A stretch of DNA of 48,717 bases, from contig JAFXAW010000001.1 in the NCBI GenBank assembly GCA_017522015.1, positions 1 through 48,717 on the forward strand, written 5' to 3'. The position numbers and the translations under genes are program-made. Each line of letters opens with the position of its first letter. Position 1 is the stretch's first letter. This document shows, one piece after another, positions 1 through 48,717 of the stretch. This DNA is from Oscillospiraceae bacterium (lineage in GTDB: Bacteria; Bacillota; Clostridia; Oscillospirales; Oscillospiraceae). Under the pieces are notes generated by a model. It worked only from the letters and a program-made list of their open reading frames with translations. It was not told the DNA's origin and searched no databases.

Positions 1-1
1 A

Positions 2-301
2 GGGATAAAACAAGGCTACGCTATGCAGATCGGACCTAATAACATCCTACCTATACTCATACTCGGTTTGCTTAACACAGGTATCGGTTGCTATTTTTAT
101 TTTTCGTCTATCGGCAAGCTGAAAGTACAAACTGTGGCTATCTGCGGATATTTAGAGCCGTTGTCCGCTGTGTTGTTCTCGGTATCATTCTTGAAAGAAA
201 CAATGTTACCGTTACAGATTATAGGTGCAGTTCTTATCATCGGCGGAGCAATGATTGGAGAGTTGGTAAAACCAAAGAGAACAAAAAGCAGTACACAATA
301 A
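2..301 (+). CDS. EamA/DMT-family transporter, C-terminal part (5' end outside window)
   Basis: The frame is open from the window edge, so this is only the last ~100 residues of a longer protein. It shows three hydrophobic helices, with the pattern GYLEPLSAVLFS and a C-terminal helix rich in I, G and A, as in the second EamA repeat of drug/metabolite transporters. These are inner-membrane permeases whose substrate cannot be read from this fragment. An internal ATG at 23 has no ribosome binding site and lies inside the EamA repeat, so it is not the start. The gene is more A+T-rich than the core genes and lies on the presumed element side of the tRNA scar at 539-566. Confidence 0.75.
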   Translation, partial: GIKQGYAMQIGPNNILPILILGLLNTGIGCYFYFSSIGKLKVQTVAICGYLEPLSAVLFSVSFLKETMLPLQIIGAVLIIGGAMIGELVKPKRTKSSTQ

Positions 302-538
302 TAAACCGAGTGAACAGAAGTTAAATGGTATACTTTCGTAGGAATATTATCTCCACCCTAAATTAATCGTTTTTGCTAATTGCTTGCTAATGGGACAATG
401 TAAAGCGGCATAAAATCAGCAGCAACGGCGTAACACAAGATAACACATAGACACTAAAAAGCCTCTGACAGCAAGGGATTTTTAGGTATTACAAGGGATG
501 TGAAAGCCATTTCCCTCGGTATCTCCTAAGTGTTAGTT
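302..538. other. intergenic, no gene seen; presumed end of an integrated element
   Basis: No open frame with a ribosome binding site is visible. The stretch ends exactly where tRNA-like sequence begins, as expected for the terminal non-coding part of an element integrated into a tRNA 3' end. Confidence 0.4.
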
Positions 539-566
539 ACAGGTTCGATTCCTGTAGGGGGTGCCA
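539..566 (+). other. tRNA 3'-end fragment (T arm, acceptor strand, CCA), probable att site
   Basis: A 5-bp T stem (acagg/cctgt) encloses the loop ttcgatt. It is followed by an acceptor 3' strand AGGGGGT, discriminator G and encoded CCA at 564-566. No matching 5' acceptor strand, D arm or anticodon arm lies upstream, so this is not a functional tRNA. Tyrosine recombinases commonly integrate in tRNA 3' ends and leave such copies. The tRNA identity cannot be assigned from the fragment. Confidence 0.7.
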
Positions 567-567
567 T

Positions 568-599
568 AAGGGCCGAAAACGATGTGTTTTCGGCCCTTT
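568..599 (+). terminator. Rho-independent terminator of the former tRNA
   Basis: A 13-bp perfect stem (568-580 with 586-598), loop gatgt at 581-585, ends in TTT. It begins two bases after the encoded CCA, so it was probably the terminator of the intact tRNA gene. Confidence 0.8.
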
Positions 600-609
600 G
601 CGTTTCTTC

Positions 610-638
610 GCTCACTCGTTATTTCGAGTGAGCTTTTT
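610..638 (+). terminator. second tandem terminator hairpin
   Basis: A 9-bp stem (610-618 with 625-633), loop ttattt, is followed by TTTTT at 634-638. It isolates the giant gene downstream from read-through. The stretch 639-830 holds no gene I can support. Confidence 0.75.
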
Positions 639-830
639 GTTTTCACGGCGGCAAAAACAGGAACAAAAACCACGGTCCCGGCGTTATAACGGGCGGCGCA
701 TCCGCCGCCATTCATAACGGATACAGCCGCAGGAAAGGACCGCCAACCGGCACAAAAAAATAGCCGGCGGCTGAAGCCGGATGGGAGGCTTTCTTTTTGT
801 CTGAAACAGCGCAAAAACACTTAAAATCCA

Positions 831-859
831 TTGACATTATATAATAATAAGTATACTAT
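831..859 (+). promoter_or_regulatory. promoter of the giant surface protein gene
   Basis: A perfect -35 TTGACA (831-836), a 17-bp A+T-only-like spacer and -10 TACTAT (854-859). The leader to the ATG at 983 is about 115 nt. It contains an 11-nt dyad CGTGAATCACG at 945-955 and two TTTCACCC motifs near 900 and 929, which could be regulatory. The ribosome binding site AGGAAGGAG is at 966-974, 8 nt before ATG. Confidence 0.8.
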
Positions 860-982
860 ATTATGTTGGTGTTAAGATTCTGATTGCATCCGCACTTCAT
901 TTTCACCCACGCATAAATCCCCTTGCATTTCACCCCATAACTTGCGTGAATCACGTTTTCATAGTAGGAAGGAGAAAAAGCT

Positions 983-3900
983 ATGAAAAAGAGAATCATA
1001 AGTATGCTGCTCACGGTGCTGATGGTGGTTTCACTTTTCCCCAGCGGCGCACTGGCAGCGGAAAACGCAGCAGGTGACGGCAGTGCCGAAAACCCGTATC
1101 AGATCGGTGACATCGTAATCAACGACGGTTCGGCCGAGCCCGAAGGATATACGGCAGCAAATTCGCGCTGGACCAGAACAAGCGATGTTCCTGCATCCGA
1201 AAGCGTGGCATGTACGCTTGAAGAGCATGATCATGCCGCTGCGGGATGCGACGATGCGTGTGCTTTGGAGGAACATAAGCACACGGTTGAGAATGGTTGC
1301 ATCACTGTAACGCCGGCATACACCGTATGGACGCTGGAGCAGCATGATGAGCCCGCGATGTTCGCAGCCAACGACGCAGTTGCTCCGATTGCCGAAGACA
1401 CAAGCCTTCCGATTCACTTTTTCCTGGCTTCTCCCGGCAATATTACAAACCCCAACGGATCCTACGTAAACTATTACGGCCCCGGGTATTCGGACTGGAC
1501 GGGCGCCTATACCGTGCAGGGCATACAGGATTCTGATGCGTGGAGTCAGATGTACACCCAGACCGGCATCCGCAATGTCTACGATGAATCCACCGTCACG
1601 CAGTACATTGCTTCCTGGCCCAACGGTTACGATGCGGCTTCCTTTAAGGATTTCGGCAGCGTCACGATTGGTCGTCAGGTATACACCTCTGATAAGTACG
1701 AGATCAAGTGGGTTTCCATCATGTGCCGCGACAATGACTCGAACAACAGCGGGCTTCGCTGCAATCAGCGCAATTTTGACGGACCGCACATCCACGTTGA
1801 CGGCCTGCTGGTCGAGAAGGTCCAGCCCGGCGATATGGAGGTTTACAAGTCCATCCCCTCTGCGCTGACCAAGGATTTGAGATTCAACTTCACGCTGCAG
1901 AAGATGCTGCAGAACAGCCTGACCTCTCCTCCCGCGAGCGCGGACGCCATCGACGGCAGTTTTGCTCCCATGACGCTGACGGCTACAATCCCCGCAGGGC
2001 AGACCGAGGCGCAGATTATCGGCGGTTCGGAAATTTCTTTCGGTTATTATAAACTGACCGAAAATGCCTACCCGGGCTGGCTGACTTCCGGCATCGCGCT
2101 GACCGGCAGCAACGGAAGAACCGAAACCGTCAGCACAAACACGCTTTACATCTGCATCGCGCCCAACGGCACGGTTCAGTACAGCACCTCGGTTTCCGGA
2201 CCGTATTCCACGATGAGCCACGTGTCCGTTATTAACACATACGACCCGGCTTATGATCTCAGCACGAGCGTGGGCGCCGTGATTCTCAGCGGCGTGAAGC
2301 ATTGGGATGACAACAATAACGAGGCCGGACATCGCCCCGGCTCCATCACAGTCATTCTGAAGGCGGACGGACAGGAAATTCAGAGAACTTCTGCCACCGC
2401 ACCGAATTGGAGCTATTCGTTTGACGTTTCAACCGTGCCCAATCCCACGGAAGTTGAATTTACCGTCGAGGAACTCCCCGTGGCGGGATATACGCTGACC
2501 GAGAAGCATGACCCGGATGTTATTTTTGTCAGCCCCACAGATGCCGGTGGCTGGACAAGAACCACCACTTGCAGCCAGCTGGAGTTTGTAAACGAAACAG
2601 CAAGCGACGGCGAAGTAATTCGCCAGACGGTTGTTCTTGCAAAGACAACCGATCAGATTGCCGTCTTTTGGACGCCCAATCCTTTGGCACAGCACGAGCG
2701 TGACATCGTGATTGACTCTACGAAGGGCCTCAGCGGTCTCGGAAATCCCAAAAGTTACCTCTTCTTCAGCGGTGAAGGTGAATCCGTTGAGTACGGCATT
2801 ACAGCTACAAGCACAACCGTTACGTTTGAGGCGACAAACAACTGGTCCATGTTCTGGGTGGGCACGTTCCATCGACAGTCTTCCGAAACCGCAGACTGCT
2901 CTTTGACCAACGCACTGTCTACGATTACAATTCAGGCCCAGAAAGTATGGGACGATGACAACAACCGCGACGGCATCCGTCCCGATTCCGTAACGGTTGA
3001 GCTGCTCGCAAACGGCACTTTGGTTGAAACCGCAGTTCTGAGCAACGCCACCTCCTGGACCAAGCAGTGGCACAACATGCCCGAATACGCAAACGGCAAG
3101 AAGATCACCTACACGATCCAGGAAATCTCCGTTCCCGCCGGATACACGGCTGCGTACTCTTCAGACGAAACGGGCAGATTGTATGTAACCAACACGCACG
3201 CTCCCGAGACGATTGAAGTTACCGCCGTCAAGCATTGGGAAGATGACAACAACCGTGACGGCATCCGCCCCGATTCTGTTGTTCTGACACTTTATGCCGA
3301 CGGCATCCCCACCGGCAAAACCGTTACCGTCACGAAAGCCGGCAACTGGACAGCAAGCATCAGCGGCCTGGAAAAGTATGTTAACGAAAACGGCGTTGTC
3401 CGTGAAATTGTATACACGCTGGTAGAAAGAAATGCACCCGCAGGTTATCAGTCCACCACAAACGGAACATCGGTTACAAACACGCACACCATTGAAACCA
3501 TCGATGTTCCCGTGAACAAAGTGTGGAATGACGCAAACGACCAGGACGGCAAGAGACCCGACGAAATTATCGTTGTGCTTTATGCCGACGGTGTTGAAGT
3601 GGCCAGAATGCCCATCACGGCAACGGGCAACTGGGCAGGCATTTTTGAGGACATGCCCAAGTACAAGGCCGGCGCGGTGGGACAGGCCATCCGCTACACC
3701 GTAGATGAAGCCGAAGTGCCTGAAGGCTACACCAAGTCCGTTAACGGCACCACCATCACAAACAGCCATACTCCCGAAACCGATACCTTTACGGTTATCA
3801 AGAAATGGCATGACTTTGACAATAACGACGGCAAGCGTCCCTATGCAGTTGAAATCGAGCTCTACAAAAACGGTCAGCCCACCGGCAGAGTCGTTACTTT

Positions 3901-6900
3901 GACTGCAGAGAATCAGTGGACTGCAAGCTGGGCTGATGTGCCGCTCTATGAAGAAGGCGTAAGAATCAGCTACACCACCGTAGAGGTTGCAGCATATATC
4001 ACAGCGGAAGATCTGCGCAGCGGCAACCCGACAAACGTTTCCGATACGGGATACACAGTCCGCCATGATGACTATGATCGCGTAAATCATATCTCTACTG
4101 TCACAAACAGCTACACGCCCGAACTGGTAACGCTGGATATTCAGAAGACCTGGAATGACGGCAACAACCAGGATGGCATTCAGCCCGATTCCGTTACTTT
4201 CTATCTGTGGATGACGACGGATGCTGCCAAGCTTCACCTTGCCCCCAGCGAGGCAAACGGCTGGACGCAGGTAAAAGGTGTCGACGGCGCGCAGATGAGC
4301 GCAATCCTCGCGCGGCATACTGACGGTTCGTGGATCGATGCCGAGTTCACAGGTCTGCCCAAGTATAAGAGCGGCAATGTGATCTACTACGCTGTGACAG
4401 AAAAACCCATTGCCGGTTACACGCCCAGCTACGAACTGGATCCCGCAGTCGGCATGGTTCATGTTACCAACACGCACGAAGTGGAGAAGACAGACGTTAC
4501 TGTAACCAAGGTCTGGGACGACGCGAACAACCAGGACGGCATCAGACCCACGTCCGTAACGCTGTATCTCTACGGAAGAGACAAGCAGACGCCCATTGAT
4601 GAACAGACCATTAGCGCCGATGCCAACGGCAACTGGAGCTACACATGGACCGGTCTGGACAAGAACTACGCCGGCCAGGAGATTATCTACACCATAAGAG
4701 AAAAAGCGGTTGAGGGATATACGCCCAGCTACGTGGAAACGAGCAACCGCACGGCGATCACAAATCATTATACCCCCGAAACCACATCCGTTGACTTTGC
4801 GAAGATTTGGGATGACGCCGGCAACCAGGATGGCATCAGACCCAGAAGCATCACAATCACGCTGTACGCAAACGGCGAAGCGGTTGACACCAAGACTGTA
4901 ACCGCTGCTCAGAACTGGAGCGGCACCTTTGAGAATCTGCCCAAGTACGACGCCGGCAATGTGATTGTCTACACGGTGGATGAGACAGACGTTCCCGCGG
5001 GTTACACAAAATCCGTCAGCGGCAACGTGATCACCAACTCCCACGCGACAGAAAAAACCAGCGTTGAAGCCCGTAAGGTTTGGGTGGACAACAACAATCA
5101 GGACGGCCTCCGTCCCCAGCAGATCACGCTGGTCCTTTACGCGAACAACGTTGAGGTGGATCGCAAGACCGTTTCCGCTGCCGAGAACTGGGCTTACACC
5201 TGGAATAATCTCGACAAATTCGCCGGCGGCGCTGAGATTGTCTACACCGTTGACGAGGCAGGTGTTCCGGACGGTTACACAAAGACTGTTGACGGAAACG
5301 TGATCACAAACACGCACGTTCCCGCAACAACAGACATTACGGTTACAAAAATCTGGAACGACGACGGCAACCGGGATAACAAGCGCCCCAGAACCATCGT
5401 AATCAGATTGTTCGCTGACGGCGCAAGTGAGCCCGTGCGCGAGGAAACCGTGTTCGGTTTTGAAACCACCTGGACGCACACATTTACAGATCTGCCCGTA
5501 AAGAATAACGGCGCGGCCATTACTTACACCGTTGATGAGGCAGAGGTGCCCGCAGGCTATACCAAAACCGTTAACGGCACTACCATCACAAACACATACA
5601 CACCCGAAACAACCTCTGTTTCCTTTAACAAGGTATGGAGGGACAGCAACAACCAGGACGGCAAGAGGCCGGAGAATGTAACGGTTATTCTCTATGCCGA
5701 CGGCATTGAGAAACAGCGTATGACGGTTGGCGAAACCGAGAACTGGGAGGGCACATTTGATAATTTGCCCAAATACCAGACCGGCAAAGTGGGGCAGCTC
5801 ATCACGTACACGGTAGATGAAGCTGAAGTTCCCGCCGGTTACACAAAGCTCGTTTCCGGCACCACAATTACCAACGCATATACACCCGAGACCGTTGCAG
5901 TCTCTGTATCCAAGGCATGGGATGACGCGAACGATCAGGACGGCATCAGACCGGAGAGTGTTACCGTTCGTCTCAGCAATGGCGAGTCCGTCAGGCTGGA
6001 TGCTTCCAACGGTTGGAAACACACTTTCACAAATCTGCCCCGTTACGAAAACGGCGTTGAAATTCAGTATACGATTACGGAGGACGCTGTAACAGGTTAC
6101 ACCGCGCAGATTACCGGCGATGCTGCAACGGGCTATCACGTCACAAACAAGCACATTCCCGAAACCACCACTGTCTCCGTCGAAAAGGTATGGAACGACA
6201 ATGACAACGTGGACGACACCCGTCCCGCATCCATTACGCTCCACATCAGGAAAAACGGCGAGCATATGGGTGAGAGCTATAAAAAGGTCGTCAAGCCCGA
6301 TGCCAACGGCGACTGGACCGCAAGCTGGACCAATCTGCCCAAATATGAAGAGGGCAAGCTGATTAACTACACCGTTGAAGAAGAGCCTGTTGGAAACGGC
6401 TATTATTCCGGCGGTGAATGGGTCAATGGCGTTTTCCGGCTCACCAACACCCGCGCGCAGGATAAGGTTGCACTCACCGTGCAGAAGCGCTGGGATGACG
6501 CAAACAATCAGGACAACATCCGGCCTTATGGCGTTGTGGTTCAGCTCTATGCCGACGGTACGGCATACGGAAATCCCGTAACCCTCACGGCTGCAAACAA
6601 CTGGCATTATGTTTGGGTGGATCTGCCCGAGAATGCCGCGGGAGCCGAAGGCGAAGCCATTGCCTATACGGTTGAGGAGCTGCACTACGTTGACGGCAAT
6701 AACAACGAGATCAAGCTGACAGATCTTGCCTATACGCAGCCCGACGGTGTTGACGGCATCGTGGACGCCATGACCGGAACTGTTGTGATCACCAACAAGC
6801 ACATTCCGGACACAATCAACATTCCCGTAACCAAGGTTTGGGCAGACGGCAACAACCAGGACGGTCTGCGCGTTCCCGTTAAAGTTGCGCTCTACAGAAA

Positions 6901-9900
6901 CGGTGAGAACACCGGCAAGACTGTAACGCTCAGCGAAGCGAACGGCTGGACTGCCGAGTTTAAGGATCTGCCCGTACACCACGGCATTGGCGTAGACAAC
7001 ATCTACACGGTTGAAGAAGTGGAAACACCGGCAGCTTACACCGTTGAGATCACCGGTGATGCTGCAGGCTTCACGGTCACAAACACGCATACACCCGAAG
7101 TTGTGGACATCCCCTTCGAGAAGGTATGGAATGATGCAAACAACCAGGATGGCCTGAGACCGCAGAGCATTGAAATCACGCTGTACGCGGACGGCAAGGC
7201 TGTGCAGACGAAGACTGTCTCGGCCGCGGAGAACTGGAGCGGCACATTCGAGAACCTGCCCAAGTTCGATGCAGGAACCGCAATCGGGTATACGGTGGAT
7301 GAAGCTACCGTGCCGGCGGGTTATGAAAAAACCGTCGCAGGAAGCACCATCACCAACACCCATGTCCCCGAAACGATTTCTGTCACAACAGAAAAAGTGT
7401 GGGAGGACAACGGCAACCAGGACGGCAAACGCCCCGCAACTGTCACCGTATATCTGCTGGCAAACGGCGTACCCACCGGAAGCGCTGCCACGCTGAGCGA
7501 GACAAATGGCTGGAAGCACAGCTGGGATGGTCTTGACAAGTTCGATGGCGGCGCCGAGATCGCCTATTCTGTCAAGGAAGCTGTTGTCGGCAACGGATAC
7601 CACACAACGATTGACGGTTTCACGGTTACCAACACATACGAACCCGAAAAGACTTCCGTCAACGTATGGAAGCAGTGGGACGATGCAAACAACCAGGATG
7701 GTTACCGTCCGGCAAAGATCACCGTAAAGCTGTATGCAAACGGCCAGGAAAAGGCTTCCGCAGAGCTTAGCGCGCAGAATGGCTGGCATCACTCCTTCTC
7801 GGGACTGGACAAGTATGCAGGCGGTGTGCTTATCGATTACACAATCGATGAAGTCCGCGTGGATCAGTACACAACAAAGATCACCGGTAATGCCGCAACC
7901 GGATATACCATTACCAACACGCATGAAGCAGAGAAAACAGAAGTCACTGCCGAAAAAGCATGGGATGACGCAGAGAATCAGGACGGCAAGAGACCCACGT
8001 CCGTAACGCTGTACCTCTACGGAAGAGACAAGCAGACTCCCCTCAAGGAACAGACCATTAGCGCCGATGCCAGCGGCAACTGGAGCTACACATGGACCGG
8101 TCTGGACAAGAACTACGCCGGTCAGGAGATTATCTACACCGTAAGAGAAAAAGCGGTTGACGGATATACGCCCAGCTACGTGGAAACGAGTGACCACACC
8201 TCCATTACAAACCACCACACCCCCGAAACAACATCTGTTGACTTCGTAAAGGTATGGGATGACGCCGGCAACCAGGATGGCCTGCGGCCCAGGAGCGTTA
8301 CAGTCACCCTGTACGCAAACGGCGAAGCGGTTGACACCAAGACTGTAACCGCTGCTCAGAACTGGAGCGGCACCTTTGAGAATCTGCCCAAGTACAAAGA
8401 AGGCGCCCTTATTGCGTACACCGTGGACGAAACCGAAGTGCCCGCAGGTTACACCAAATCCGTCAGCGGCAATGTGATTACCAACTCCCACATCCCGATT
8501 ACCGCAAACCTCAATGTTGAAAAGGCATGGGATGATTTCAACAACAACGACGGCAAGCGTCCTTACGCTGTTGAAATCACGCTTCTGAAGAACGGCGACC
8601 CCACAAGTTTCGTTCTGATTCTTCAGGAGAACAACAACTGGCACGGTGTATGGGAAAATATGCCCCGTTACGAAAACGGTAACCTGATAAGCTATTCTGT
8701 TCTGGAAACCGCTTACTATCAGACTGCCGGTTCCGCACGTACGCCGGGAGCCCCTGAAGGTTACTCCGTGATGCATCGTTATGACTCCACGGATTACAAG
8801 AACCCTGTTGCCACGGTAACAAACTCGTATACGCCCGTAACCACCGGCCTTAACGTGCAGAAAACCTGGGATGACGATCACAACCGTGAAGGAAAGCGGC
8901 CTTCCGAAATCACCGTAACGCTGTATCGCAAAATCGGCGATAACGGCACATGGGAAATGATGAAGGGCAGCAACGGCAAACCCATCTCCGCTGTGCTGAA
9001 TGCAGAGAATGAGTGGGATGCAGACTTCACCGGATTGCCCGCATACAAGGATGGGCAGAAGATCATCTACAACGTTGTGGAAGACGATGTTGCCGGATAT
9101 AACCGCGGCGATGAATATGGCGAGCCCACAGATCCCAAGTACGTTCTCAATCCGAACACCAATGTTGTTACGATCACAAACACACGCAAGATCAACCGTG
9201 ATGTTTCTGTTGAAGTGACGAAGGTTTGGGACGACATGAACGATCAGGATGGCATCCGTCCTTACGCTGTTGTTGTGGAGCTCTACGCCAACGGCATTCC
9301 CACCGGTGTCACAAAGGTCATCAGCGCTGAGACCGCCGGCGGAAAAGTTGCCTTTACCGGACTGTACGACTATTACATCGGAAAGCAGGTCATCTATACC
9401 GTTGAAGAAGTCGGGTATTACATGACTGCCGAAGCCTATAACAACGGTCTGGGCGAGATGACAAAGGGTGTGCCCGTCGGATACAAAGCCTCCGTAAGCA
9501 CAGTGCATTCCGACGGCAGCAATGTCGTGGATGTAAAGCTCACAAACCGCCACGAACCCTCTAAGATTTCCATCCCCGTATACAAGACCTGGGATGATGC
9601 AAACGATCAGGACCGTATGCGTCCCGGCACGGTAGAAGTAACGCTCTGCGCCAACGGCGTAAAGACAGCTCAGGTGCTGAAATTGAGCGCAGACACCAAC
9701 TGGAGCGGCGTGTTTGCCAATGTGGACGAATACGCACAGGGCGAAAAGATTGCCTACACGATCGTGGAAACCGCCATCACCGGCTACAACGTGGATGAAG
9801 ATGGTGTTGCGCAGGATCTGATTGTTCCGGTCAAGGATGGCATGATTGACATTGTGAACGTTCACGAAGTCATGAAGACCACGGTAACCGTGAACAAGCA

Positions 9901-11572
9901 GTGGGATGACGCAAACGATCAGGACGGCAAGAGACCCGACTCCATCTCGGTGCATCTGCTGGCAGACGGCGTGCACATGGGTGAATCTTATAAGAAGGTT
10001 ATCACCCCCGACGCGGACGGGAACTGGACCTGCACATGGGATGGACTGGATATGAATCACAACGGCCAGCCCATCAGATACACAGTTTACGAGGAGCCTG
10101 TAGAGTTTGAAGCTCCTGCGGATGGAATTGATCCTCTGTCTGCAGAAGGCTATGAACCGTATTACGAGCGAATCTCTGAGACCGAGATTGAGATCACAAA
10201 CGTTTATACACCGGAGATCACAAGCGTCACCGTCAGGAAGGCTTGGGCCGACGATGACAACCGGGATGGCATCCGCCCCGAAAAGATCACGGTGGAGCTT
10301 GTTGCGGTAAACGATGTAACCGGTCAGCCCGTTGTGCTCGGTGATGAGGTTGAACTGAAAGTTGAGCTTACCGAGGACAGCGACTGGACTTACACCTGGT
10401 CTGCACTGCCCAAGTACGAAAACCACGGTCAGCTGATCGACTACTCCGTCAAGGAAGTGGAAGTTGGCGAGGGCTATGACTGTGAGGTCAGCGCAGAGGA
10501 CAACGTATTCACACTCACCAACTCGCACGAAAGCGAAGTCACAGGCATTGTCGTATCCAAGATTTGGGAAGACGAGGACAACAACGACGGCAAACGTCCG
10601 GACGGCATTATCGTTCAGCTCTTCGCCGACGGTGCCGAAGTGGAGGGCGGCCGCGCTGTTCTCACCGAAGAGAGCGACTGGACTTATAAGTTCGAGCACA
10701 GCGATGAGATGCCCTTGTATGTATACAATCAGGGCGAACTGATCAAGTATCATGTCAAGGAAGTCGGTCATGTTGTCAACGGCGTGGAAATCGGCGGTAT
10801 GCCCGGCGGTTATGAAGCGGTCATTACCGACAGCGGTTATGAAATCACCGTAACGAACACGCGTGCATCCGAGAAGATCAGCCTTGCAGTCAGCAAGCTG
10901 TGGGACGATGCGGATAACAACGACGGCATGAGACCCGAATCCGTAAAGCTCACACTGGTTAAAAACGGTGACGATGTGGAAACCGTTGTGCTGAGTCAGG
11001 AGAACGAGTGGAAGCACATCTGGACCGGCCTTTACAAGTATGAAGGCGGCGTCGAAGTTGAATACACCGTTCGTGAAGACGCGGTTGAAGGCTACACGGC
11101 TGAGTATGATTCCATCATGTCCAATGACGGAACGCATATCGACGCAACCGTTACAAACAGCCACGAAGTGCTTACGCAGGAAATCACCATAACAAAGAAG
11201 TGGGTGGATAATAACAACGCGCAGGGCCACCGCCCGGATCTCGTTACAATCCAGCTCTATAAAAATGGTGAGGCTTACGGCGACGCAATTGAAGTGACTG
11301 CAGCCGATGGCTGGACGCATTCCATGGATGTTCCCGTATACGAAAACGGAGAAAAGATTGTCTGGACGGTTGAAGAACTGAATGTCCCCTTCAAATACAT
11401 GGTTTCTTATGACCAGACAACGCTCACCGTTACCAACACGCTCAGTGTCGGCGGTGTCCCCATCACCGGAGACAGCAGCGATCTTCTTGGATTGCTGGGG
11501 CTCTTCTTCGCAAGCGTAGTGGGTATCCTGTTCTGCTGCATTCTTAAGAAAAAGCGCAAATGCGAGCAGTGA
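983..11572 (+). CDS. giant LPXTG-like anchored surface protein with 29 CnaB-type modules
   Basis: A 3,529-residue predicted cell-wall adhesin or stalk. A Sec signal peptide spans residues 1-26 (KKR start, hydrophobic core, ALAA cleavage region). Residues 77-106 hold two C-x-L-E-E-H-x-H-x(4-5)-C units that could bind metal. A unique head domain with a SpaA-like stretch follows to about residue 430. The rest is CnaB-type modules of about 85-120 residues opening with K-x-W-x-D-x-x-N-x-D-G-x-R-P, ending Y-T-V-x-E ... T-N-x-H. K, E and N are the triad expected for intramolecular isopeptide bonds. The C-terminus has VPITGD near 3492, a hydrophobic helix and KKKRK, a sortase signal. No sortase gene is in the window. 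It is a monocistron with its own promoter and terminator. The ligand is unknown. Confidence 0.93.
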   Translation: MKKRIISMLLTVLMVVSLFPSGALAAENAAGDGSAENPYQIGDIVINDGSAEPEGYTAANSRWTRTSDVPASESVACTLEEHDHAAAGCDDACALEEHKHTVENGCITVTPAYTVWTLEQHDEPAMFAANDAVAPIAEDTSLPIHFFLASPGNITNPNGSYVNYYGPGYSDWTGAYTVQGIQDSDAWSQMYTQTGIRNVYDESTVTQYIASWPNGYDAASFKDFGSVTIGRQVYTSDKYEIKWVSIMCRDNDSNNSGLRCNQRNFDGPHIHVDGLLVEKVQPGDMEVYKSIPSALTKDLRFNFTLQKMLQNSLTSPPASADAIDGSFAPMTLTATIPAGQTEAQIIGGSEISFGYYKLTENAYPGWLTSGIALTGSNGRTETVSTNTLYICIAPNGTVQYSTSVSGPYSTMSHVSVINTYDPAYDLSTSVGAVILSGVKHWDDNNNEAGHRPGSITVILKADGQEIQRTSATAPNWSYSFDVSTVPNPTEVEFTVEELPVAGYTLTEKHDPDVIFVSPTDAGGWTRTTTCSQLEFVNETASDGEVIRQTVVLAKTTDQIAVFWTPNPLAQHERDIVIDSTKGLSGLGNPKSYLFFSGEGESVEYGITATSTTVTFEATNNWSMFWVGTFHRQSSETADCSLTNALSTITIQAQKVWDDDNNRDGIRPDSVTVELLANGTLVETAVLSNATSWTKQWHNMPEYANGKKITYTIQEISVPAGYTAAYSSDETGRLYVTNTHAPETIEVTAVKHWEDDNNRDGIRPDSVVLTLYADGIPTGKTVTVTKAGNWTASISGLEKYVNENGVVREIVYTLVERNAPAGYQSTTNGTSVTNTHTIETIDVPVNKVWNDANDQDGKRPDEIIVVLYADGVEVARMPITATGNWAGIFEDMPKYKAGAVGQAIRYTVDEAEVPEGYTKSVNGTTITNSHTPETDTFTVIKKWHDFDNNDGKRPYAVEIELYKNGQPTGRVVTLTAENQWTASWADVPLYEEGVRISYTTVEVAAYITAEDLRSGNPTNVSDTGYTVRHDDYDRVNHISTVTNSYTPELVTLDIQKTWNDGNNQDGIQPDSVTFYLWMTTDAAKLHLAPSEANGWTQVKGVDGAQMSAILARHTDGSWIDAEFTGLPKYKSGNVIYYAVTEKPIAGYTPSYELDPAVGMVHVTNTHEVEKTDVTVTKVWDDANNQDGIRPTSVTLYLYGRDKQTPIDEQTISADANGNWSYTWTGLDKNYAGQEIIYTIREKAVEGYTPSYVETSNRTAITNHYTPETTSVDFAKIWDDAGNQDGIRPRSITITLYANGEAVDTKTVTAAQNWSGTFENLPKYDAGNVIVYTVDETDVPAGYTKSVSGNVITNSHATEKTSVEARKVWVDNNNQDGLRPQQITLVLYANNVEVDRKTVSAAENWAYTWNNLDKFAGGAEIVYTVDEAGVPDGYTKTVDGNVITNTHVPATTDITVTKIWNDDGNRDNKRPRTIVIRLFADGASEPVREETVFGFETTWTHTFTDLPVKNNGAAITYTVDEAEVPAGYTKTVNGTTITNTYTPETTSVSFNKVWRDSNNQDGKRPENVTVILYADGIEKQRMTVGETENWEGTFDNLPKYQTGKVGQLITYTVDEAEVPAGYTKLVSGTTITNAYTPETVAVSVSKAWDDANDQDGIRPESVTVRLSNGESVRLDASNGWKHTFTNLPRYENGVEIQYTITEDAVTGYTAQITGDAATGYHVTNKHIPETTTVSVEKVWNDNDNVDDTRPASITLHIRKNGEHMGESYKKVVKPDANGDWTASWTNLPKYEEGKLINYTVEEEPVGNGYYSGGEWVNGVFRLTNTRAQDKVALTVQKRWDDANNQDNIRPYGVVVQLYADGTAYGNPVTLTAANNWHYVWVDLPENAAGAEGEAIAYTVEELHYVDGNNNEIKLTDLAYTQPDGVDGIVDAMTGTVVITNKHIPDTINIPVTKVWADGNNQDGLRVPVKVALYRNGENTGKTVTLSEANGWTAEFKDLPVHHGIGVDNIYTVEEVETPAAYTVEITGDAAGFTVTNTHTPEVVDIPFEKVWNDANNQDGLRPQSIEITLYADGKAVQTKTVSAAENWSGTFENLPKFDAGTAIGYTVDEATVPAGYEKTVAGSTITNTHVPETISVTTEKVWEDNGNQDGKRPATVTVYLLANGVPTGSAATLSETNGWKHSWDGLDKFDGGAEIAYSVKEAVVGNGYHTTIDGFTVTNTYEPEKTSVNVWKQWDDANNQDGYRPAKITVKLYANGQEKASAELSAQNGWHHSFSGLDKYAGGVLIDYTIDEVRVDQYTTKITGNAATGYTITNTHEAEKTEVTAEKAWDDAENQDGKRPTSVTLYLYGRDKQTPLKEQTISADASGNWSYTWTGLDKNYAGQEIIYTVREKAVDGYTPSYVETSDHTSITNHHTPETTSVDFVKVWDDAGNQDGLRPRSVTVTLYANGEAVDTKTVTAAQNWSGTFENLPKYKEGALIAYTVDETEVPAGYTKSVSGNVITNSHIPITANLNVEKAWDDFNNNDGKRPYAVEITLLKNGDPTSFVLILQENNNWHGVWENMPRYENGNLISYSVLETAYYQTAGSARTPGAPEGYSVMHRYDSTDYKNPVATVTNSYTPVTTGLNVQKTWDDDHNREGKRPSEITVTLYRKIGDNGTWEMMKGSNGKPISAVLNAENEWDADFTGLPAYKDGQKIIYNVVEDDVAGYNRGDEYGEPTDPKYVLNPNTNVVTITNTRKINRDVSVEVTKVWDDMNDQDGIRPYAVVVELYANGIPTGVTKVISAETAGGKVAFTGLYDYYIGKQVIYTVEEVGYYMTAEAYNNGLGEMTKGVPVGYKASVSTVHSDGSNVVDVKLTNRHEPSKISIPVYKTWDDANDQDRMRPGTVEVTLCANGVKTAQVLKLSADTNWSGVFANVDEYAQGEKIAYTIVETAITGYNVDEDGVAQDLIVPVKDGMIDIVNVHEVMKTTVTVNKQWDDANDQDGKRPDSISVHLLADGVHMGESYKKVITPDADGNWTCTWDGLDMNHNGQPIRYTVYEEPVEFEAPADGIDPLSAEGYEPYYERISETEIEITNVYTPEITSVTVRKAWADDDNRDGIRPEKITVELVAVNDVTGQPVVLGDEVELKVELTEDSDWTYTWSALPKYENHGQLIDYSVKEVEVGEGYDCEVSAEDNVFTLTNSHESEVTGIVVSKIWEDEDNNDGKRPDGIIVQLFADGAEVEGGRAVLTEESDWTYKFEHSDEMPLYVYNQGELIKYHVKEVGHVVNGVEIGGMPGGYEAVITDSGYEITVTNTRASEKISLAVSKLWDDADNNDGMRPESVKLTLVKNGDDVETVVLSQENEWKHIWTGLYKYEGGVEVEYTVREDAVEGYTAEYDSIMSNDGTHIDATVTNSHEVLTQEITITKKWVDNNNAQGHRPDLVTIQLYKNGEAYGDAIEVTAADGWTHSMDVPVYENGEKIVWTVEELNVPFKYMVSYDQTTLTVTNTLSVGGVPITGDSSDLLGLLGLFFASVVGILFCCILKKKRKCEQ
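4544..5044 (+). repeat. recent segmental duplication, copy A (modules 7-8)
   Basis: This 501-bp block aligns without gaps to 7991-8491 (constant offset 3447), at roughly 90% identity by eye. It includes an identical stretch of about 80 bp in the second module. It covers most of one CnaB module and all of the next. Confidence 0.85.
7991..8491 (+). repeat. recent segmental duplication, copy B (modules 19-20)
   Basis: Partner of 4544-5044. The same two-module order is kept, which suggests duplication or gene conversion of a two-module unit inside the array. Confidence 0.85.
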
Positions 11573-11611
11573 GCGCCATGACTCGTAACAACTAAACCCC
11601 AACATTAAAAG

Positions 11612-11650
11612 TCTGGCTCGGCAGGCACTCCCTGCCGAGCCAGATTCTTA
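11612..11650 (+). terminator. terminator of the giant gene
   Basis: A 14-bp G+C-rich stem (11612-11625 with 11631-11644), loop cactc, followed by a short T-rich tail, 40 nt after the stop codon. Confidence 0.85.
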
Positions 11651-11737
11651 TGTGTTCACGCTCCCCATGCAAAGCCGCAACCTCCGGTATCCTTTTTTGA
11701 GATTGCGCATAAGTTTTTTTGCCTGCTGCCAAAAGGT

Positions 11738-11766
11738 TTGCAGCGCGGGCAGGAATATGATAAAAT
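11738..11766 (+). promoter_or_regulatory. putative promoter of the glycerophosphodiesterase gene
   Basis: -35-like TTGCAG (11738-11743), 17-bp spacer, -10-like TAAAAT (11761-11766), with the ATG at 11803. The -35 is weak. Confidence 0.45.
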
Positions 11767-11802
11767 ATCTGCATAATCGAAAAAGCGATTGGAGACATTT
11801 TT

Positions 11803-12819
11803 ATGACGAAAACAAAACGTTCCTGCAAATGTATCTTTCGGCGGATTCTGATTATACTGCTGTGCATCGTTGTCGCGCTCGCCGCGCTGGCCGGGCTTGT
11901 TTACTGGCTGGTCACAAAGGACAGCTCCGAAGCCCCGATCTCCACAGACGGTGCCACCAACCCGCTGATCACACCCTTGGGACAGACGATGCTTTCCGGA
12001 CACCGTGCCGGCGGAGGTATCGCCCCGGAAAACACGATGATGGCGCTGAAAAACTGCATTGAGAGCGATGTGTACACCCTGGATATCTTTGAATTTGACA
12101 TCCATCTGACAGCGGACGGAATCCCCGTATTGCTGCACGACAGCACGCTCGACAGAACAAGCGACGCAGCAGAGGTCTTTGGCGCGACCGACGTAGACGT
12201 GGGCACCAAAACGCTGGCGGAGCTGAAAAACTTGAACATGGGCGCGCGTTTCAAAAACACAGACGGAGAAATGCCGTTTGCCGGTCTCCGCGGCGAGGCC
12301 GTTCCCGACGATCTGCGGATCGTGACGCTGGAAGAGGCGCTGAGCTATCTGGAGAGCAACGGAGAATATCACTATATCATTGAAGTCAAAAACAGCGGGG
12401 ACACCGGTCTCAAGGCAACGGACATCCTGTATGAAACCCTCGTTAAGCACAACTGCCTTTCCCGGACGGTCGTGGGAACCTTCCACAACGAAGTGACCGC
12501 TTATATGGATGAGAAATATCCGGACATGCCCCGCAGCGCGGGCGTGAAGGAATGCATCCGCTTTTACCTCCATGCCATGCTGGGCCTGAAGGCCAAGGAG
12601 GGCACATTCCGCTTCGTGGCGCTGCAGATCCCCACAACGGATTACGTCATCAACCTCGGGACCTCCCGCGTGGTGAACTACGCCCACAAAAACAACATCG
12701 CCGTCCAGTACTGGACGATCAACGACCCGCAGGAAATGGCGCGGCTGCAGTCCATCGGCGCAGACGCGATCATGACGGATGTGCCGAATCAGGCGGTCGG
12801 CGTGCTGTCGCAGCCCTGA
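11803..12819 (+). CDS. membrane-anchored glycerophosphodiester phosphodiesterase
   Basis: A 338-residue GDPD-family enzyme that hydrolyses glycerophosphodiesters to glycerol 3-phosphate and an alcohol. The N-terminus (about residues 13-37) is a basic cluster followed by one hydrophobic helix, so the catalytic domain should sit outside the membrane. Active-site motifs are visible: H67-R68, A-P-E76-N-T, E97-F-D99 and L-H112-D-x-T-L-D-R-T. The C-terminal half keeps W-T-I-N-D and D-A-I-M-T-D-V-P, typical of the TIM barrel end. GGAG at 11791-11794 lies 8 nt before ATG. Plausible substrates are deacylated phospholipids or teichoic-acid turnover products, by inference. Confidence 0.93.
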   Translation: MTKTKRSCKCIFRRILIILLCIVVALAALAGLVYWLVTKDSSEAPISTDGATNPLITPLGQTMLSGHRAGGGIAPENTMMALKNCIESDVYTLDIFEFDIHLTADGIPVLLHDSTLDRTSDAAEVFGATDVDVGTKTLAELKNLNMGARFKNTDGEMPFAGLRGEAVPDDLRIVTLEEALSYLESNGEYHYIIEVKNSGDTGLKATDILYETLVKHNCLSRTVVGTFHNEVTAYMDEKYPDMPRSAGVKECIRFYLHAMLGLKAKEGTFRFVALQIPTTDYVINLGTSRVVNYAHKNNIAVQYWTINDPQEMARLQSIGADAIMTDVPNQAVGVLSQP

Positions 12820-12844
12820 GTGAAATCAAGTGAGGAGAAATGCT

Positions 12845-13540
12845 ATGATTCGAAGAATCATCAGAATTGACGAAGAAAAGTGTAACGGCTGCGGTGCCTG
12901 TGCATCGGCTTGCCATGAAGGCGCGATTGAAATGACAGCGGGCAAGGCTCGTCTTACCCGCGAGGATTATTGCGACGGACTCGGAGACTGTCTTCCCGCC
13001 TGCCCAACCGGTGCCATTACATTCGAGGAGAGAGAAGCGCCCGCCTATAACGAAGCCGCCGTTCTTGCTTCCAAAGAAAAGAAGCAAGGCGCGCTTCCCG
13101 GCGCTTGCCCCGGATCACAGACAAAATCCATCCATATTGAAAAATGCGATTGCGGGGATTCCCCCGCGCCGATGAAAAGCCAGCTTTCGCAGTGGCCTGT
13201 TCAGATTAAACTCGCGCCGATAAAGGCCCCTTACTTTGACGGCGCCAATCTTCTTGTTGCAGCGGATTGCACGGCTTTTGCGTACGGCAATTTCCATAAC
13301 GATTTCATTCGCAACCATATCACGCTCATCGGCTGTCCAAAGCTTGATGGCGTTGATTATGCGCAAAAGTTAAAGTCAATCATCGCGAACAACGACATTC
13401 AAAGCATTACCGTGACGCGTATGGAAGTGCCGTGCTGCGGCGGCATTGAGCATGCCGTAAAGCAGGCTTTGCAGGCAAGCGGCAAAGGCATTCCGTTGAA
13501 AGTGGTCACGATTTCAACGGATGGAAAAATCAAGGCGTAG
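12845..13540 (+). CDS. 4Fe-4S ferredoxin-domain protein with C-terminal CCGG motif
   Basis: 231 residues. The N-terminal ferredoxin-like domain shows C13-x2-C16-x2-C19-x3-C23 and a second set C43-x5-C49-x3-C53-P, consistent with iron-sulfur clusters. The C-terminal half has a P-C-C-G-G-I motif. Such standalone proteins are common in Clostridia and are assumed to be electron carriers; the exact partner is not known here. An upstream in-frame GTG (12830) overlaps the ribosome binding site AGGAG (12833-12837), so the ATG 7 nt after it was chosen. The gap to the upstream gene is only 25 nt, so co-transcription is possible. Confidence 0.88.
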   Translation: MIRRIIRIDEEKCNGCGACASACHEGAIEMTAGKARLTREDYCDGLGDCLPACPTGAITFEEREAPAYNEAAVLASKEKKQGALPGACPGSQTKSIHIEKCDCGDSPAPMKSQLSQWPVQIKLAPIKAPYFDGANLLVAADCTAFAYGNFHNDFIRNHITLIGCPKLDGVDYAQKLKSIIANNDIQSITVTRMEVPCCGGIEHAVKQALQASGKGIPLKVVTISTDGKIKA

Positions 13541-13572
13541 TTGCCGCTTCGTTTCCTGTAAACGCCGTCACG

Positions 13573-13607
13573 AAAACGACCCGTTCTTCGGAACGGGTCG
13601 TTTTTTT
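13573..13607 (+). terminator. terminator after the ferredoxin-domain gene
   Basis: A 14-bp stem (13573-13586 with 13591-13604), TTCG tetraloop, then a run of T. It is a textbook intrinsic terminator. Confidence 0.92.
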
Positions 13608-13701
13608 ATTGAAACTCGTCCTCCCTCCCGCGGAAGACGGATTTCATCACGCGATGATTTCATCTCATGGCAGCAAGATTTGTCCCAATTTCAAAAGCGA
13701 A

Positions 13702-13731
13702 GCCCCCCTTGTCCAACGGACGAAGAGGGGC
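13702..13731 (-). terminator. imperfect hairpin, possible terminator of the flavoprotein gene
   Basis: GTCC-aac-GGAC forms the tip and CCCC/GGGG the base, with bulges between. It lies 57 nt beyond the stop of the minus-strand flavoprotein gene. It may be a short palindromic repeat rather than a terminator because the T tract is poor. Confidence 0.4.
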
Positions 13732-13787
13732 CTGTGCGCATTTTAACGGTGTACAGTCAAGCTATGCACTAAATACCGATTTGTCGA

Positions 13788-14441
13788 TTACTGCCACGGA
13801 TTCTGTACCATCTCCGCGCCGAGTGAAAACGCCTTTTTGCGCGTTTCCGGAAAGACCTTGTCGTGACGCTCTTTCTTGGCCTCCGGGTTAAACATCGTCC
13901 AATCATATTTGCTGTAATCGTTCACCTGCAGCGTGTCACCGCAAACCATCACCTTAGTGGGGCCAACCATGCCGCCGAGCGTTTTTTTATACTTCTCGAG
14001 CAATGTGTCGTAACCGACCTTGTCGTAATGTTCCTCGCTGCAGTTGCTCGTCATGATGAAAAGAACGGGAATCAAGTGCGTATTATAGCTTCTCGGCTCG
14101 GTTTTATAGGTCAACGATTGAAAAACCAAGCGTTCGTAAAGCGCGCGAAATGCCGCGCTGACATCCCCGAGATAATTCGGCGAGCCGATGATCAATCCGT
14201 CGGCACTTCTGATTTCGTCAAGCACCTCGGTGAGACCGTCCTTGCAAGCGCAGGTCCCCAGATGCCCGGGAAGCTTGCATCCGAAGCAGGAGATGCAACC
14301 CGTGAATTTTTCCAGCTTATACAGATCAAAAACCTTGACTTCGGCGCCCTCGGCCTCTGCGCCCTTTGCCGCCTCACGCACCAAAGACGCGGTGTTCCAC
14401 GCGGCGCGGGGGCTTGCGTTGATTGCTACGATTTTCTTCAT
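13788..14441 (-). CDS. flavodoxin-fold NAD(P)H-dependent FMN reductase / iron-sulfur flavoprotein-like
   Basis: 217 residues. The start V-A-I-N-A-S-P-R is the phosphate-binding loop of flavodoxin-like FMN reductases, and G-S-P-N-Y near residue 87 is the second FMN-contacting segment. Between them is C49-x2-C52-x2-C55-x8-C64-x-C66, which resembles the compact cysteine motif of iron-sulfur flavoproteins, though the spacing is not identical. It probably transfers electrons from a nicotinamide or ferredoxin donor in the cytoplasm. The ATG at 14441 was chosen because AAAGGAG (14449-14455) lies 7 nt upstream; a longer frame starting at 14459 includes that site. It has its own promoter. Confidence 0.88.
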   Translation of the reverse strand: MKKIVAINASPRAAWNTASLVREAAKGAEAEGAEVKVFDLYKLEKFTGCISCFGCKLPGHLGTCACKDGLTEVLDEIRSADGLIIGSPNYLGDVSAAFRALYERLVFQSLTYKTEPRSYNTHLIPVLFIMTSNCSEEHYDKVGYDTLLEKYKKTLGGMVGPTKVMVCGDTLQVNDYSKYDWTMFNPEAKKERHDKVFPETRKKAFSLGAEMVQNPWQ

Positions 14442-14484
14442 ACGACTACTCCTTTTCATAATTTTTTATCGCTGAAGACAGCAT

Positions 14485-14513
14485 AACATAAATACCGAAA
14501 TTTGGCTACGCAA
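14485..14513 (-). promoter_or_regulatory. promoter of the flavoprotein gene
   Basis: On the minus strand: -35 TTGCGT (14513-14508), 17-bp spacer, -10 TATGTT (14490-14485), 44 nt before the start codon. The stretch from 14514 to 14755 holds no gene I can support. Confidence 0.55.
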
Positions 14514-14598
14514 TATGATATAATCCTTCGGATTAATAGATGTTTTCCCTTGTCGGCAAAATGTGAAACGGAATAAATTCCTCATACGCGAGCCGCGC

Positions 14599-14640
14599 AT
14601 TTCATGGCGTCAGCTATTTCATACCGCAGGCACATTTCAT
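14599..14640. repeat. three ATTTCAT heptamers at 17-18 nt period
   Basis: ATTTCAT occurs at 14599-14605, 14616-14622 and 14634-14640. The 10-11 nt inserts between them are G+C-rich and partly self-complementary, with GCA-type centres. It looks like a decayed array of small hairpins with a fixed spacer. Confidence 0.5.
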
Positions 14641-14755
14641 AAATCCCCGAGGGCTTTTTCGTGCCAAACGCGACCAAAAGCAGCGTAACCAGGGGTTAAA
14701 GCAAGCAAAAGTAGCGAACGGCCTTGTTCAGTAAATTGGAATTTGTTTAATTGTT

Positions 14756-15211
14756 TTAGGTTTCTAAATAGGTATATAAGATATACTTAGCCCATTTATT
14801 TGCTTCTATTTCTAAACTTCTTTCTGTCCGTTCGTTGTCTTCCATAAAATACCATTGATAGTAATGCGTTATTTCATGGGCAACAGAAAACAACACATCT
14901 TCTATCAGATTTCTTTCAGTAACCCTCGAAGCGATGCAAATCTTCGGATATATATTCTTACTACTATCTCCATCATAGAAAATGCCATAAAATTTATGTC
15001 CATCTGTCTGGTGAAGAAAATGCGTTTGGTCGAAAAATTCTACATTTAATCTGATTGGGAAATAGTAATTTTTTCTAATAAACTTAACAAACTCGTTTAC
15101 TTTCGTTTTTATTTGCTCATCAAAACCGATAGGATATTTACATCTCAATCCGTCATTATTTGCCGAGTCAATATATTCGTCTTTGAATTCTTTTTCAATC
15201 CAAAAAATCAT
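14756..15211 (-). CDS. small ImmA/IrrE-like zinc metallopeptidase
   Basis: 151 residues. H112-E113-I-T-H116 is an HExxH zinc motif, and the later E-I-E136-A-N-K-W-A segment matches the place and style of the third-ligand E-x-E-A-N of ImmA/IrrE-like peptidases (COG2856). Known members cleave DNA-bound repressors or act as toxins; the target here is unknown. There is no signal peptide, so action in the cytoplasm is likely. GAGGTG (15217-15222) precedes the ATG. The gene is A+T-rich compared with its surroundings and has a degenerate paralogue upstream (15412-15882). No helix-turn-helix partner lies adjacent, unlike classic ImmR-ImmA pairs. Confidence 0.75.
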   Translation of the reverse strand: MIFWIEKEFKDEYIDSANNDGLRCKYPIGFDEQIKTKVNEFVKFIRKNYYFPIRLNVEFFDQTHFLHQTDGHKFYGIFYDGDSSKNIYPKICIASRVTERNLIEDVLFSVAHEITHYYQWYFMEDNERTERSLEIEANKWAKYILYTYLET

Positions 15212-15246
15212 AAAGTCACCTCGTCAAATTCAGATTTGTTGAATTG

Positions 15247-15275
15247 ATTATATCGCAAAAGCATAAATTGTTCAA
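15247..15275 (-). promoter_or_regulatory. promoter of the metallopeptidase gene
   Basis: Minus strand: -35 TTGAAC (15275-15270), 17-bp spacer, -10 TATAAT (15252-15247). The arrangement matches the promoter of the paralogous gene at 15922-15950. Confidence 0.8.
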
Positions 15276-15287
15276 CGCAAGCAAAAC

Positions 15288-15317
15288 CCTCTATTGTCTT
15301 GGTAGACTCTTTCATGC
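15288..15317. repeat. 30-bp direct repeat upstream of metallopeptidase gene, copy 1
   Basis: Identical to 15964-15993. It sits just upstream of the promoter in both paralogous genes, so gene and upstream region were duplicated together. Confidence 0.9.
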
Positions 15318-15411
15318 GAAAGACTACCTTAACGGAGCAGAATTGAGGTAAGAAAGCCTAAAAGTAGTGTATTTGCTCTGCTCTACAAATTAGAATCTGT
15401 CGAACGGATTT

Positions 15412-15882
15412 CTATTGACGAGAGCAAAGATAGGCTTGCAGGATTTCTTCTACTTCATCCTCATTGGGCGTATATCCCTCATATATCTCATTGCAAAGCC
15501 ATGCATAATAATCCGTTATTGCCTCGATGAAAGAAGTAAGTATCTCTTCAATTGTGCTATGTTCTGTTCTCACAGGGAGACGAATCTCTGGAATATCCTC
15601 GCAATTGCTAAATGTTGGATAGGAGGAAAAATCAGCCCAATAAAACAAATATCCAACCCGTTTACCACTACGGCTAATCAGATAATGATTGTATTCAAAA
15701 TCGACCCACAAGGTAATAGGAATACGATAATTGTTTTCCACCCAAGTTACAAAAGAACGAAGTTCCTGCTCAACATCTGTTGGGATTCTTTTGTCGAATC
15801 CAATATTAAATTCTGGCAAAATGTTTTCAGAAACTTTCAGTTCTACTGTCTGAGCCTTTTTCCAAACACTGTTTTCAGTCAC
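15412..15882 (-). CDS. metallopeptidase paralogue with lost active site (pseudoenzyme)
   Basis: 156 residues, related over its full length to the protein at 14756-15211: I-G-F-D, F-V-x-W/F-V/I, Y-x-x-P-I-x-L and the I-E-E/D-x-L segment line up. Where the neighbour has A-H-E-I-T-H-Y-Y this one has I-E120-A121-I-T-D124-Y-Y, so both zinc histidines and the catalytic glutamate are replaced. The E-x-E-A-N segment is also gone. The frame is intact, which argues for retained non-catalytic function. AGGAGG (15891-15896) lies 8 nt before GTG at 15882; an earlier GTG overlaps that site. An inhibitor, immunity or substrate-recognition role is speculation. Confidence 0.72.
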   Translation of the reverse strand: MTENSVWKKAQTVELKVSENILPEFNIGFDKRIPTDVEQELRSFVTWVENNYRIPITLWVDFEYNHYLISRSGKRVGYLFYWADFSSYPTFSNCEDIPEIRLPVRTEHSTIEEILTSFIEAITDYYAWLCNEIYEGYTPNEDEVEEILQAYLCSRQ

Positions 15883-15921
15883 AGGGAACACCTCCTCGTC
15901 AAAACCTTATTTATCAAATTG

Positions 15922-15950
15922 ATTATATCAAAAAACCATGGTTTTTTCAA
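15922..15950 (-). promoter_or_regulatory. promoter of the pseudoenzyme gene with palindromic spacer
   Basis: Minus strand: -35 TTGAAA (15950-15945), 17-bp spacer, -10 TATAAT (15927-15922). An 18-bp perfect palindrome, AAAAAACCATGGTTTTTT at 15930-15947, occupies most of the spacer and could bind a repressor. Confidence 0.8.
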
Positions 15951-15963
15951 CAGAACACAAAAA

Positions 15964-15993
15964 CCTCTATTGTCTTGGTAGACTCTTTCATGC
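15964..15993. repeat. 30-bp direct repeat, copy 2
   Basis: Identical to 15288-15317. The identity stops exactly at the junction with the duplicated tRNA-Arg 3' end at 15994. Confidence 0.9.
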
Positions 15994-16022
15994 TACGCCC
16001 GACTGGATTCGAACCAGCGACC
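15994..16022 (-). other. duplicate of the tRNA-Arg 3' end, probable att site
   Basis: 29 nt identical to 16148-16176, the T arm and acceptor 3' strand of the intact tRNA-Arg. The copy lies on the 3' side of the tRNA, as expected for a recombinase footprint. It separates the metallopeptidase pair from the tRNA. Confidence 0.85.
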
Positions 16023-16110
16023 GATGCCGCCGCTGCGCGGTTGGCATCCGCCGAGCGGCAATTTAACGTGCTTCGCACCTGAAGGTCGCTGTTCCTCTGC
16101 AGGCATATGC
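16023..16110. other. short structured non-coding insert between tRNA-Arg copies
   Basis: It contains several small stems: GATGCC/GGCATC, GCCG-ag-CGGC and GTGC-ttc-GCAC. An 8-bp inverted match joins 16015-16022 to 16084-16091, so part of the tRNA sequence is present in both orientations. No open frame is supported. Confidence 0.5.
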
Positions 16111-16144
16111 AAAACCCCCGCCACCCTTTGGGTGACGGGGGTTT
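16111..16144 (-). terminator. terminator of tRNA-Arg
   Basis: A long stem with one mismatch (16111-16126 with 16130-16145), loop ttt, begins right after the encoded CCA and ends in T on the minus strand. Confidence 0.85.
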
Positions 16145-16221
16145 TGGTACGCCCGACTGGATTCGAACCAGCGACCTTCAGAGTCGGAGTCTGACACTCT
16201 ATCCAACTGAGCTACGGGCGC
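16145..16221 (-). tRNA. tRNA-Arg (anticodon CCG)
   Basis: 77 nt including encoded CCA. Acceptor GCGCCCG pairs with CGGGCGT (one G-U). D arm GCTC/GAGT, anticodon stem TCAGA/TCTGA with loop CTCCGAC giving CCG, and T arm GCTGG-TTCGAAT-CCAGT are all present. It decodes CGG. Confidence 0.96.
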
Positions 16222-16298
16222 ATATGGGAGCGCCTTTCAAAAAGGCGCTCATGTAGTATAGCAAACTTTTCCCAAAATGTAAAGAGAAAGATGTAAGT

Positions 16299-18185
16299 TT
16301 AGGCCTCGGAAAGCGCCTCCCATTTCTCATAGAGCGCGTCGAGCTGACTGTCAAGCTCCGCACGCTGTTCGCCGAGCTCCATCAGGCGCTGGTAGTCCGA
16401 AGCATAGAGTTCCTCCTGCTCCCCGATCTCCGCGAGCGCCTTTTCCAGCTTTGCGATCTCGCGCTCCGTCTGCGCGAGCTGCTTTTCCGTGTTTTTCCTC
16501 GGCCGTTTCTCCGTGGCCGCCTTCTCTGCCTTTGCGGGCGCGGGCATTTTTTTCGCCGCCGTGCGCGCAAGCTCCTCCTGCCGCTTCCGATAGGCACGGT
16601 ATTCCGCAAAGCTGCCGCGATAATCCCGGAAAACGCCGTCCTCCAGCGACCAGATGCGCGTGGCAAATTTCTCAATAAAATACCGGTCGTGCGAGACGAA
16701 CAAAAGCGTCTCCTCATAATCGGAGAGCGTGTCCTCCATCCACTCGCGGCTGGCGAGGTCAAGATGGTTGGTCGGCTCGTCCAAAATCAGGAAATTGATC
16801 TCCCCATGCATGAGGATACACAGCCGCAGCCGGCTCTTCTCCCCACCGGAGAGCGCCCAGACGGGCTTGAACACATCCTCCCCGGAGAATTTGAACGCGC
16901 CGAGGCGGTTGCGCGCGGTCTGCGGCGTGCAGTTCGTCTCGTACAGCACGGTATCCAGCACGCTGCGGTTTTCGTCTTCAAAATGCACCTGCTGCTCCAG
17001 ATAGGCGGTTTTGATGGCGGGGCCGCGCCGCACAAGACCCGTATCCGGCCTGAGCTCGCCCGTGAGAATCCGCACGAGCGTGGATTTTCCGGTTCCGTTG
17101 TCGCCGATGAGTGCAATGCGCTCACCGCCCGTCACGATGCCGGAGACGTCCGAATAAAGCGTTCTGCCGTCGAAGCCCTTGCTCACCCCGTCGAGCACCA
17201 GCACCTCATCCCCGCGAAATTCCTTTTCGGAAAACCGCGCGGTCATCTTCTTTTCTTCCCGCGGACGCTCGGTCTGCGCGAGACGGTCAATGCGCTTTTC
17301 CATGGAAAAGGCGCGCTTGTGCAGCTTGTCGTTGCCCATAAAGGCCCACAAATGCAGCTTGTCCGCGGCCTCCTGAAGCTGCTTGAGTTTGGCCTGATCC
17401 CGCTCGTAACGGGCAAGCTGCTCCTCAAAGCGCCGACGCTTCTCCTGCACATAAAAGCTGTAGTTTCCGCTGTAGAACTCCGCCTTTCCATTGACCAGTT
17501 CAATGGTTCGCTGCGCAATCCGGTCCAAAAAATAGCGGTCGTGGCTGATGGCGAGCACTGTGCCGCGGAAGCTGAGCAGGTATTCCTCCAGCCACTCCGT
17601 GGCACGCAGATCCAGATGGTTGGTCGGCTCGTCGAGCAGGAGAATGTCCGTGTCCTCCAAAATCAGCCGCGCCAGGTTCACGCGCGTCTTTTCCCCGCCG
17701 GAGAGCTGCGAAAACAGCCTCCCGCGCATATCCTGCGAAATGTCCAGTCCGTTGGCAACGCGGTTGCGCGCATAGTCCGTGTCATAGCCGCCAAGCCGCT
17801 CGAACTCGGCCGAGAGCGTGTCATATTCCCGCAGCAGCTTGTCCGAGCTGTCCGTCGCCATCCGCTCCGACACCTTTTCCATGCGCGCGGCGATGGCGTC
17901 CAGACGCGCGTGCGCGGTTTTGAGCACGTCCTCCGTCGTATACTCCTCCGGATAAACGGGGATCTGCGAAATCAGCCCGATACGCTTGTCGCCGCCAATG
18001 ACGATGTTGCCCTCGTCCTCGCTCAGCTCGCCGGTCAGCAGCCGGAAAAGCGTGGTCTTGCCCGCGCCGTTCCGACCGAGCAGGCACACGCGCTCGCCGG
18101 CTTCGATTTCCATGCTCAGGCCGTCAATGATGTTCTTGCCGACCTCGAAGGCCTTGACTAAGTTTTGTACGGAAATGTCGATCAT
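16299..18185 (-). CDS. ABC-F family ATPase (translation factor type)
   Basis: 628 residues with two ABC domains and no membrane segments. Walker A motifs are G-R-N-G-A-G-K-T (37-44) and G-D-N-G-T-G-K-S in the second half; signatures are L-S-G-G-E-K-T-R and L-S-G-G-E-K-S-R, each followed by L-L-D-E-P-T-N-H-L-D or a close form. The linker between the domains is basic and helical, and the C-terminus (about 550-628) is a charged coiled coil. ABC-F proteins act on the ribosome E site, resolving stalls or protecting against antibiotics; this sequence alone does not show which. It ends a minus-strand envelope operon, 34 nt after the LtaS-like gene. The ribosome binding site is weak (GAAAGG). Confidence 0.92.
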   Translation of the reverse strand: MIDISVQNLVKAFEVGKNIIDGLSMEIEAGERVCLLGRNGAGKTTLFRLLTGELSEDEGNIVIGGDKRIGLISQIPVYPEEYTTEDVLKTAHARLDAIAARMEKVSERMATDSSDKLLREYDTLSAEFERLGGYDTDYARNRVANGLDISQDMRGRLFSQLSGGEKTRVNLARLILEDTDILLLDEPTNHLDLRATEWLEEYLLSFRGTVLAISHDRYFLDRIAQRTIELVNGKAEFYSGNYSFYVQEKRRRFEEQLARYERDQAKLKQLQEAADKLHLWAFMGNDKLHKRAFSMEKRIDRLAQTERPREEKKMTARFSEKEFRGDEVLVLDGVSKGFDGRTLYSDVSGIVTGGERIALIGDNGTGKSTLVRILTGELRPDTGLVRRGPAIKTAYLEQQVHFEDENRSVLDTVLYETNCTPQTARNRLGAFKFSGEDVFKPVWALSGGEKSRLRLCILMHGEINFLILDEPTNHLDLASREWMEDTLSDYEETLLFVSHDRYFIEKFATRIWSLEDGVFRDYRGSFAEYRAYRKRQEELARTAAKKMPAPAKAEKAATEKRPRKNTEKQLAQTEREIAKLEKALAEIGEQEELYASDYQRLMELGEQRAELDSQLDALYEKWEALSEA

Positions 18186-18219
18186 AACTGTGTTTGCCTT
18201 TCAAATATGTGGGTAACGC

Positions 18220-20229
18220 TCACTCCTGCGCCGGCACGGAAAACACGGTGGCGTAATAGTCCTGCATCAGAATCTCTGCGCTGTATGTGAACATGCGGTC
18301 CACTTCCTCAAGCGTCTCATGCACGTATTTTTGCATTTCCTCCTCGGAGGCAAAGATGCCGGGGACAGGCTCAAACACGTCAGAGCCGGCGTTGTAGCGC
18401 CCGCGCGGCGTAATAAAGCTATGGTCGGCGAAGACAACAAGCCCCTCTGCGTCCGAGAACATATCCCGTCCCATCAGGAGCCGGGAATCGTAGGGCAGGC
18501 CGAAAAGATTGGAGAGCGTCGGCAGAATGTCCAGCGTGGAACAGGGCTTCGTCACGGTGACCGGCTCCTCCAGCTCCGCGCTCCACAGGATAAAGGCGTT
18601 GCGGTAAAGCTCCAGCTCATCCCCGATGGGCGCTCCGCGCAGCTCGGAAAGCTCCTGATCGCTCAGCGCGTAGGGATAATGGTCGGCGGAGAGCGCAATC
18701 ACGGTGTTTTCCAGTTCACCTGCCGCGTCCAGTTCACGCAGCAGCATGGAAAGCGCGTCCTCCAGTTCCAGATTGCAGGCCAGATACGCGCGCACGCCCT
18801 CGCTGTAGGGCAGATTCGCAGTCTCTGCCTCGTGCTTGGCAGCCATCGGGTTTCCGGGAAAAGTGTAGAACATATGCCCGCTGACCGTCAGATAGTAAAC
18901 ATGGAAAGGCGGGGAGCTTACATAGCACCCGACGCTCTGCTCCACCATCTCCACATCGGACTCCGGGAACTGGTCTGTGACATTCAGGCCGTTTCCCTTG
19001 GCGCGCCAGACGTAGCCCATGTTCGGATGGCTCTTGTCCCGGTCGTAATAGCTGTAGTTATGGGGATGGAAGGCATAGGAACTGTAACCTTCATCGTTTA
19101 ACATGTTGGCAATGGAAAAGGGCATGTAATTCTCCGACGAGAGCGAAAAGCTCCAAACGCCGTATTTGGGCAGCAAGCCCGTCAGTGTCACATATTCGCC
19201 GTCACTCGTGGAGACGCCCCAGAGCGGATCATAGAAATTTTCGAAGGTATAGCCCTCGCTGCACAGCTTATATAGCGTGGGCGTGAGCGTTTCGTCGATA
19301 ACCTCGGCGGAAAAGCTCTCCGCCACAATCCAGATCAGGTTTTTCCCGGCAAACAACCCGGTCTGCGCATTTTTGTTTGTGGCCTCGCGGTTTTGGAAAT
19401 ACCGGTGCATTTCAAGGAGCGTGCTATCCTCTGTTTCGGAAATCAGGCGGTCAAAGTCGATGTCCAGCACATTCCTGTCCGCACCGTCCTCCGGCGCAGA
19501 GAGCTCCGCCGGCGTGCTTTGCCGTTCCTCCTCATCGGTTTCTGCCTCGTCATGATCCGGCAGCGGCAGGAGTGGCGCAAGCTCCGGCTCCGGCTGCGTA
19601 AGCATCAGCTCGCGCAGATCAATGCGCGTTGTGGTGATCAGGCCGAAATATTCCTGAGAAAGGCTGGGGATCAGCGTGTCGCTGTAGAGATAGCCGGGCG
19701 ACATATAGCCGGGCTGTTTTGCCATCACGCCGCAGACGGCGGCAAGCTGCAAAACGAGGAACAGCCCGGCCAGACCCGCGCGGTAGAGCGTCTTGGGCTG
19801 CGCGCAGTCTGCAAGCTGCCTGCCAAACACAAGCCAGAGAACGAGCGGCACGGCGGCAGCGAGCAAAAAGGGCAGAGAGTTCCATATGCCGATGAGCGCC
19901 TGATCGAAGAAATCGGCGACCACGCCGCCCGCTTTTGTGACGCTGAACAGCGCAAGAAAGGCCTTGAAGATGCGGAAATAAACCGCCTGTGTGCCAAAAA
20001 GCAGAAAGGCGATCACGAGCCACACCGTTGCTGTCGCGCGCGAAAAGCGCTTTCCGACGCAGCAGCTGAGGCTCAGGGCAAAGCCGAAGGCGCCGGAGAG
20101 CAGCGTTGTATACACAGCCCCCTTCGCGCTGACGGAGCCGAAGCACCAGAACTTAAAGGCCAGCTCCATATAGACCAAAGAGAGTGGGATAAACAGATAA
20201 CAGAGTATTTTTTTGCCGTTTGCAGTCAT
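18220..20229 (-). CDS. LTA synthase-like sulfatase-fold membrane protein
   Basis: 669 residues. Five hydrophobic helices in the first ~170 residues precede an acidic linker (about 210-275) and an extracytoplasmic alkaline-phosphatase-superfamily domain. A-E304-S and S-T341-S-D-G-E fit the metal-binding glutamate and nucleophilic threonine of LtaS-type enzymes; S-A-D-H-Y-P-Y supplies further metal ligands. LtaS homologues transfer glycerol phosphate from phosphatidylglycerol to a glycolipid or polymer. Whether this one makes lipoteichoic acid or modifies another glycan is not shown. GAGGAG lies 6 nt before ATG. It follows the PBP gene by 28 nt. Confidence 0.9.
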   Translation of the reverse strand: MTANGKKILCYLFIPLSLVYMELAFKFWCFGSVSAKGAVYTTLLSGAFGFALSLSCCVGKRFSRATATVWLVIAFLLFGTQAVYFRIFKAFLALFSVTKAGGVVADFFDQALIGIWNSLPFLLAAAVPLVLWLVFGRQLADCAQPKTLYRAGLAGLFLVLQLAAVCGVMAKQPGYMSPGYLYSDTLIPSLSQEYFGLITTTRIDLRELMLTQPEPELAPLLPLPDHDEAETDEEERQSTPAELSAPEDGADRNVLDIDFDRLISETEDSTLLEMHRYFQNREATNKNAQTGLFAGKNLIWIVAESFSAEVIDETLTPTLYKLCSEGYTFENFYDPLWGVSTSDGEYVTLTGLLPKYGVWSFSLSSENYMPFSIANMLNDEGYSSYAFHPHNYSYYDRDKSHPNMGYVWRAKGNGLNVTDQFPESDVEMVEQSVGCYVSSPPFHVYYLTVSGHMFYTFPGNPMAAKHEAETANLPYSEGVRAYLACNLELEDALSMLLRELDAAGELENTVIALSADHYPYALSDQELSELRGAPIGDELELYRNAFILWSAELEEPVTVTKPCSTLDILPTLSNLFGLPYDSRLLMGRDMFSDAEGLVVFADHSFITPRGRYNAGSDVFEPVPGIFASEEEMQKYVHETLEEVDRMFTYSAEILMQDYYATVFSVPAQE

Positions 20230-20257
20230 GGCAAGCTCCTCATCTCATTCGGGCAGT

Positions 20258-21568
20258 TCAGGATTTAACAGCCTCCTGCAGCACAGTGTTCGCCACGGGG
20301 GCTGCCGCGCCGATGCCGCTGCCGCCGTGCTCAATCACGACGACAAAGGCGTATGGATGTTCCTGATCCTGCAAAAAACCGGTGAACCATGCGTGCGGCG
20401 CACCGTCACCGACCTCTGCCGTGCCGGTTTTTCCGCAAAGCGCAAGGCCGGGGAAGTTCCACTCCCCGTAGCCGTACACGACATTATAGCGCAAATCATC
20501 CGCAAGCAATTCGGCGGTTTCTTTGTCCAAAATCCGGGTCTCCGTTGTTTTTCCGTCGCGGAGCAGCGTGGGCTCCTGCACAGTGCCGTCACCGGCAATC
20601 GCGCTCACCAAACGGAGCATCGCAAAGGGACAAACGAGGTCAGTGGACTGTCCGATGCCGCTCCAGGCCAGCGCCGTGGAGCCGGCGTCGCCCTTTTCAA
20701 AGTTTCCCGCAGCGGTGACGCTGCCGCACAGCGCAAGCGGCTGCGTCATGCCAAGCCGGTCGGCATATTCCGCAAGCGTATCCCCGCCGAGTTCCAGACT
20801 CAGCTCGGCAAACGCGCAGTTGCAGGAATTGGAAAAGGCCTGTTCAACGGTCTGCGCGCCGTGACTTGCGGTACAGTGCACGATCTGCCCGTCGACAAGC
20901 GTTTCACCGGCGCACAGGAAGCTGCGGTTTTGCAGGTCGGGAATGCGCTCGATGGCGGCGGCCAGCGTGACGATCTTGAAAACCGAGCCGGGCGTGTAGG
21001 CCGCGCCTGTGACGCGGTTGAGATATGCACCCTCCGGCAGGACTGCGGGGACGTATTCCGGGTCGTAGGCAGGCGATGAGACCATACAGAGAATCTCGCC
21101 CGTCTCATAATTGCACACGGCCACAGCACCGTTGCGCCCGGCGAGCGCGGCATTTGCCGCCTTACAGAGTCCGGCATCGAGCGAGAGCACTACAACAGGC
21201 CCTTCCCCGCTCGGATCATAGACGCCGCTGACGGGATTATACCCAATAAGTGAGTCGGAAAAAAGCTGCAGTGCGCCCGCGCCGATGTTGCCGGAAAAGT
21301 CGCCCACCGCGTGCAGACAGCTCACGCGCGTGTTGGCATCCGAGGCATAGCTGCGCGCCTCTCCGTCCGCACGCGCCAGAACAACACCGTTTCGGTCGGT
21401 GAGTGTGCCTCGCGCGAGCTGCCCGTCCTGATAAACGGTACGGTTTGCGGTAAAAGAAGCCCAGGCCTCACCGTCGCGCGCGAAACGGAAAACGTAGACG
21501 CCAAGCCCGAGCACCAGCGCCAGCGCAATGAGCAGAGAGAAAACGGCGCGGGTTTTGACCTTTTTCAT
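20258..21568 (-). CDS. class B-like penicillin-binding transpeptidase (PbpA type)
   Basis: 436 residues, short for class B. One N-terminal membrane anchor (about 8-28) is followed by a small dimerisation-like region and a transpeptidase domain with S195-x-x-K198, S248-x-N250 and K380-T-G382. It cross-links peptidoglycan stem peptides outside the membrane and is a beta-lactam target. Its ATG overlaps the stop of the FHA-RodA gene by four bases (ATGA), so the two are translationally coupled and very likely form a polymerase-transpeptidase pair. The lack of a long N-terminal module resembles PbpA proteins paired with RodA. Confidence 0.93.
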   Translation of the reverse strand: MKKVKTRAVFSLLIALALVLGLGVYVFRFARDGEAWASFTANRTVYQDGQLARGTLTDRNGVVLARADGEARSYASDANTRVSCLHAVGDFSGNIGAGALQLFSDSLIGYNPVSGVYDPSGEGPVVVLSLDAGLCKAANAALAGRNGAVAVCNYETGEILCMVSSPAYDPEYVPAVLPEGAYLNRVTGAAYTPGSVFKIVTLAAAIERIPDLQNRSFLCAGETLVDGQIVHCTASHGAQTVEQAFSNSCNCAFAELSLELGGDTLAEYADRLGMTQPLALCGSVTAAGNFEKGDAGSTALAWSGIGQSTDLVCPFAMLRLVSAIAGDGTVQEPTLLRDGKTTETRILDKETAELLADDLRYNVVYGYGEWNFPGLALCGKTGTAEVGDGAPHAWFTGFLQDQEHPYAFVVVIEHGGSGIGAAAPVANTVLQEAVKS

Positions 21569-23304
21569 TCGCCGTCCTCCTCGTCCTCATCCACCGGTTC
21601 CGACAGGATGCCGGAGGGAAGCTTCTGCGCGAAGCTGGCGTTTTGCCGCGTGTCCGCGGCCTTGATGAACGCCAGCAGCATCCAGCAAGAGATCAGACTT
21701 GACCCGCCGCGCGAGACGAAGGGGAAGGTCACGCCCGTGAAGGGCAGAATGTCCGTTGAGCCGAAAACATTGAGCGCAAGCTGCACCATCATCAGACTCA
21801 CCGCAGCGCAGGCGCCAATCACATAAAAGCTGCTGCGGCTGCCCGCGGCATTCCGGTAGGCAAACGTGGCCAGCAGCACGATGGCGAGGATGGCCAGCAC
21901 AGCCGTGAGCAGTCCAAACTCCTCGCAGATCAGGCAGAAGACAAGATCTGTGTCCGCAGCCACAACATCCTTGAGCCAGCCCGCGCCCGCACCGCAGCCA
22001 AGCAGGCCGCCCGAGGCAGCCGCGGCAAGCGCGCGCGTCTGCTGGAATCCGGCGCCGTAGGGCGTTTCCCAAATATGTCCCCATGTGGCAAAGCGCGCGG
22101 CGATATGCGGTTTTGCATACAGCACAAGAAAACAGGCCAGCGCCGCACCCGACACGGCGAGGAACACCGTGGCGAGGTTGCCGCTGCGCAGAAAGCTGAT
22201 GACCAGAAAGGTCGCAAAGAACACCAGCGCCGTGCCGAAATCGCCCATCAGCGCGAGGGCACCGACACACAGCGCGGAAAACGCAATAAACAGAAAGAGG
22301 TTTCGCCCGGAATAGAGCCGCTCCAGCGTCGCTGCGCCCGCGTAGATATAGGCGACCTTCACAAACTCCGAGGGCTGGACGGAAAATCCGGCGATATAGA
22401 GCCAGTTGCGCGCGCCGAAAACCTCCTCCGCGGTGAACAGATTGAGCGCCAGAAAGCCAAGCGCGGCAAAGCCGCAGACCCAGCGCAAAGCGCGGGTGCG
22501 GCGCAGGTCACGCAGCCACCAGCCGAGCAGGATGAACAGTACGATGCCGCCAATGAGCAGCAGCAGATGCTTCAGCAGCGCCTCGGGCACGGAGCCCGCC
22601 GCGACGGAGAGCCCGATTGCAGACAGGAAAAAGGCGATTGTCTCCACCTCAAAGCCGCTGCGCCGGATTGAGCGCATGACGAGGAAATAGCTCCACATCA
22701 CAAGCGCAAATGCGGCATAGGCAAGCAGGATGTGCAGGCGGTATTCCGCCTGCGCGCTCACAAGCTGCTGGCCGCCAAGGATCGCGAGCAGGAGCGTGAG
22801 CAGAAGAAAGTTCAGCCCGGGTCTTACCAGATCCCCCGGCTGCGCGCGCACGCCGGAAAGCTCGCCGCGCTCCGATTCCGTGAGCGAGAGGAAGTCCAGC
22901 TCCTGATCGGCGAGGCGCAGCACATCTCCGTCCCGGAGCTCGGAAGACTTAACGCGCTTTCCGTTGACATACACGCCGCCGGTGCTGCGCAGGTCGCGGA
23001 CCGTCCACGTCCCGTTATCCGAGCGGATCAGCGCCGCGTGGACGCGGCTCACCGCCGGGTAAGGCACCACAATGTCGGAGCTGCCCGCACGGCCGAGCAG
23101 ATTTTCCCAGTGCAGAAGCGGGCAGCGCTTGCCGTTCGGGAGCTTCAGATAGCCCCAGACTTCCGGCTCATAGCGCATGCGCAGCATGGAGCGTGCGCAG
23201 CGCAGCAAGATCCAGAGCGCGAGCAGGGGCACGCAAAACCGCGTGACGGAGACGAATCCCCAGCCGAGGGCAAGATTCTCCATGACCATTGTCATACCGT
23301 CCAC
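21565..23304 (-). CDS. FHA domain fused to FtsW/RodA-type peptidoglycan glycosyltransferase
   Basis: 579 residues. An N-terminal membrane helix (about 10-35) is followed by an FHA domain (about 50-140) with L-G-R ... S-D-I-V ... S-R-V-H-A ... G-G-V-Y-V-N-G, the phosphothreonine-binding pattern. About ten transmembrane helices follow, with the SEDS signature F-P-F-V-S-R-G-G-S-S-L near the C-terminus. SEDS proteins polymerise glycan strands with a class B PBP, here encoded next. The FHA domain suggests control by a Ser/Thr kinase; no kinase is in the window. GTG at 23304 has GGGAGGAGG (23313-23321) 8 nt upstream. First gene of the envelope operon. Confidence 0.92.
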   Translation of the reverse strand: MDGMTMVMENLALGWGFVSVTRFCVPLLALWILLRCARSMLRMRYEPEVWGYLKLPNGKRCPLLHWENLLGRAGSSDIVVPYPAVSRVHAALIRSDNGTWTVRDLRSTGGVYVNGKRVKSSELRDGDVLRLADQELDFLSLTESERGELSGVRAQPGDLVRPGLNFLLLTLLLAILGGQQLVSAQAEYRLHILLAYAAFALVMWSYFLVMRSIRRSGFEVETIAFFLSAIGLSVAAGSVPEALLKHLLLLIGGIVLFILLGWWLRDLRRTRALRWVCGFAALGFLALNLFTAEEVFGARNWLYIAGFSVQPSEFVKVAYIYAGAATLERLYSGRNLFLFIAFSALCVGALALMGDFGTALVFFATFLVISFLRSGNLATVFLAVSGAALACFLVLYAKPHIAARFATWGHIWETPYGAGFQQTRALAAAASGGLLGCGAGAGWLKDVVAADTDLVFCLICEEFGLLTAVLAILAIVLLATFAYRNAAGSRSSFYVIGACAAVSLMMVQLALNVFGSTDILPFTGVTFPFVSRGGSSLISCWMLLAFIKAADTRQNASFAQKLPSGILSEPVDEDEEDGE

Positions 23305-23348
23305 GCCGTGTGCCTCCTCCCTGCAATGATTCCATATCCTAACATTAT

Positions 23349-23377
23349 ATTATACCAAACTTGTAACGGATTGACAA
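23349..23377 (-). promoter_or_regulatory. promoter of the envelope operon
   Basis: Minus strand: -35 TTGTCA (23377-23372), 17-bp spacer, -10 TATAAT (23354-23349), 45 nt before the GTG of the FHA-RodA gene. Confidence 0.85.
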
Positions 23378-23399
23378 GCCGCGCAGGAGAATCTAAAAT
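23371..23399 (+). promoter_or_regulatory. divergent promoter for the NusG-II/Gx pair
   Basis: Plus strand: -35 TTGACA (23371-23376), 17-bp spacer, -10 TAAAAT (23394-23399). Its -35 occupies the same bases as the minus-strand -35 because TTGACAA reads TTGTCAA on the other strand. Confidence 0.7.
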
Positions 23400-23625
23400 A
23401 GAATCCGGACCGGCAAAGCGTCTTTGTCTTGCTGGCGCGGTGGGACATCATGCGGGCGCGGCCAAGGCAGGACAGCGCCTGCCTCAGATTGGACAAGCCG
23501 CTGTGCAAACGCCCCCTCAAGCGGGGACTTTTACGCATTTCCAAATTTTCCGGCCGGGGAAATTCGCAGCGGAAAACGGCGTCAAAAACCGCCCCCGGGT
23601 GTTTTTGACAAGCTATAGAATTGCC
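23400..23625 (+). other. structured 5' leader of the NusG-II gene
   Basis: About 220 nt without a supported gene. Inverted repeats are AGGCAGG/CCTGCCT near 23464, CCCC/GGGG near 23515, and GTCAAAAAC (23581-23589) with GTTTTTGAC (23601-23609). The last ends 16 nt before the ATG. No Shine-Dalgarno sequence is visible before the ATG. I do not recognise a known riboswitch class. Confidence 0.45.
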
Positions 23626-23985
23626 ATGAAAACAGACCGTAAAACCAAAAACTGGATACTCCTGTTTTTGCTGCTCCTGTGCCTCGGCGCGCTCGGCGTT
23701 TTTTGCGCGCGCAGCTTATCCGCCCCCGCCGTGACGGCGCGCGTGTCCGTGGACGGAGAATGCGTGAAAGTTATAGATCTGCGCGCAGTCACACTGCCCT
23801 ATGAATTTGAGGTAAGCTCGGAGCTCGGGCGCAACCTTGTGCGCGTGGAGCATGGGTGCATCGCCGTGATCGAGTCGGACTGTCCCGAGCAGATCTGTGT
23901 GCGCCAGGGCTTCGTGCAGGAAAGCGGCATTCCCATCGTCTGCCTGCCGCACCGGCTCGTGATTGAACTGGAGGACGGCGAATGA
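23626..23985 (+). CDS. NusG domain II-containing small membrane-anchored protein
   Basis: 119 residues. A basic start is followed by one hydrophobic helix (about 11-30) and a small beta-rich domain ending C-L-P-H-R-L-V-I, the pattern of NusG-domain-II proteins found next to Gx transporters in Firmicutes. The domain contains D-C-P-E-Q-I-C-V-R, two cysteines that could be redox active or bind a ligand. Its stop overlaps the start of the Gx gene by four bases, so they are coupled. The start was chosen to match the usual family N-terminus; it lacks a ribosome binding site. Molecular function is not established. Confidence 0.82.
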   Translation: MKTDRKTKNWILLFLLLLCLGALGVFCARSLSAPAVTARVSVDGECVKVIDLRAVTLPYEFEVSSELGRNLVRVEHGCIAVIESDCPEQICVRQGFVQESGIPIVCLPHRLVIELEDGE

Positions 23986-24476
23986 GTCGGACGAAAAAGC
24001 TTGTGTTGGCGGCGGCGCTCGCCGCTGCCGCGCTTGGAATCTATGTGCTCGAAGCGCAGATTCCGGCGCCGCTCCCCATTCCCGGCGTCAAGCTCGGCCT
24101 TGCCAACATCATCACGCTCACCGCGATGGCGCTGCTCGGCAGGAAGCTCTCCGCCGCCACGCTTGCGCTTCGGCTGCTGCTCGGCAGCATGTTCGCCGGG
24201 GGCTTTTCCGCGCTGCTGTACAGCGTCGCGGGCGGTGCGGCAGCTTACGCTGTCATGGCCGGACTGATTGGCCTTTTCCCGGAAAAACGGCTTTGGGTAA
24301 TCAGCGCGCTGGCCGCGATCGCCCATAACGCCGCGCAGCTCGTCTGCGCCGTTTTGGTGACGGGCACGGCGGGCCTGTTCTGGTATGCGCCCGCGCTGCT
24401 CATCTCGGCAATTCTGACCGGCGCATTCACGGGAATTGCCGCGACTTTCCTGCTGCGCGGACTAAAAAAGATTTAG
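23982..24476 (+). CDS. Gx transporter family membrane protein
   Basis: 164 residues with about five transmembrane helices. The family motif P-I-P-G-V-K-L-G-L-A-N-I lies near residue 31. Members are also annotated as heptaprenyl diphosphate synthase component I, but the sequence resembles an ECF-type substrate-binding membrane protein. In other Clostridia it often neighbours flavin or quinone-modification genes; here it has only the NusG-II partner. It ends just upstream of the tRNA-Gln promoter. Confidence 0.85.
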   Translation: MSRTKKLVLAAALAAAALGIYVLEAQIPAPLPIPGVKLGLANIITLTAMALLGRKLSAATLALRLLLGSMFAGGFSALLYSVAGGAAAYAVMAGLIGLFPEKRLWVISALAAIAHNAAQLVCAVLVTGTAGLFWYAPALLISAILTGAFTGIAATFLLRGLKKI

Positions 24477-24500
24477 ATTAGAAAATTTTGCGGGAAGGGC

Positions 24501-24528
24501 TTGACAAATTCCAAATATTCAGTATAAT
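24501..24528 (+). promoter_or_regulatory. promoter of tRNA-Gln
   Basis: Consensus -35 TTGACA (24501-24506), 16-bp spacer, consensus -10 TATAAT (24523-24528), 18 nt before the mature tRNA 5' end. Confidence 0.9.
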
Positions 24529-24546
24529 AACAAGGCACTCAACTTT

Positions 24547-24620
24547 ACCGGGATTGTGTAATGGTAGCACGCCGGACTCTGACTCCGTCTGTGAGGGTTC
24601 GAATCCTTCTCCCGGTGCCA
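24547..24620 (+). tRNA. tRNA-Gln (anticodon CTG)
   Basis: 74 nt with encoded CCA. Acceptor ACCGGGA/TCCCGGT, D arm GTGT/GCAC, anticodon loop CTCTGAC giving CTG, and T arm GAGGG-TTCGAAT-CCTTC. The outermost anticodon-stem pair is a C-T mismatch. It decodes CAG. Confidence 0.94.
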
Positions 24621-24652
24621 AAAATCGACAGGTTTCGACCTGTCGATTTTTT
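24621..24652 (+). terminator. terminator of tRNA-Gln
   Basis: A 13-bp stem (24621-24633 with 24638-24650), TTCG tetraloop, T tail. It starts directly after CCA. Confidence 0.92.
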
Positions 24653-24654
24653 AT

Positions 24655-24823
24655 CCATTGCGAAAGCAATGGTATATCATCACGCGCAAGCGTGCATCTC
24701 ATCACCGAAGGTGTATATCATCAGCCGCAGGCTGCATTTCTTTTCGCAATGATGATATACAAAACTTCGTTTTGATGATATGCAATTCCTGCGGAATTGA
24801 TAATATACACGGCTTTCGCCGTG
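24655..24823. repeat. head-to-head array of seven mini-hairpins
   Basis: Hairpins: 24655-24672 (CCATTGC, loop GAAA), 24681-24694 (CACGC, GCAA), 24703-24713 (CACC, GAA), 24722-24734 (CAGCC, GCA), 24761-24773 (AAAAC, TTC), 24783-24799 (CAATTCC, TGC), 24808-24823 (CACGGC, TTTC). The first four are spaced by 8-nt TATATCAT-like units, the last three by the reverse complement GATGATATA-like units. Loops also switch to their reverse complements. No protein frame is credible here. Confidence 0.88.
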
Positions 24824-24888
24824 ATTAATGTGAGAGTTCGAATTCATACGCAAAACTTCCGAAAATATCTTTTTCGTAGCCCATAGAC

Positions 24889-24930
24889 AGGAAAACAGCG
24901 ATAGCATCTGCTATCGCTGTTTTCCTTTTC
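24889..24930 (+). terminator. strong terminator-like hairpin without an evident gene
   Basis: A 17-bp perfect stem (24889-24905 with 24910-24926) and a T-rich tail. The stretch 24824-24888 before it contains TGTGAGAGTTCGAATTC, similar to the T arm of tRNA-Gln, and may be a decayed tRNA 3' copy. Confidence 0.75.
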
Positions 24931-24991
24931 TTATACTTTGTACACGCTCCCGGCAGCTGAAAACGCTTGACGGAGGCGTTTTGGCGTTTGG

Positions 24992-25020
24992 TTGTAATGT
25001 TCATGGTATCATGGTATAAT
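24992..25020 (+). promoter_or_regulatory. promoter of the small membrane protein gene
   Basis: -35 TTGTAA (24992-24997), 17-bp spacer, consensus -10 TATAAT (25015-25020), ATG at 25059. Confidence 0.75.
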
Positions 25021-25058
25021 CTGTTCGGAAGCGGAATTTGGAGAAACAGGTGGAGCAT

Positions 25059-25475
25059 ATGAAGAAAACTGTAACTGTGAAAAAATGCAAAAGCCACCGT
25101 ACGGTCATGGTTATATTTTCTGTAGCGATGTTCGTCGTTCTTACAATGTGTGTTTTCGCCATGCAGACTGCTGCCGCACTCCTGTTTTATGTACCTTTTT
25201 TTGTTATTTGGGCTCCTATGACAATATATTTTTTGACTTGGCAAATACGCTTTGAGAAAAGCGGAATTGTTAGAAAGGTGTTTTTCCGAGAATCAAAAAA
25301 GTATTCTTTCGCAATGCTTCGGGAAGTGGTAAAAAGCTTCTATGCTTCAGAGCGAAATTTTACTGTCCGTATGTACTTTGTAGATGGAAAAGTGCTCCAG
25401 TTTCGTATGGATGACGAAAATGCTACTCAGGCAGTAAAAACGCTGCTAAGGCATGGTAGCATCAAAACTCTGTAA
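25059..25475 (+). CDS. small two-helix membrane protein with PH-like (YcxB-type) tail
   Basis: 138 residues. Two hydrophobic helices (about 15-60) are followed by a soluble domain with alternating hydrophobic strands (W-Q-I-R-F, I-V-R-K-V-F-F, F-T-V-R-M-Y-F-V) ending in a helix, the outline of YcxB-like bacterial PH domains. Function is unknown. A TTG 21 nt upstream is in frame but the ATG preceded by AGGTGGAG (25048-25055) is preferred. It has its own promoter and is A+T-rich compared with core genes. Confidence 0.68.
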   Translation: MKKTVTVKKCKSHRTVMVIFSVAMFVVLTMCVFAMQTAAALLFYVPFFVIWAPMTIYFLTWQIRFEKSGIVRKVFFRESKKYSFAMLREVVKSFYASERNFTVRMYFVDGKVLQFRMDDENATQAVKTLLRHGSIKTL

Positions 25476-25684
25476 TCACAGACCCATCCCAATTTGTCGG
25501 ACTGCGTGTTACATGCTGAATCGCTTTTTCCCTGCATTTTCGCACCGTTTACGAGTTCTTTCGCACAAAAACACCTAATTTGTCTGTCGGGCGAAGGGCG
25601 TTTTTCCACGGAGCTTGTTATTTTTCTTAACTATGAACTGTACCAATGGTGCAATAAATAAAATTTTTGATTGTGGGTGCTGCA

Positions 25685-26077
25685 ATGTTTTTGAAATTTC
25701 AGACAGACGGGGAACGCCGCGCTTTCGGTGGTTCCGCTTTTTTGGAAATACAGTATTGCAGTCTTCCCGCCGGAAGCTCCGCGCGAAAAACCGTATCGGT
25801 CGACTCCATCCATAATTGGAATCTGTCCTCTCTGTATGTTTCCGAAGAGGACATGGACGACTTTTATGCTCAATATAAGGACATTTTGCATAACGGTCTT
25901 TACAACAACCTGCGCGAGGGCGTCGTAGATCTTTGCGGAATCAACTATTACAGCGAGGAAAAGACGCGCGCAATTATCGCAGAATTGCACGCACGCAGGC
26001 CGAAAGGCTTTGAAACACTTCTGGCATGGCTGCGTGAAAGCCCACACAACAACGGTTTCTATGTTTTGGGAATATAA
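25685..26077 (+). CDS. hypothetical protein
   Basis: 130 residues, not recognised. It appears soluble, with no signal peptide or membrane helix. The C-terminal two thirds (from about residue 55) look like an alpha-helical domain with many aromatic and charged residues (D-D-F-Y-A-Q-Y, G-L-Y-N-N-L-R-E-G, L-L-A-W-L-R-E). The ribosome binding site is poor (GTGGG about 8 nt upstream). The 209-nt gap before it holds nothing I can identify. An in-frame TTG at 25667 is an alternative start. Confidence 0.5.
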   Translation: MFLKFQTDGERRAFGGSAFLEIQYCSLPAGSSARKTVSVDSIHNWNLSSLYVSEEDMDDFYAQYKDILHNGLYNNLREGVVDLCGINYYSEEKTRAIIAELHARRPKGFETLLAWLRESPHNNGFYVLGI

Positions 26078-26192
26078 AAGCCGGCGAAAGGGGACTCTTT
26101 GATCAGCCGGACGAAAGGCGAAAAGATGGGCACAGACAATCAGGATCCGATCGGGAAATCCCCTTCTCCGGGAAAGGCCAAAAGGTGAGACA

Positions 26193-26768
26193 ATGAAAAT
26201 TTATGACATCACGCAGGAACTGTTCGGCTGCTGCGTATATCCGGGGGATCCGGCGCCGGAGCGGGAACAGCTGCAAAGCATCGCAGACGGCGATCTGTAT
26301 AACCTGAGCAAGCTTTCTCTTTGCGCCCACAACGGAACGCACATCGACGCGCCGTATCATTTCCTTGGCAACGGCAAAACAATCGACCAAATCGCGCTGC
26401 AACAGTGCATCGGCCGGGCAATCGTCGTATCCTGTGACGGGGAGCCTGACCTTGCAACGCTGGAAACACTCCTGCAAAAGTCGCCGAAGAAAATCCTATT
26501 CAAGGGAAAAACGACCGTTTCCATCGAAGCCGCGCAGCTGATGAACCGCTACGGTGTGGAGCTCGTGGGGGTGGAGAGCCAGACGGTCGGGCCGGAGGAT
26601 GCCCCGATGGCGGTGCATCTGGAGCTGCTTGGCCGAGAGGTTGTTCTGCTCGAGGGCATCCGTCTGGGCAAAGTGCCCGAGGGCGAATATCTGCTTTTTG
26701 CCGCGCCGCTGCTCCTCGGCGGTGCGGACGGCGCGCCCTGTCGCGCGGTGCTGATCGAAACAGTCTGA
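26193..26768 (+). CDS. cyclase-family metal-dependent hydrolase (kynurenine formamidase-like)
   Basis: 191 residues. The signature H46-N-G-T-H50-I-D52-A-P-Y-H56 supplies the metal ligands of the cyclase family (Pfam Cyclase, COG1878). Members hydrolyse N-formylkynurenine, isatin or similar amides; no kynurenine genes are nearby, so the substrate is unknown. The protein is cytoplasmic. AGGTGAG lies close before ATG. The next gene (PepD) has its own promoter 6 nt after this stop. Confidence 0.88.
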   Translation: MKIYDITQELFGCCVYPGDPAPEREQLQSIADGDLYNLSKLSLCAHNGTHIDAPYHFLGNGKTIDQIALQQCIGRAIVVSCDGEPDLATLETLLQKSPKKILFKGKTTVSIEAAQLMNRYGVELVGVESQTVGPEDAPMAVHLELLGREVVLLEGIRLGKVPEGEYLLFAAPLLLGGADGAPCRAVLIETV

Positions 26769-26774
26769 CACCTC

Positions 26775-26803
26775 TTGCGTGTTTCCGCTTCCTGTGCTAC
26801 AAT
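26775..26803 (+). promoter_or_regulatory. promoter of pepD, with a hairpin at the transcript start
   Basis: -35 TTGCGT (26775-26780), 17-bp spacer, -10 TACAAT (26798-26803). An inverted repeat AAGACGCGC (26805-26813) with GCGCGTCTT (26824-26832), followed by a short T-rich stretch, begins at the expected transcription start. It could terminate read-through from the cyclase gene or fold in the leader. Confidence 0.6.
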
Positions 26804-26866
26804 CAAGACGCGCTTGATCTATGGCGCGTCTTATTTTGTATATAATTATGTTTTGGAGGATTCACG

Positions 26867-28315
26867 ATGGCAGTTTTATCCGGTCTTCAGCCCGAACGGG
26901 TGTTTTCTTATTTTGAAAAGCTTTGCTCCGTGCCGCACGGCAGCGGCAACACCAAGCAGATCAGCGACCTCTTGGTGGGCTTTGCCAAAGAACTTGGCCT
27001 GAAATACCGTCAGGACGAGCTGAACAACGTCATCATCTGGAAGGACGCCTCGCCCGGCTATGAAAACGCCGAGCCGATCATGATGCAGGGCCATATGGAC
27101 ATGGTCTGCGCCAAGACCGAGGACTGCACGAAGGACATGACAAAAGAGGGCCTTGACGTCGAGACGGACGGCGAGTTCGTCTGGGCAAAACAGACCTCGC
27201 TCGGCGGCGACGACTGCATCGGCGTTGCGATGACGCTGGCGATCCTCTCGGACGACAGCCTGCCCCATCCCCCGCTCGAGGCGGTGTTCACCGTTGACGA
27301 GGAGGTTGGCATGGACGGCGCGGCCGGGCTCGACTGCTCCGATCTGAAAAGCCGCAAGCTTCTGAATCTGGACTGCGGCGGCGAAGGCATTTTCACCGTC
27401 TCCTGCGCGGGCGGCGTCCGCGCTGACTGCTTCCTGCCCGGCACGGCGGAACCCATCGGCACCGAGGCCTGCTACAGCGTCACCATCTCCGGTCTGCGTG
27501 GCGGACACTCCGGCGGCGAGATCAACAAGGGCCGCGGCAGCGCAAACGTCCTCATGGCACGCGTGCTCTACGGCGCGCTGGAGGCACTCGGCGCTGTTCG
27601 TCTGCACGATGTGCTCGGCGGCAAGTTTGACAACGTCATCTGCAGCCACTGCGTCGCAGAGGTTGCCGTTCCTGCAGACAAGGCAGAGGCTTTTGAAAGC
27701 TTCCTGCGCGAATATGACGCAATTCTCAAGGATGAGTACGCCGCGAGCGACGCGGGCATTGAGCTCAGCTTTGAAAAGGCCGATTTCTCCACCGCCATGA
27801 GCGCAAAGGACAGCGCCGTCATGCTGCACACGCTCTTTGCGATGCCGCACGGCGTGCAGGAAATGAGCCGCGATTTCGAGGGTCTGGTGCAGACCTCTCT
27901 CAACCTTGGCATGATCTCCATGGCGGACGACGGGCTGCACTTCTCCTTCTCCATCCGCTCCTCCGTCGCTTCACAGAAAGCCATGATGCTGCAGAAGCTG
28001 CGCGCGATCCTCGGCCTTGCCGGCGGCAGCGTCACGGAGCACAGTGCATACCCCGGCTGGCAGTATCGCCGCGAGTCCTCCTTCCGCGATCTGGTCATGC
28101 AGGCCTGGAAGGACCAGACCGGCACGGACGGTAGAATCGTGGCCATCCACGGCGGACTGGAATGCGGTCTGTTCATCGAGAAGATGCCCGGGCTGGACGT
28201 TGTCGCCCTCGGCCCCAACCAGACCGGCATCCACTCTGTGAACGAAAAGCTCAACGTCGCTTCCGTCGGCCGCGTCTATCCGGTTCTGTGCGAGATCCTG
28301 CGTCGCAGCAAATAA
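26867..28315 (+). CDS. pepD: aminoacyl-histidine dipeptidase (M20 family)
   Basis: 482 residues, the usual length for PepD. It is a cytoplasmic zinc dipeptidase of broad specificity, including X-His dipeptides. Visible metal-site residues are Q-G-H76-M-D, G-G-D-D115-C-I-G, D-E145-E146-V-G-M-D-G and L-D169-C-G-G-E-G, with a final histidine in G-I-H-S near the C-terminus. The segment G-G-H-S-G marks the dimerisation (lid) domain. GGAGG lies 7 nt before ATG. It is a single-gene unit with its own promoter and terminator. Confidence 0.95.
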   Translation: MAVLSGLQPERVFSYFEKLCSVPHGSGNTKQISDLLVGFAKELGLKYRQDELNNVIIWKDASPGYENAEPIMMQGHMDMVCAKTEDCTKDMTKEGLDVETDGEFVWAKQTSLGGDDCIGVAMTLAILSDDSLPHPPLEAVFTVDEEVGMDGAAGLDCSDLKSRKLLNLDCGGEGIFTVSCAGGVRADCFLPGTAEPIGTEACYSVTISGLRGGHSGGEINKGRGSANVLMARVLYGALEALGAVRLHDVLGGKFDNVICSHCVAEVAVPADKAEAFESFLREYDAILKDEYAASDAGIELSFEKADFSTAMSAKDSAVMLHTLFAMPHGVQEMSRDFEGLVQTSLNLGMISMADDGLHFSFSIRSSVASQKAMMLQKLRAILGLAGGSVTEHSAYPGWQYRRESSFRDLVMQAWKDQTGTDGRIVAIHGGLECGLFIEKMPGLDVVALGPNQTGIHSVNEKLNVASVGRVYPVLCEILRRSK

Positions 28316-28332
28316 AAAACCATCACATACGC

Positions 28333-28370
28333 ATCCCCGCCGGGCACGGCTTTTGCCCGGCGGGGATTTT
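28333..28370 (+). terminator. terminator of pepD
   Basis: A 13-bp G+C-rich stem (28333-28345 with 28355-28367), 9-nt loop, then TTT. It lies between convergent genes. Confidence 0.88.
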
Positions 28371-28374
28371 GTTT

Positions 28375-28983
28375 CTAAGCCTGTTCCAGCGCGTGAAGCA
28401 GCACGCCGCAGACAAGAGGCATATCCTCTGCGTCAAAGGCCGCCGGAAAATTATCTGAAAACAGGATCTCTGCCGCAGGGCGATAGTTCTCGCCGCCCTC
28501 CCACAAAAGCAGCCGCACGCGCAGCTCCTCCAGAAAAGGAAGCTCGAAGGCGCGGTCCGCCATCGGCAGCGGCATGCCGCCCAGAGAGACGCAGGCGCGG
28601 GCAAACGTTTCCGGCATCTGGGCAAAGCCATGCGCAAGCCGCTGCGCGCTCTGCGTCCGGAAAGCCGCCGTGAGGGTCTGATCCCACAGCTGCGCATAAG
28701 GCAGGAAAGCGCCCGTGCGCGCGGCGCAGTGACCGCGCAGCAGATAGCCAAGCAGCAGGGCGGAAAGTTCATCGCCGGACACGGGCGCGCCATCCGGGAG
28801 CAACGCCTCGCCCTCCGGCCACGTAACCGCAGCCTTTCTGCCGAACATCTGCAAAGCAAACAGCCCCGTGTCCGCATCGTATACCGCGCCGCTGCGGCGC
28901 TGCACCTCCTCCGGTTTGGCGCGCGCAAACTTTGCGCGGTCCTGCCGGAGCAGCAGACGCATTCTGTCTAAGGAAACATCCAT
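28375..28983 (-). CDS. DUF3786 domain protein
   Basis: 202 residues, soluble. The C-terminal part, with L-L-W-E-G-G-E and A-E-I-L-F-S-D-N-F followed by A-E-D-M, resembles DUF3786 proteins of anaerobes, whose function is unknown. The start is taken at the second of two consecutive ATGs because GAGGTG (28990-28995) is then at normal spacing; the frame is open further upstream but without a site. It is convergent with pepD and divergent from the Mrp gene. Confidence 0.65.
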   Translation of the reverse strand: MDVSLDRMRLLLRQDRAKFARAKPEEVQRRSGAVYDADTGLFALQMFGRKAAVTWPEGEALLPDGAPVSGDELSALLLGYLLRGHCAARTGAFLPYAQLWDQTLTAAFRTQSAQRLAHGFAQMPETFARACVSLGGMPLPMADRAFELPFLEELRVRLLLWEGGENYRPAAEILFSDNFPAAFDAEDMPLVCGVLLHALEQA

Positions 28984-29126
28984 CATTCTCACCTCAATCG
29001 CGGCGCGCTGCACAGAATGTGCGCCGCTGCTCTCAGGCCGGACAACAGCATCCAAACCTGCACGGATTCTGCTGCTTAGTTTTCCCACTTGCAGCCCATC
29101 TATCCGCGCCCCGGGCCGCCATTAGG

Positions 29127-29156
29127 TTGACTTCTCCGAAAAAGCGTGTATACTAT
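29127..29156 (+). promoter_or_regulatory. promoter of the Mrp gene
   Basis: -35 TTGACT (29127-29132) and -10 TACTAT (29151-29156, 18-bp spacer) or TATACT (29149-29154, 16 bp). The -10 runs up to the ATG at 29157, which therefore cannot be the translation start. Confidence 0.75.
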
Positions 29157-29192
29157 ATGCACAAATATGATTCTTTACAGGAGATGGCCAAA

Positions 29193-30026
29193 TTGAGCGA
29201 ATGTAAGCACGATTGCGCAAGCTGCGCAAGCAACTGCAGTGAACGGACGGCAGAGCAGACGGATTTCCGCGAGCAGCCGCATCCCGGCAGTAGAGTCAAA
29301 AAAGTGATCGGCGTTGTCAGCGGCAAGGGCGGCGTCGGTAAAAGCCTTGTAACCAGCATGCTGGCGGTTCTGATGAATCGCGCCGGCTGCCGCACCGCCA
29401 TTCTGGATGCGGACATCACCGGTCCCTCCATCCCCACCGCTTTCGGCCTGAAGGAGCGCGCGCAGAGCGTGCAGGACGGCATCCTGCCGGTGGAGAGCGA
29501 GAGCGGCGTTGCCGTTATGTCTCTGAACCTGCTGCTGGCGGACGCGGGTAACCCCGTTGTGTGGCGCGGCCCGGTGATCGCGGGTGCCGTCAAGCAGTTC
29601 TGGACGGACGTAATCTGGGGCGATGTGGACTATATGTTTGTGGATATGCCTCCCGGCACGGGCGATGTGCCGCTGACCGTGCTGCAGTCGCTGCCGGTTG
29701 ACGGCGTGGTCGTTGTGACCTCGCCGCAGGAGCTGGTCAGCCTGATCGTGGAGAAGGCTGTGCGCATGACCGAGATGATGCCCCGCAAGGTGCCGGTGCT
29801 GGCGCTTGTGGAGAACATGAGTTTCTTCAAGTGCCCGGACTGCGACAAGGTGCATCACATTTACGGTGAGAGCCACATTGAGGAGATTGCCGCGGCCCAC
29901 GGCGTGGACACAGTCTGCCGCCTGCCCATCGACCCCTCGATCGCCCGGGCGATTGACGCCGGTGAAGTCGAAAAGCTGCCCTGCGACGATCTTGCGGCCA
30001 TCGCGGAAAAGCTTTTGGCTTTATAA
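29193..30026 (+). CDS. mrp: Mrp/NBP35-type iron-sulfur carrier ATPase (TTG start)
   Basis: 277 residues, cytoplasmic. It is a P-loop NTPase with S-G-K-G-G-V-G-K-S, D-A-D-I-T-G-P-S and P-P-G-T-G-D, and a C-terminal C-P-D-C pair that holds a bridging Fe-S cluster in dimers. An N-terminal stretch C-x3-C-x2-C-x3-C could bind another cluster. The role is Fe-S cluster assembly and transfer. TTG at 29193 was chosen: CAGGAG (29178-29183) lies 9 nt upstream, the protein then begins M-S-E-C as in relatives, and the in-frame ATG at 29157 abuts the promoter -10. The cupin gene follows after 77 nt. Confidence 0.92.
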   Translation: MSECKHDCASCASNCSERTAEQTDFREQPHPGSRVKKVIGVVSGKGGVGKSLVTSMLAVLMNRAGCRTAILDADITGPSIPTAFGLKERAQSVQDGILPVESESGVAVMSLNLLLADAGNPVVWRGPVIAGAVKQFWTDVIWGDVDYMFVDMPPGTGDVPLTVLQSLPVDGVVVVTSPQELVSLIVEKAVRMTEMMPRKVPVLALVENMSFFKCPDCDKVHHIYGESHIEEIAAAHGVDTVCRLPIDPSIARAIDAGEVEKLPCDDLAAIAEKLLAL

Positions 30027-30103
30027 TTGCGCGCAGCATGCCGCGCGGCTTCGTTTACCTGTGTATAACAAATTTGAAAAATAAATAAAAAGGAGATGTC
30101 AAC

Positions 30104-30601
30104 ATGGCGGACTTCGTACTGAACAAAGAGGGCGAATACGGTCATCTGATCATGCAGGACCTTCCGGAGATCTTCAACCAGCCCACGGAATTTAACGAGC
30201 TCTACAAGCAGTGGGGTGACCGTTGCCTGTTTATTGACGGCAACCAGGTTCCCGGCTCCATCCAGATGAACATCACCTGGTACCGCAACGCCCCCGATTT
30301 CTATCCCCTGCCCCGCCACGATGAGCACATGCATGACTTTGGCGAGCTCGTCGGCTTCCTCGGCTCCGACCCCGACGACAAGTATGATCTCGGCGGCGTG
30401 ATCGAGATCGGACTCAACGGCGAGCTGCACCGGCTCACCAGAAGCTCCGTTATCTTCATGCCTCCCGGAATGAAGCACCTCCCCCTGTCCATCATCGAGC
30501 TGCACCGTCCCATTCTGCATTTCTCCGTTTCCATGAACCCCACCTACACCCTCACGCGCACAAATGGCGAAAAGGGCGGCGTCGATACGACGGCGAAATA
30601 A
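30104..30601 (+). CDS. cupin-fold protein
   Basis: 165 residues. H-D-E-H-M-H-D-F-G-E and the later P-P-G-M-K-H correspond to cupin motifs 1 and 2, supplying possible metal ligands (three histidines and a glutamate). No catalytic partner is fused. AGGAG lies 8 nt before ATG. It is probably co-transcribed with mrp and ends at a bidirectional terminator. Enzyme versus ligand-binding function cannot be decided from sequence. Confidence 0.75.
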   Translation: MADFVLNKEGEYGHLIMQDLPEIFNQPTEFNELYKQWGDRCLFIDGNQVPGSIQMNITWYRNAPDFYPLPRHDEHMHDFGELVGFLGSDPDDKYDLGGVIEIGLNGELHRLTRSSVIFMPPGMKHLPLSIIELHRPILHFSVSMNPTYTLTRTNGEKGGVDTTAK

Positions 30602-30619
30602 AAACTACAAAAACAGCAA

Positions 30620-30660
30620 AACGCCCGCGCGGGAGAATCTCCCGCGCGGGTGTTTTCTGT
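30620..30660. terminator. bidirectional terminator between cupin and ClpE-like genes
   Basis: A long G+C-rich stem centred on loop aat at 30636-30638, with T-rich sequence on both sides. A second dyad (GGGATGC/GCATCCC, about 30713-30735) lies nearer the ClpE-like stop and may help terminate the minus strand. Confidence 0.85.
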
Positions 30661-30761
30661 TTACACGCCTTTATGATTTGTTGATTTCACAAACAACGCG
30701 CGTTTCCCGGCTGGGATGCGCAGACTCTGCATCCCGCGCCGGAATCGATTTTGAAAAAAAT

Positions 30762-33065
30762 TCAGATCGCCAGGACTTCAATTTTTCCATCCTTCGCCGT
30801 CAAACCGACACGGCGCACAACGCCGCGCAGCTTGTCGATGATTTCGGAAGCGATGGCGTCCTCCACCTCGCGCTGGATCAGGCGGCGCAGGTTGCGCGCG
30901 CCATAGGTCTCCGAAAAGCTCTTATCCGTGAGGTAATCGACTGCAGCGTCGTCCCAGGAAAGCTCCATGCCCTTTTCGGCCATAACGTCCTTCAGCTCCG
31001 TGAGCATCAGCTCGGCGATGCCGCGGAAATTCTCCCGCGTGAGCTTGTTGAAGCAGACAATCTCGTCCACGCGGTTGATGAACTCCGGCCGCAGGAACTC
31101 GTTGAGCGCCTTAATGGCCTTGTCCCGACCCATCTCGCTCTCCGTCTTGTTAAAGCCCATGCTGCCGCCCTTGAGGTTGCTGCCGGCATTCGTCGTCATG
31201 ATGATGACCGTGTTTTCGAAGTTCACGTTGCGCCCCTGCGCATCCGTGATGTGTCCGTCATCCAAAATCTGCAGCAGGACGTTGAGCACATCGGGGTGCG
31301 CCTTTTCGATCTCGTCAAAGAGCACGACGCTGTAGGGTCTGCGGCGGATTTTCTCCGTGAGCTGTCCCGCCTCGTCATAGCCGACGTAGCCCGGAGGCGA
31401 GCCGATCATCCGGGAAACGGAATGCTTCTCCATAAACTCGGACATATCCAGCCGAATCAGGGATTCCGGCGCGTTGAACAGGTCCTCGGCCAGCCGCTTG
31501 ACCAGCTCCGTCTTGCCCACGCCGGTGCTGCCGACGAAGATGAAGCTGACCGGCTTGCGCTTTGCCTGCAATCCGGCGCGGGAGCGCTTGATCGCCGCGC
31601 ACACGGCGTCCACAGCCTCGTCCTGGCCGACGATATGCGCTTTGAGCCGCTTGTGCAGCTCGGAAAGGCGGACGAATTCATCCTCCCGGATGCTGCTGGC
31701 GGGGATCTTTGTCCAGAGCTCAATGATGCGCGCGAGGTTTTCCACCGTCAGCTCCGGCGCTTTCTCCGCGCGGAGCACCGTCAGCTCATCAAAAAGCTGC
31801 ATATCGCGGCTGCGGATCACCGCCAGACGCTCAAAATCCTCGCTCCCGGCGTCCGCAAGCAGCAGCTCGCGTTCCTTATCCAGATCCGCGCGCTCCTTTT
31901 CGATGCTCTGGATGCGCGCAAGCGCCTTGTTTTTCAGATTCACATCCGAGCAGGCCTCGTCGATCAGGTCAATGGCCTTGTCGGGCAGGAAGCGATCCGT
32001 GATATAGCGCTCGGAGAGCAGCACGGCCTGTCGGCACATCTCGTCCGGGATGCGCACGCCGTGATAATCCTCATAATACTTGCGAATGCCCAAAAGGATT
32101 TCCACGCTGTCGCTGATGGAGGGCTCTGCAATCGTAACGGGCTGGAAGCGACGTTCGAGCGCGCTGTCCTTTTCAATGTGCTTGCGATACTCCGCGAAGG
32201 TTGTCGCGCCGATCACCTGAATCTCGCCGCGGGACAGCGCAGGCTTGAGAATGTTGGCGGCATTCATGCTGCCCTCGGCATCCCCCGCGCCGACAATATT
32301 GTGCACCTCGTCGATCACGAGGATGACATTCCCCTGCTTCCGGACTTCCTCAATGAGTCCCTTCATCCGGCTTTCAAACTGGCCGCGGAACTGCGTGCCG
32401 GCGACGAGCGCCGTCAGGTCAAGCAGATAGACCTCCTTATCCAGCAGCTTATAGGGCACGTCTCCGGCCACGATGCGCTGGGCAAGCCCCTCCGCAATCG
32501 CCGTTTTGCCGACGCCCGGCTCGCCGATCAGGCAGGGATTGTTCTTTTGCCGGCGGTTGAGAATCTGAATCACGCGCTCAAGCTCCTCCGCCCGGCCGAT
32601 CATCCGGTCAAGCTTACCCGCGCGGGCACGGTCGGTCAGATTGATGCAATAATTCTCCAAAAATTTCTTCTTGCCGCCGCGGGAGGGCTCCTTGCGGCCC
32701 TGCTCCTCACCGCCCGGCCCCTTATCCGGACCCGGCGTTCCCTGTCCGGGCGTGCCGCCGCCAAAGAGCCGGTTCAAAAACGGGAATGTGGCCGTCTTGC
32801 CATCCTCATCCCCGTCCTCCTCTCGGTTTTCGATCTCCATCAGACCCTCGGCTCCGCCGAGCGCCTCGAGCATCTCCGAGCTCAGACCGTCCAGCTCCTC
32901 ATCGCTAAGGCCGATCTTGGCGATCACGTCATCCACCGGCTTGATGTGGAGCTCTCTGGCGCACTTCAGGCACAGCCCCTCATTTTTGGATGTGCCGTTT
33001 TCAATTTTCGTAATATAGATGACTGCAATGTTCTTCTTGCAGCGGGCGCAAAGTGTAGGCTGCAT
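30762..33065 (-). CDS. clpE: ClpE-like AAA+ unfoldase with N-terminal zinc finger
   Basis: 767 residues. A zinc finger C6-x2-C9 ... C32-x2-C35 replaces the usual Clp N domain, as in ClpE. AAA-1 has G-E-P-G-V-G-K-T (181-188) and I-L-V-I-D-E; a charged coiled coil spans about 375-435; AAA-2 has G-S-T-G-V-G-K-T (512-519) and V-V-L-F-D-E. A G-F loop follows AAA-2 Walker B, compatible with ClpP docking. It unfolds proteins for ClpP or reactivates aggregates. ATG at 33065 has AAGGAG 7 nt upstream; an ATG at 33071 overlaps the pgsA stop and is too close to that site. A 60-residue acidic/glycine-rich linker (about 75-135) is unusual. No CtsR-type regulator gene is seen. Confidence 0.88.
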
Positions 33066-33067
33066 AT

Positions 33068-33646
33068 TCATACTCCTTGGTCGTCTGCTTCTTTGCTCTG
33101 TTTTTCCTTTATGATTTTGGCAAAGCCGACAATGTAGCTGACAAAGGCCGCCAGCGAAACGAACACCGCCGCGCCGACCATCACAGCGGACAAGCCCCGG
33201 CGCACCTCGATATGGAAGGAATCCAGCACAATGAGCGTCACGCACACGGCGAAAAACAGCACGGTAGCCGTTTTCCCAAAATAGTTCGACGGCGGGATCT
33301 CCACCTTTGCATAGTGATGGATGACAAGTCCGCCGACACCCATAAGGAGCTCCTTGCCGAGGATAATCAGCAGGAACCAGACCGGGATAACCCGGTCGAT
33401 GGTGATGCAGGCGAGCACCGCCATGGTAAGCATCTTATCTCCCAACGGGTCGAGCACTTTGCCGAGATTTGTAATCAAATTATATTTTCTTGCGAGATAG
33501 CCGTCCAGAAAATCCGTGAACGTCGCAACCACATAGATGCCCACGGCGATCAGATGCGAATATGGCTCTCCGGAAAAATAAGCCACAATAAAGGCCGGGA
33601 CAAGACAAAGTCGAATGAGAGACAGAACATTCGGGGTAATCAGCAT
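33068..33646 (-). CDS. pgsA: CDP-diacylglycerol-glycerol-3-phosphate 3-phosphatidyltransferase
   Basis: 192 residues with several transmembrane helices. The CDP-alcohol phosphotransferase signature is complete: D45-x2-D48-G-x2-A-R53-x8-G62-x3-D66-x3-D70. It makes phosphatidylglycerol phosphate from CDP-diacylglycerol, the precursor of phosphatidylglycerol used by LtaS-type enzymes. AGGAG lies 8 nt before ATG. Its stop is within a few bases of the ClpE-like start, so both are in one operon with CvpA and DUF5711 genes. Confidence 0.93.
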   Translation of the reverse strand: MLITPNVLSLIRLCLVPAFIVAYFSGEPYSHLIAVGIYVVATFTDFLDGYLARKYNLITNLGKVLDPLGDKMLTMAVLACITIDRVIPVWFLLIILGKELLMGVGGLVIHHYAKVEIPPSNYFGKTATVLFFAVCVTLIVLDSFHIEVRRGLSAVMVGAAVFVSLAAFVSYIVGFAKIIKEKQSKEADDQGV

Positions 33647-33686
33647 AAGGACTTCTCCTGTTTTTTCTGTAAATTCTAAAGCGCGA

Positions 33687-34415
33687 TTAGATGCCGAGAA
33701 TCCGGGCGAAAAGGTTGGCTTTCATGAGTTTGGAGGCCAGCCAGGTCTCCTCCAGATGTCCCACACCGAACACAATGCCAAGATAGCGCAGGCACCAGGT
33801 GATAAGCAGGCAGAACACAATTCCCCGGACTACGCCCAGGCAGGCGCCACCCACATCATCGACAATATCCAGATTCGGCAGTTTGAAGCTCAGGTTTGTA
33901 ATATTCCCGATTACGGTCAGCGCAATCAGAATCAGCAAAAACGCCAGAATCAGACACGCAACGCGGCTCGCCCGCTGACAGAAAACTTCCGACAGGGAAT
34001 ACAGCATATCCCGATCGCTGTCCTGTTGATGCAGGATGGCCTCCTCGCTCAACTGCTCCGCTACATCCGCGGAAAGTCCAAAGCGCCGATAGGCCTCAAG
34101 GCCGATCTCCTTTGCCAGTTCCGGCTCCTGCTCGAGAATATCCGCAAGCGAATAGCCCTCATCGTCATAGCCAAGCACGGTAAGGACACCGTCTTCTTCG
34201 TTCGTCAGCGTTGTTTCCATATATCCGCTGACAAAAGGCCGCATTACCGGCACGATCTCATAAGAAAAGGTTTTCGCCAGCAGATTCGAGGCCAAAAGCG
34301 ACACGATGATGACCAGAATTCCGCCAACACCCATGATGAGGCCCTTTTTATAGCCGCACCATCCGCAGAACAGAATGATCGCAATCAACACGATGTCAAT
34401 AATGATCTTTGGCAT
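33687..34415 (-). CDS. CvpA-family membrane protein
   Basis: 242 residues. About four transmembrane helices are arranged as two at the N-terminus and two at the C-terminus, separated by a long polar, acidic loop (about 70-145). The N-terminal G-Y-K-K-G-L-I-M-G-V-G-G is the CvpA-like motif. Relatives affect colicin V production and envelope or stress phenotypes; the mechanism is unresolved. GAGGGGG (34423-34429) lies 7 nt before ATG. 40 nt separate it from pgsA. Confidence 0.85.
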   Translation of the reverse strand: MPKIIIDIVLIAIILFCGWCGYKKGLIMGVGGILVIIVSLLASNLLAKTFSYEIVPVMRPFVSGYMETTLTNEEDGVLTVLGYDDEGYSLADILEQEPELAKEIGLEAYRRFGLSADVAEQLSEEAILHQQDSDRDMLYSLSEVFCQRASRVACLILAFLLILIALTVIGNITNLSFKLPNLDIVDDVGGACLGVVRGIVFCLLITWCLRYLGIVFGVGHLEETWLASKLMKANLFARILGI

Positions 34416-34449
34416 ACTTTTTCCCCCTCGTCCTCTTCAATCCGAAAAG

Positions 34450-35589
34450 TCAGTACAATCCGATCAATTCCGCTGCGTATGCGCCAAGGAGCAGACATTT
34501 GCCGTCCTTGCGCAGCAGCGCTTTCTTAACACCAAGGATCTTCTCCGTGCTGCCGAGCGGCGTGAGCTGATCCGTCAAAAGTTCCAGTTTGTCCGCGCAA
34601 AGCGCCAGCACCCTGTCACCGGACACATGGAGAGAATATATCTCCTGCTGCATCTCGGTGCTGCCCCGCTCTCTGCCGTCCGACGCCACAGTCACAAGCA
34701 GACTGTTACCGCCCGAGCGATAGTCACCCAGCAGCAAGGCTGCACAGCTTCCAAGGTCATAGTCCAGCAGGTAGCGTCCCTGATAGTTATATTCAGCCAG
34801 CGCTTCCGCCTTCTCATTCGTGAAAATGAGCCGCTCCTCCGAGAGCAGGCATACATGCTCCCTGTCCATCCAGTGCAGATCCCAGAACAGCTCGCCCTCG
34901 GCGACAAAGGTTCCGATGGGCTGCTCCTTACCAAGCGAAAACACCGTGAGCTTCCCGCCCGAGCTGTCCACACTCAGCGCCGCAAGCATCTCATCATTCG
35001 GCGCAAGCTCGGCCGCAATCACATAGGCTGAGCCGGAGTGCCAGACAAAGATGCGCCGGAGCTCGCTGTCATAAACGGTCACAGCGGCCTTGTAGCCGGT
35101 CTCCTCCGTCACAACGGCGAGATAGCCGCTGGCGTTTATGCGCGCAGATAGGATCCTGTCCGTCGTTTTAAGGCTCTTCGCCGTCCCATTCACGTCCAGC
35201 ACGCGCAGTTCCTGCCCCTGTGCATCGTAGACGACACACCGGTTCTCCGCCACCGAGACGGCGGGCGCATCCATGGAGAGCACCTCGCGCGCGATGGTGC
35301 GTCCCTTCGCGTCAAGCAGCTGATAGCCTGTGGACGACACAACAGCAAGGTTATTGCCGAACGCGGCAAAGCTCTGCATCGAGCCGCTCTCATAGGTGAA
35401 GGGCTCCGACTCGATCTCCTGCTCCTCGTCGCCGGAATCAGCAAAGGTCTGATTCAGGCCCGAAGGCGTCAGCTTATCCCGGTACAGCAAAGCCGTGATC
35501 GCGCAGATCACAAGCAGCACCGCGATCACCGCAAACAGGACCGTGCGGGCAATTCCGTGTTTTTTGTTCTTTTTCTTTCGCCGCTCCAT
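34450..35589 (-). CDS. DUF5711 membrane-anchored beta-propeller-like protein
   Basis: 379 residues. A basic N-terminus, one membrane helix (about 14-35) and an extracytoplasmic domain made of repeated short beta strands fit a WD40/PQQ-like propeller of the DUF5711 family. No catalytic motif is seen, so a scaffold or sensor role at the envelope is likely. The start at 35589 was chosen for GGGAG upstream; the frame is open further but rich in shadow-like sequence. 34 nt separate it from cvpA. Confidence 0.8.
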   Translation of the reverse strand: MERRKKKNKKHGIARTVLFAVIAVLLVICAITALLYRDKLTPSGLNQTFADSGDEEQEIESEPFTYESGSMQSFAAFGNNLAVVSSTGYQLLDAKGRTIAREVLSMDAPAVSVAENRCVVYDAQGQELRVLDVNGTAKSLKTTDRILSARINASGYLAVVTEETGYKAAVTVYDSELRRIFVWHSGSAYVIAAELAPNDEMLAALSVDSSGGKLTVFSLGKEQPIGTFVAEGELFWDLHWMDREHVCLLSEERLIFTNEKAEALAEYNYQGRYLLDYDLGSCAALLLGDYRSGGNSLLVTVASDGRERGSTEMQQEIYSLHVSGDRVLALCADKLELLTDQLTPLGSTEKILGVKKALLRKDGKCLLLGAYAAELIGLY

Positions 35590-35698
35590 TCCCGTTTCTC
35601 CCGCGCCCTGATGCGCACATTCCGCGCACAGGCGCTTCCTCCCGCGTGAAGCTTTACACAATAATGTATCACATTTGAAGCAAAAGTGGAATGCTTTT

Positions 35699-36463
35699 TC
35701 AGCGCTTCATCATTTCGCCGACTTCGCCCGGATACCAGAGCCGCGTCATCGCCAGCCCCTGCGGCGGCATGGTCGGCCCCGTGAGTCGGCGGTCGCCCTT
35801 TTCCAAAAGCGCCGGAATCTCCTCCGGACTGATCTTGCCGTGCGCGGCATAGACCATCGTCCCGACGATGGCGCGCGCCATATTGTACAGAAAACCGTCC
35901 GCACAAACGCGGATGGTAATAAGCCCGTCTTCCAGCGCCGTATCGCACCACTTGACGGTGCGCACAGTCGTCTTCGTTTCCGTGCCGACGCTGCGCACAG
36001 CGGCAAAATCGTGCGTCCCGACGAAAGCCTCGCCCGCTGCACGCATGCGCTCAAGATCCAGCGGCGCAGGATAGAAGCAGACACGTCCCGCCAGAAACGG
36101 ATCGCGGATGCGGGTGTTGAGAATGCGGTAAGTATATTCCTTCTGAATGCAGGAGCGGATGGCGCAGAACTCCTCCGGCGCCGGGCAGGCATCCTGCACA
36201 ACGATGTTCACCGGCAGCAGCGTATTCACCGCCAGCGGCAGCCGTTCCAGCGGAACACGGCAGTCCGATTGGAAATTGACGCAATAGCGCTCGGCGTGCA
36301 CACCGGCATCCGTCCTGCCGCAGCCTGTGACCTTGACCGGATGGCCGCAGACGCGCGTGAGCGCGTTTTCCAGCGTTTCCTGCACGGTTGGGAGGTTTTT
36401 CTGCTTCTGCCAGCCGTGATAGGCGGCCCCGTCATACCGGATCCGAAGCGCGATGTTTTTCAT
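35699..36463 (-). CDS. truA: tRNA pseudouridine(38-40) synthase
   Basis: 254 residues. The catalytic aspartate D52 lies in G-R-T-D-A-G-V-H-A, the TruA signature. It isomerises U38-U40 in tRNA anticodon arms. GGGAGG lies 8 nt before ATG 36463; an in-frame GTG at 36472 overlaps it. It follows ecfT by 36 nt, the conserved ecfA-ecfT-truA order of Firmicutes. Confidence 0.95.
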   Translation of the reverse strand: MKNIALRIRYDGAAYHGWQKQKNLPTVQETLENALTRVCGHPVKVTGCGRTDAGVHAERYCVNFQSDCRVPLERLPLAVNTLLPVNIVVQDACPAPEEFCAIRSCIQKEYTYRILNTRIRDPFLAGRVCFYPAPLDLERMRAAGEAFVGTHDFAAVRSVGTETKTTVRTVKWCDTALEDGLITIRVCADGFLYNMARAIVGTMVYAAHGKISPEEIPALLEKGDRRLTGPTMPPQGLAMTRLWYPGEVGEMMKR

Positions 36464-36499
36464 AACGGCCACCTCCCCAAAGCTGTTTTCGATCTTATC

Positions 36500-37303
36500 T
36501 TACAGCCCGAAGCTGCGCAGCACGATCATTCCCGCAAGCAGCACAACGCCGAGCAGCAGCACGACACCGTCGCGCGTGTGCAGCGTCAGCACTTTCATGC
36601 GCGTGCGTCCCTCGCCGCCGTGGTAGCAGCGGCACTCCATCGCGACCGCCAGCTCGTCCGCACGCCGGGAGGCCGAAACAAACAGCGGCACCAGCAGAGG
36701 CAGCAGCGCTTTTGCCTTCTCCGTAAACTTGCCCGTGTCAAAATTCGCGCCGCGCGCCTTCTGCGCGGACATGATCTTATCCGTCTCCTCCACCAGCGTG
36801 GGGATAAAGCGCAGGGCGATGCTCATCATCATTGCCAGCTCATGCACGGGCAGATGAATCTTTTTCAGCGGCGAAAGCAGGCTTTCCATCCCGTCCGTCA
36901 GCGCGAGCGGGCTGGTCGTATAGGTCAGCAGGAATGTGCCCGTGATCAGCAGCGAGATGCGCAGCAGCATCTGGCAGGCACGGATGACGCCCTGCATCGT
37001 AATCTTGAAAACCCAGAACTGCACGAGCACGTCGCCCTCTGTGTAAAACAGGTTCACAAACGCCGTAATCACAAAAATCAGGATCAGCGGCTTGAGGTTG
37101 CGCAGCACCGTTTTCAGCTTGATGCGGGAGATCGCAACGCAGGCGATCACCACCGCGGTCATAAGCCCGTAGGAAACATAGCTTTTGGCAAGAAACAGCG
37201 CCACGATAAACAGCAGCACAACAATCAGCTTGCTGCGCGGGTCGAGCCGGTGCGCGATCGTATTGCCGGGAAAGTACTGTCCAAGCGTAATATCCCGAAT
37301 CAT
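36500..37303 (-). CDS. ecfT: ECF transporter transmembrane subunit EcfT
   Basis: 267 residues with about six hydrophobic helices. The two coupling motifs typical of EcfT appear as A-R-G and R-x-x-E-L-A-x-A-M-E-C-R-C-Y in the C-terminal half. It connects the ATPase to exchangeable vitamin-binding S components, none of which is encoded nearby apart from the distant Gx protein. The ATG overlaps the stop of the ATPase gene by four bases (ATGA). Confidence 0.93.
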   Translation of the reverse strand: MIRDITLGQYFPGNTIAHRLDPRSKLIVVLLFIVALFLAKSYVSYGLMTAVVIACVAISRIKLKTVLRNLKPLILIFVITAFVNLFYTEGDVLVQFWVFKITMQGVIRACQMLLRISLLITGTFLLTYTTSPLALTDGMESLLSPLKKIHLPVHELAMMMSIALRFIPTLVEETDKIMSAQKARGANFDTGKFTEKAKALLPLLVPLFVSASRRADELAVAMECRCYHGGEGRTRMKVLTLHTRDGVVLLLGVVLLAGMIVLRSFGL

Positions 37304-39048
37304 TGCGCAGCCCCTCCCTTCAAGGTGAGAATGCACTCGAGCAGCCGCTCTGTCGTGTAGATATTCTCCGGCAGCGGAAGGCCGAGTTCACGCAGCCGCG
37401 CGGCAAGGCGTGCGCTCTCCGGCACGGCCAGACCCATTTCCTCCAATTCCGGCGCGTGGGCAAAAATCTCATCCGGCACGCCTTCCATCACCATATGCGA
37501 ACGGTTCATCACGACCAGCCGGTCGGCAATGCGCGAGATGTCCTCCATACTGTGCGTGACAATGAGCACCGTGGCCTTCGTCTGCCGGTGGTACTCCATA
37601 ATATTCTCCAGAATGCTCGCACAGCCCTGCGGGTCAAGCCCCGCGGTCGGCTCGTCCAGCACCAGAACATCCGGACGCATGGCAATCACTCCCGCGATGG
37701 CAACGCGACGTTTCTGTCCGCCGGAGAGCTCCAGCGGTGAACGCTCAAAAAGATCTTCCGTAACGCCTGTAAAGCGCGCGGCCTCACGCACCCGCTCGTC
37801 AATCTCCGTCTCGGACAGACCCATGTTTTTCGGGCCGAAGGCGATATCACGGAAAACCGTCTCCTCAAAGAGCTGATACTCCGGATACTGGAACACAAGC
37901 CCGACGCGAAAACGCGCCTGGCGCAGCAGCGCCTTGGATGCGTGTATATCCTGTCCGTCGAGCAGGATGCTGCCCTCCGTCGGCTTCAGCAGGCCGTTGA
38001 GGTGCTGAATCAGCGTGGATTTGCCGCTTCCCGTATGCCCGATCAGGCCGATGATCTGACTCGTGCCGAGTGTGAGGTTGATGTTCTCAACGGCAACTTT
38101 TTCAAAAGGCGTTCCCACGCTGTAGCAGTGGGAAAGTCCGCGGATTTCCAGCGCGGTCGCGCTCTCCGCCCGGTCCTCTTCGGCTTTGGTCTGCAGCGGC
38201 ACATCCGGCAGATTCTCCGGCAGCGCGGACGCGATGACCTGGGCACATTCCTCCGTACGCAGCGCCTCCAGCGGCAGATTCCAGCCCTTTTGATTCAGCG
38301 CATAGAGCAGCGCGGTCGTTTCCGGCGTGGTCAGGCGCTCCTGCCGGAGCAGCTCCACCTGCGAAAACACCGTCTCCGGCTTTCCGTCTGCGACAAGATG
38401 CCCGTCAGACATGACGATCAGGCGGTCGGCATCCACGCACTCGTTCATATGGTGCGTAATCAGCACGACCGTGATGCCCTTTTCGCGGCAAAGTCTATGG
38501 GCGGTGGAGATGATCTCCGCACGCCCGGCGGGATCGAGCATGGCAGTCGGCTCATCGAGCACGATGCAATCCGGCTGCATGGCGATCACACCCGCGATGG
38601 CAACGCGCTGCTTCTGTCCGCCGGAGAGCAGATGGGGCGCGTGCATGCGGAATTCATACATACCGACAGCCTTGAGCGCTTCGTCCACGCGCACACGGAT
38701 TTCCTCTGAAGGCACGCCCAGATTCTCCGGCGCGAAAGCGACGTCATCCTCCACGACGTTGGCAACGATCTGGTTATCCGGATTCTGGAAGACCATGCCG
38801 ACCGTGCGGCGCACATTCAGGATGTTCGCCTCGTTCGCCGTGTCCAGACCGTTTACAAGAACCTGTCCCTCCGTCGGGATAAGCAGACCGTTCATCAGCT
38901 TGGCCAGCGTGGATTTTCCGCTGCCGTTGTGGCCGAGCACGGCCACAAAGCTTCCGCGCTCAATCTCCAGACTCAGCCCGGACAGCGCCGTCTGCTCGGC
39001 TTCCGGGTATTGAAATGTGCAGTTTTTGATCTCTATGATCGACGACAT
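37300..39048 (-). CDS. ecfA: fused EcfA1-EcfA2 energy-coupling ATPase
   Basis: 582 residues, two complete ABC ATPases in one chain. Walker A motifs are G-H-N-G-S-G-K-S (39-46) and G-H-T-G-S-G-K-S in the second half; signatures are L-L-S-G-G-Q-K-Q-R and E-L-S-G-G-Q-K-R-R; Walker B regions read L-D-E-P-T-A-M-L-D and L-D-E-P-T-A-G-L-D. An 80-residue linker joins the halves. Most Firmicutes encode the two ATPases as separate genes, so this is a natural fusion giving a fixed 1:1 ratio. GGAG lies 6 nt before ATG. It powers vitamin uptake with EcfT. Confidence 0.94.
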   Translation of the reverse strand: MSSIIEIKNCTFQYPEAEQTALSGLSLEIERGSFVAVLGHNGSGKSTLAKLMNGLLIPTEGQVLVNGLDTANEANILNVRRTVGMVFQNPDNQIVANVVEDDVAFAPENLGVPSEEIRVRVDEALKAVGMYEFRMHAPHLLSGGQKQRVAIAGVIAMQPDCIVLDEPTAMLDPAGRAEIISTAHRLCREKGITVVLITHHMNECVDADRLIVMSDGHLVADGKPETVFSQVELLRQERLTTPETTALLYALNQKGWNLPLEALRTEECAQVIASALPENLPDVPLQTKAEEDRAESATALEIRGLSHCYSVGTPFEKVAVENINLTLGTSQIIGLIGHTGSGKSTLIQHLNGLLKPTEGSILLDGQDIHASKALLRQARFRVGLVFQYPEYQLFEETVFRDIAFGPKNMGLSETEIDERVREAARFTGVTEDLFERSPLELSGGQKRRVAIAGVIAMRPDVLVLDEPTAGLDPQGCASILENIMEYHRQTKATVLIVTHSMEDISRIADRLVVMNRSHMVMEGVPDEIFAHAPELEEMGLAVPESARLAARLRELGLPLPENIYTTERLLECILTLKGGAAQ

Positions 39049-39111
39049 TACGTTCTCCGATAAAGATATTTCTTTAGATGTAAAATGTGAATCGGTTCTT
39101 CCCGCTGCGCC

Positions 39112-39972
39112 TTAGTATTCCCAGCGGCACGCCGCGCCGCAGGGCAGCGCCAAACCGCTTGATGTGACCGGCAAGCCAAGTTCCTGCGCCTCGGCATGTC
39201 CGCCAAAGCGTTTCCCGAACACGCTGCCGGCAATATAGGTCAGCGTTGAGGCGGAAAGCCCCGTTGTATACGAATTGATGAGCACAAACAGCGGCGTATC
39301 CGAGAGCACGCGGCTTGTCAGCTCCACGAAGGGGTAGAGCTTCTGCTCGATTTTCCAGATCTCACCGTCCGGCCCGCGTCCATAGCTGGGCGGGTCCATG
39401 ATAATGGCATCATAGCGTTTGCCGCGGCGGATCTCCCGCTCCACAAATTTTGCGCAGTCATCCACGATCCACCGGACTTCACGATCCGCGACGCCGGAGG
39501 CCGCAGCATTCTCCTTTGCCCAGGCCACCATGCCCTTTGCCGCATCCACATGGCAGACGCTCGCCCCGGCGGCAAGCGCCGCAACGGTCGCCGCACCCGT
39601 GTAGGCAAACAGATTCAGCACGCGCACCGGGCGGGAAGCTGCGCGGATCTTTTCTGCCGCCCAATCCCAGTTCACGGCCTGCTCCGGGAAGAGCCCCGTA
39701 TGCTTGAAATTCATGGGTTTGACGCGGAAGGTCAGCTCTTTATACCGCACCTCCCAGGACGCCGGAAGCCGGTTTCTGTCCCACGCGCCGCCGCCGGTTT
39801 CGCTCCTTCTGTAGCGCGCGTCCGGCTTTTTCCACGCGGGATGCGTCCGCTGCGTCTGCCAGATTGCCTGGGGATCCGGGCGGACAAGCGTATAGTTCCC
39901 CCAGCGCTCCAATTTTTCGCCGCCGCTGCAATCGAGCAGCTCATAATCTTTCCATCCGTCAGCCAGCCACAT
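39112..39972 (-). CDS. RlmI/RlmK-like class I SAM-dependent methyltransferase
   Basis: 286 residues. N-L-F-A-Y-T-G-A is the SAM-binding motif I and D-P-P-S-Y-G is motif IV of the RlmI-type 23S rRNA cytosine methyltransferases. The N-terminal part (D-Y-E-L-L-D-C-S-G-G-E-K-L-E-R-W) is typical of the Clostridia subgroup and lacks a clear PUA domain. The exact target base is not determined. The longer frame up to 40176 overlaps the promoter, so the ATG at 39972 with AAGGAG 12 nt upstream was chosen. It is the promoter-proximal gene of the ecf-truA operon. Confidence 0.85.
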   Translation of the reverse strand: MWLADGWKDYELLDCSGGEKLERWGNYTLVRPDPQAIWQTQRTHPAWKKPDARYRRSETGGGAWDRNRLPASWEVRYKELTFRVKPMNFKHTGLFPEQAVNWDWAAEKIRAASRPVRVLNLFAYTGAATVAALAAGASVCHVDAAKGMVAWAKENAAASGVADREVRWIVDDCAKFVEREIRRGKRYDAIIMDPPSYGRGPDGEIWKIEQKLYPFVELTSRVLSDTPLFVLINSYTTGLSASTLTYIAGSVFGKRFGGHAEAQELGLPVTSSGLALPCGAACRWEY

Positions 39973-40039
39973 CGTGCGCAAAATCTCCTTCGCAGAGTCC
40001 CCCGGTATCCGGGGGCTACTCAAATCGCTGTAATCTTGG

Positions 40040-40068
40040 ATTATAGCACACCTTTTATAAAAGGTCAA
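40040..40068 (-). promoter_or_regulatory. promoter of the methyltransferase-ecf-truA operon
   Basis: Minus strand: -35 TTGACC (40068-40063), 17-bp spacer, consensus -10 TATAAT (40045-40040). A hairpin at 39995-40021 (CCCCCGG-tat-CCGGGGG with a flanking GAGT/ACTC) lies in the leader before the ribosome binding site. Confidence 0.85.
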
Positions 40069-40249
40069 TTCAAACGTACATCCCGGGCAACAGAATCCCG
40101 CATAAGATCTGCCCGAAATGTGAATCTTATGGATAGTCAGCGCTTTCAGAATCTTCTTTCCTTCATTTTTGTTCAAAGCATTTTTCCCGGGAATGGCGGC
40201 ACGGACTTGACGCCGTGTCGAAAAATGCCGCTTCCGGACAAAATAAGGC

Positions 40250-40278
40250 TTGCATAATGCCGCGCTTGTCCTTATAAT
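40250..40278 (+). promoter_or_regulatory. promoter upstream of the SGNH lipoprotein gene
   Basis: -35 TTGCAT (40250-40255), 17-bp spacer, consensus -10 TATAAT (40273-40278). The expected transcription start is near 40285. Confidence 0.75.
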
Positions 40279-40290
40279 GATTTTATTCGG

Positions 40291-40315
40291 GCTATGGCTC
40301 CCATAGCTCTTTTTT
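40291..40315 (+). terminator. terminator-like hairpin directly after the promoter
   Basis: GCTATGG (40291-40297), loop ctc, CCATAGC (40301-40307), then TCTTTTTT. It begins within about 6-10 nt of the predicted transcript start, so it could act as an attenuator of the SGNH gene. Confidence 0.7.
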
Positions 40316-40366
40316 CAGATCAAAGGAAAGGGGAAGGGCGTATACACCGCCCGTTGATTATAGACT

Positions 40367-41185
40367 ATGAAATCCGGTATTCTGAAATATGCGCTGACTT
40401 TTTTGAGCGTTTTTGTCGTATTGATTGCCTTTGTCTTTGTCGGCTCCTGCAGCACAGCGGACAAGCCGCCTGTCTCTTCCGAAACTGATCCCGGCACCGA
40501 GCTTTCCACCCCCAACGGAACGGAAACGCCGGCCCCCTCGCAGGATGTGCCGCCGACTGACGCCGTGGAGACGCCTGACCCTGTGCCGCCCACGCCGACT
40601 CCCACCCCCGAACCGACAGCACCTCCCACCGTGCTTCCCGCCTCGGATCCGGTGGATGATGAGTGGTTCTCGGACGCGGCTTTCCTCGGCAACTCGCTGG
40701 TGGACGGCTTCCGCCTGTTCTCCGGTCTGACGACCTGTGACTATTACGCAGTAACGAGTATGACGATTGTGAGCTCGACTGACATGGTCAATTTGATGAA
40801 TCAGAAGCAGTACGGCAAGATTTACATTCTGCTCGGCATCAACGAGATCGGTTATGAGCCTGAAGTCTTCAAGGGGCAGTATGCCGACTTGATTGAAAGA
40901 ATCCGGGAGCATCAGAAGGATGCGGACATCTATATCATGGGTCTGTCTCCGGTGAGTGAGTACCGTTCCACCACGGACGGCCTCTTCAACATGACGCGCG
41001 TACGTCTGTACAACGAGCAGCTTCTTGAGCTGGCAGGCGAAAAGGGCTGTTACTACATCGACCTGGTCGAAGCTTTGTCGGACGAAACCGGCTATCTCCC
41101 CTCTGCCGTTACATCGGACGGCATTCATTTCGAGGCCGTTCACTATCAGGTCTGGCTGGACTGGCTGCGCACGCATCACGCCTGA
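40367..41185 (+). CDS. SGNH/GDSL-like hydrolase lipoprotein
   Basis: 272 residues. A hydrophobic signal ends in V-G-S-C28, a plausible lipobox. A Pro/Thr-rich linker (about 35-95) leads to the catalytic domain with G-N-S110-L-V-D-G (block I), G-I-N-E (block III) and S-D251-G-I-H254 (block V), the Ser-Asp-His set of SGNH hydrolases. It probably removes acyl groups from an extracellular glycan or ester. No strong ribosome binding site is seen. A lipoprotein gene follows after 26 nt. Confidence 0.82.
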   Translation: MKSGILKYALTFLSVFVVLIAFVFVGSCSTADKPPVSSETDPGTELSTPNGTETPAPSQDVPPTDAVETPDPVPPTPTPTPEPTAPPTVLPASDPVDDEWFSDAAFLGNSLVDGFRLFSGLTTCDYYAVTSMTIVSSTDMVNLMNQKQYGKIYILLGINEIGYEPEVFKGQYADLIERIREHQKDADIYIMGLSPVSEYRSTTDGLFNMTRVRLYNEQLLELAGEKGCYYIDLVEALSDETGYLPSAVTSDGIHFEAVHYQVWLDWLRTHHA

Positions 41186-41211
41186 TGCTCTGTCGACGGA
41201 GGTCGATTTTA

Positions 41212-41676
41212 ATGAAAAAGAACCTCATTATGTTTTTGGCATTGACGCTCCTTGTGAGCGTCTTTGCTGCCTGTGGCAGTAACGAGCCGCAATTTGAGCC
41301 CGACGATGCGGCGCTGGCGCTGCTTGAGGAAGGGGCTTTTGCAGACCTCCTCAGCCCGGTTGACGCAACGATTGCCCAAAGCCTGTATAACCTCGGGGAG
41401 CTGGAGATCACTGCGTGCAGCGTGTACTGCTCCACCGGCGCCACGGCGGAGGAAATCGCCATTTTCCGCTGTGCGGACGCCGAAACTGCCAAGGAAGTGG
41501 AGCTTGCTGCAAAGGCAAGGCTGGAAAGCCAGTCCGCCACATACGCATCTTACGCGCCGGAGGCAATACCGGAGATTGAAAACGCTGTTTTGCGTGTACG
41601 CGGCTGCTATGTGGCCTGCGTGGTATCCGGAGACGCCGCTCTGGCATCGTCCATTCTGGACAGGTATATGAAATAA
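41212..41676 (+). CDS. DUF4358 lipoprotein
   Basis: 154 residues. The signal peptide ends F-A-A-C21-G, a good lipobox. The mature part has the A-E-E-I-A-I-F-R and V-x-G-x-Y-V segments of DUF4358 proteins from gut Clostridia, function unknown. GGAGG (41198-41202) lies 9 nt before ATG; an ATG at 41185 in the same frame would add nine residues and break the signal peptide. Likely co-transcribed with the SGNH lipoprotein. Confidence 0.82.
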   Translation: MKKNLIMFLALTLLVSVFAACGSNEPQFEPDDAALALLEEGAFADLLSPVDATIAQSLYNLGELEITACSVYCSTGATAEEIAIFRCADAETAKEVELAAKARLESQSATYASYAPEAIPEIENAVLRVRGCYVACVVSGDAALASSILDRYMK

Positions 41677-41696
41677 ACAATTGTAGCCTATATTTC

Positions 41697-41726
41697 GCGG
41701 GAGATCGGAGAAGATCTCCCGCTTTT
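41697..41726 (+). terminator. terminator of the lipoprotein pair
   Basis: A 10-bp stem (41697-41706 with 41713-41722), 6-nt loop, then TTTT. Confidence 0.88.
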
Positions 41727-41768
41727 GCTATTTGGAATATAAAAAAAGAAATTTACACACTGAGCGTC

Positions 41769-41797
41769 TTGCATTTTTTCGGAATTTCTTATATAAT
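41769..41797 (+). promoter_or_regulatory. promoter of the uroporphyrinogen-decarboxylase-family gene
   Basis: -35 TTGCAT (41769-41774), 17-bp spacer, consensus -10 TATAAT (41792-41797). An 80-nt leader follows; I see no known riboswitch in it. Confidence 0.75.
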
Positions 41798-41884
41798 ATC
41801 AATATCTATGGACTTCGTGCCTCTATCTGTCATGCAGGTGACACGATGATATCATATAATGGCTTTTGAAAGGATTTGAAATCA

Positions 41885-42898
41885 ATGAGTACAAAAGAAA
41901 ACTTTTACCGGCTCATGAAGAACGACAGCCCGAAATGGCTTGGCGACGCCTGGGATTGCTTCTGCCAGGGTCCGGCAATGGGGCCGATCATCCTTGACCC
42001 TTATACCCTGACCTCCGGCCGCACCAATTACGGCGAGCGTATGAAGACCGACCGCTGGGGCATCATGTGGGATTGGCCGGAGGGCCAGCCCGGTGCCGTT
42101 CCGCTGCCGGACAAGCAGTATCGTGTGCTCAACGATGTGCATGAGTGGCGCGAGAAGCTCAACTTCGACAATGTTCTGCCGGATTTCGCAATGCCCTGGG
42201 ATCTTCCCTACCAGATGAACCCTCCCTTCGACCGTGAGAACAAAATCCTCATGATGTCCGACTTTGCCGGCATGTTTGAGTTCTCTCACCTCGTTCTCGG
42301 CTTTGAAGAGGCGCTGATCGCCTACATGACCGAGCCGGAAGAGATGTATGCCTTGCTCGATGCTTACACCGATTGGAAAATCAAGGTCACCGGCGCTGTC
42401 ATCGACCGTTATCAGCCTGACATGATCCACTCCCAGGACGACTGGGGTGACAAGCGCAGCATGTTCCTTCCCCCCGCCGTGTGGCGTGAGCTGGTCAGAC
42501 CGCACACCGAGCGTTACTACAAGTTCCTCAAGAGCAAGGGCGTGCTGATTCAGCACCACAGTGACTGCGTCAACGATGCGGTTGCGGAAGATATGGTCGA
42601 GATGGGCATCGACATGTGGCAGGGCGTCATCCCGCAGAACGACATCCCCGGCGTCATCGAGCGCACCGAGGGCAAGCTCTGCATCATGGGCGGCTTTGAC
42701 ATGGGTCTTGTCGACCGTGCCGACATCAGCGCGGAAGATGTCGCTGCGTATGTCCGTCAGGTTATCGACACCTATATGCCGCTCGGCTCCTTCATCCCCG
42801 GCGCGACCAACGTAACGCCCGTGTTCCCGCACGTTGCCGCCGCGATGCACGACGAGCTCAACCGCTATGGTGCCATTTACGCCGAGAAGAATTTCTAA
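41885..42898 (+). CDS. uroporphyrinogen decarboxylase-family protein (methyltransferase-like)
   Basis: 337 residues, soluble TIM-barrel type. The C-terminal half with Q-H-H-S-D-C-V-N-D followed by G-I-D-M-W-Q-G and M-G-G-F-D-M-G resembles the MtaA/CmuA branch rather than HemE, since the HemE N-terminal substrate arginines are not seen. Such proteins move methyl groups to or from corrinoid or thiol carriers in anaerobes. No corrinoid protein gene is adjacent, so the substrate is open. ATG at 41885 has AAAGGA 10 nt upstream; an upstream TTG overlaps the site. Confidence 0.82.
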   Translation: MSTKENFYRLMKNDSPKWLGDAWDCFCQGPAMGPIILDPYTLTSGRTNYGERMKTDRWGIMWDWPEGQPGAVPLPDKQYRVLNDVHEWREKLNFDNVLPDFAMPWDLPYQMNPPFDRENKILMMSDFAGMFEFSHLVLGFEEALIAYMTEPEEMYALLDAYTDWKIKVTGAVIDRYQPDMIHSQDDWGDKRSMFLPPAVWRELVRPHTERYYKFLKSKGVLIQHHSDCVNDAVAEDMVEMGIDMWQGVIPQNDIPGVIERTEGKLCIMGGFDMGLVDRADISAEDVAAYVRQVIDTYMPLGSFIPGATNVTPVFPHVAAAMHDELNRYGAIYAEKNF

Positions 42899-42942
42899 TC
42901 CGGCACATCACTGCAGATAAAACTACACAATTAAAATTCTTT

Positions 42943-42972
42943 GAAAAAGGCTTACACATGTAAGCCTTTTTC
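42943..42972 (+). terminator. terminator between UroD-family gene and pepC
   Basis: A 13-bp stem (42943-42955 with 42960-42972), loop acat, flanked by A and T runs, so it could work in both directions. Confidence 0.88.
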
Positions 42973-43013
42973 ATACAATAAAAATAGGTTTTACGAAAAA
43001 GGAGGACCTTTTC

Positions 43014-44348
43014 ATGTTGACAAACCCCATCACCGAATCTGCCCTGGAATCCTGGTCCGAGGCTTATCGCAATGACCCCCAGCGCCTACTGGCTACCGTT
43101 GCCCTTTCCAAGGCCAATCTGGCAGACGCAATCTACTCTGTGGGCGATGCTTTCGCCATGCAGAATAAGTTTTCCATTGACGTTCCCACTCTGCCCGTAA
43201 CCGATCAGCAGCAGAGCGGCCGTTGCTGGCTCTTCGCCGCGACCAACGTGCTGCGTGAGCGCATTGCCAAGAAGCTGAATCTTGAGCAGTTCCAGCTTTC
43301 TCAGAGCTACCTTGCTTTCTGGGATAAGTTTGAGCGCATCAACTATTTCCTGGATTGCATTCTGGATACGGCCGATCTCCCCACCTCCGACCGCACCGTT
43401 TCTTTCATCCTTCAGTATGGCGTGCATGACGGTGGCCAGTGGGAAATGTTTGTCAACATCGTGCGCAAATACGGCGTGGTGCCGCGCGACGTGTACGGCG
43501 AAACCTATCAGTCCTGCCACACCATGTCCATGAATCACTACATCAACCGCAGCCTGAAGGCCTGCGCGGTGAAGCTGCGCGGCATGGTCGCCGCCGGTGC
43601 AAGCGAGGAAGAGATTCAGGCCGAGAAGAACGCCATGCTGCAGAAGTTCTATGGCTTCCTTTGCAGCTGCTACACCGAGCCGCCGAAGGCCTTCGACTTC
43701 GAGTATGTGGATAAGGACAAGGTCTTCCACGCTGAGCGTGGCATGACGCCGCAGAGCTTCTGTGAGGCCTATGTCGGCGATCTGCTTGATCACACCGTCA
43801 GCATCATCAACGCCCCGACGGAGGATAAGCCCTGGCACAAGACCTACACGGTGCGCTATCTGGGCAACGTGACGGGCGGCAACGGCGTAAAGCATCTGAA
43901 TCTGCCCATGGATGAGTTCAAGGCTGCCATCCTGCGTCAGCTGCAGGACGGCAAAATCGTTTGGTTTGGCTCTGACGTCGCCAAGTTCGGCGAGCGTGAA
44001 ATCGGCATTTGGGATGACAACTGCTTCAAAGCTTCCCTGATGACCGGTCTGGATCTTGAGATCGGCAAGGCCGATTCTCTGGACTACAACTTCGCCGCCA
44101 TGAACCACGCGATGTGCATCACCGGTGTCAATCTGGTGGACGGCAAGCCCAACCGCTGGAAGATCGAAAACAGCTGGGGCGACAAGAATGGCGCGAAGGG
44201 CTACTATGTCTGCTCCGACAGCTGGTTTGACGCATATGTCTTCCAGGCGACGGTGGAGAAGGAATACCTGGGCGATCTGGCCGCGCTCGCCGAGGCAGAG
44301 CCCATCGTTCTCGATCCCTGGGATCCGATCGGAACTCTTGCGGACTAA
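43014..44348 (+). CDS. pepC: aminopeptidase C / bleomycin hydrolase (C1 family)
   Basis: 444 residues, the normal PepC length. Catalytic residues are C71 in S-G-R-C-W-L-F-A, the histidine in N-H-A-M and the asparagine in E-N-S-W-G. It is a cytoplasmic cysteine aminopeptidase, usually a homohexamer, which trims peptides. AAGGAGG (42999-43005) lies 8 nt before ATG. Together with PepD it indicates peptide-based nutrition. Confidence 0.96.
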   Translation: MLTNPITESALESWSEAYRNDPQRLLATVALSKANLADAIYSVGDAFAMQNKFSIDVPTLPVTDQQQSGRCWLFAATNVLRERIAKKLNLEQFQLSQSYLAFWDKFERINYFLDCILDTADLPTSDRTVSFILQYGVHDGGQWEMFVNIVRKYGVVPRDVYGETYQSCHTMSMNHYINRSLKACAVKLRGMVAAGASEEEIQAEKNAMLQKFYGFLCSCYTEPPKAFDFEYVDKDKVFHAERGMTPQSFCEAYVGDLLDHTVSIINAPTEDKPWHKTYTVRYLGNVTGGNGVKHLNLPMDEFKAAILRQLQDGKIVWFGSDVAKFGEREIGIWDDNCFKASLMTGLDLEIGKADSLDYNFAAMNHAMCITGVNLVDGKPNRWKIENSWGDKNGAKGYYVCSDSWFDAYVFQATVEKEYLGDLAALAEAEPIVLDPWDPIGTLAD

Positions 44349-44367
44349 GTAAACAAAATAAGCACAA

Positions 44368-44411
44368 AACCGGCTGCAGCGAAGCAAATTCGCTGCAGCC
44401 GGTTCTTTTTT
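44368..44411 (+). terminator. terminator of pepC
   Basis: A 16-bp stem (44368-44383 with 44389-44404), loop gcaaa, T tail. Confidence 0.92.
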
Positions 44412-44456
44412 CGAGTCTTCATTTTTAGTCCGGCACACCGATCGAAAAACAATCAA

Positions 44457-44491
44457 AAAGGCCTGAGCCCTTAAATCCGGCTCAGGCCTTT
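44457..44491 (-). terminator. terminator of the MmgE/PrpD gene
   Basis: A 13-bp stem (44457-44469 with 44479-44491) followed on the minus strand by TTTTTG. The stretch 44492-44611 holds no gene. Confidence 0.85.
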
Positions 44492-44611
44492 GGGTTAACT
44501 TACATCCCAATTCCCACCAGGGAATCGGGCCGCAGGACGCTTCAAAGCCCTGCACGCCCCGACAGTGCAGCGCTGCTATAGCACCGCAAACAGGGCTGCG
44601 GGTTTTGGCAA

Positions 44612-46033
44612 TCAGCCCAGGCAAAGCAGGCTGGTGTACTCCCGCATATCGTCAAGCTCTTCAATGCGGCCGGCGAGGCGGATGATCTCCTCACCCACGT
44701 GCTTGGGAAGCTTGCCGAAAGCGTCAAACTGCTCCCAGAACTTCGCCTCGATGAACTCCTGCGTGGGGCGCTCCGCCATAGAGGCGTCATAGTCCACCTC
44801 CGCCTCGAGCACCGTGCCGTCCGCAAGCTCCATCGTGGCTTTGATGTACTTCTTGCCGTCCGGCGACGGGTATCTGCCCATGGTGGAGTTCTCAGCCAGG
44901 CGAACAAGCGTCTCATTCGCGAGAATGGCCGGTGTCTGCACCAGATCGATGCGCCGCGCGCCGTACACGAGGCAGCAGCAAACGGCGAACTGATGGGAGA
45001 ACAGCGCGTTGACATGGCTGCGCAGCGAGAAGGGATTCTGATAATAATTATGGCGGATGTTATCAGAGCAGAAAACGTGCACGGCCTTGATCTGCTCAGG
45101 GTCTGCCTTGCCGTACTTTTCAATCATCTTCTGCCGCAGCAGCTTGCCGCAGGCGTCCGCCGCCGTTGTGGGGATGCCGCCCGGACCCTTCTTAAAGCGC
45201 ATCTCGGTGTAGTACTGCGCGCCCAGCCCATCAAAGGCCTTCTCGTACAGATCCGGCAGGCAGCCTTCCGGAACCTTGTTGCTGATCAGACCCCAATGGC
45301 CGAAATAAGGATCCTCCAGTCCGTTCCAGCAGCCGCTTTTGGCGATCTCGGCGGCCAAAATGCCCATGCGCGCGCTCTCACCGTTGTGCAGCTTGAATTC
45401 CTGGCAATAATCATAATAGGAGTTTGCCGGATCGGTGGCGTTGGTGGCAGCATAGCTGAATGCAACCTTCGCCTGTGCCGCGTCAAGCTTATAGTACCGT
45501 GCCGCAACGGCAGTCGCCGCCGTGGAAACGAGCTGCATGTCCGTCGGCCAACGGTCAGGCAGCGTATAAAGAATGCGCGCAACCGTATCTTCCGCAACGA
45601 CCTGGTTGGTAATAAAGTCCTTACCGGACACGCCGAACACGTCGGCAAGCGTCAGACTCATGGGAATCATCGTCTCACCGAAATGGGAGGCAATTCCCTC
45701 GCCGAAAATTTCAACGTTCATGTTGCCATAATCATTGGCTCTGGCGTGGATGCAGTTGTGCATCACAGCGCTTGTCAGCGGCAGTCGGCCTTTGTCCGCG
45801 AAAAGCGGTGCCTCTTCTGCTCCGCCCTGACGCTTGAGCAGATCATAGAAAAACCGATCCTCCGGCACAATGTCTCCGCCAAAGATGCAGCCCGTCATAT
45901 CCAGCAGACGGCTCTTTAGCATCGCGACGTTTTCTTCGCTGAGACTCTCAAATTTCGTGTCCACCAAATTGCGGCAGAGCGCCTGCGTGCCATAAGGCGG
46001 CAAGAGTTCTTTTTTCACTTCGCTCAGTTTCAT
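44612..46033 (-). CDS. MmgE/PrpD family protein
   Basis: 473 residues. The family's N-terminal helical domain (H-N-C-I-H-A-R-A-N-D-Y near residue 90) and C-terminal domain are both present. Known members include 2-methylcitrate dehydratase and iminodisuccinate epimerase; no methylcitrate-cycle gene is nearby, so the substrate is not assigned. It has a consensus promoter and its own terminator. The start is uncertain between 46039 and 46033; the second gives better spacing from AAAGGA. Convergent with pepC. Confidence 0.85.
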   Translation of the reverse strand: MKLSEVKKELLPPYGTQALCRNLVDTKFESLSEENVAMLKSRLLDMTGCIFGGDIVPEDRFFYDLLKRQGGAEEAPLFADKGRLPLTSAVMHNCIHARANDYGNMNVEIFGEGIASHFGETMIPMSLTLADVFGVSGKDFITNQVVAEDTVARILYTLPDRWPTDMQLVSTAATAVAARYYKLDAAQAKVAFSYAATNATDPANSYYDYCQEFKLHNGESARMGILAAEIAKSGCWNGLEDPYFGHWGLISNKVPEGCLPDLYEKAFDGLGAQYYTEMRFKKGPGGIPTTAADACGKLLRQKMIEKYGKADPEQIKAVHVFCSDNIRHNYYQNPFSLRSHVNALFSHQFAVCCCLVYGARRIDLVQTPAILANETLVRLAENSTMGRYPSPDGKKYIKATMELADGTVLEAEVDYDASMAERPTQEFIEAKFWEQFDAFGKLPKHVGEEIIRLAGRIEELDDMREYTSLLCLG

Positions 46034-46114
46034 GTTCATTCGATCCTTTCTGTATATCGCAGGGCGCTCCGCCTTCCACATCCAAAGCTGCCCAATTTTC
46101 CTGATGCTATGTAA

Positions 46115-46143
46115 ATTATACGCAAGTCAGCATGGCTTGTCAA
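46115..46143 (-). promoter_or_regulatory. consensus promoter of the MmgE/PrpD gene
   Basis: Minus strand: -35 TTGACA (46143-46138), 17-bp spacer, -10 TATAAT (46120-46115). Both boxes are perfect. Confidence 0.9.
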
Positions 46144-46192
46144 ACAGTCGGCAGGAACAAAGAGTGCGCGGTGATATAAATGCATCATCCAA

Positions 46193-47617
46193 CTATTTTA
46201 CGCAATCAATATCATACTCGACGATTTCCATTTGATTTTCTTCCAGCCTATACAAGACATTTATGAAGCGGAAATTTCCACTATTGCTTGGCAATGTATT
46301 GTACTCAGATGTATCAACGTTGTAAATCAGAATATAGTCATGAAAGCTGTTGTCGTACATTGGTGACGTTATGCCTATCATATCACTCGATACAGCCGGC
46401 AGCCATCTCTCGTCGTCTGCAAGTTGTTTTTCAAACTCTTCCACAGCAGCATCATCAAAGTAAATATCACTGGTCGAATAGATATATCCTCTTGAAACCG
46501 ATTGCGTTCCTTTTGTCCAATCCTGAGTGCTTATTTTTTTGTGGTCGGGAATATCAATTCCAACTGTCCGCTCAGCCCGAACGATCGGTTCATCGCTATG
46601 ATCATATACGTCTGCAAATATAAAAGAAAATGACCCGTATGCACAAAGGAATATAACCATAATGATTCCGGCTATTATATTCTTTTTATATTTGTAGTTT
46701 TTTGCCTTTAATACAAACCCTAAAACTACAGACGCAATTGGTATTGGGGTGAACAAGAAAAATAACCACATATTCTCATCAAGGAATAAATGATTTTCAC
46801 CCGACACCACTGCAACCAAAACCAATGCTCCAAATATCGACAGCAAAGATGCCACAAATAGTATCTTAGATAATACTATCCAACACTTATGACGGCTATC
46901 TTCAGGTGGATTGGATGAGATTTTATTTGCATATGAATAAAATGCAGAAGTTTCTTTCAAATCACCCTTTCGAATAATAAATATTTGCCCCCCGATTTGC
47001 AGCAGCAGCCACCTGTCAAACAGCTGAATTTTTTCTATGTCAGTAAAGAAATATTTTGATGCGCGGACTTTCTCATTCTCACGAAAAATGTTGATACTTA
47101 TATAATCATCAAAAATCTGATATTCATAAGTTGATTTACAAATTCTTTCTTCATTGTTCTTCCACACTTTGTTATATGCCCGAATTCCTTTAATATGAGA
47201 AATCACAACAGCAAACAACAACCCGATCGCAAAGCCAATCATCCCGTCGGCCGAAGATAAGCAAATTAAAAGCACAGTCAACAGAACACAAAGCAAGGTG
47301 AGAACTAAAGGCTTTTTGTAAATTGCTTTTCTCTGCAAACGACGTATCTCGCTCAGCTCTTCTTTGACAAAACGAAAACGATATGTTTCGTACGGAAGCA
47401 TCCCGCTGTTTTGCTCTGTGACATTAATACCCAATATATCATCAACCGAAACACCAAATATTTCTTTTAATCTTACCAGGTTAGCGATCGTAGGAACGGT
47501 TTGATCCTTTTCCCAAAGACTGATGGTTTGTCTGCTTACAAGCAATTTTTGACCGAGTTCTTCCTGGGACATTCCAAATTGTTTTCTATACATCTGTATT
47601 CGTTCGCCAACCGTCAT
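46193..47617 (-). CDS. XRE-family DNA-binding protein fused to a multi-helix membrane domain
   Basis: 474 residues. An N-terminal XRE helix-turn-helix (about 1-62; M-S-Q-E-E-L-G-Q-K-L ... S-R-Q-T-I-S-x-W-E) is followed by two membrane helices (about 95-145), a PH-like domain resembling YcxB (about 155-230), three more helices (about 250-340) and a C-terminal soluble domain (about 345-474) that may lie outside the cell. This layout suggests a membrane-bound one-component regulator. ATG at 47617 has AAAGGAGG upstream; a longer frame from 47638 includes that site. The gene is clearly A+T-rich relative to the core, suggesting transfer. Target genes unknown. Confidence 0.82.
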   Translation of the reverse strand: MTVGERIQMYRKQFGMSQEELGQKLLVSRQTISLWEKDQTVPTIANLVRLKEIFGVSVDDILGINVTEQNSGMLPYETYRFRFVKEELSEIRRLQRKAIYKKPLVLTLLCVLLTVLLICLSSADGMIGFAIGLLFAVVISHIKGIRAYNKVWKNNEERICKSTYEYQIFDDYISINIFRENEKVRASKYFFTDIEKIQLFDRWLLLQIGGQIFIIRKGDLKETSAFYSYANKISSNPPEDSRHKCWIVLSKILFVASLLSIFGALVLVAVVSGENHLFLDENMWLFFLFTPIPIASVVLGFVLKAKNYKYKKNIIAGIIMVIFLCAYGSFSFIFADVYDHSDEPIVRAERTVGIDIPDHKKISTQDWTKGTQSVSRGYIYSTSDIYFDDAAVEEFEKQLADDERWLPAVSSDMIGITSPMYDNSFHDYILIYNVDTSEYNTLPSNSGNFRFINVLYRLEENQMEIVEYDIDCVK

Positions 47618-47682
47618 AAGAATCGCCTCCTTTTTCAAATTAGATTATAAAGGAAAATAATTAAAAAAGAAAGAATGTATCA

Positions 47683-47697
47683 CTTGATTTTGTCAAG
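47683..47697. promoter_or_regulatory. dyad CTTGA-N5-TCAAG, candidate operator of the XRE gene
   Basis: A perfect 5-bp inverted repeat with 5-bp centre, upstream of a probable -10 TATAAT at 47649-47644 (minus) whose -35 (TTTCTT) is weak. Position fits autoregulation. Confidence 0.45.
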
Positions 47698-47811
47698 CAG
47701 TGCTTGCAACTCCGCTAATTCAGGTCAAGTGTTTCTACCAGCTTGGAGCAATTCCGGAAACAATTTTGTTCACAGTTCACAGGTAAGATAACCATCGGAA
47801 GCAAGTGTAAC

Positions 47812-47848
47812 AAAAAAGACTCTGATTGGAAAACAATCAGAGTCTTTT
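47812..47848 (-). terminator. terminator of the former tRNA-Trp
   Basis: A 15-bp stem (47814-47828 with 47834-47848), loop gaaaa, T run on the minus strand, starting at the encoded CCA. Confidence 0.88.
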
Positions 47849-47894
47849 GGCAGGGGCTGAAGGGATCGAACCCTCGGCCTACGGTTTTGGAGAC
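47848..47894 (-). other. tRNA-Trp 3' half (anticodon loop to CCA), probable att site
   Basis: Minus strand: anticodon loop CTCCAAA (anticodon CCA), stem strand ACCGT, T arm GAGGG-TTCGATC-CCTTC, acceptor strand AGCCCCT, G and CCA. The 5' anticodon strand reads AGTGT instead of the required ACGGT and no D arm or 5' acceptor strand is present. Identity to a tRNA therefore ends at about 47894. Confidence 0.8.
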
Positions 47895-48375
47895 ACTGCC
47901 GACGCTAAACCTGCTTCCGTACATTTTGAAATACACATTTCAAAAACAATATGTATGTCAAATTTTACGTATAGCAGAAAATTTAGAGTAAAAATCGAAC
48001 AAATCATGAAATTCAGAATTGATATGATTTTCGCCTGGGCCGATGGTCGAATAGGCCGACACCGTCGGCTTAAATATTATACCACACCACAGCCGTCTTT
48101 GCAAGGCAGATGCATTAGAGAAGCAGTTTTTTACAACTTTATAGCGTCTTTTACAATGGTCTGAAACAGTTTTGACACTACATCAAAGCAAGTTTCAGAC
48201 TACTTTTTTCTATTCGCACTCCCAGACTATTTAGGCACTTTGAACTTTTTCGTCAAGGCAAACGGCATTTTTGACATAATCCACCTCTGTATTAGTCCTT
48301 TTTTCCTATTAAAAATTTAATTAAAATATTTTATTTTAGTACAATGCGTCTAAATCAAGCTAAGGAAAGCCTTCC
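47895..48375. other. A+T-rich intergenic stretch, no gene seen
   Basis: Short frames here lack ribosome binding sites and protein-like composition. It contains a small hairpin GCCGAC-acc-GTCGGC near 48056 and the terminator-like structure at 48159-48209. Confidence 0.45.
48159..48209 (+). terminator. two-tier terminator-like hairpin
   Basis: Outer stem GTCTGAAAC (48159-48167) with GTTTCAGAC (48192-48200), inner stem TTTGA/TCAAA, then a T run at 48203-48209. No gene is seen upstream. Confidence 0.6.
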
Positions 48376-48388
48376 GTGATGACATCAC
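48376..48388. promoter_or_regulatory. palindrome GTGAT-N3-ATCAC upstream of the Crp/Fnr promoter
   Basis: A perfect 5-bp dyad 21 nt upstream of the -35. The half site resembles Crp/Fnr half sites (GTGA, TGAT) but the 3-nt centre is shorter than usual. Confidence 0.4.
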
Positions 48389-48409
48389 GCACCGCTGCGA
48401 ACCATTTTA

Positions 48410-48438
48410 TTGACAGCCCACCGCAGAACAGATATACT
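48410..48438 (+). promoter_or_regulatory. promoter of the Crp/Fnr-like gene
   Basis: Perfect -35 TTGACA (48410-48415), 17-bp spacer, -10 TATACT (48433-48438). AGGGAGG (48448-48454) lies 9 nt before the ATG at 48464. Confidence 0.85.
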
Positions 48439-48463
48439 GTTAGGCAGAAGGGAGGCTTATGCC

Positions 48464-48717
48464 ATGGACTTTCAGAACTATTTCCCTGTTTGGAGCAAGC
48501 TGACGGCTGCCCAGCAGAACCTGATCTCGGGACATCTGATGTCACGAACGATCAGCAAAGGCACAGTGATCCACAACGGCAGCATGGACTGCACCGGCCT
48601 GCTGCTGGTGAAATCCGGTCAGCTTCGGGCATACATTCTCTCGGATGAGGGAAGGGAGATTACCATCTACCGCCTGTTTGACAGGGACATGTGCCTGTTT
48701 TCTGCCTCCTGTATCAT
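48464..48717 (+). CDS. Crp/Fnr-family regulator, N-terminal part (3' end outside window)
   Basis: The first 84 residues are visible. They form a cyclic-nucleotide-binding-like beta barrel start: F-P-V-W-S-K-L-T, then K-G-T-V-I-H-N-G and L-L-L-V-K-S-G-Q-L-R-A-Y, I-T-I-Y-R-L-F, as in Crp/Fnr proteins. The C-terminal helix-turn-helix is not in the window. Two cysteines (residues 44 and 78) are visible, plus a third at 83; whether they bind a cluster is unknown. The gene lies outside the tRNA-Trp scar, on the presumed element side. Confidence 0.8.
   Translation, partial: MDFQNYFPVWSKLTAAQQNLISGHLMSRTISKGTVIHNGSMDCTGLLLVKSGQLRAYILSDEGREITIYRLFDRDMCLFSASCI

Follow-up and report, generated by a model that had tools for sequence, protein, structure and literature searches.

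What is the run of small hairpins that lies directly behind a tRNA-Gln gene in the genome of an Oscillospiraceae bacterium, and how did it come to be there? The stretch of DNA that was analysed, hereafter the window, is 48,717 nucleotides long (assembly GCA_017522015.1, contig JAFXAW010000001.1, positions 1 to 48,717). The initial annotation described seven perfect hairpins, four followed by three, directly past the tRNA-Gln terminator, and all seven are located at 24655-24823, with the loops that had been claimed for them (GAAA, GCAA, GAA, GCA, TTC, TGC and TTTC, read on the + strand from hairpin 1, hp1, to hairpin 7, hp7). The change of polarity that had been placed near 24740 maps to a switch at 24735-24751. 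The parts of the locus are as follows.

24547..24620, + strand: tRNA-Gln (CTG), the landing gene, identified with ARAGORN and Rfam; its CCA end is 24618-24620
24620..24652, + strand: intrinsic terminator (A-tract, stem, T-tract), carried with the array
24655..24734, + strand: first half-array, hp1 to hp4 (24655-24672, 24681-24694, 24703-24713 and 24722-24734), with TATATCATCA-type spacers
24735..24751, + strand: switch, in which TTTCGCAATG (24742-24751) is the reverse complement of the 5' arm and loop of hp1
24752..24823, + strand: second half-array, hp5 to hp7 (24760-24774, 24783-24799 and 24808-24823), with TGATGATATAC-type spacers
24829..24889, + strand: tail module of 61 nt, the core of which (GAGTTCGAATTCATACGCAAAA ... 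TCTTTTTCGTAGCCCATAGACA) is T-loop-like; interpreted as the point where the element ends downstream
24890..24925, + strand: second intrinsic terminator, taken as host sequence past the insertion from a comparison with sister genome G088 that is suggestive only

The spacers of the two half-arrays are inverses of each other (TATATCATCA / TGATGATATAC), and CATTGCGAAA (24656-24665) forms a perfect 10-nt inverted pair with TTTCGCAATG, in agreement with the earlier observation that a flank of hp1 recurs at the switch and would allow long-range pairing. Whilst the hairpins do stand at 24655-24823, these positions are not the limits of the feature, which seems to be larger and to extend from the tRNA CCA (24618-24620) through the end of the tail at 24889.

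Further arrays are present in the same genome (G000, 91% complete), where 21 sites match the spacer with no more than one mismatch and none matches the reversed pattern. Fifteen of these 21 sites fall into four clusters (C1, C17, C20 and C39) and six are isolated. The C17 cluster adjoins a tRNA-Ala terminator, downstream of it, and the C39 cluster ends at a tRNA-Gly terminator, this tRNA being named from the matching stretch of G088. The C17 array is immediately followed by a gene encoding a protein of the PF05635 family (23S_rRNA_IVP, E 3.9e-18; hereafter IVP), which is the genome's one match to that profile. The window copy has no IVP gene and carries the tail at its end.

Beyond this genome, at least 119 stretches of genome contigs contain the spacer pair (loci L022-L140 are the matches listed, with the window and C17 not in that count), so the array is not the local curiosity that it might have proved to be. 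The 80 titles among the matches listed are all of Clostridia type, with one exception labelled Bacillales. Arrays with at least three spacers number 132 among the matches listed, made up of 79 head-to-head, 52 one-direction and 1 complex, and many of the listed head-to-head arrays have 3 + 3 spacers across ~150 bp. Within the window's family, 2 of 61 genomes (own included; G088 lies outside this sample) match a relaxed paired-spacer pattern, and a stricter pattern, which misses the window's own genome too, was matched by 0 of 300. The array is real and is a member of a widespread element family of Clostridia. That it arose by chance or through a one-off local duplication is refuted by the clusters in its own genome and the 119 or more stretches, as well as by the placement at tRNA genes, the kept hairpins and the arrays at IVP loci described below, and retains practically no probability. 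Some loci depart from this plan. L102 (3005-3523, 22 copies) and L138 (1669-2413, 9 + 18 copies) contain long one-direction arrays of the same spacers with higher-order repeats and no tRNA detected, and L027 and L140 have a separate interspersed repeat, gcataccgtttttaacggtatcttgcgttattcggcgtgtacgac..., between array blocks.

The position behind a tRNA gene is frequent, as the initial annotation had proposed to check. A tRNA is found no more than 160 nt away from 33 of the 79 listed head-to-head arrays (1.16 expected), in every case with the array on its 3' side; for the other 46 there is no tRNA within that distance. One-direction arrays are near a tRNA in 2 of 52 cases among the matches listed. 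The 43 oriented, listed head-to-head arrays without a detected tRNA frequently begin at a CCA-AA junction (32, vs 1 in the reverse control), and 11 of them show a T-arm motif (vs 2 in the reverse control). A cousin array, L182, is placed behind tmRNA. When similar elements are aligned, right-hand identity usually stops just past hp7, with 40 to 85 nt of extra identity in a few pairs, and left-hand identity stops before hp1 or near the tRNA end. As the identity often reaches to near the tRNA end, the terminator often travels along.

Comparisons with two other genomes show turnover at tRNA ends. From the CCA on, the window (behind tRNA-Gln) and the family relative G021 (behind tmRNA) are identical at 141 of 141 nt, a stretch that comprises the terminator, the first half-array and the switch. 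In the sister genome G088, the tRNA-Gln locus is ~90% identical exactly to the CCA and then continues into its own terminator, with no array. At tRNA-Ala of G088 a different, decayed family member replaces the C17 copy and the IVP region is absent, and at tRNA-Gly there is an unrelated terminator and no array. The junctions compared read CCA/GGAAACC... in G088 and tail/GGAAAAC... in the window; the flanks past these two points align with a score of 16 (shuffled maximum 20), giving no clean empty site at tRNA-Gln, and a search in the genus relative of G319 found no clean empty site either. No transposition event was observed; these data fit transposition or recombination, and the unit could also be moved by gene conversion from one tRNA end to another.

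The tail module recurs with C17, twice in G088 and in L085, L188, L212 and L213, with the second half only in L131, and was also found in L239, L241, L244, L245, L247 and L249-L251. Among the class genomes, a 22-mer of the tail (up to 3 mismatches) was matched at 12 places in 6 of 118, with 2 control places, and all six of these genomes are IVP-positive (P = 0.0016), PF05635 being present in 42 of the 118. Locus L244 (G319, tRNA-Ser) has the layout of the window, an array and then the tail. In L085 the order is tRNA-Ser, an element that scores as Gut-1 RNA, tail, and a TGATGATATAC array with three spacers detected, and here a terminator and hp1 very similar to those of the window are placed after the tail, so a tail is able to stand in place of a tRNA end. 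No tail (up to 6 mismatches, within 250 nt downstream) was found behind any of the 74 oriented arrays (from the matches listed), and the module would thus often be lost or different. A second element type, made up of a terminator, short inverse repeats lacking hairpins, and a switch with the same sequence as an arm of the terminator, was seen in L205, L210, L211, L213, L217, L219 and L239 (9150-9440), the last of these being a viral contig.

The 3' ends of tRNA genes are a classic integrase target. The location of the array could be explained if phages or conjugative elements that integrate at tRNA genes had brought it along or left it behind, with the hairpins as integrase arm sites, and both the T-loop-like tail, which resembles a displaced attachment site, and the tandem cassettes with cargo are in keeping with such an origin. 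At 24829, 15 nt of the tRNA-Gln T-arm are repeated, and this did at first resemble an attR. However, this repeat is part of the constant tail, which is also present at tRNA-Ala, Ser, Arg and Tyr loci, and a tail that stays the same though the tRNA differs is unlike an att duplication. Across 33 of the 34 elements with an adjacent tRNA (one flank was too short), the element's own tRNA 3' end beats all control tRNAs downstream in four only (L034, L055, L137 and the window), and a duplicated tRNA 3' end acting as the attR of a tyrosine recombinase was not found at the window. The paired-spacer pattern has 0 matches in viral contigs, the tail has none in 72,556 plasmid records, and neither the tail nor 24618-24892 matches any of 50,697 phage records; the tail matches one viral contig (L239), in a small cousin without hairpins. 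A phage or conjugative origin is therefore very improbable. In two family relatives (L155 1681-1709 and L164 1685-1717) the 3' end of tRNA-Gln is repeated ~100 nt downstream with no hairpin array, and the duplicated Gln ends in G004 and G005 are a matter apart from the array tail.

The array folds far better than its composition would predict. For 24652-24830, z-scores relative to dinucleotide shuffles are -5.8 for + strand RNA, -7.3 for - strand RNA and -6.0 for + strand DNA, and the observed energy was reached by 0 of 200 shuffles in each case. The proposal that stems vary in sequence while pairing is kept holds across the family: among the matches listed, 447 of 570 inter-spacer segments (342 distinct), that is, stretches between like spacers, are perfect hairpins in a scripted count, vs 474 of 114,000 shuffled segments. 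The pairing of hp1 with the switch is kept as well, with at least 8 contiguous complementary nucleotides in 55 of 74 elements and several hp1 types, and 19 of 74 short of 8 nt; this falls to 3.4% once hp1 and switches of different types are mixed. The 74 comprise 72 of the 79 listed head-to-head arrays (five were unorientable and two are without ATCC) together with the window and C17.

Strong folding on its own would suit a structured non-coding or cis-regulatory RNA, in which read-through past the tRNA terminator yields a hairpin-array RNA bound by IVP, and in which hp1:switch pairing and the self-pairing of hp1 are perhaps the two states of a switch. The concentration of wobble pairs on one strand in each half also favours such an RNA. 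These pairs, counted among the matches listed with segments of more than two mismatches (31 of 570) and the outermost pair left out, stand at 46 on the CATCA strand vs 8 on the other (19:4 and 8:2 in the hp1 and hp7 halves, respectively, 17:2 in arrays that are not head-to-head and 2:0 unoriented). However, the CATCA strands of the two halves are opposite strands of one element, and the hp7 half contributes only 8:2. RNA tetraloops, moreover, are expected to favour GNRA. The CATCA-strand loops of the 447 listed perfect hairpins are GNA in 167 and GNNA in 64, the latter split into 31 GNRA and 33 GNYA with no GNRA preference, and the remainder are 142 + 6 triloops and 68 tetraloops of other types. 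Extraordinarily stable DNA mini-hairpins are described as short G-C stems capped by GNA or GNNA loops in which N is any base (PMC4686876), and these loop types are the commonest on the CATCA strand of the arrays, although the described mini-hairpins are known from oligonucleotides and the array loops are partly of other types. Loop types and wobble strand bias favour, but do not prove, folding as single-stranded DNA or a cruciform, and suggest ssDNA folding at least as much as RNA.

The structured-RNA explanation also draws on Gut-1 (RF01706), catalogued as an sRNA and listed as a non-coding RNA from human gut samples only (PMC2864571). Its three consecutive hairpins with UGAAAU spacers have the layout of one half-array, and cousin elements exceed its gathering cut-off of 50 bits (L209 73.9, L216 61.3 and L085 52.2), whereas the window scores 32.3 bits on the - strand at 24669-24744, which is below threshold. 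Gut-1 covers only half of a cousin element, and the part of its source paper that was consulted mentions no link to tRNA ends, IVP or a head-to-head plan (PMC2864571). Arrays of one spacer group, CGATAT, end close to the IVP start and could be the 5' UTR of IVP. Since the same array type occurs behind more than one gene while sister sites are without it, and given the loops and wobble strands above, we consider a structured RNA an unlikely account of the whole. The initial annotation had offered active copying or a structured RNA; copying is the better fit than plain structured RNA, though it is a process that we infer.

A linked protein family had also been anticipated, and this is IVP, one clade of which mostly has hairpin arrays upstream. 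Among the matches listed, IVP reading frames are present in 12 of 119 paired-spacer loci. Clustering of the ORFs near listed arrays recovered IVP in 10 loci, and in six of these no more than 100 nt separate the frame from an array. As candidate partners, the two largest ORF clusters look spurious, being partly frames inside spacers, and a helix-turn-helix group looks generic. The reverse approach started from 60 IVP reading frames in 59 loci, among the matches listed. A tRNA lies within 1500 nt upstream of 15 of the 60 frames, always co-directional, the distance to the nearest being 151 to 400 nt. On our reading, 31 of the 59 loci contain mini-hairpin arrays whose spacers differ from those above, and six contain inverse short repeats without hairpins (type B); the labels A and B likewise come from our reading. 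The clearest loci (L209, L214, L216 and L221) have four hairpins, a switch repeating the 3' arm of hp1, and three hairpins with inverse spacers. A strict test for the repeated arm succeeded in 12 of 59 loci; none of 295 shuffles passed it, and of 57 downstream stretches one did.

Phylogenetic trees, built with matches of about 55 aa or more, place nearly all array-linked IVPs in one clade of 43 rows (support 100/99), of which 29 have mini-hairpin arrays, 11 come from TGATGATATAC loci, 2 are of type B and 1 has none; another four type-B rows are placed outside this clade. At least four perfect hairpins occur in the 350 nt upstream of 23 of 31 clade IVPs vs 8 of 620 shuffles (L189, with a short upstream region, is omitted), and also in 5 of 30 downstream control stretches and upstream of 5 of 28 other IVPs. 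An exact spacer detector (score at least 5) was positive for 21 of 60 real sequences and 2 of 56 downstream stretches, and for none of 1200 plain shuffles. A mismatch-tolerant detector at the same score (43 of 60 real, 122 of 600 shuffles) is too noisy for use alone. With groups labelled from reading and both detectors, 36 of 47 rows belong to seven spacer groups and 11 to none, and on the IVP tree the seven groups require 6 changes, the fewest possible, two groups having been merged once the first tree was known. Shuffled labels averaged 23.2 changes, and none of 200 shuffles came down to 6. Taken alone, the GTGAAAT-like group requires 2 changes, and the CGATAT group, which spans six host families, is weakly supported (78/0). 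As judged from these trees, spacer type and IVP protein descend jointly.

This joint descent bears on a further alternative, a BIME/REP-like DNA element that serves termination, topology or RNA 3' ends at the close of transcription units, carries IVP as cargo and owes its spread chiefly to homologous recombination between tRNA ends. Inverted palindromic units at transcript 3' ends, with the terminator carried along, are what such an element would show, and profile searches of the window's own genome (91% complete) matched neither a Y1 transposase (PF01797, 0 matches) nor a reverse transcriptase (RVT_1). However, IVP and spacer descend together across several host families, the element has a tail of its own, and most sampled family relatives are without arrays by the pattern used, making this alternative improbable. 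There is a closer likeness to REPIN-RAYT systems in the several short, dispersed inverted palindromic copies with one partner gene per genome. In G000 four spacer clusters stand beside one IVP match, several being without a partner gene, which suggests service in trans. Unlike REPIN-RAYT, the partner is a four-helix bundle, there are seven hairpins and tRNA-like 3' ends are preferred; the IS200/RAYT model was rejected for lack of a Y1 transposase match in the own genome.

Two other systems involve PF05635, which is described as a functionally uncharacterised domain (PMC11270868). The family resembles Avd of diversity-generating retroelements (PMC10053308), and its closest solved relative is 2rld (E 6.5e-34), with 2gsc a weak match (E 0.13; 5 chains each). 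However, RVT_1 has no match in 14 of 16 carrier genomes, own included, some of these genomes being incomplete, and a reverse-transcriptase model (diversity-generating retroelement or group II intron) was rejected with RVT_1 in 2 of 16 carriers and none in G000. Weak PF05635 matches do lie near RT matches at G366:C7 (~4283-5765) and G408:C9 (~47839-49354), as in diversity-generating retroelements. The intervening sequences of 23S rRNA, the function and origin of which are described as unclear, share with the array family a stable-RNA gene site, inverted repeats, a PF05635 gene and a scattered distribution (PMC4990558). In contrast to these, the array sits behind tRNA or tmRNA and not inside rRNA (the window copy is behind tRNA-Gln and the window has no rRNA match), it has hairpin arrays, a switch and a tail, and array-linked IVPs form a clade of their own; the linked PF05635 gene is present at the C17 copy and absent from the window copy.

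Taken together, we favour, with a probability of about 0.62, the reading that the window array is a gene-less, non-autonomous copy (~270 bp, 24621-24889) of an IVP-linked mobile element family of Clostridia. What is observed is the anatomy, the recurrence at tRNA and tmRNA 3' ends, pairing that is maintained both within stems and between hp1 and the switch, and the descent of spacers with IVP. A full element would follow a tRNA-like 3' end and consist of a terminator, hp1, three spacer-hairpin units, the switch, three inverse spacer-hairpin units, cargo and the tail, with a promoter and the IVP gene, and sometimes other genes, in the cargo slot. The window has the 4 + 3 head-to-head plan, a switch matching hp1, the terminator at a tRNA-like 3' end and the tail, the last of these unfound behind most other arrays. 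The array may fold into a branched hairpin tree, most likely as ssDNA exposed at busy tRNA genes, and the IVP protein, as an Avd relative, may recognise the spacers. Pairing of the switch with hp1 would bring the left end to the centre, and the element would then be placed at another tRNA-like 3' end or on the tail of an earlier copy, the latter giving tandem cassettes. Cutting and joining would be done by a host enzyme or by some other enzyme, and the window copy is presumably served in trans by the single IVP gene detected in the genome, behind the C17 array.

More tentatively, and with more doubt than confidence, the family might represent a class of mobile element that lacks a recombinase, transposase or reverse transcriptase of its own, combining a DNA hairpin tree, a cognate Avd-like four-helix-bundle protein, the switch as an internal guide, tRNA-like 3' ends as sites and tandem cassettes built on its own T-loop-like tail. 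If so, the classical 23S rRNA intervening sequences would be cousins in the same class. The joint descent of protein and spacer, the preferred site and the gene-less copies allow a direct test of IVP binding and mobilisation, and the orphan Gut-1 RNA can be placed in context, as one half of an element found at the ends of tRNA genes. In the open-access literature, covered mostly as titles and abstract openings, no description of such elements was found; the half-array of a cousin is known as Gut-1 and the protein as PF05635, and the element family was not found described as a whole.

Two minor observations concern genes. In L113 and L166 (1210-1608) a similar small lipoprotein-like gene follows the array, which suggests shared cargo, with IVP preceding it in L166 and not found in L113. 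In the window itself, a minus-strand frame of 2814 aa at 3161-11605 (no Pfam match at E 0.001) overlaps a plus-strand frame of 3529 aa at 983-11572, both of them very long.
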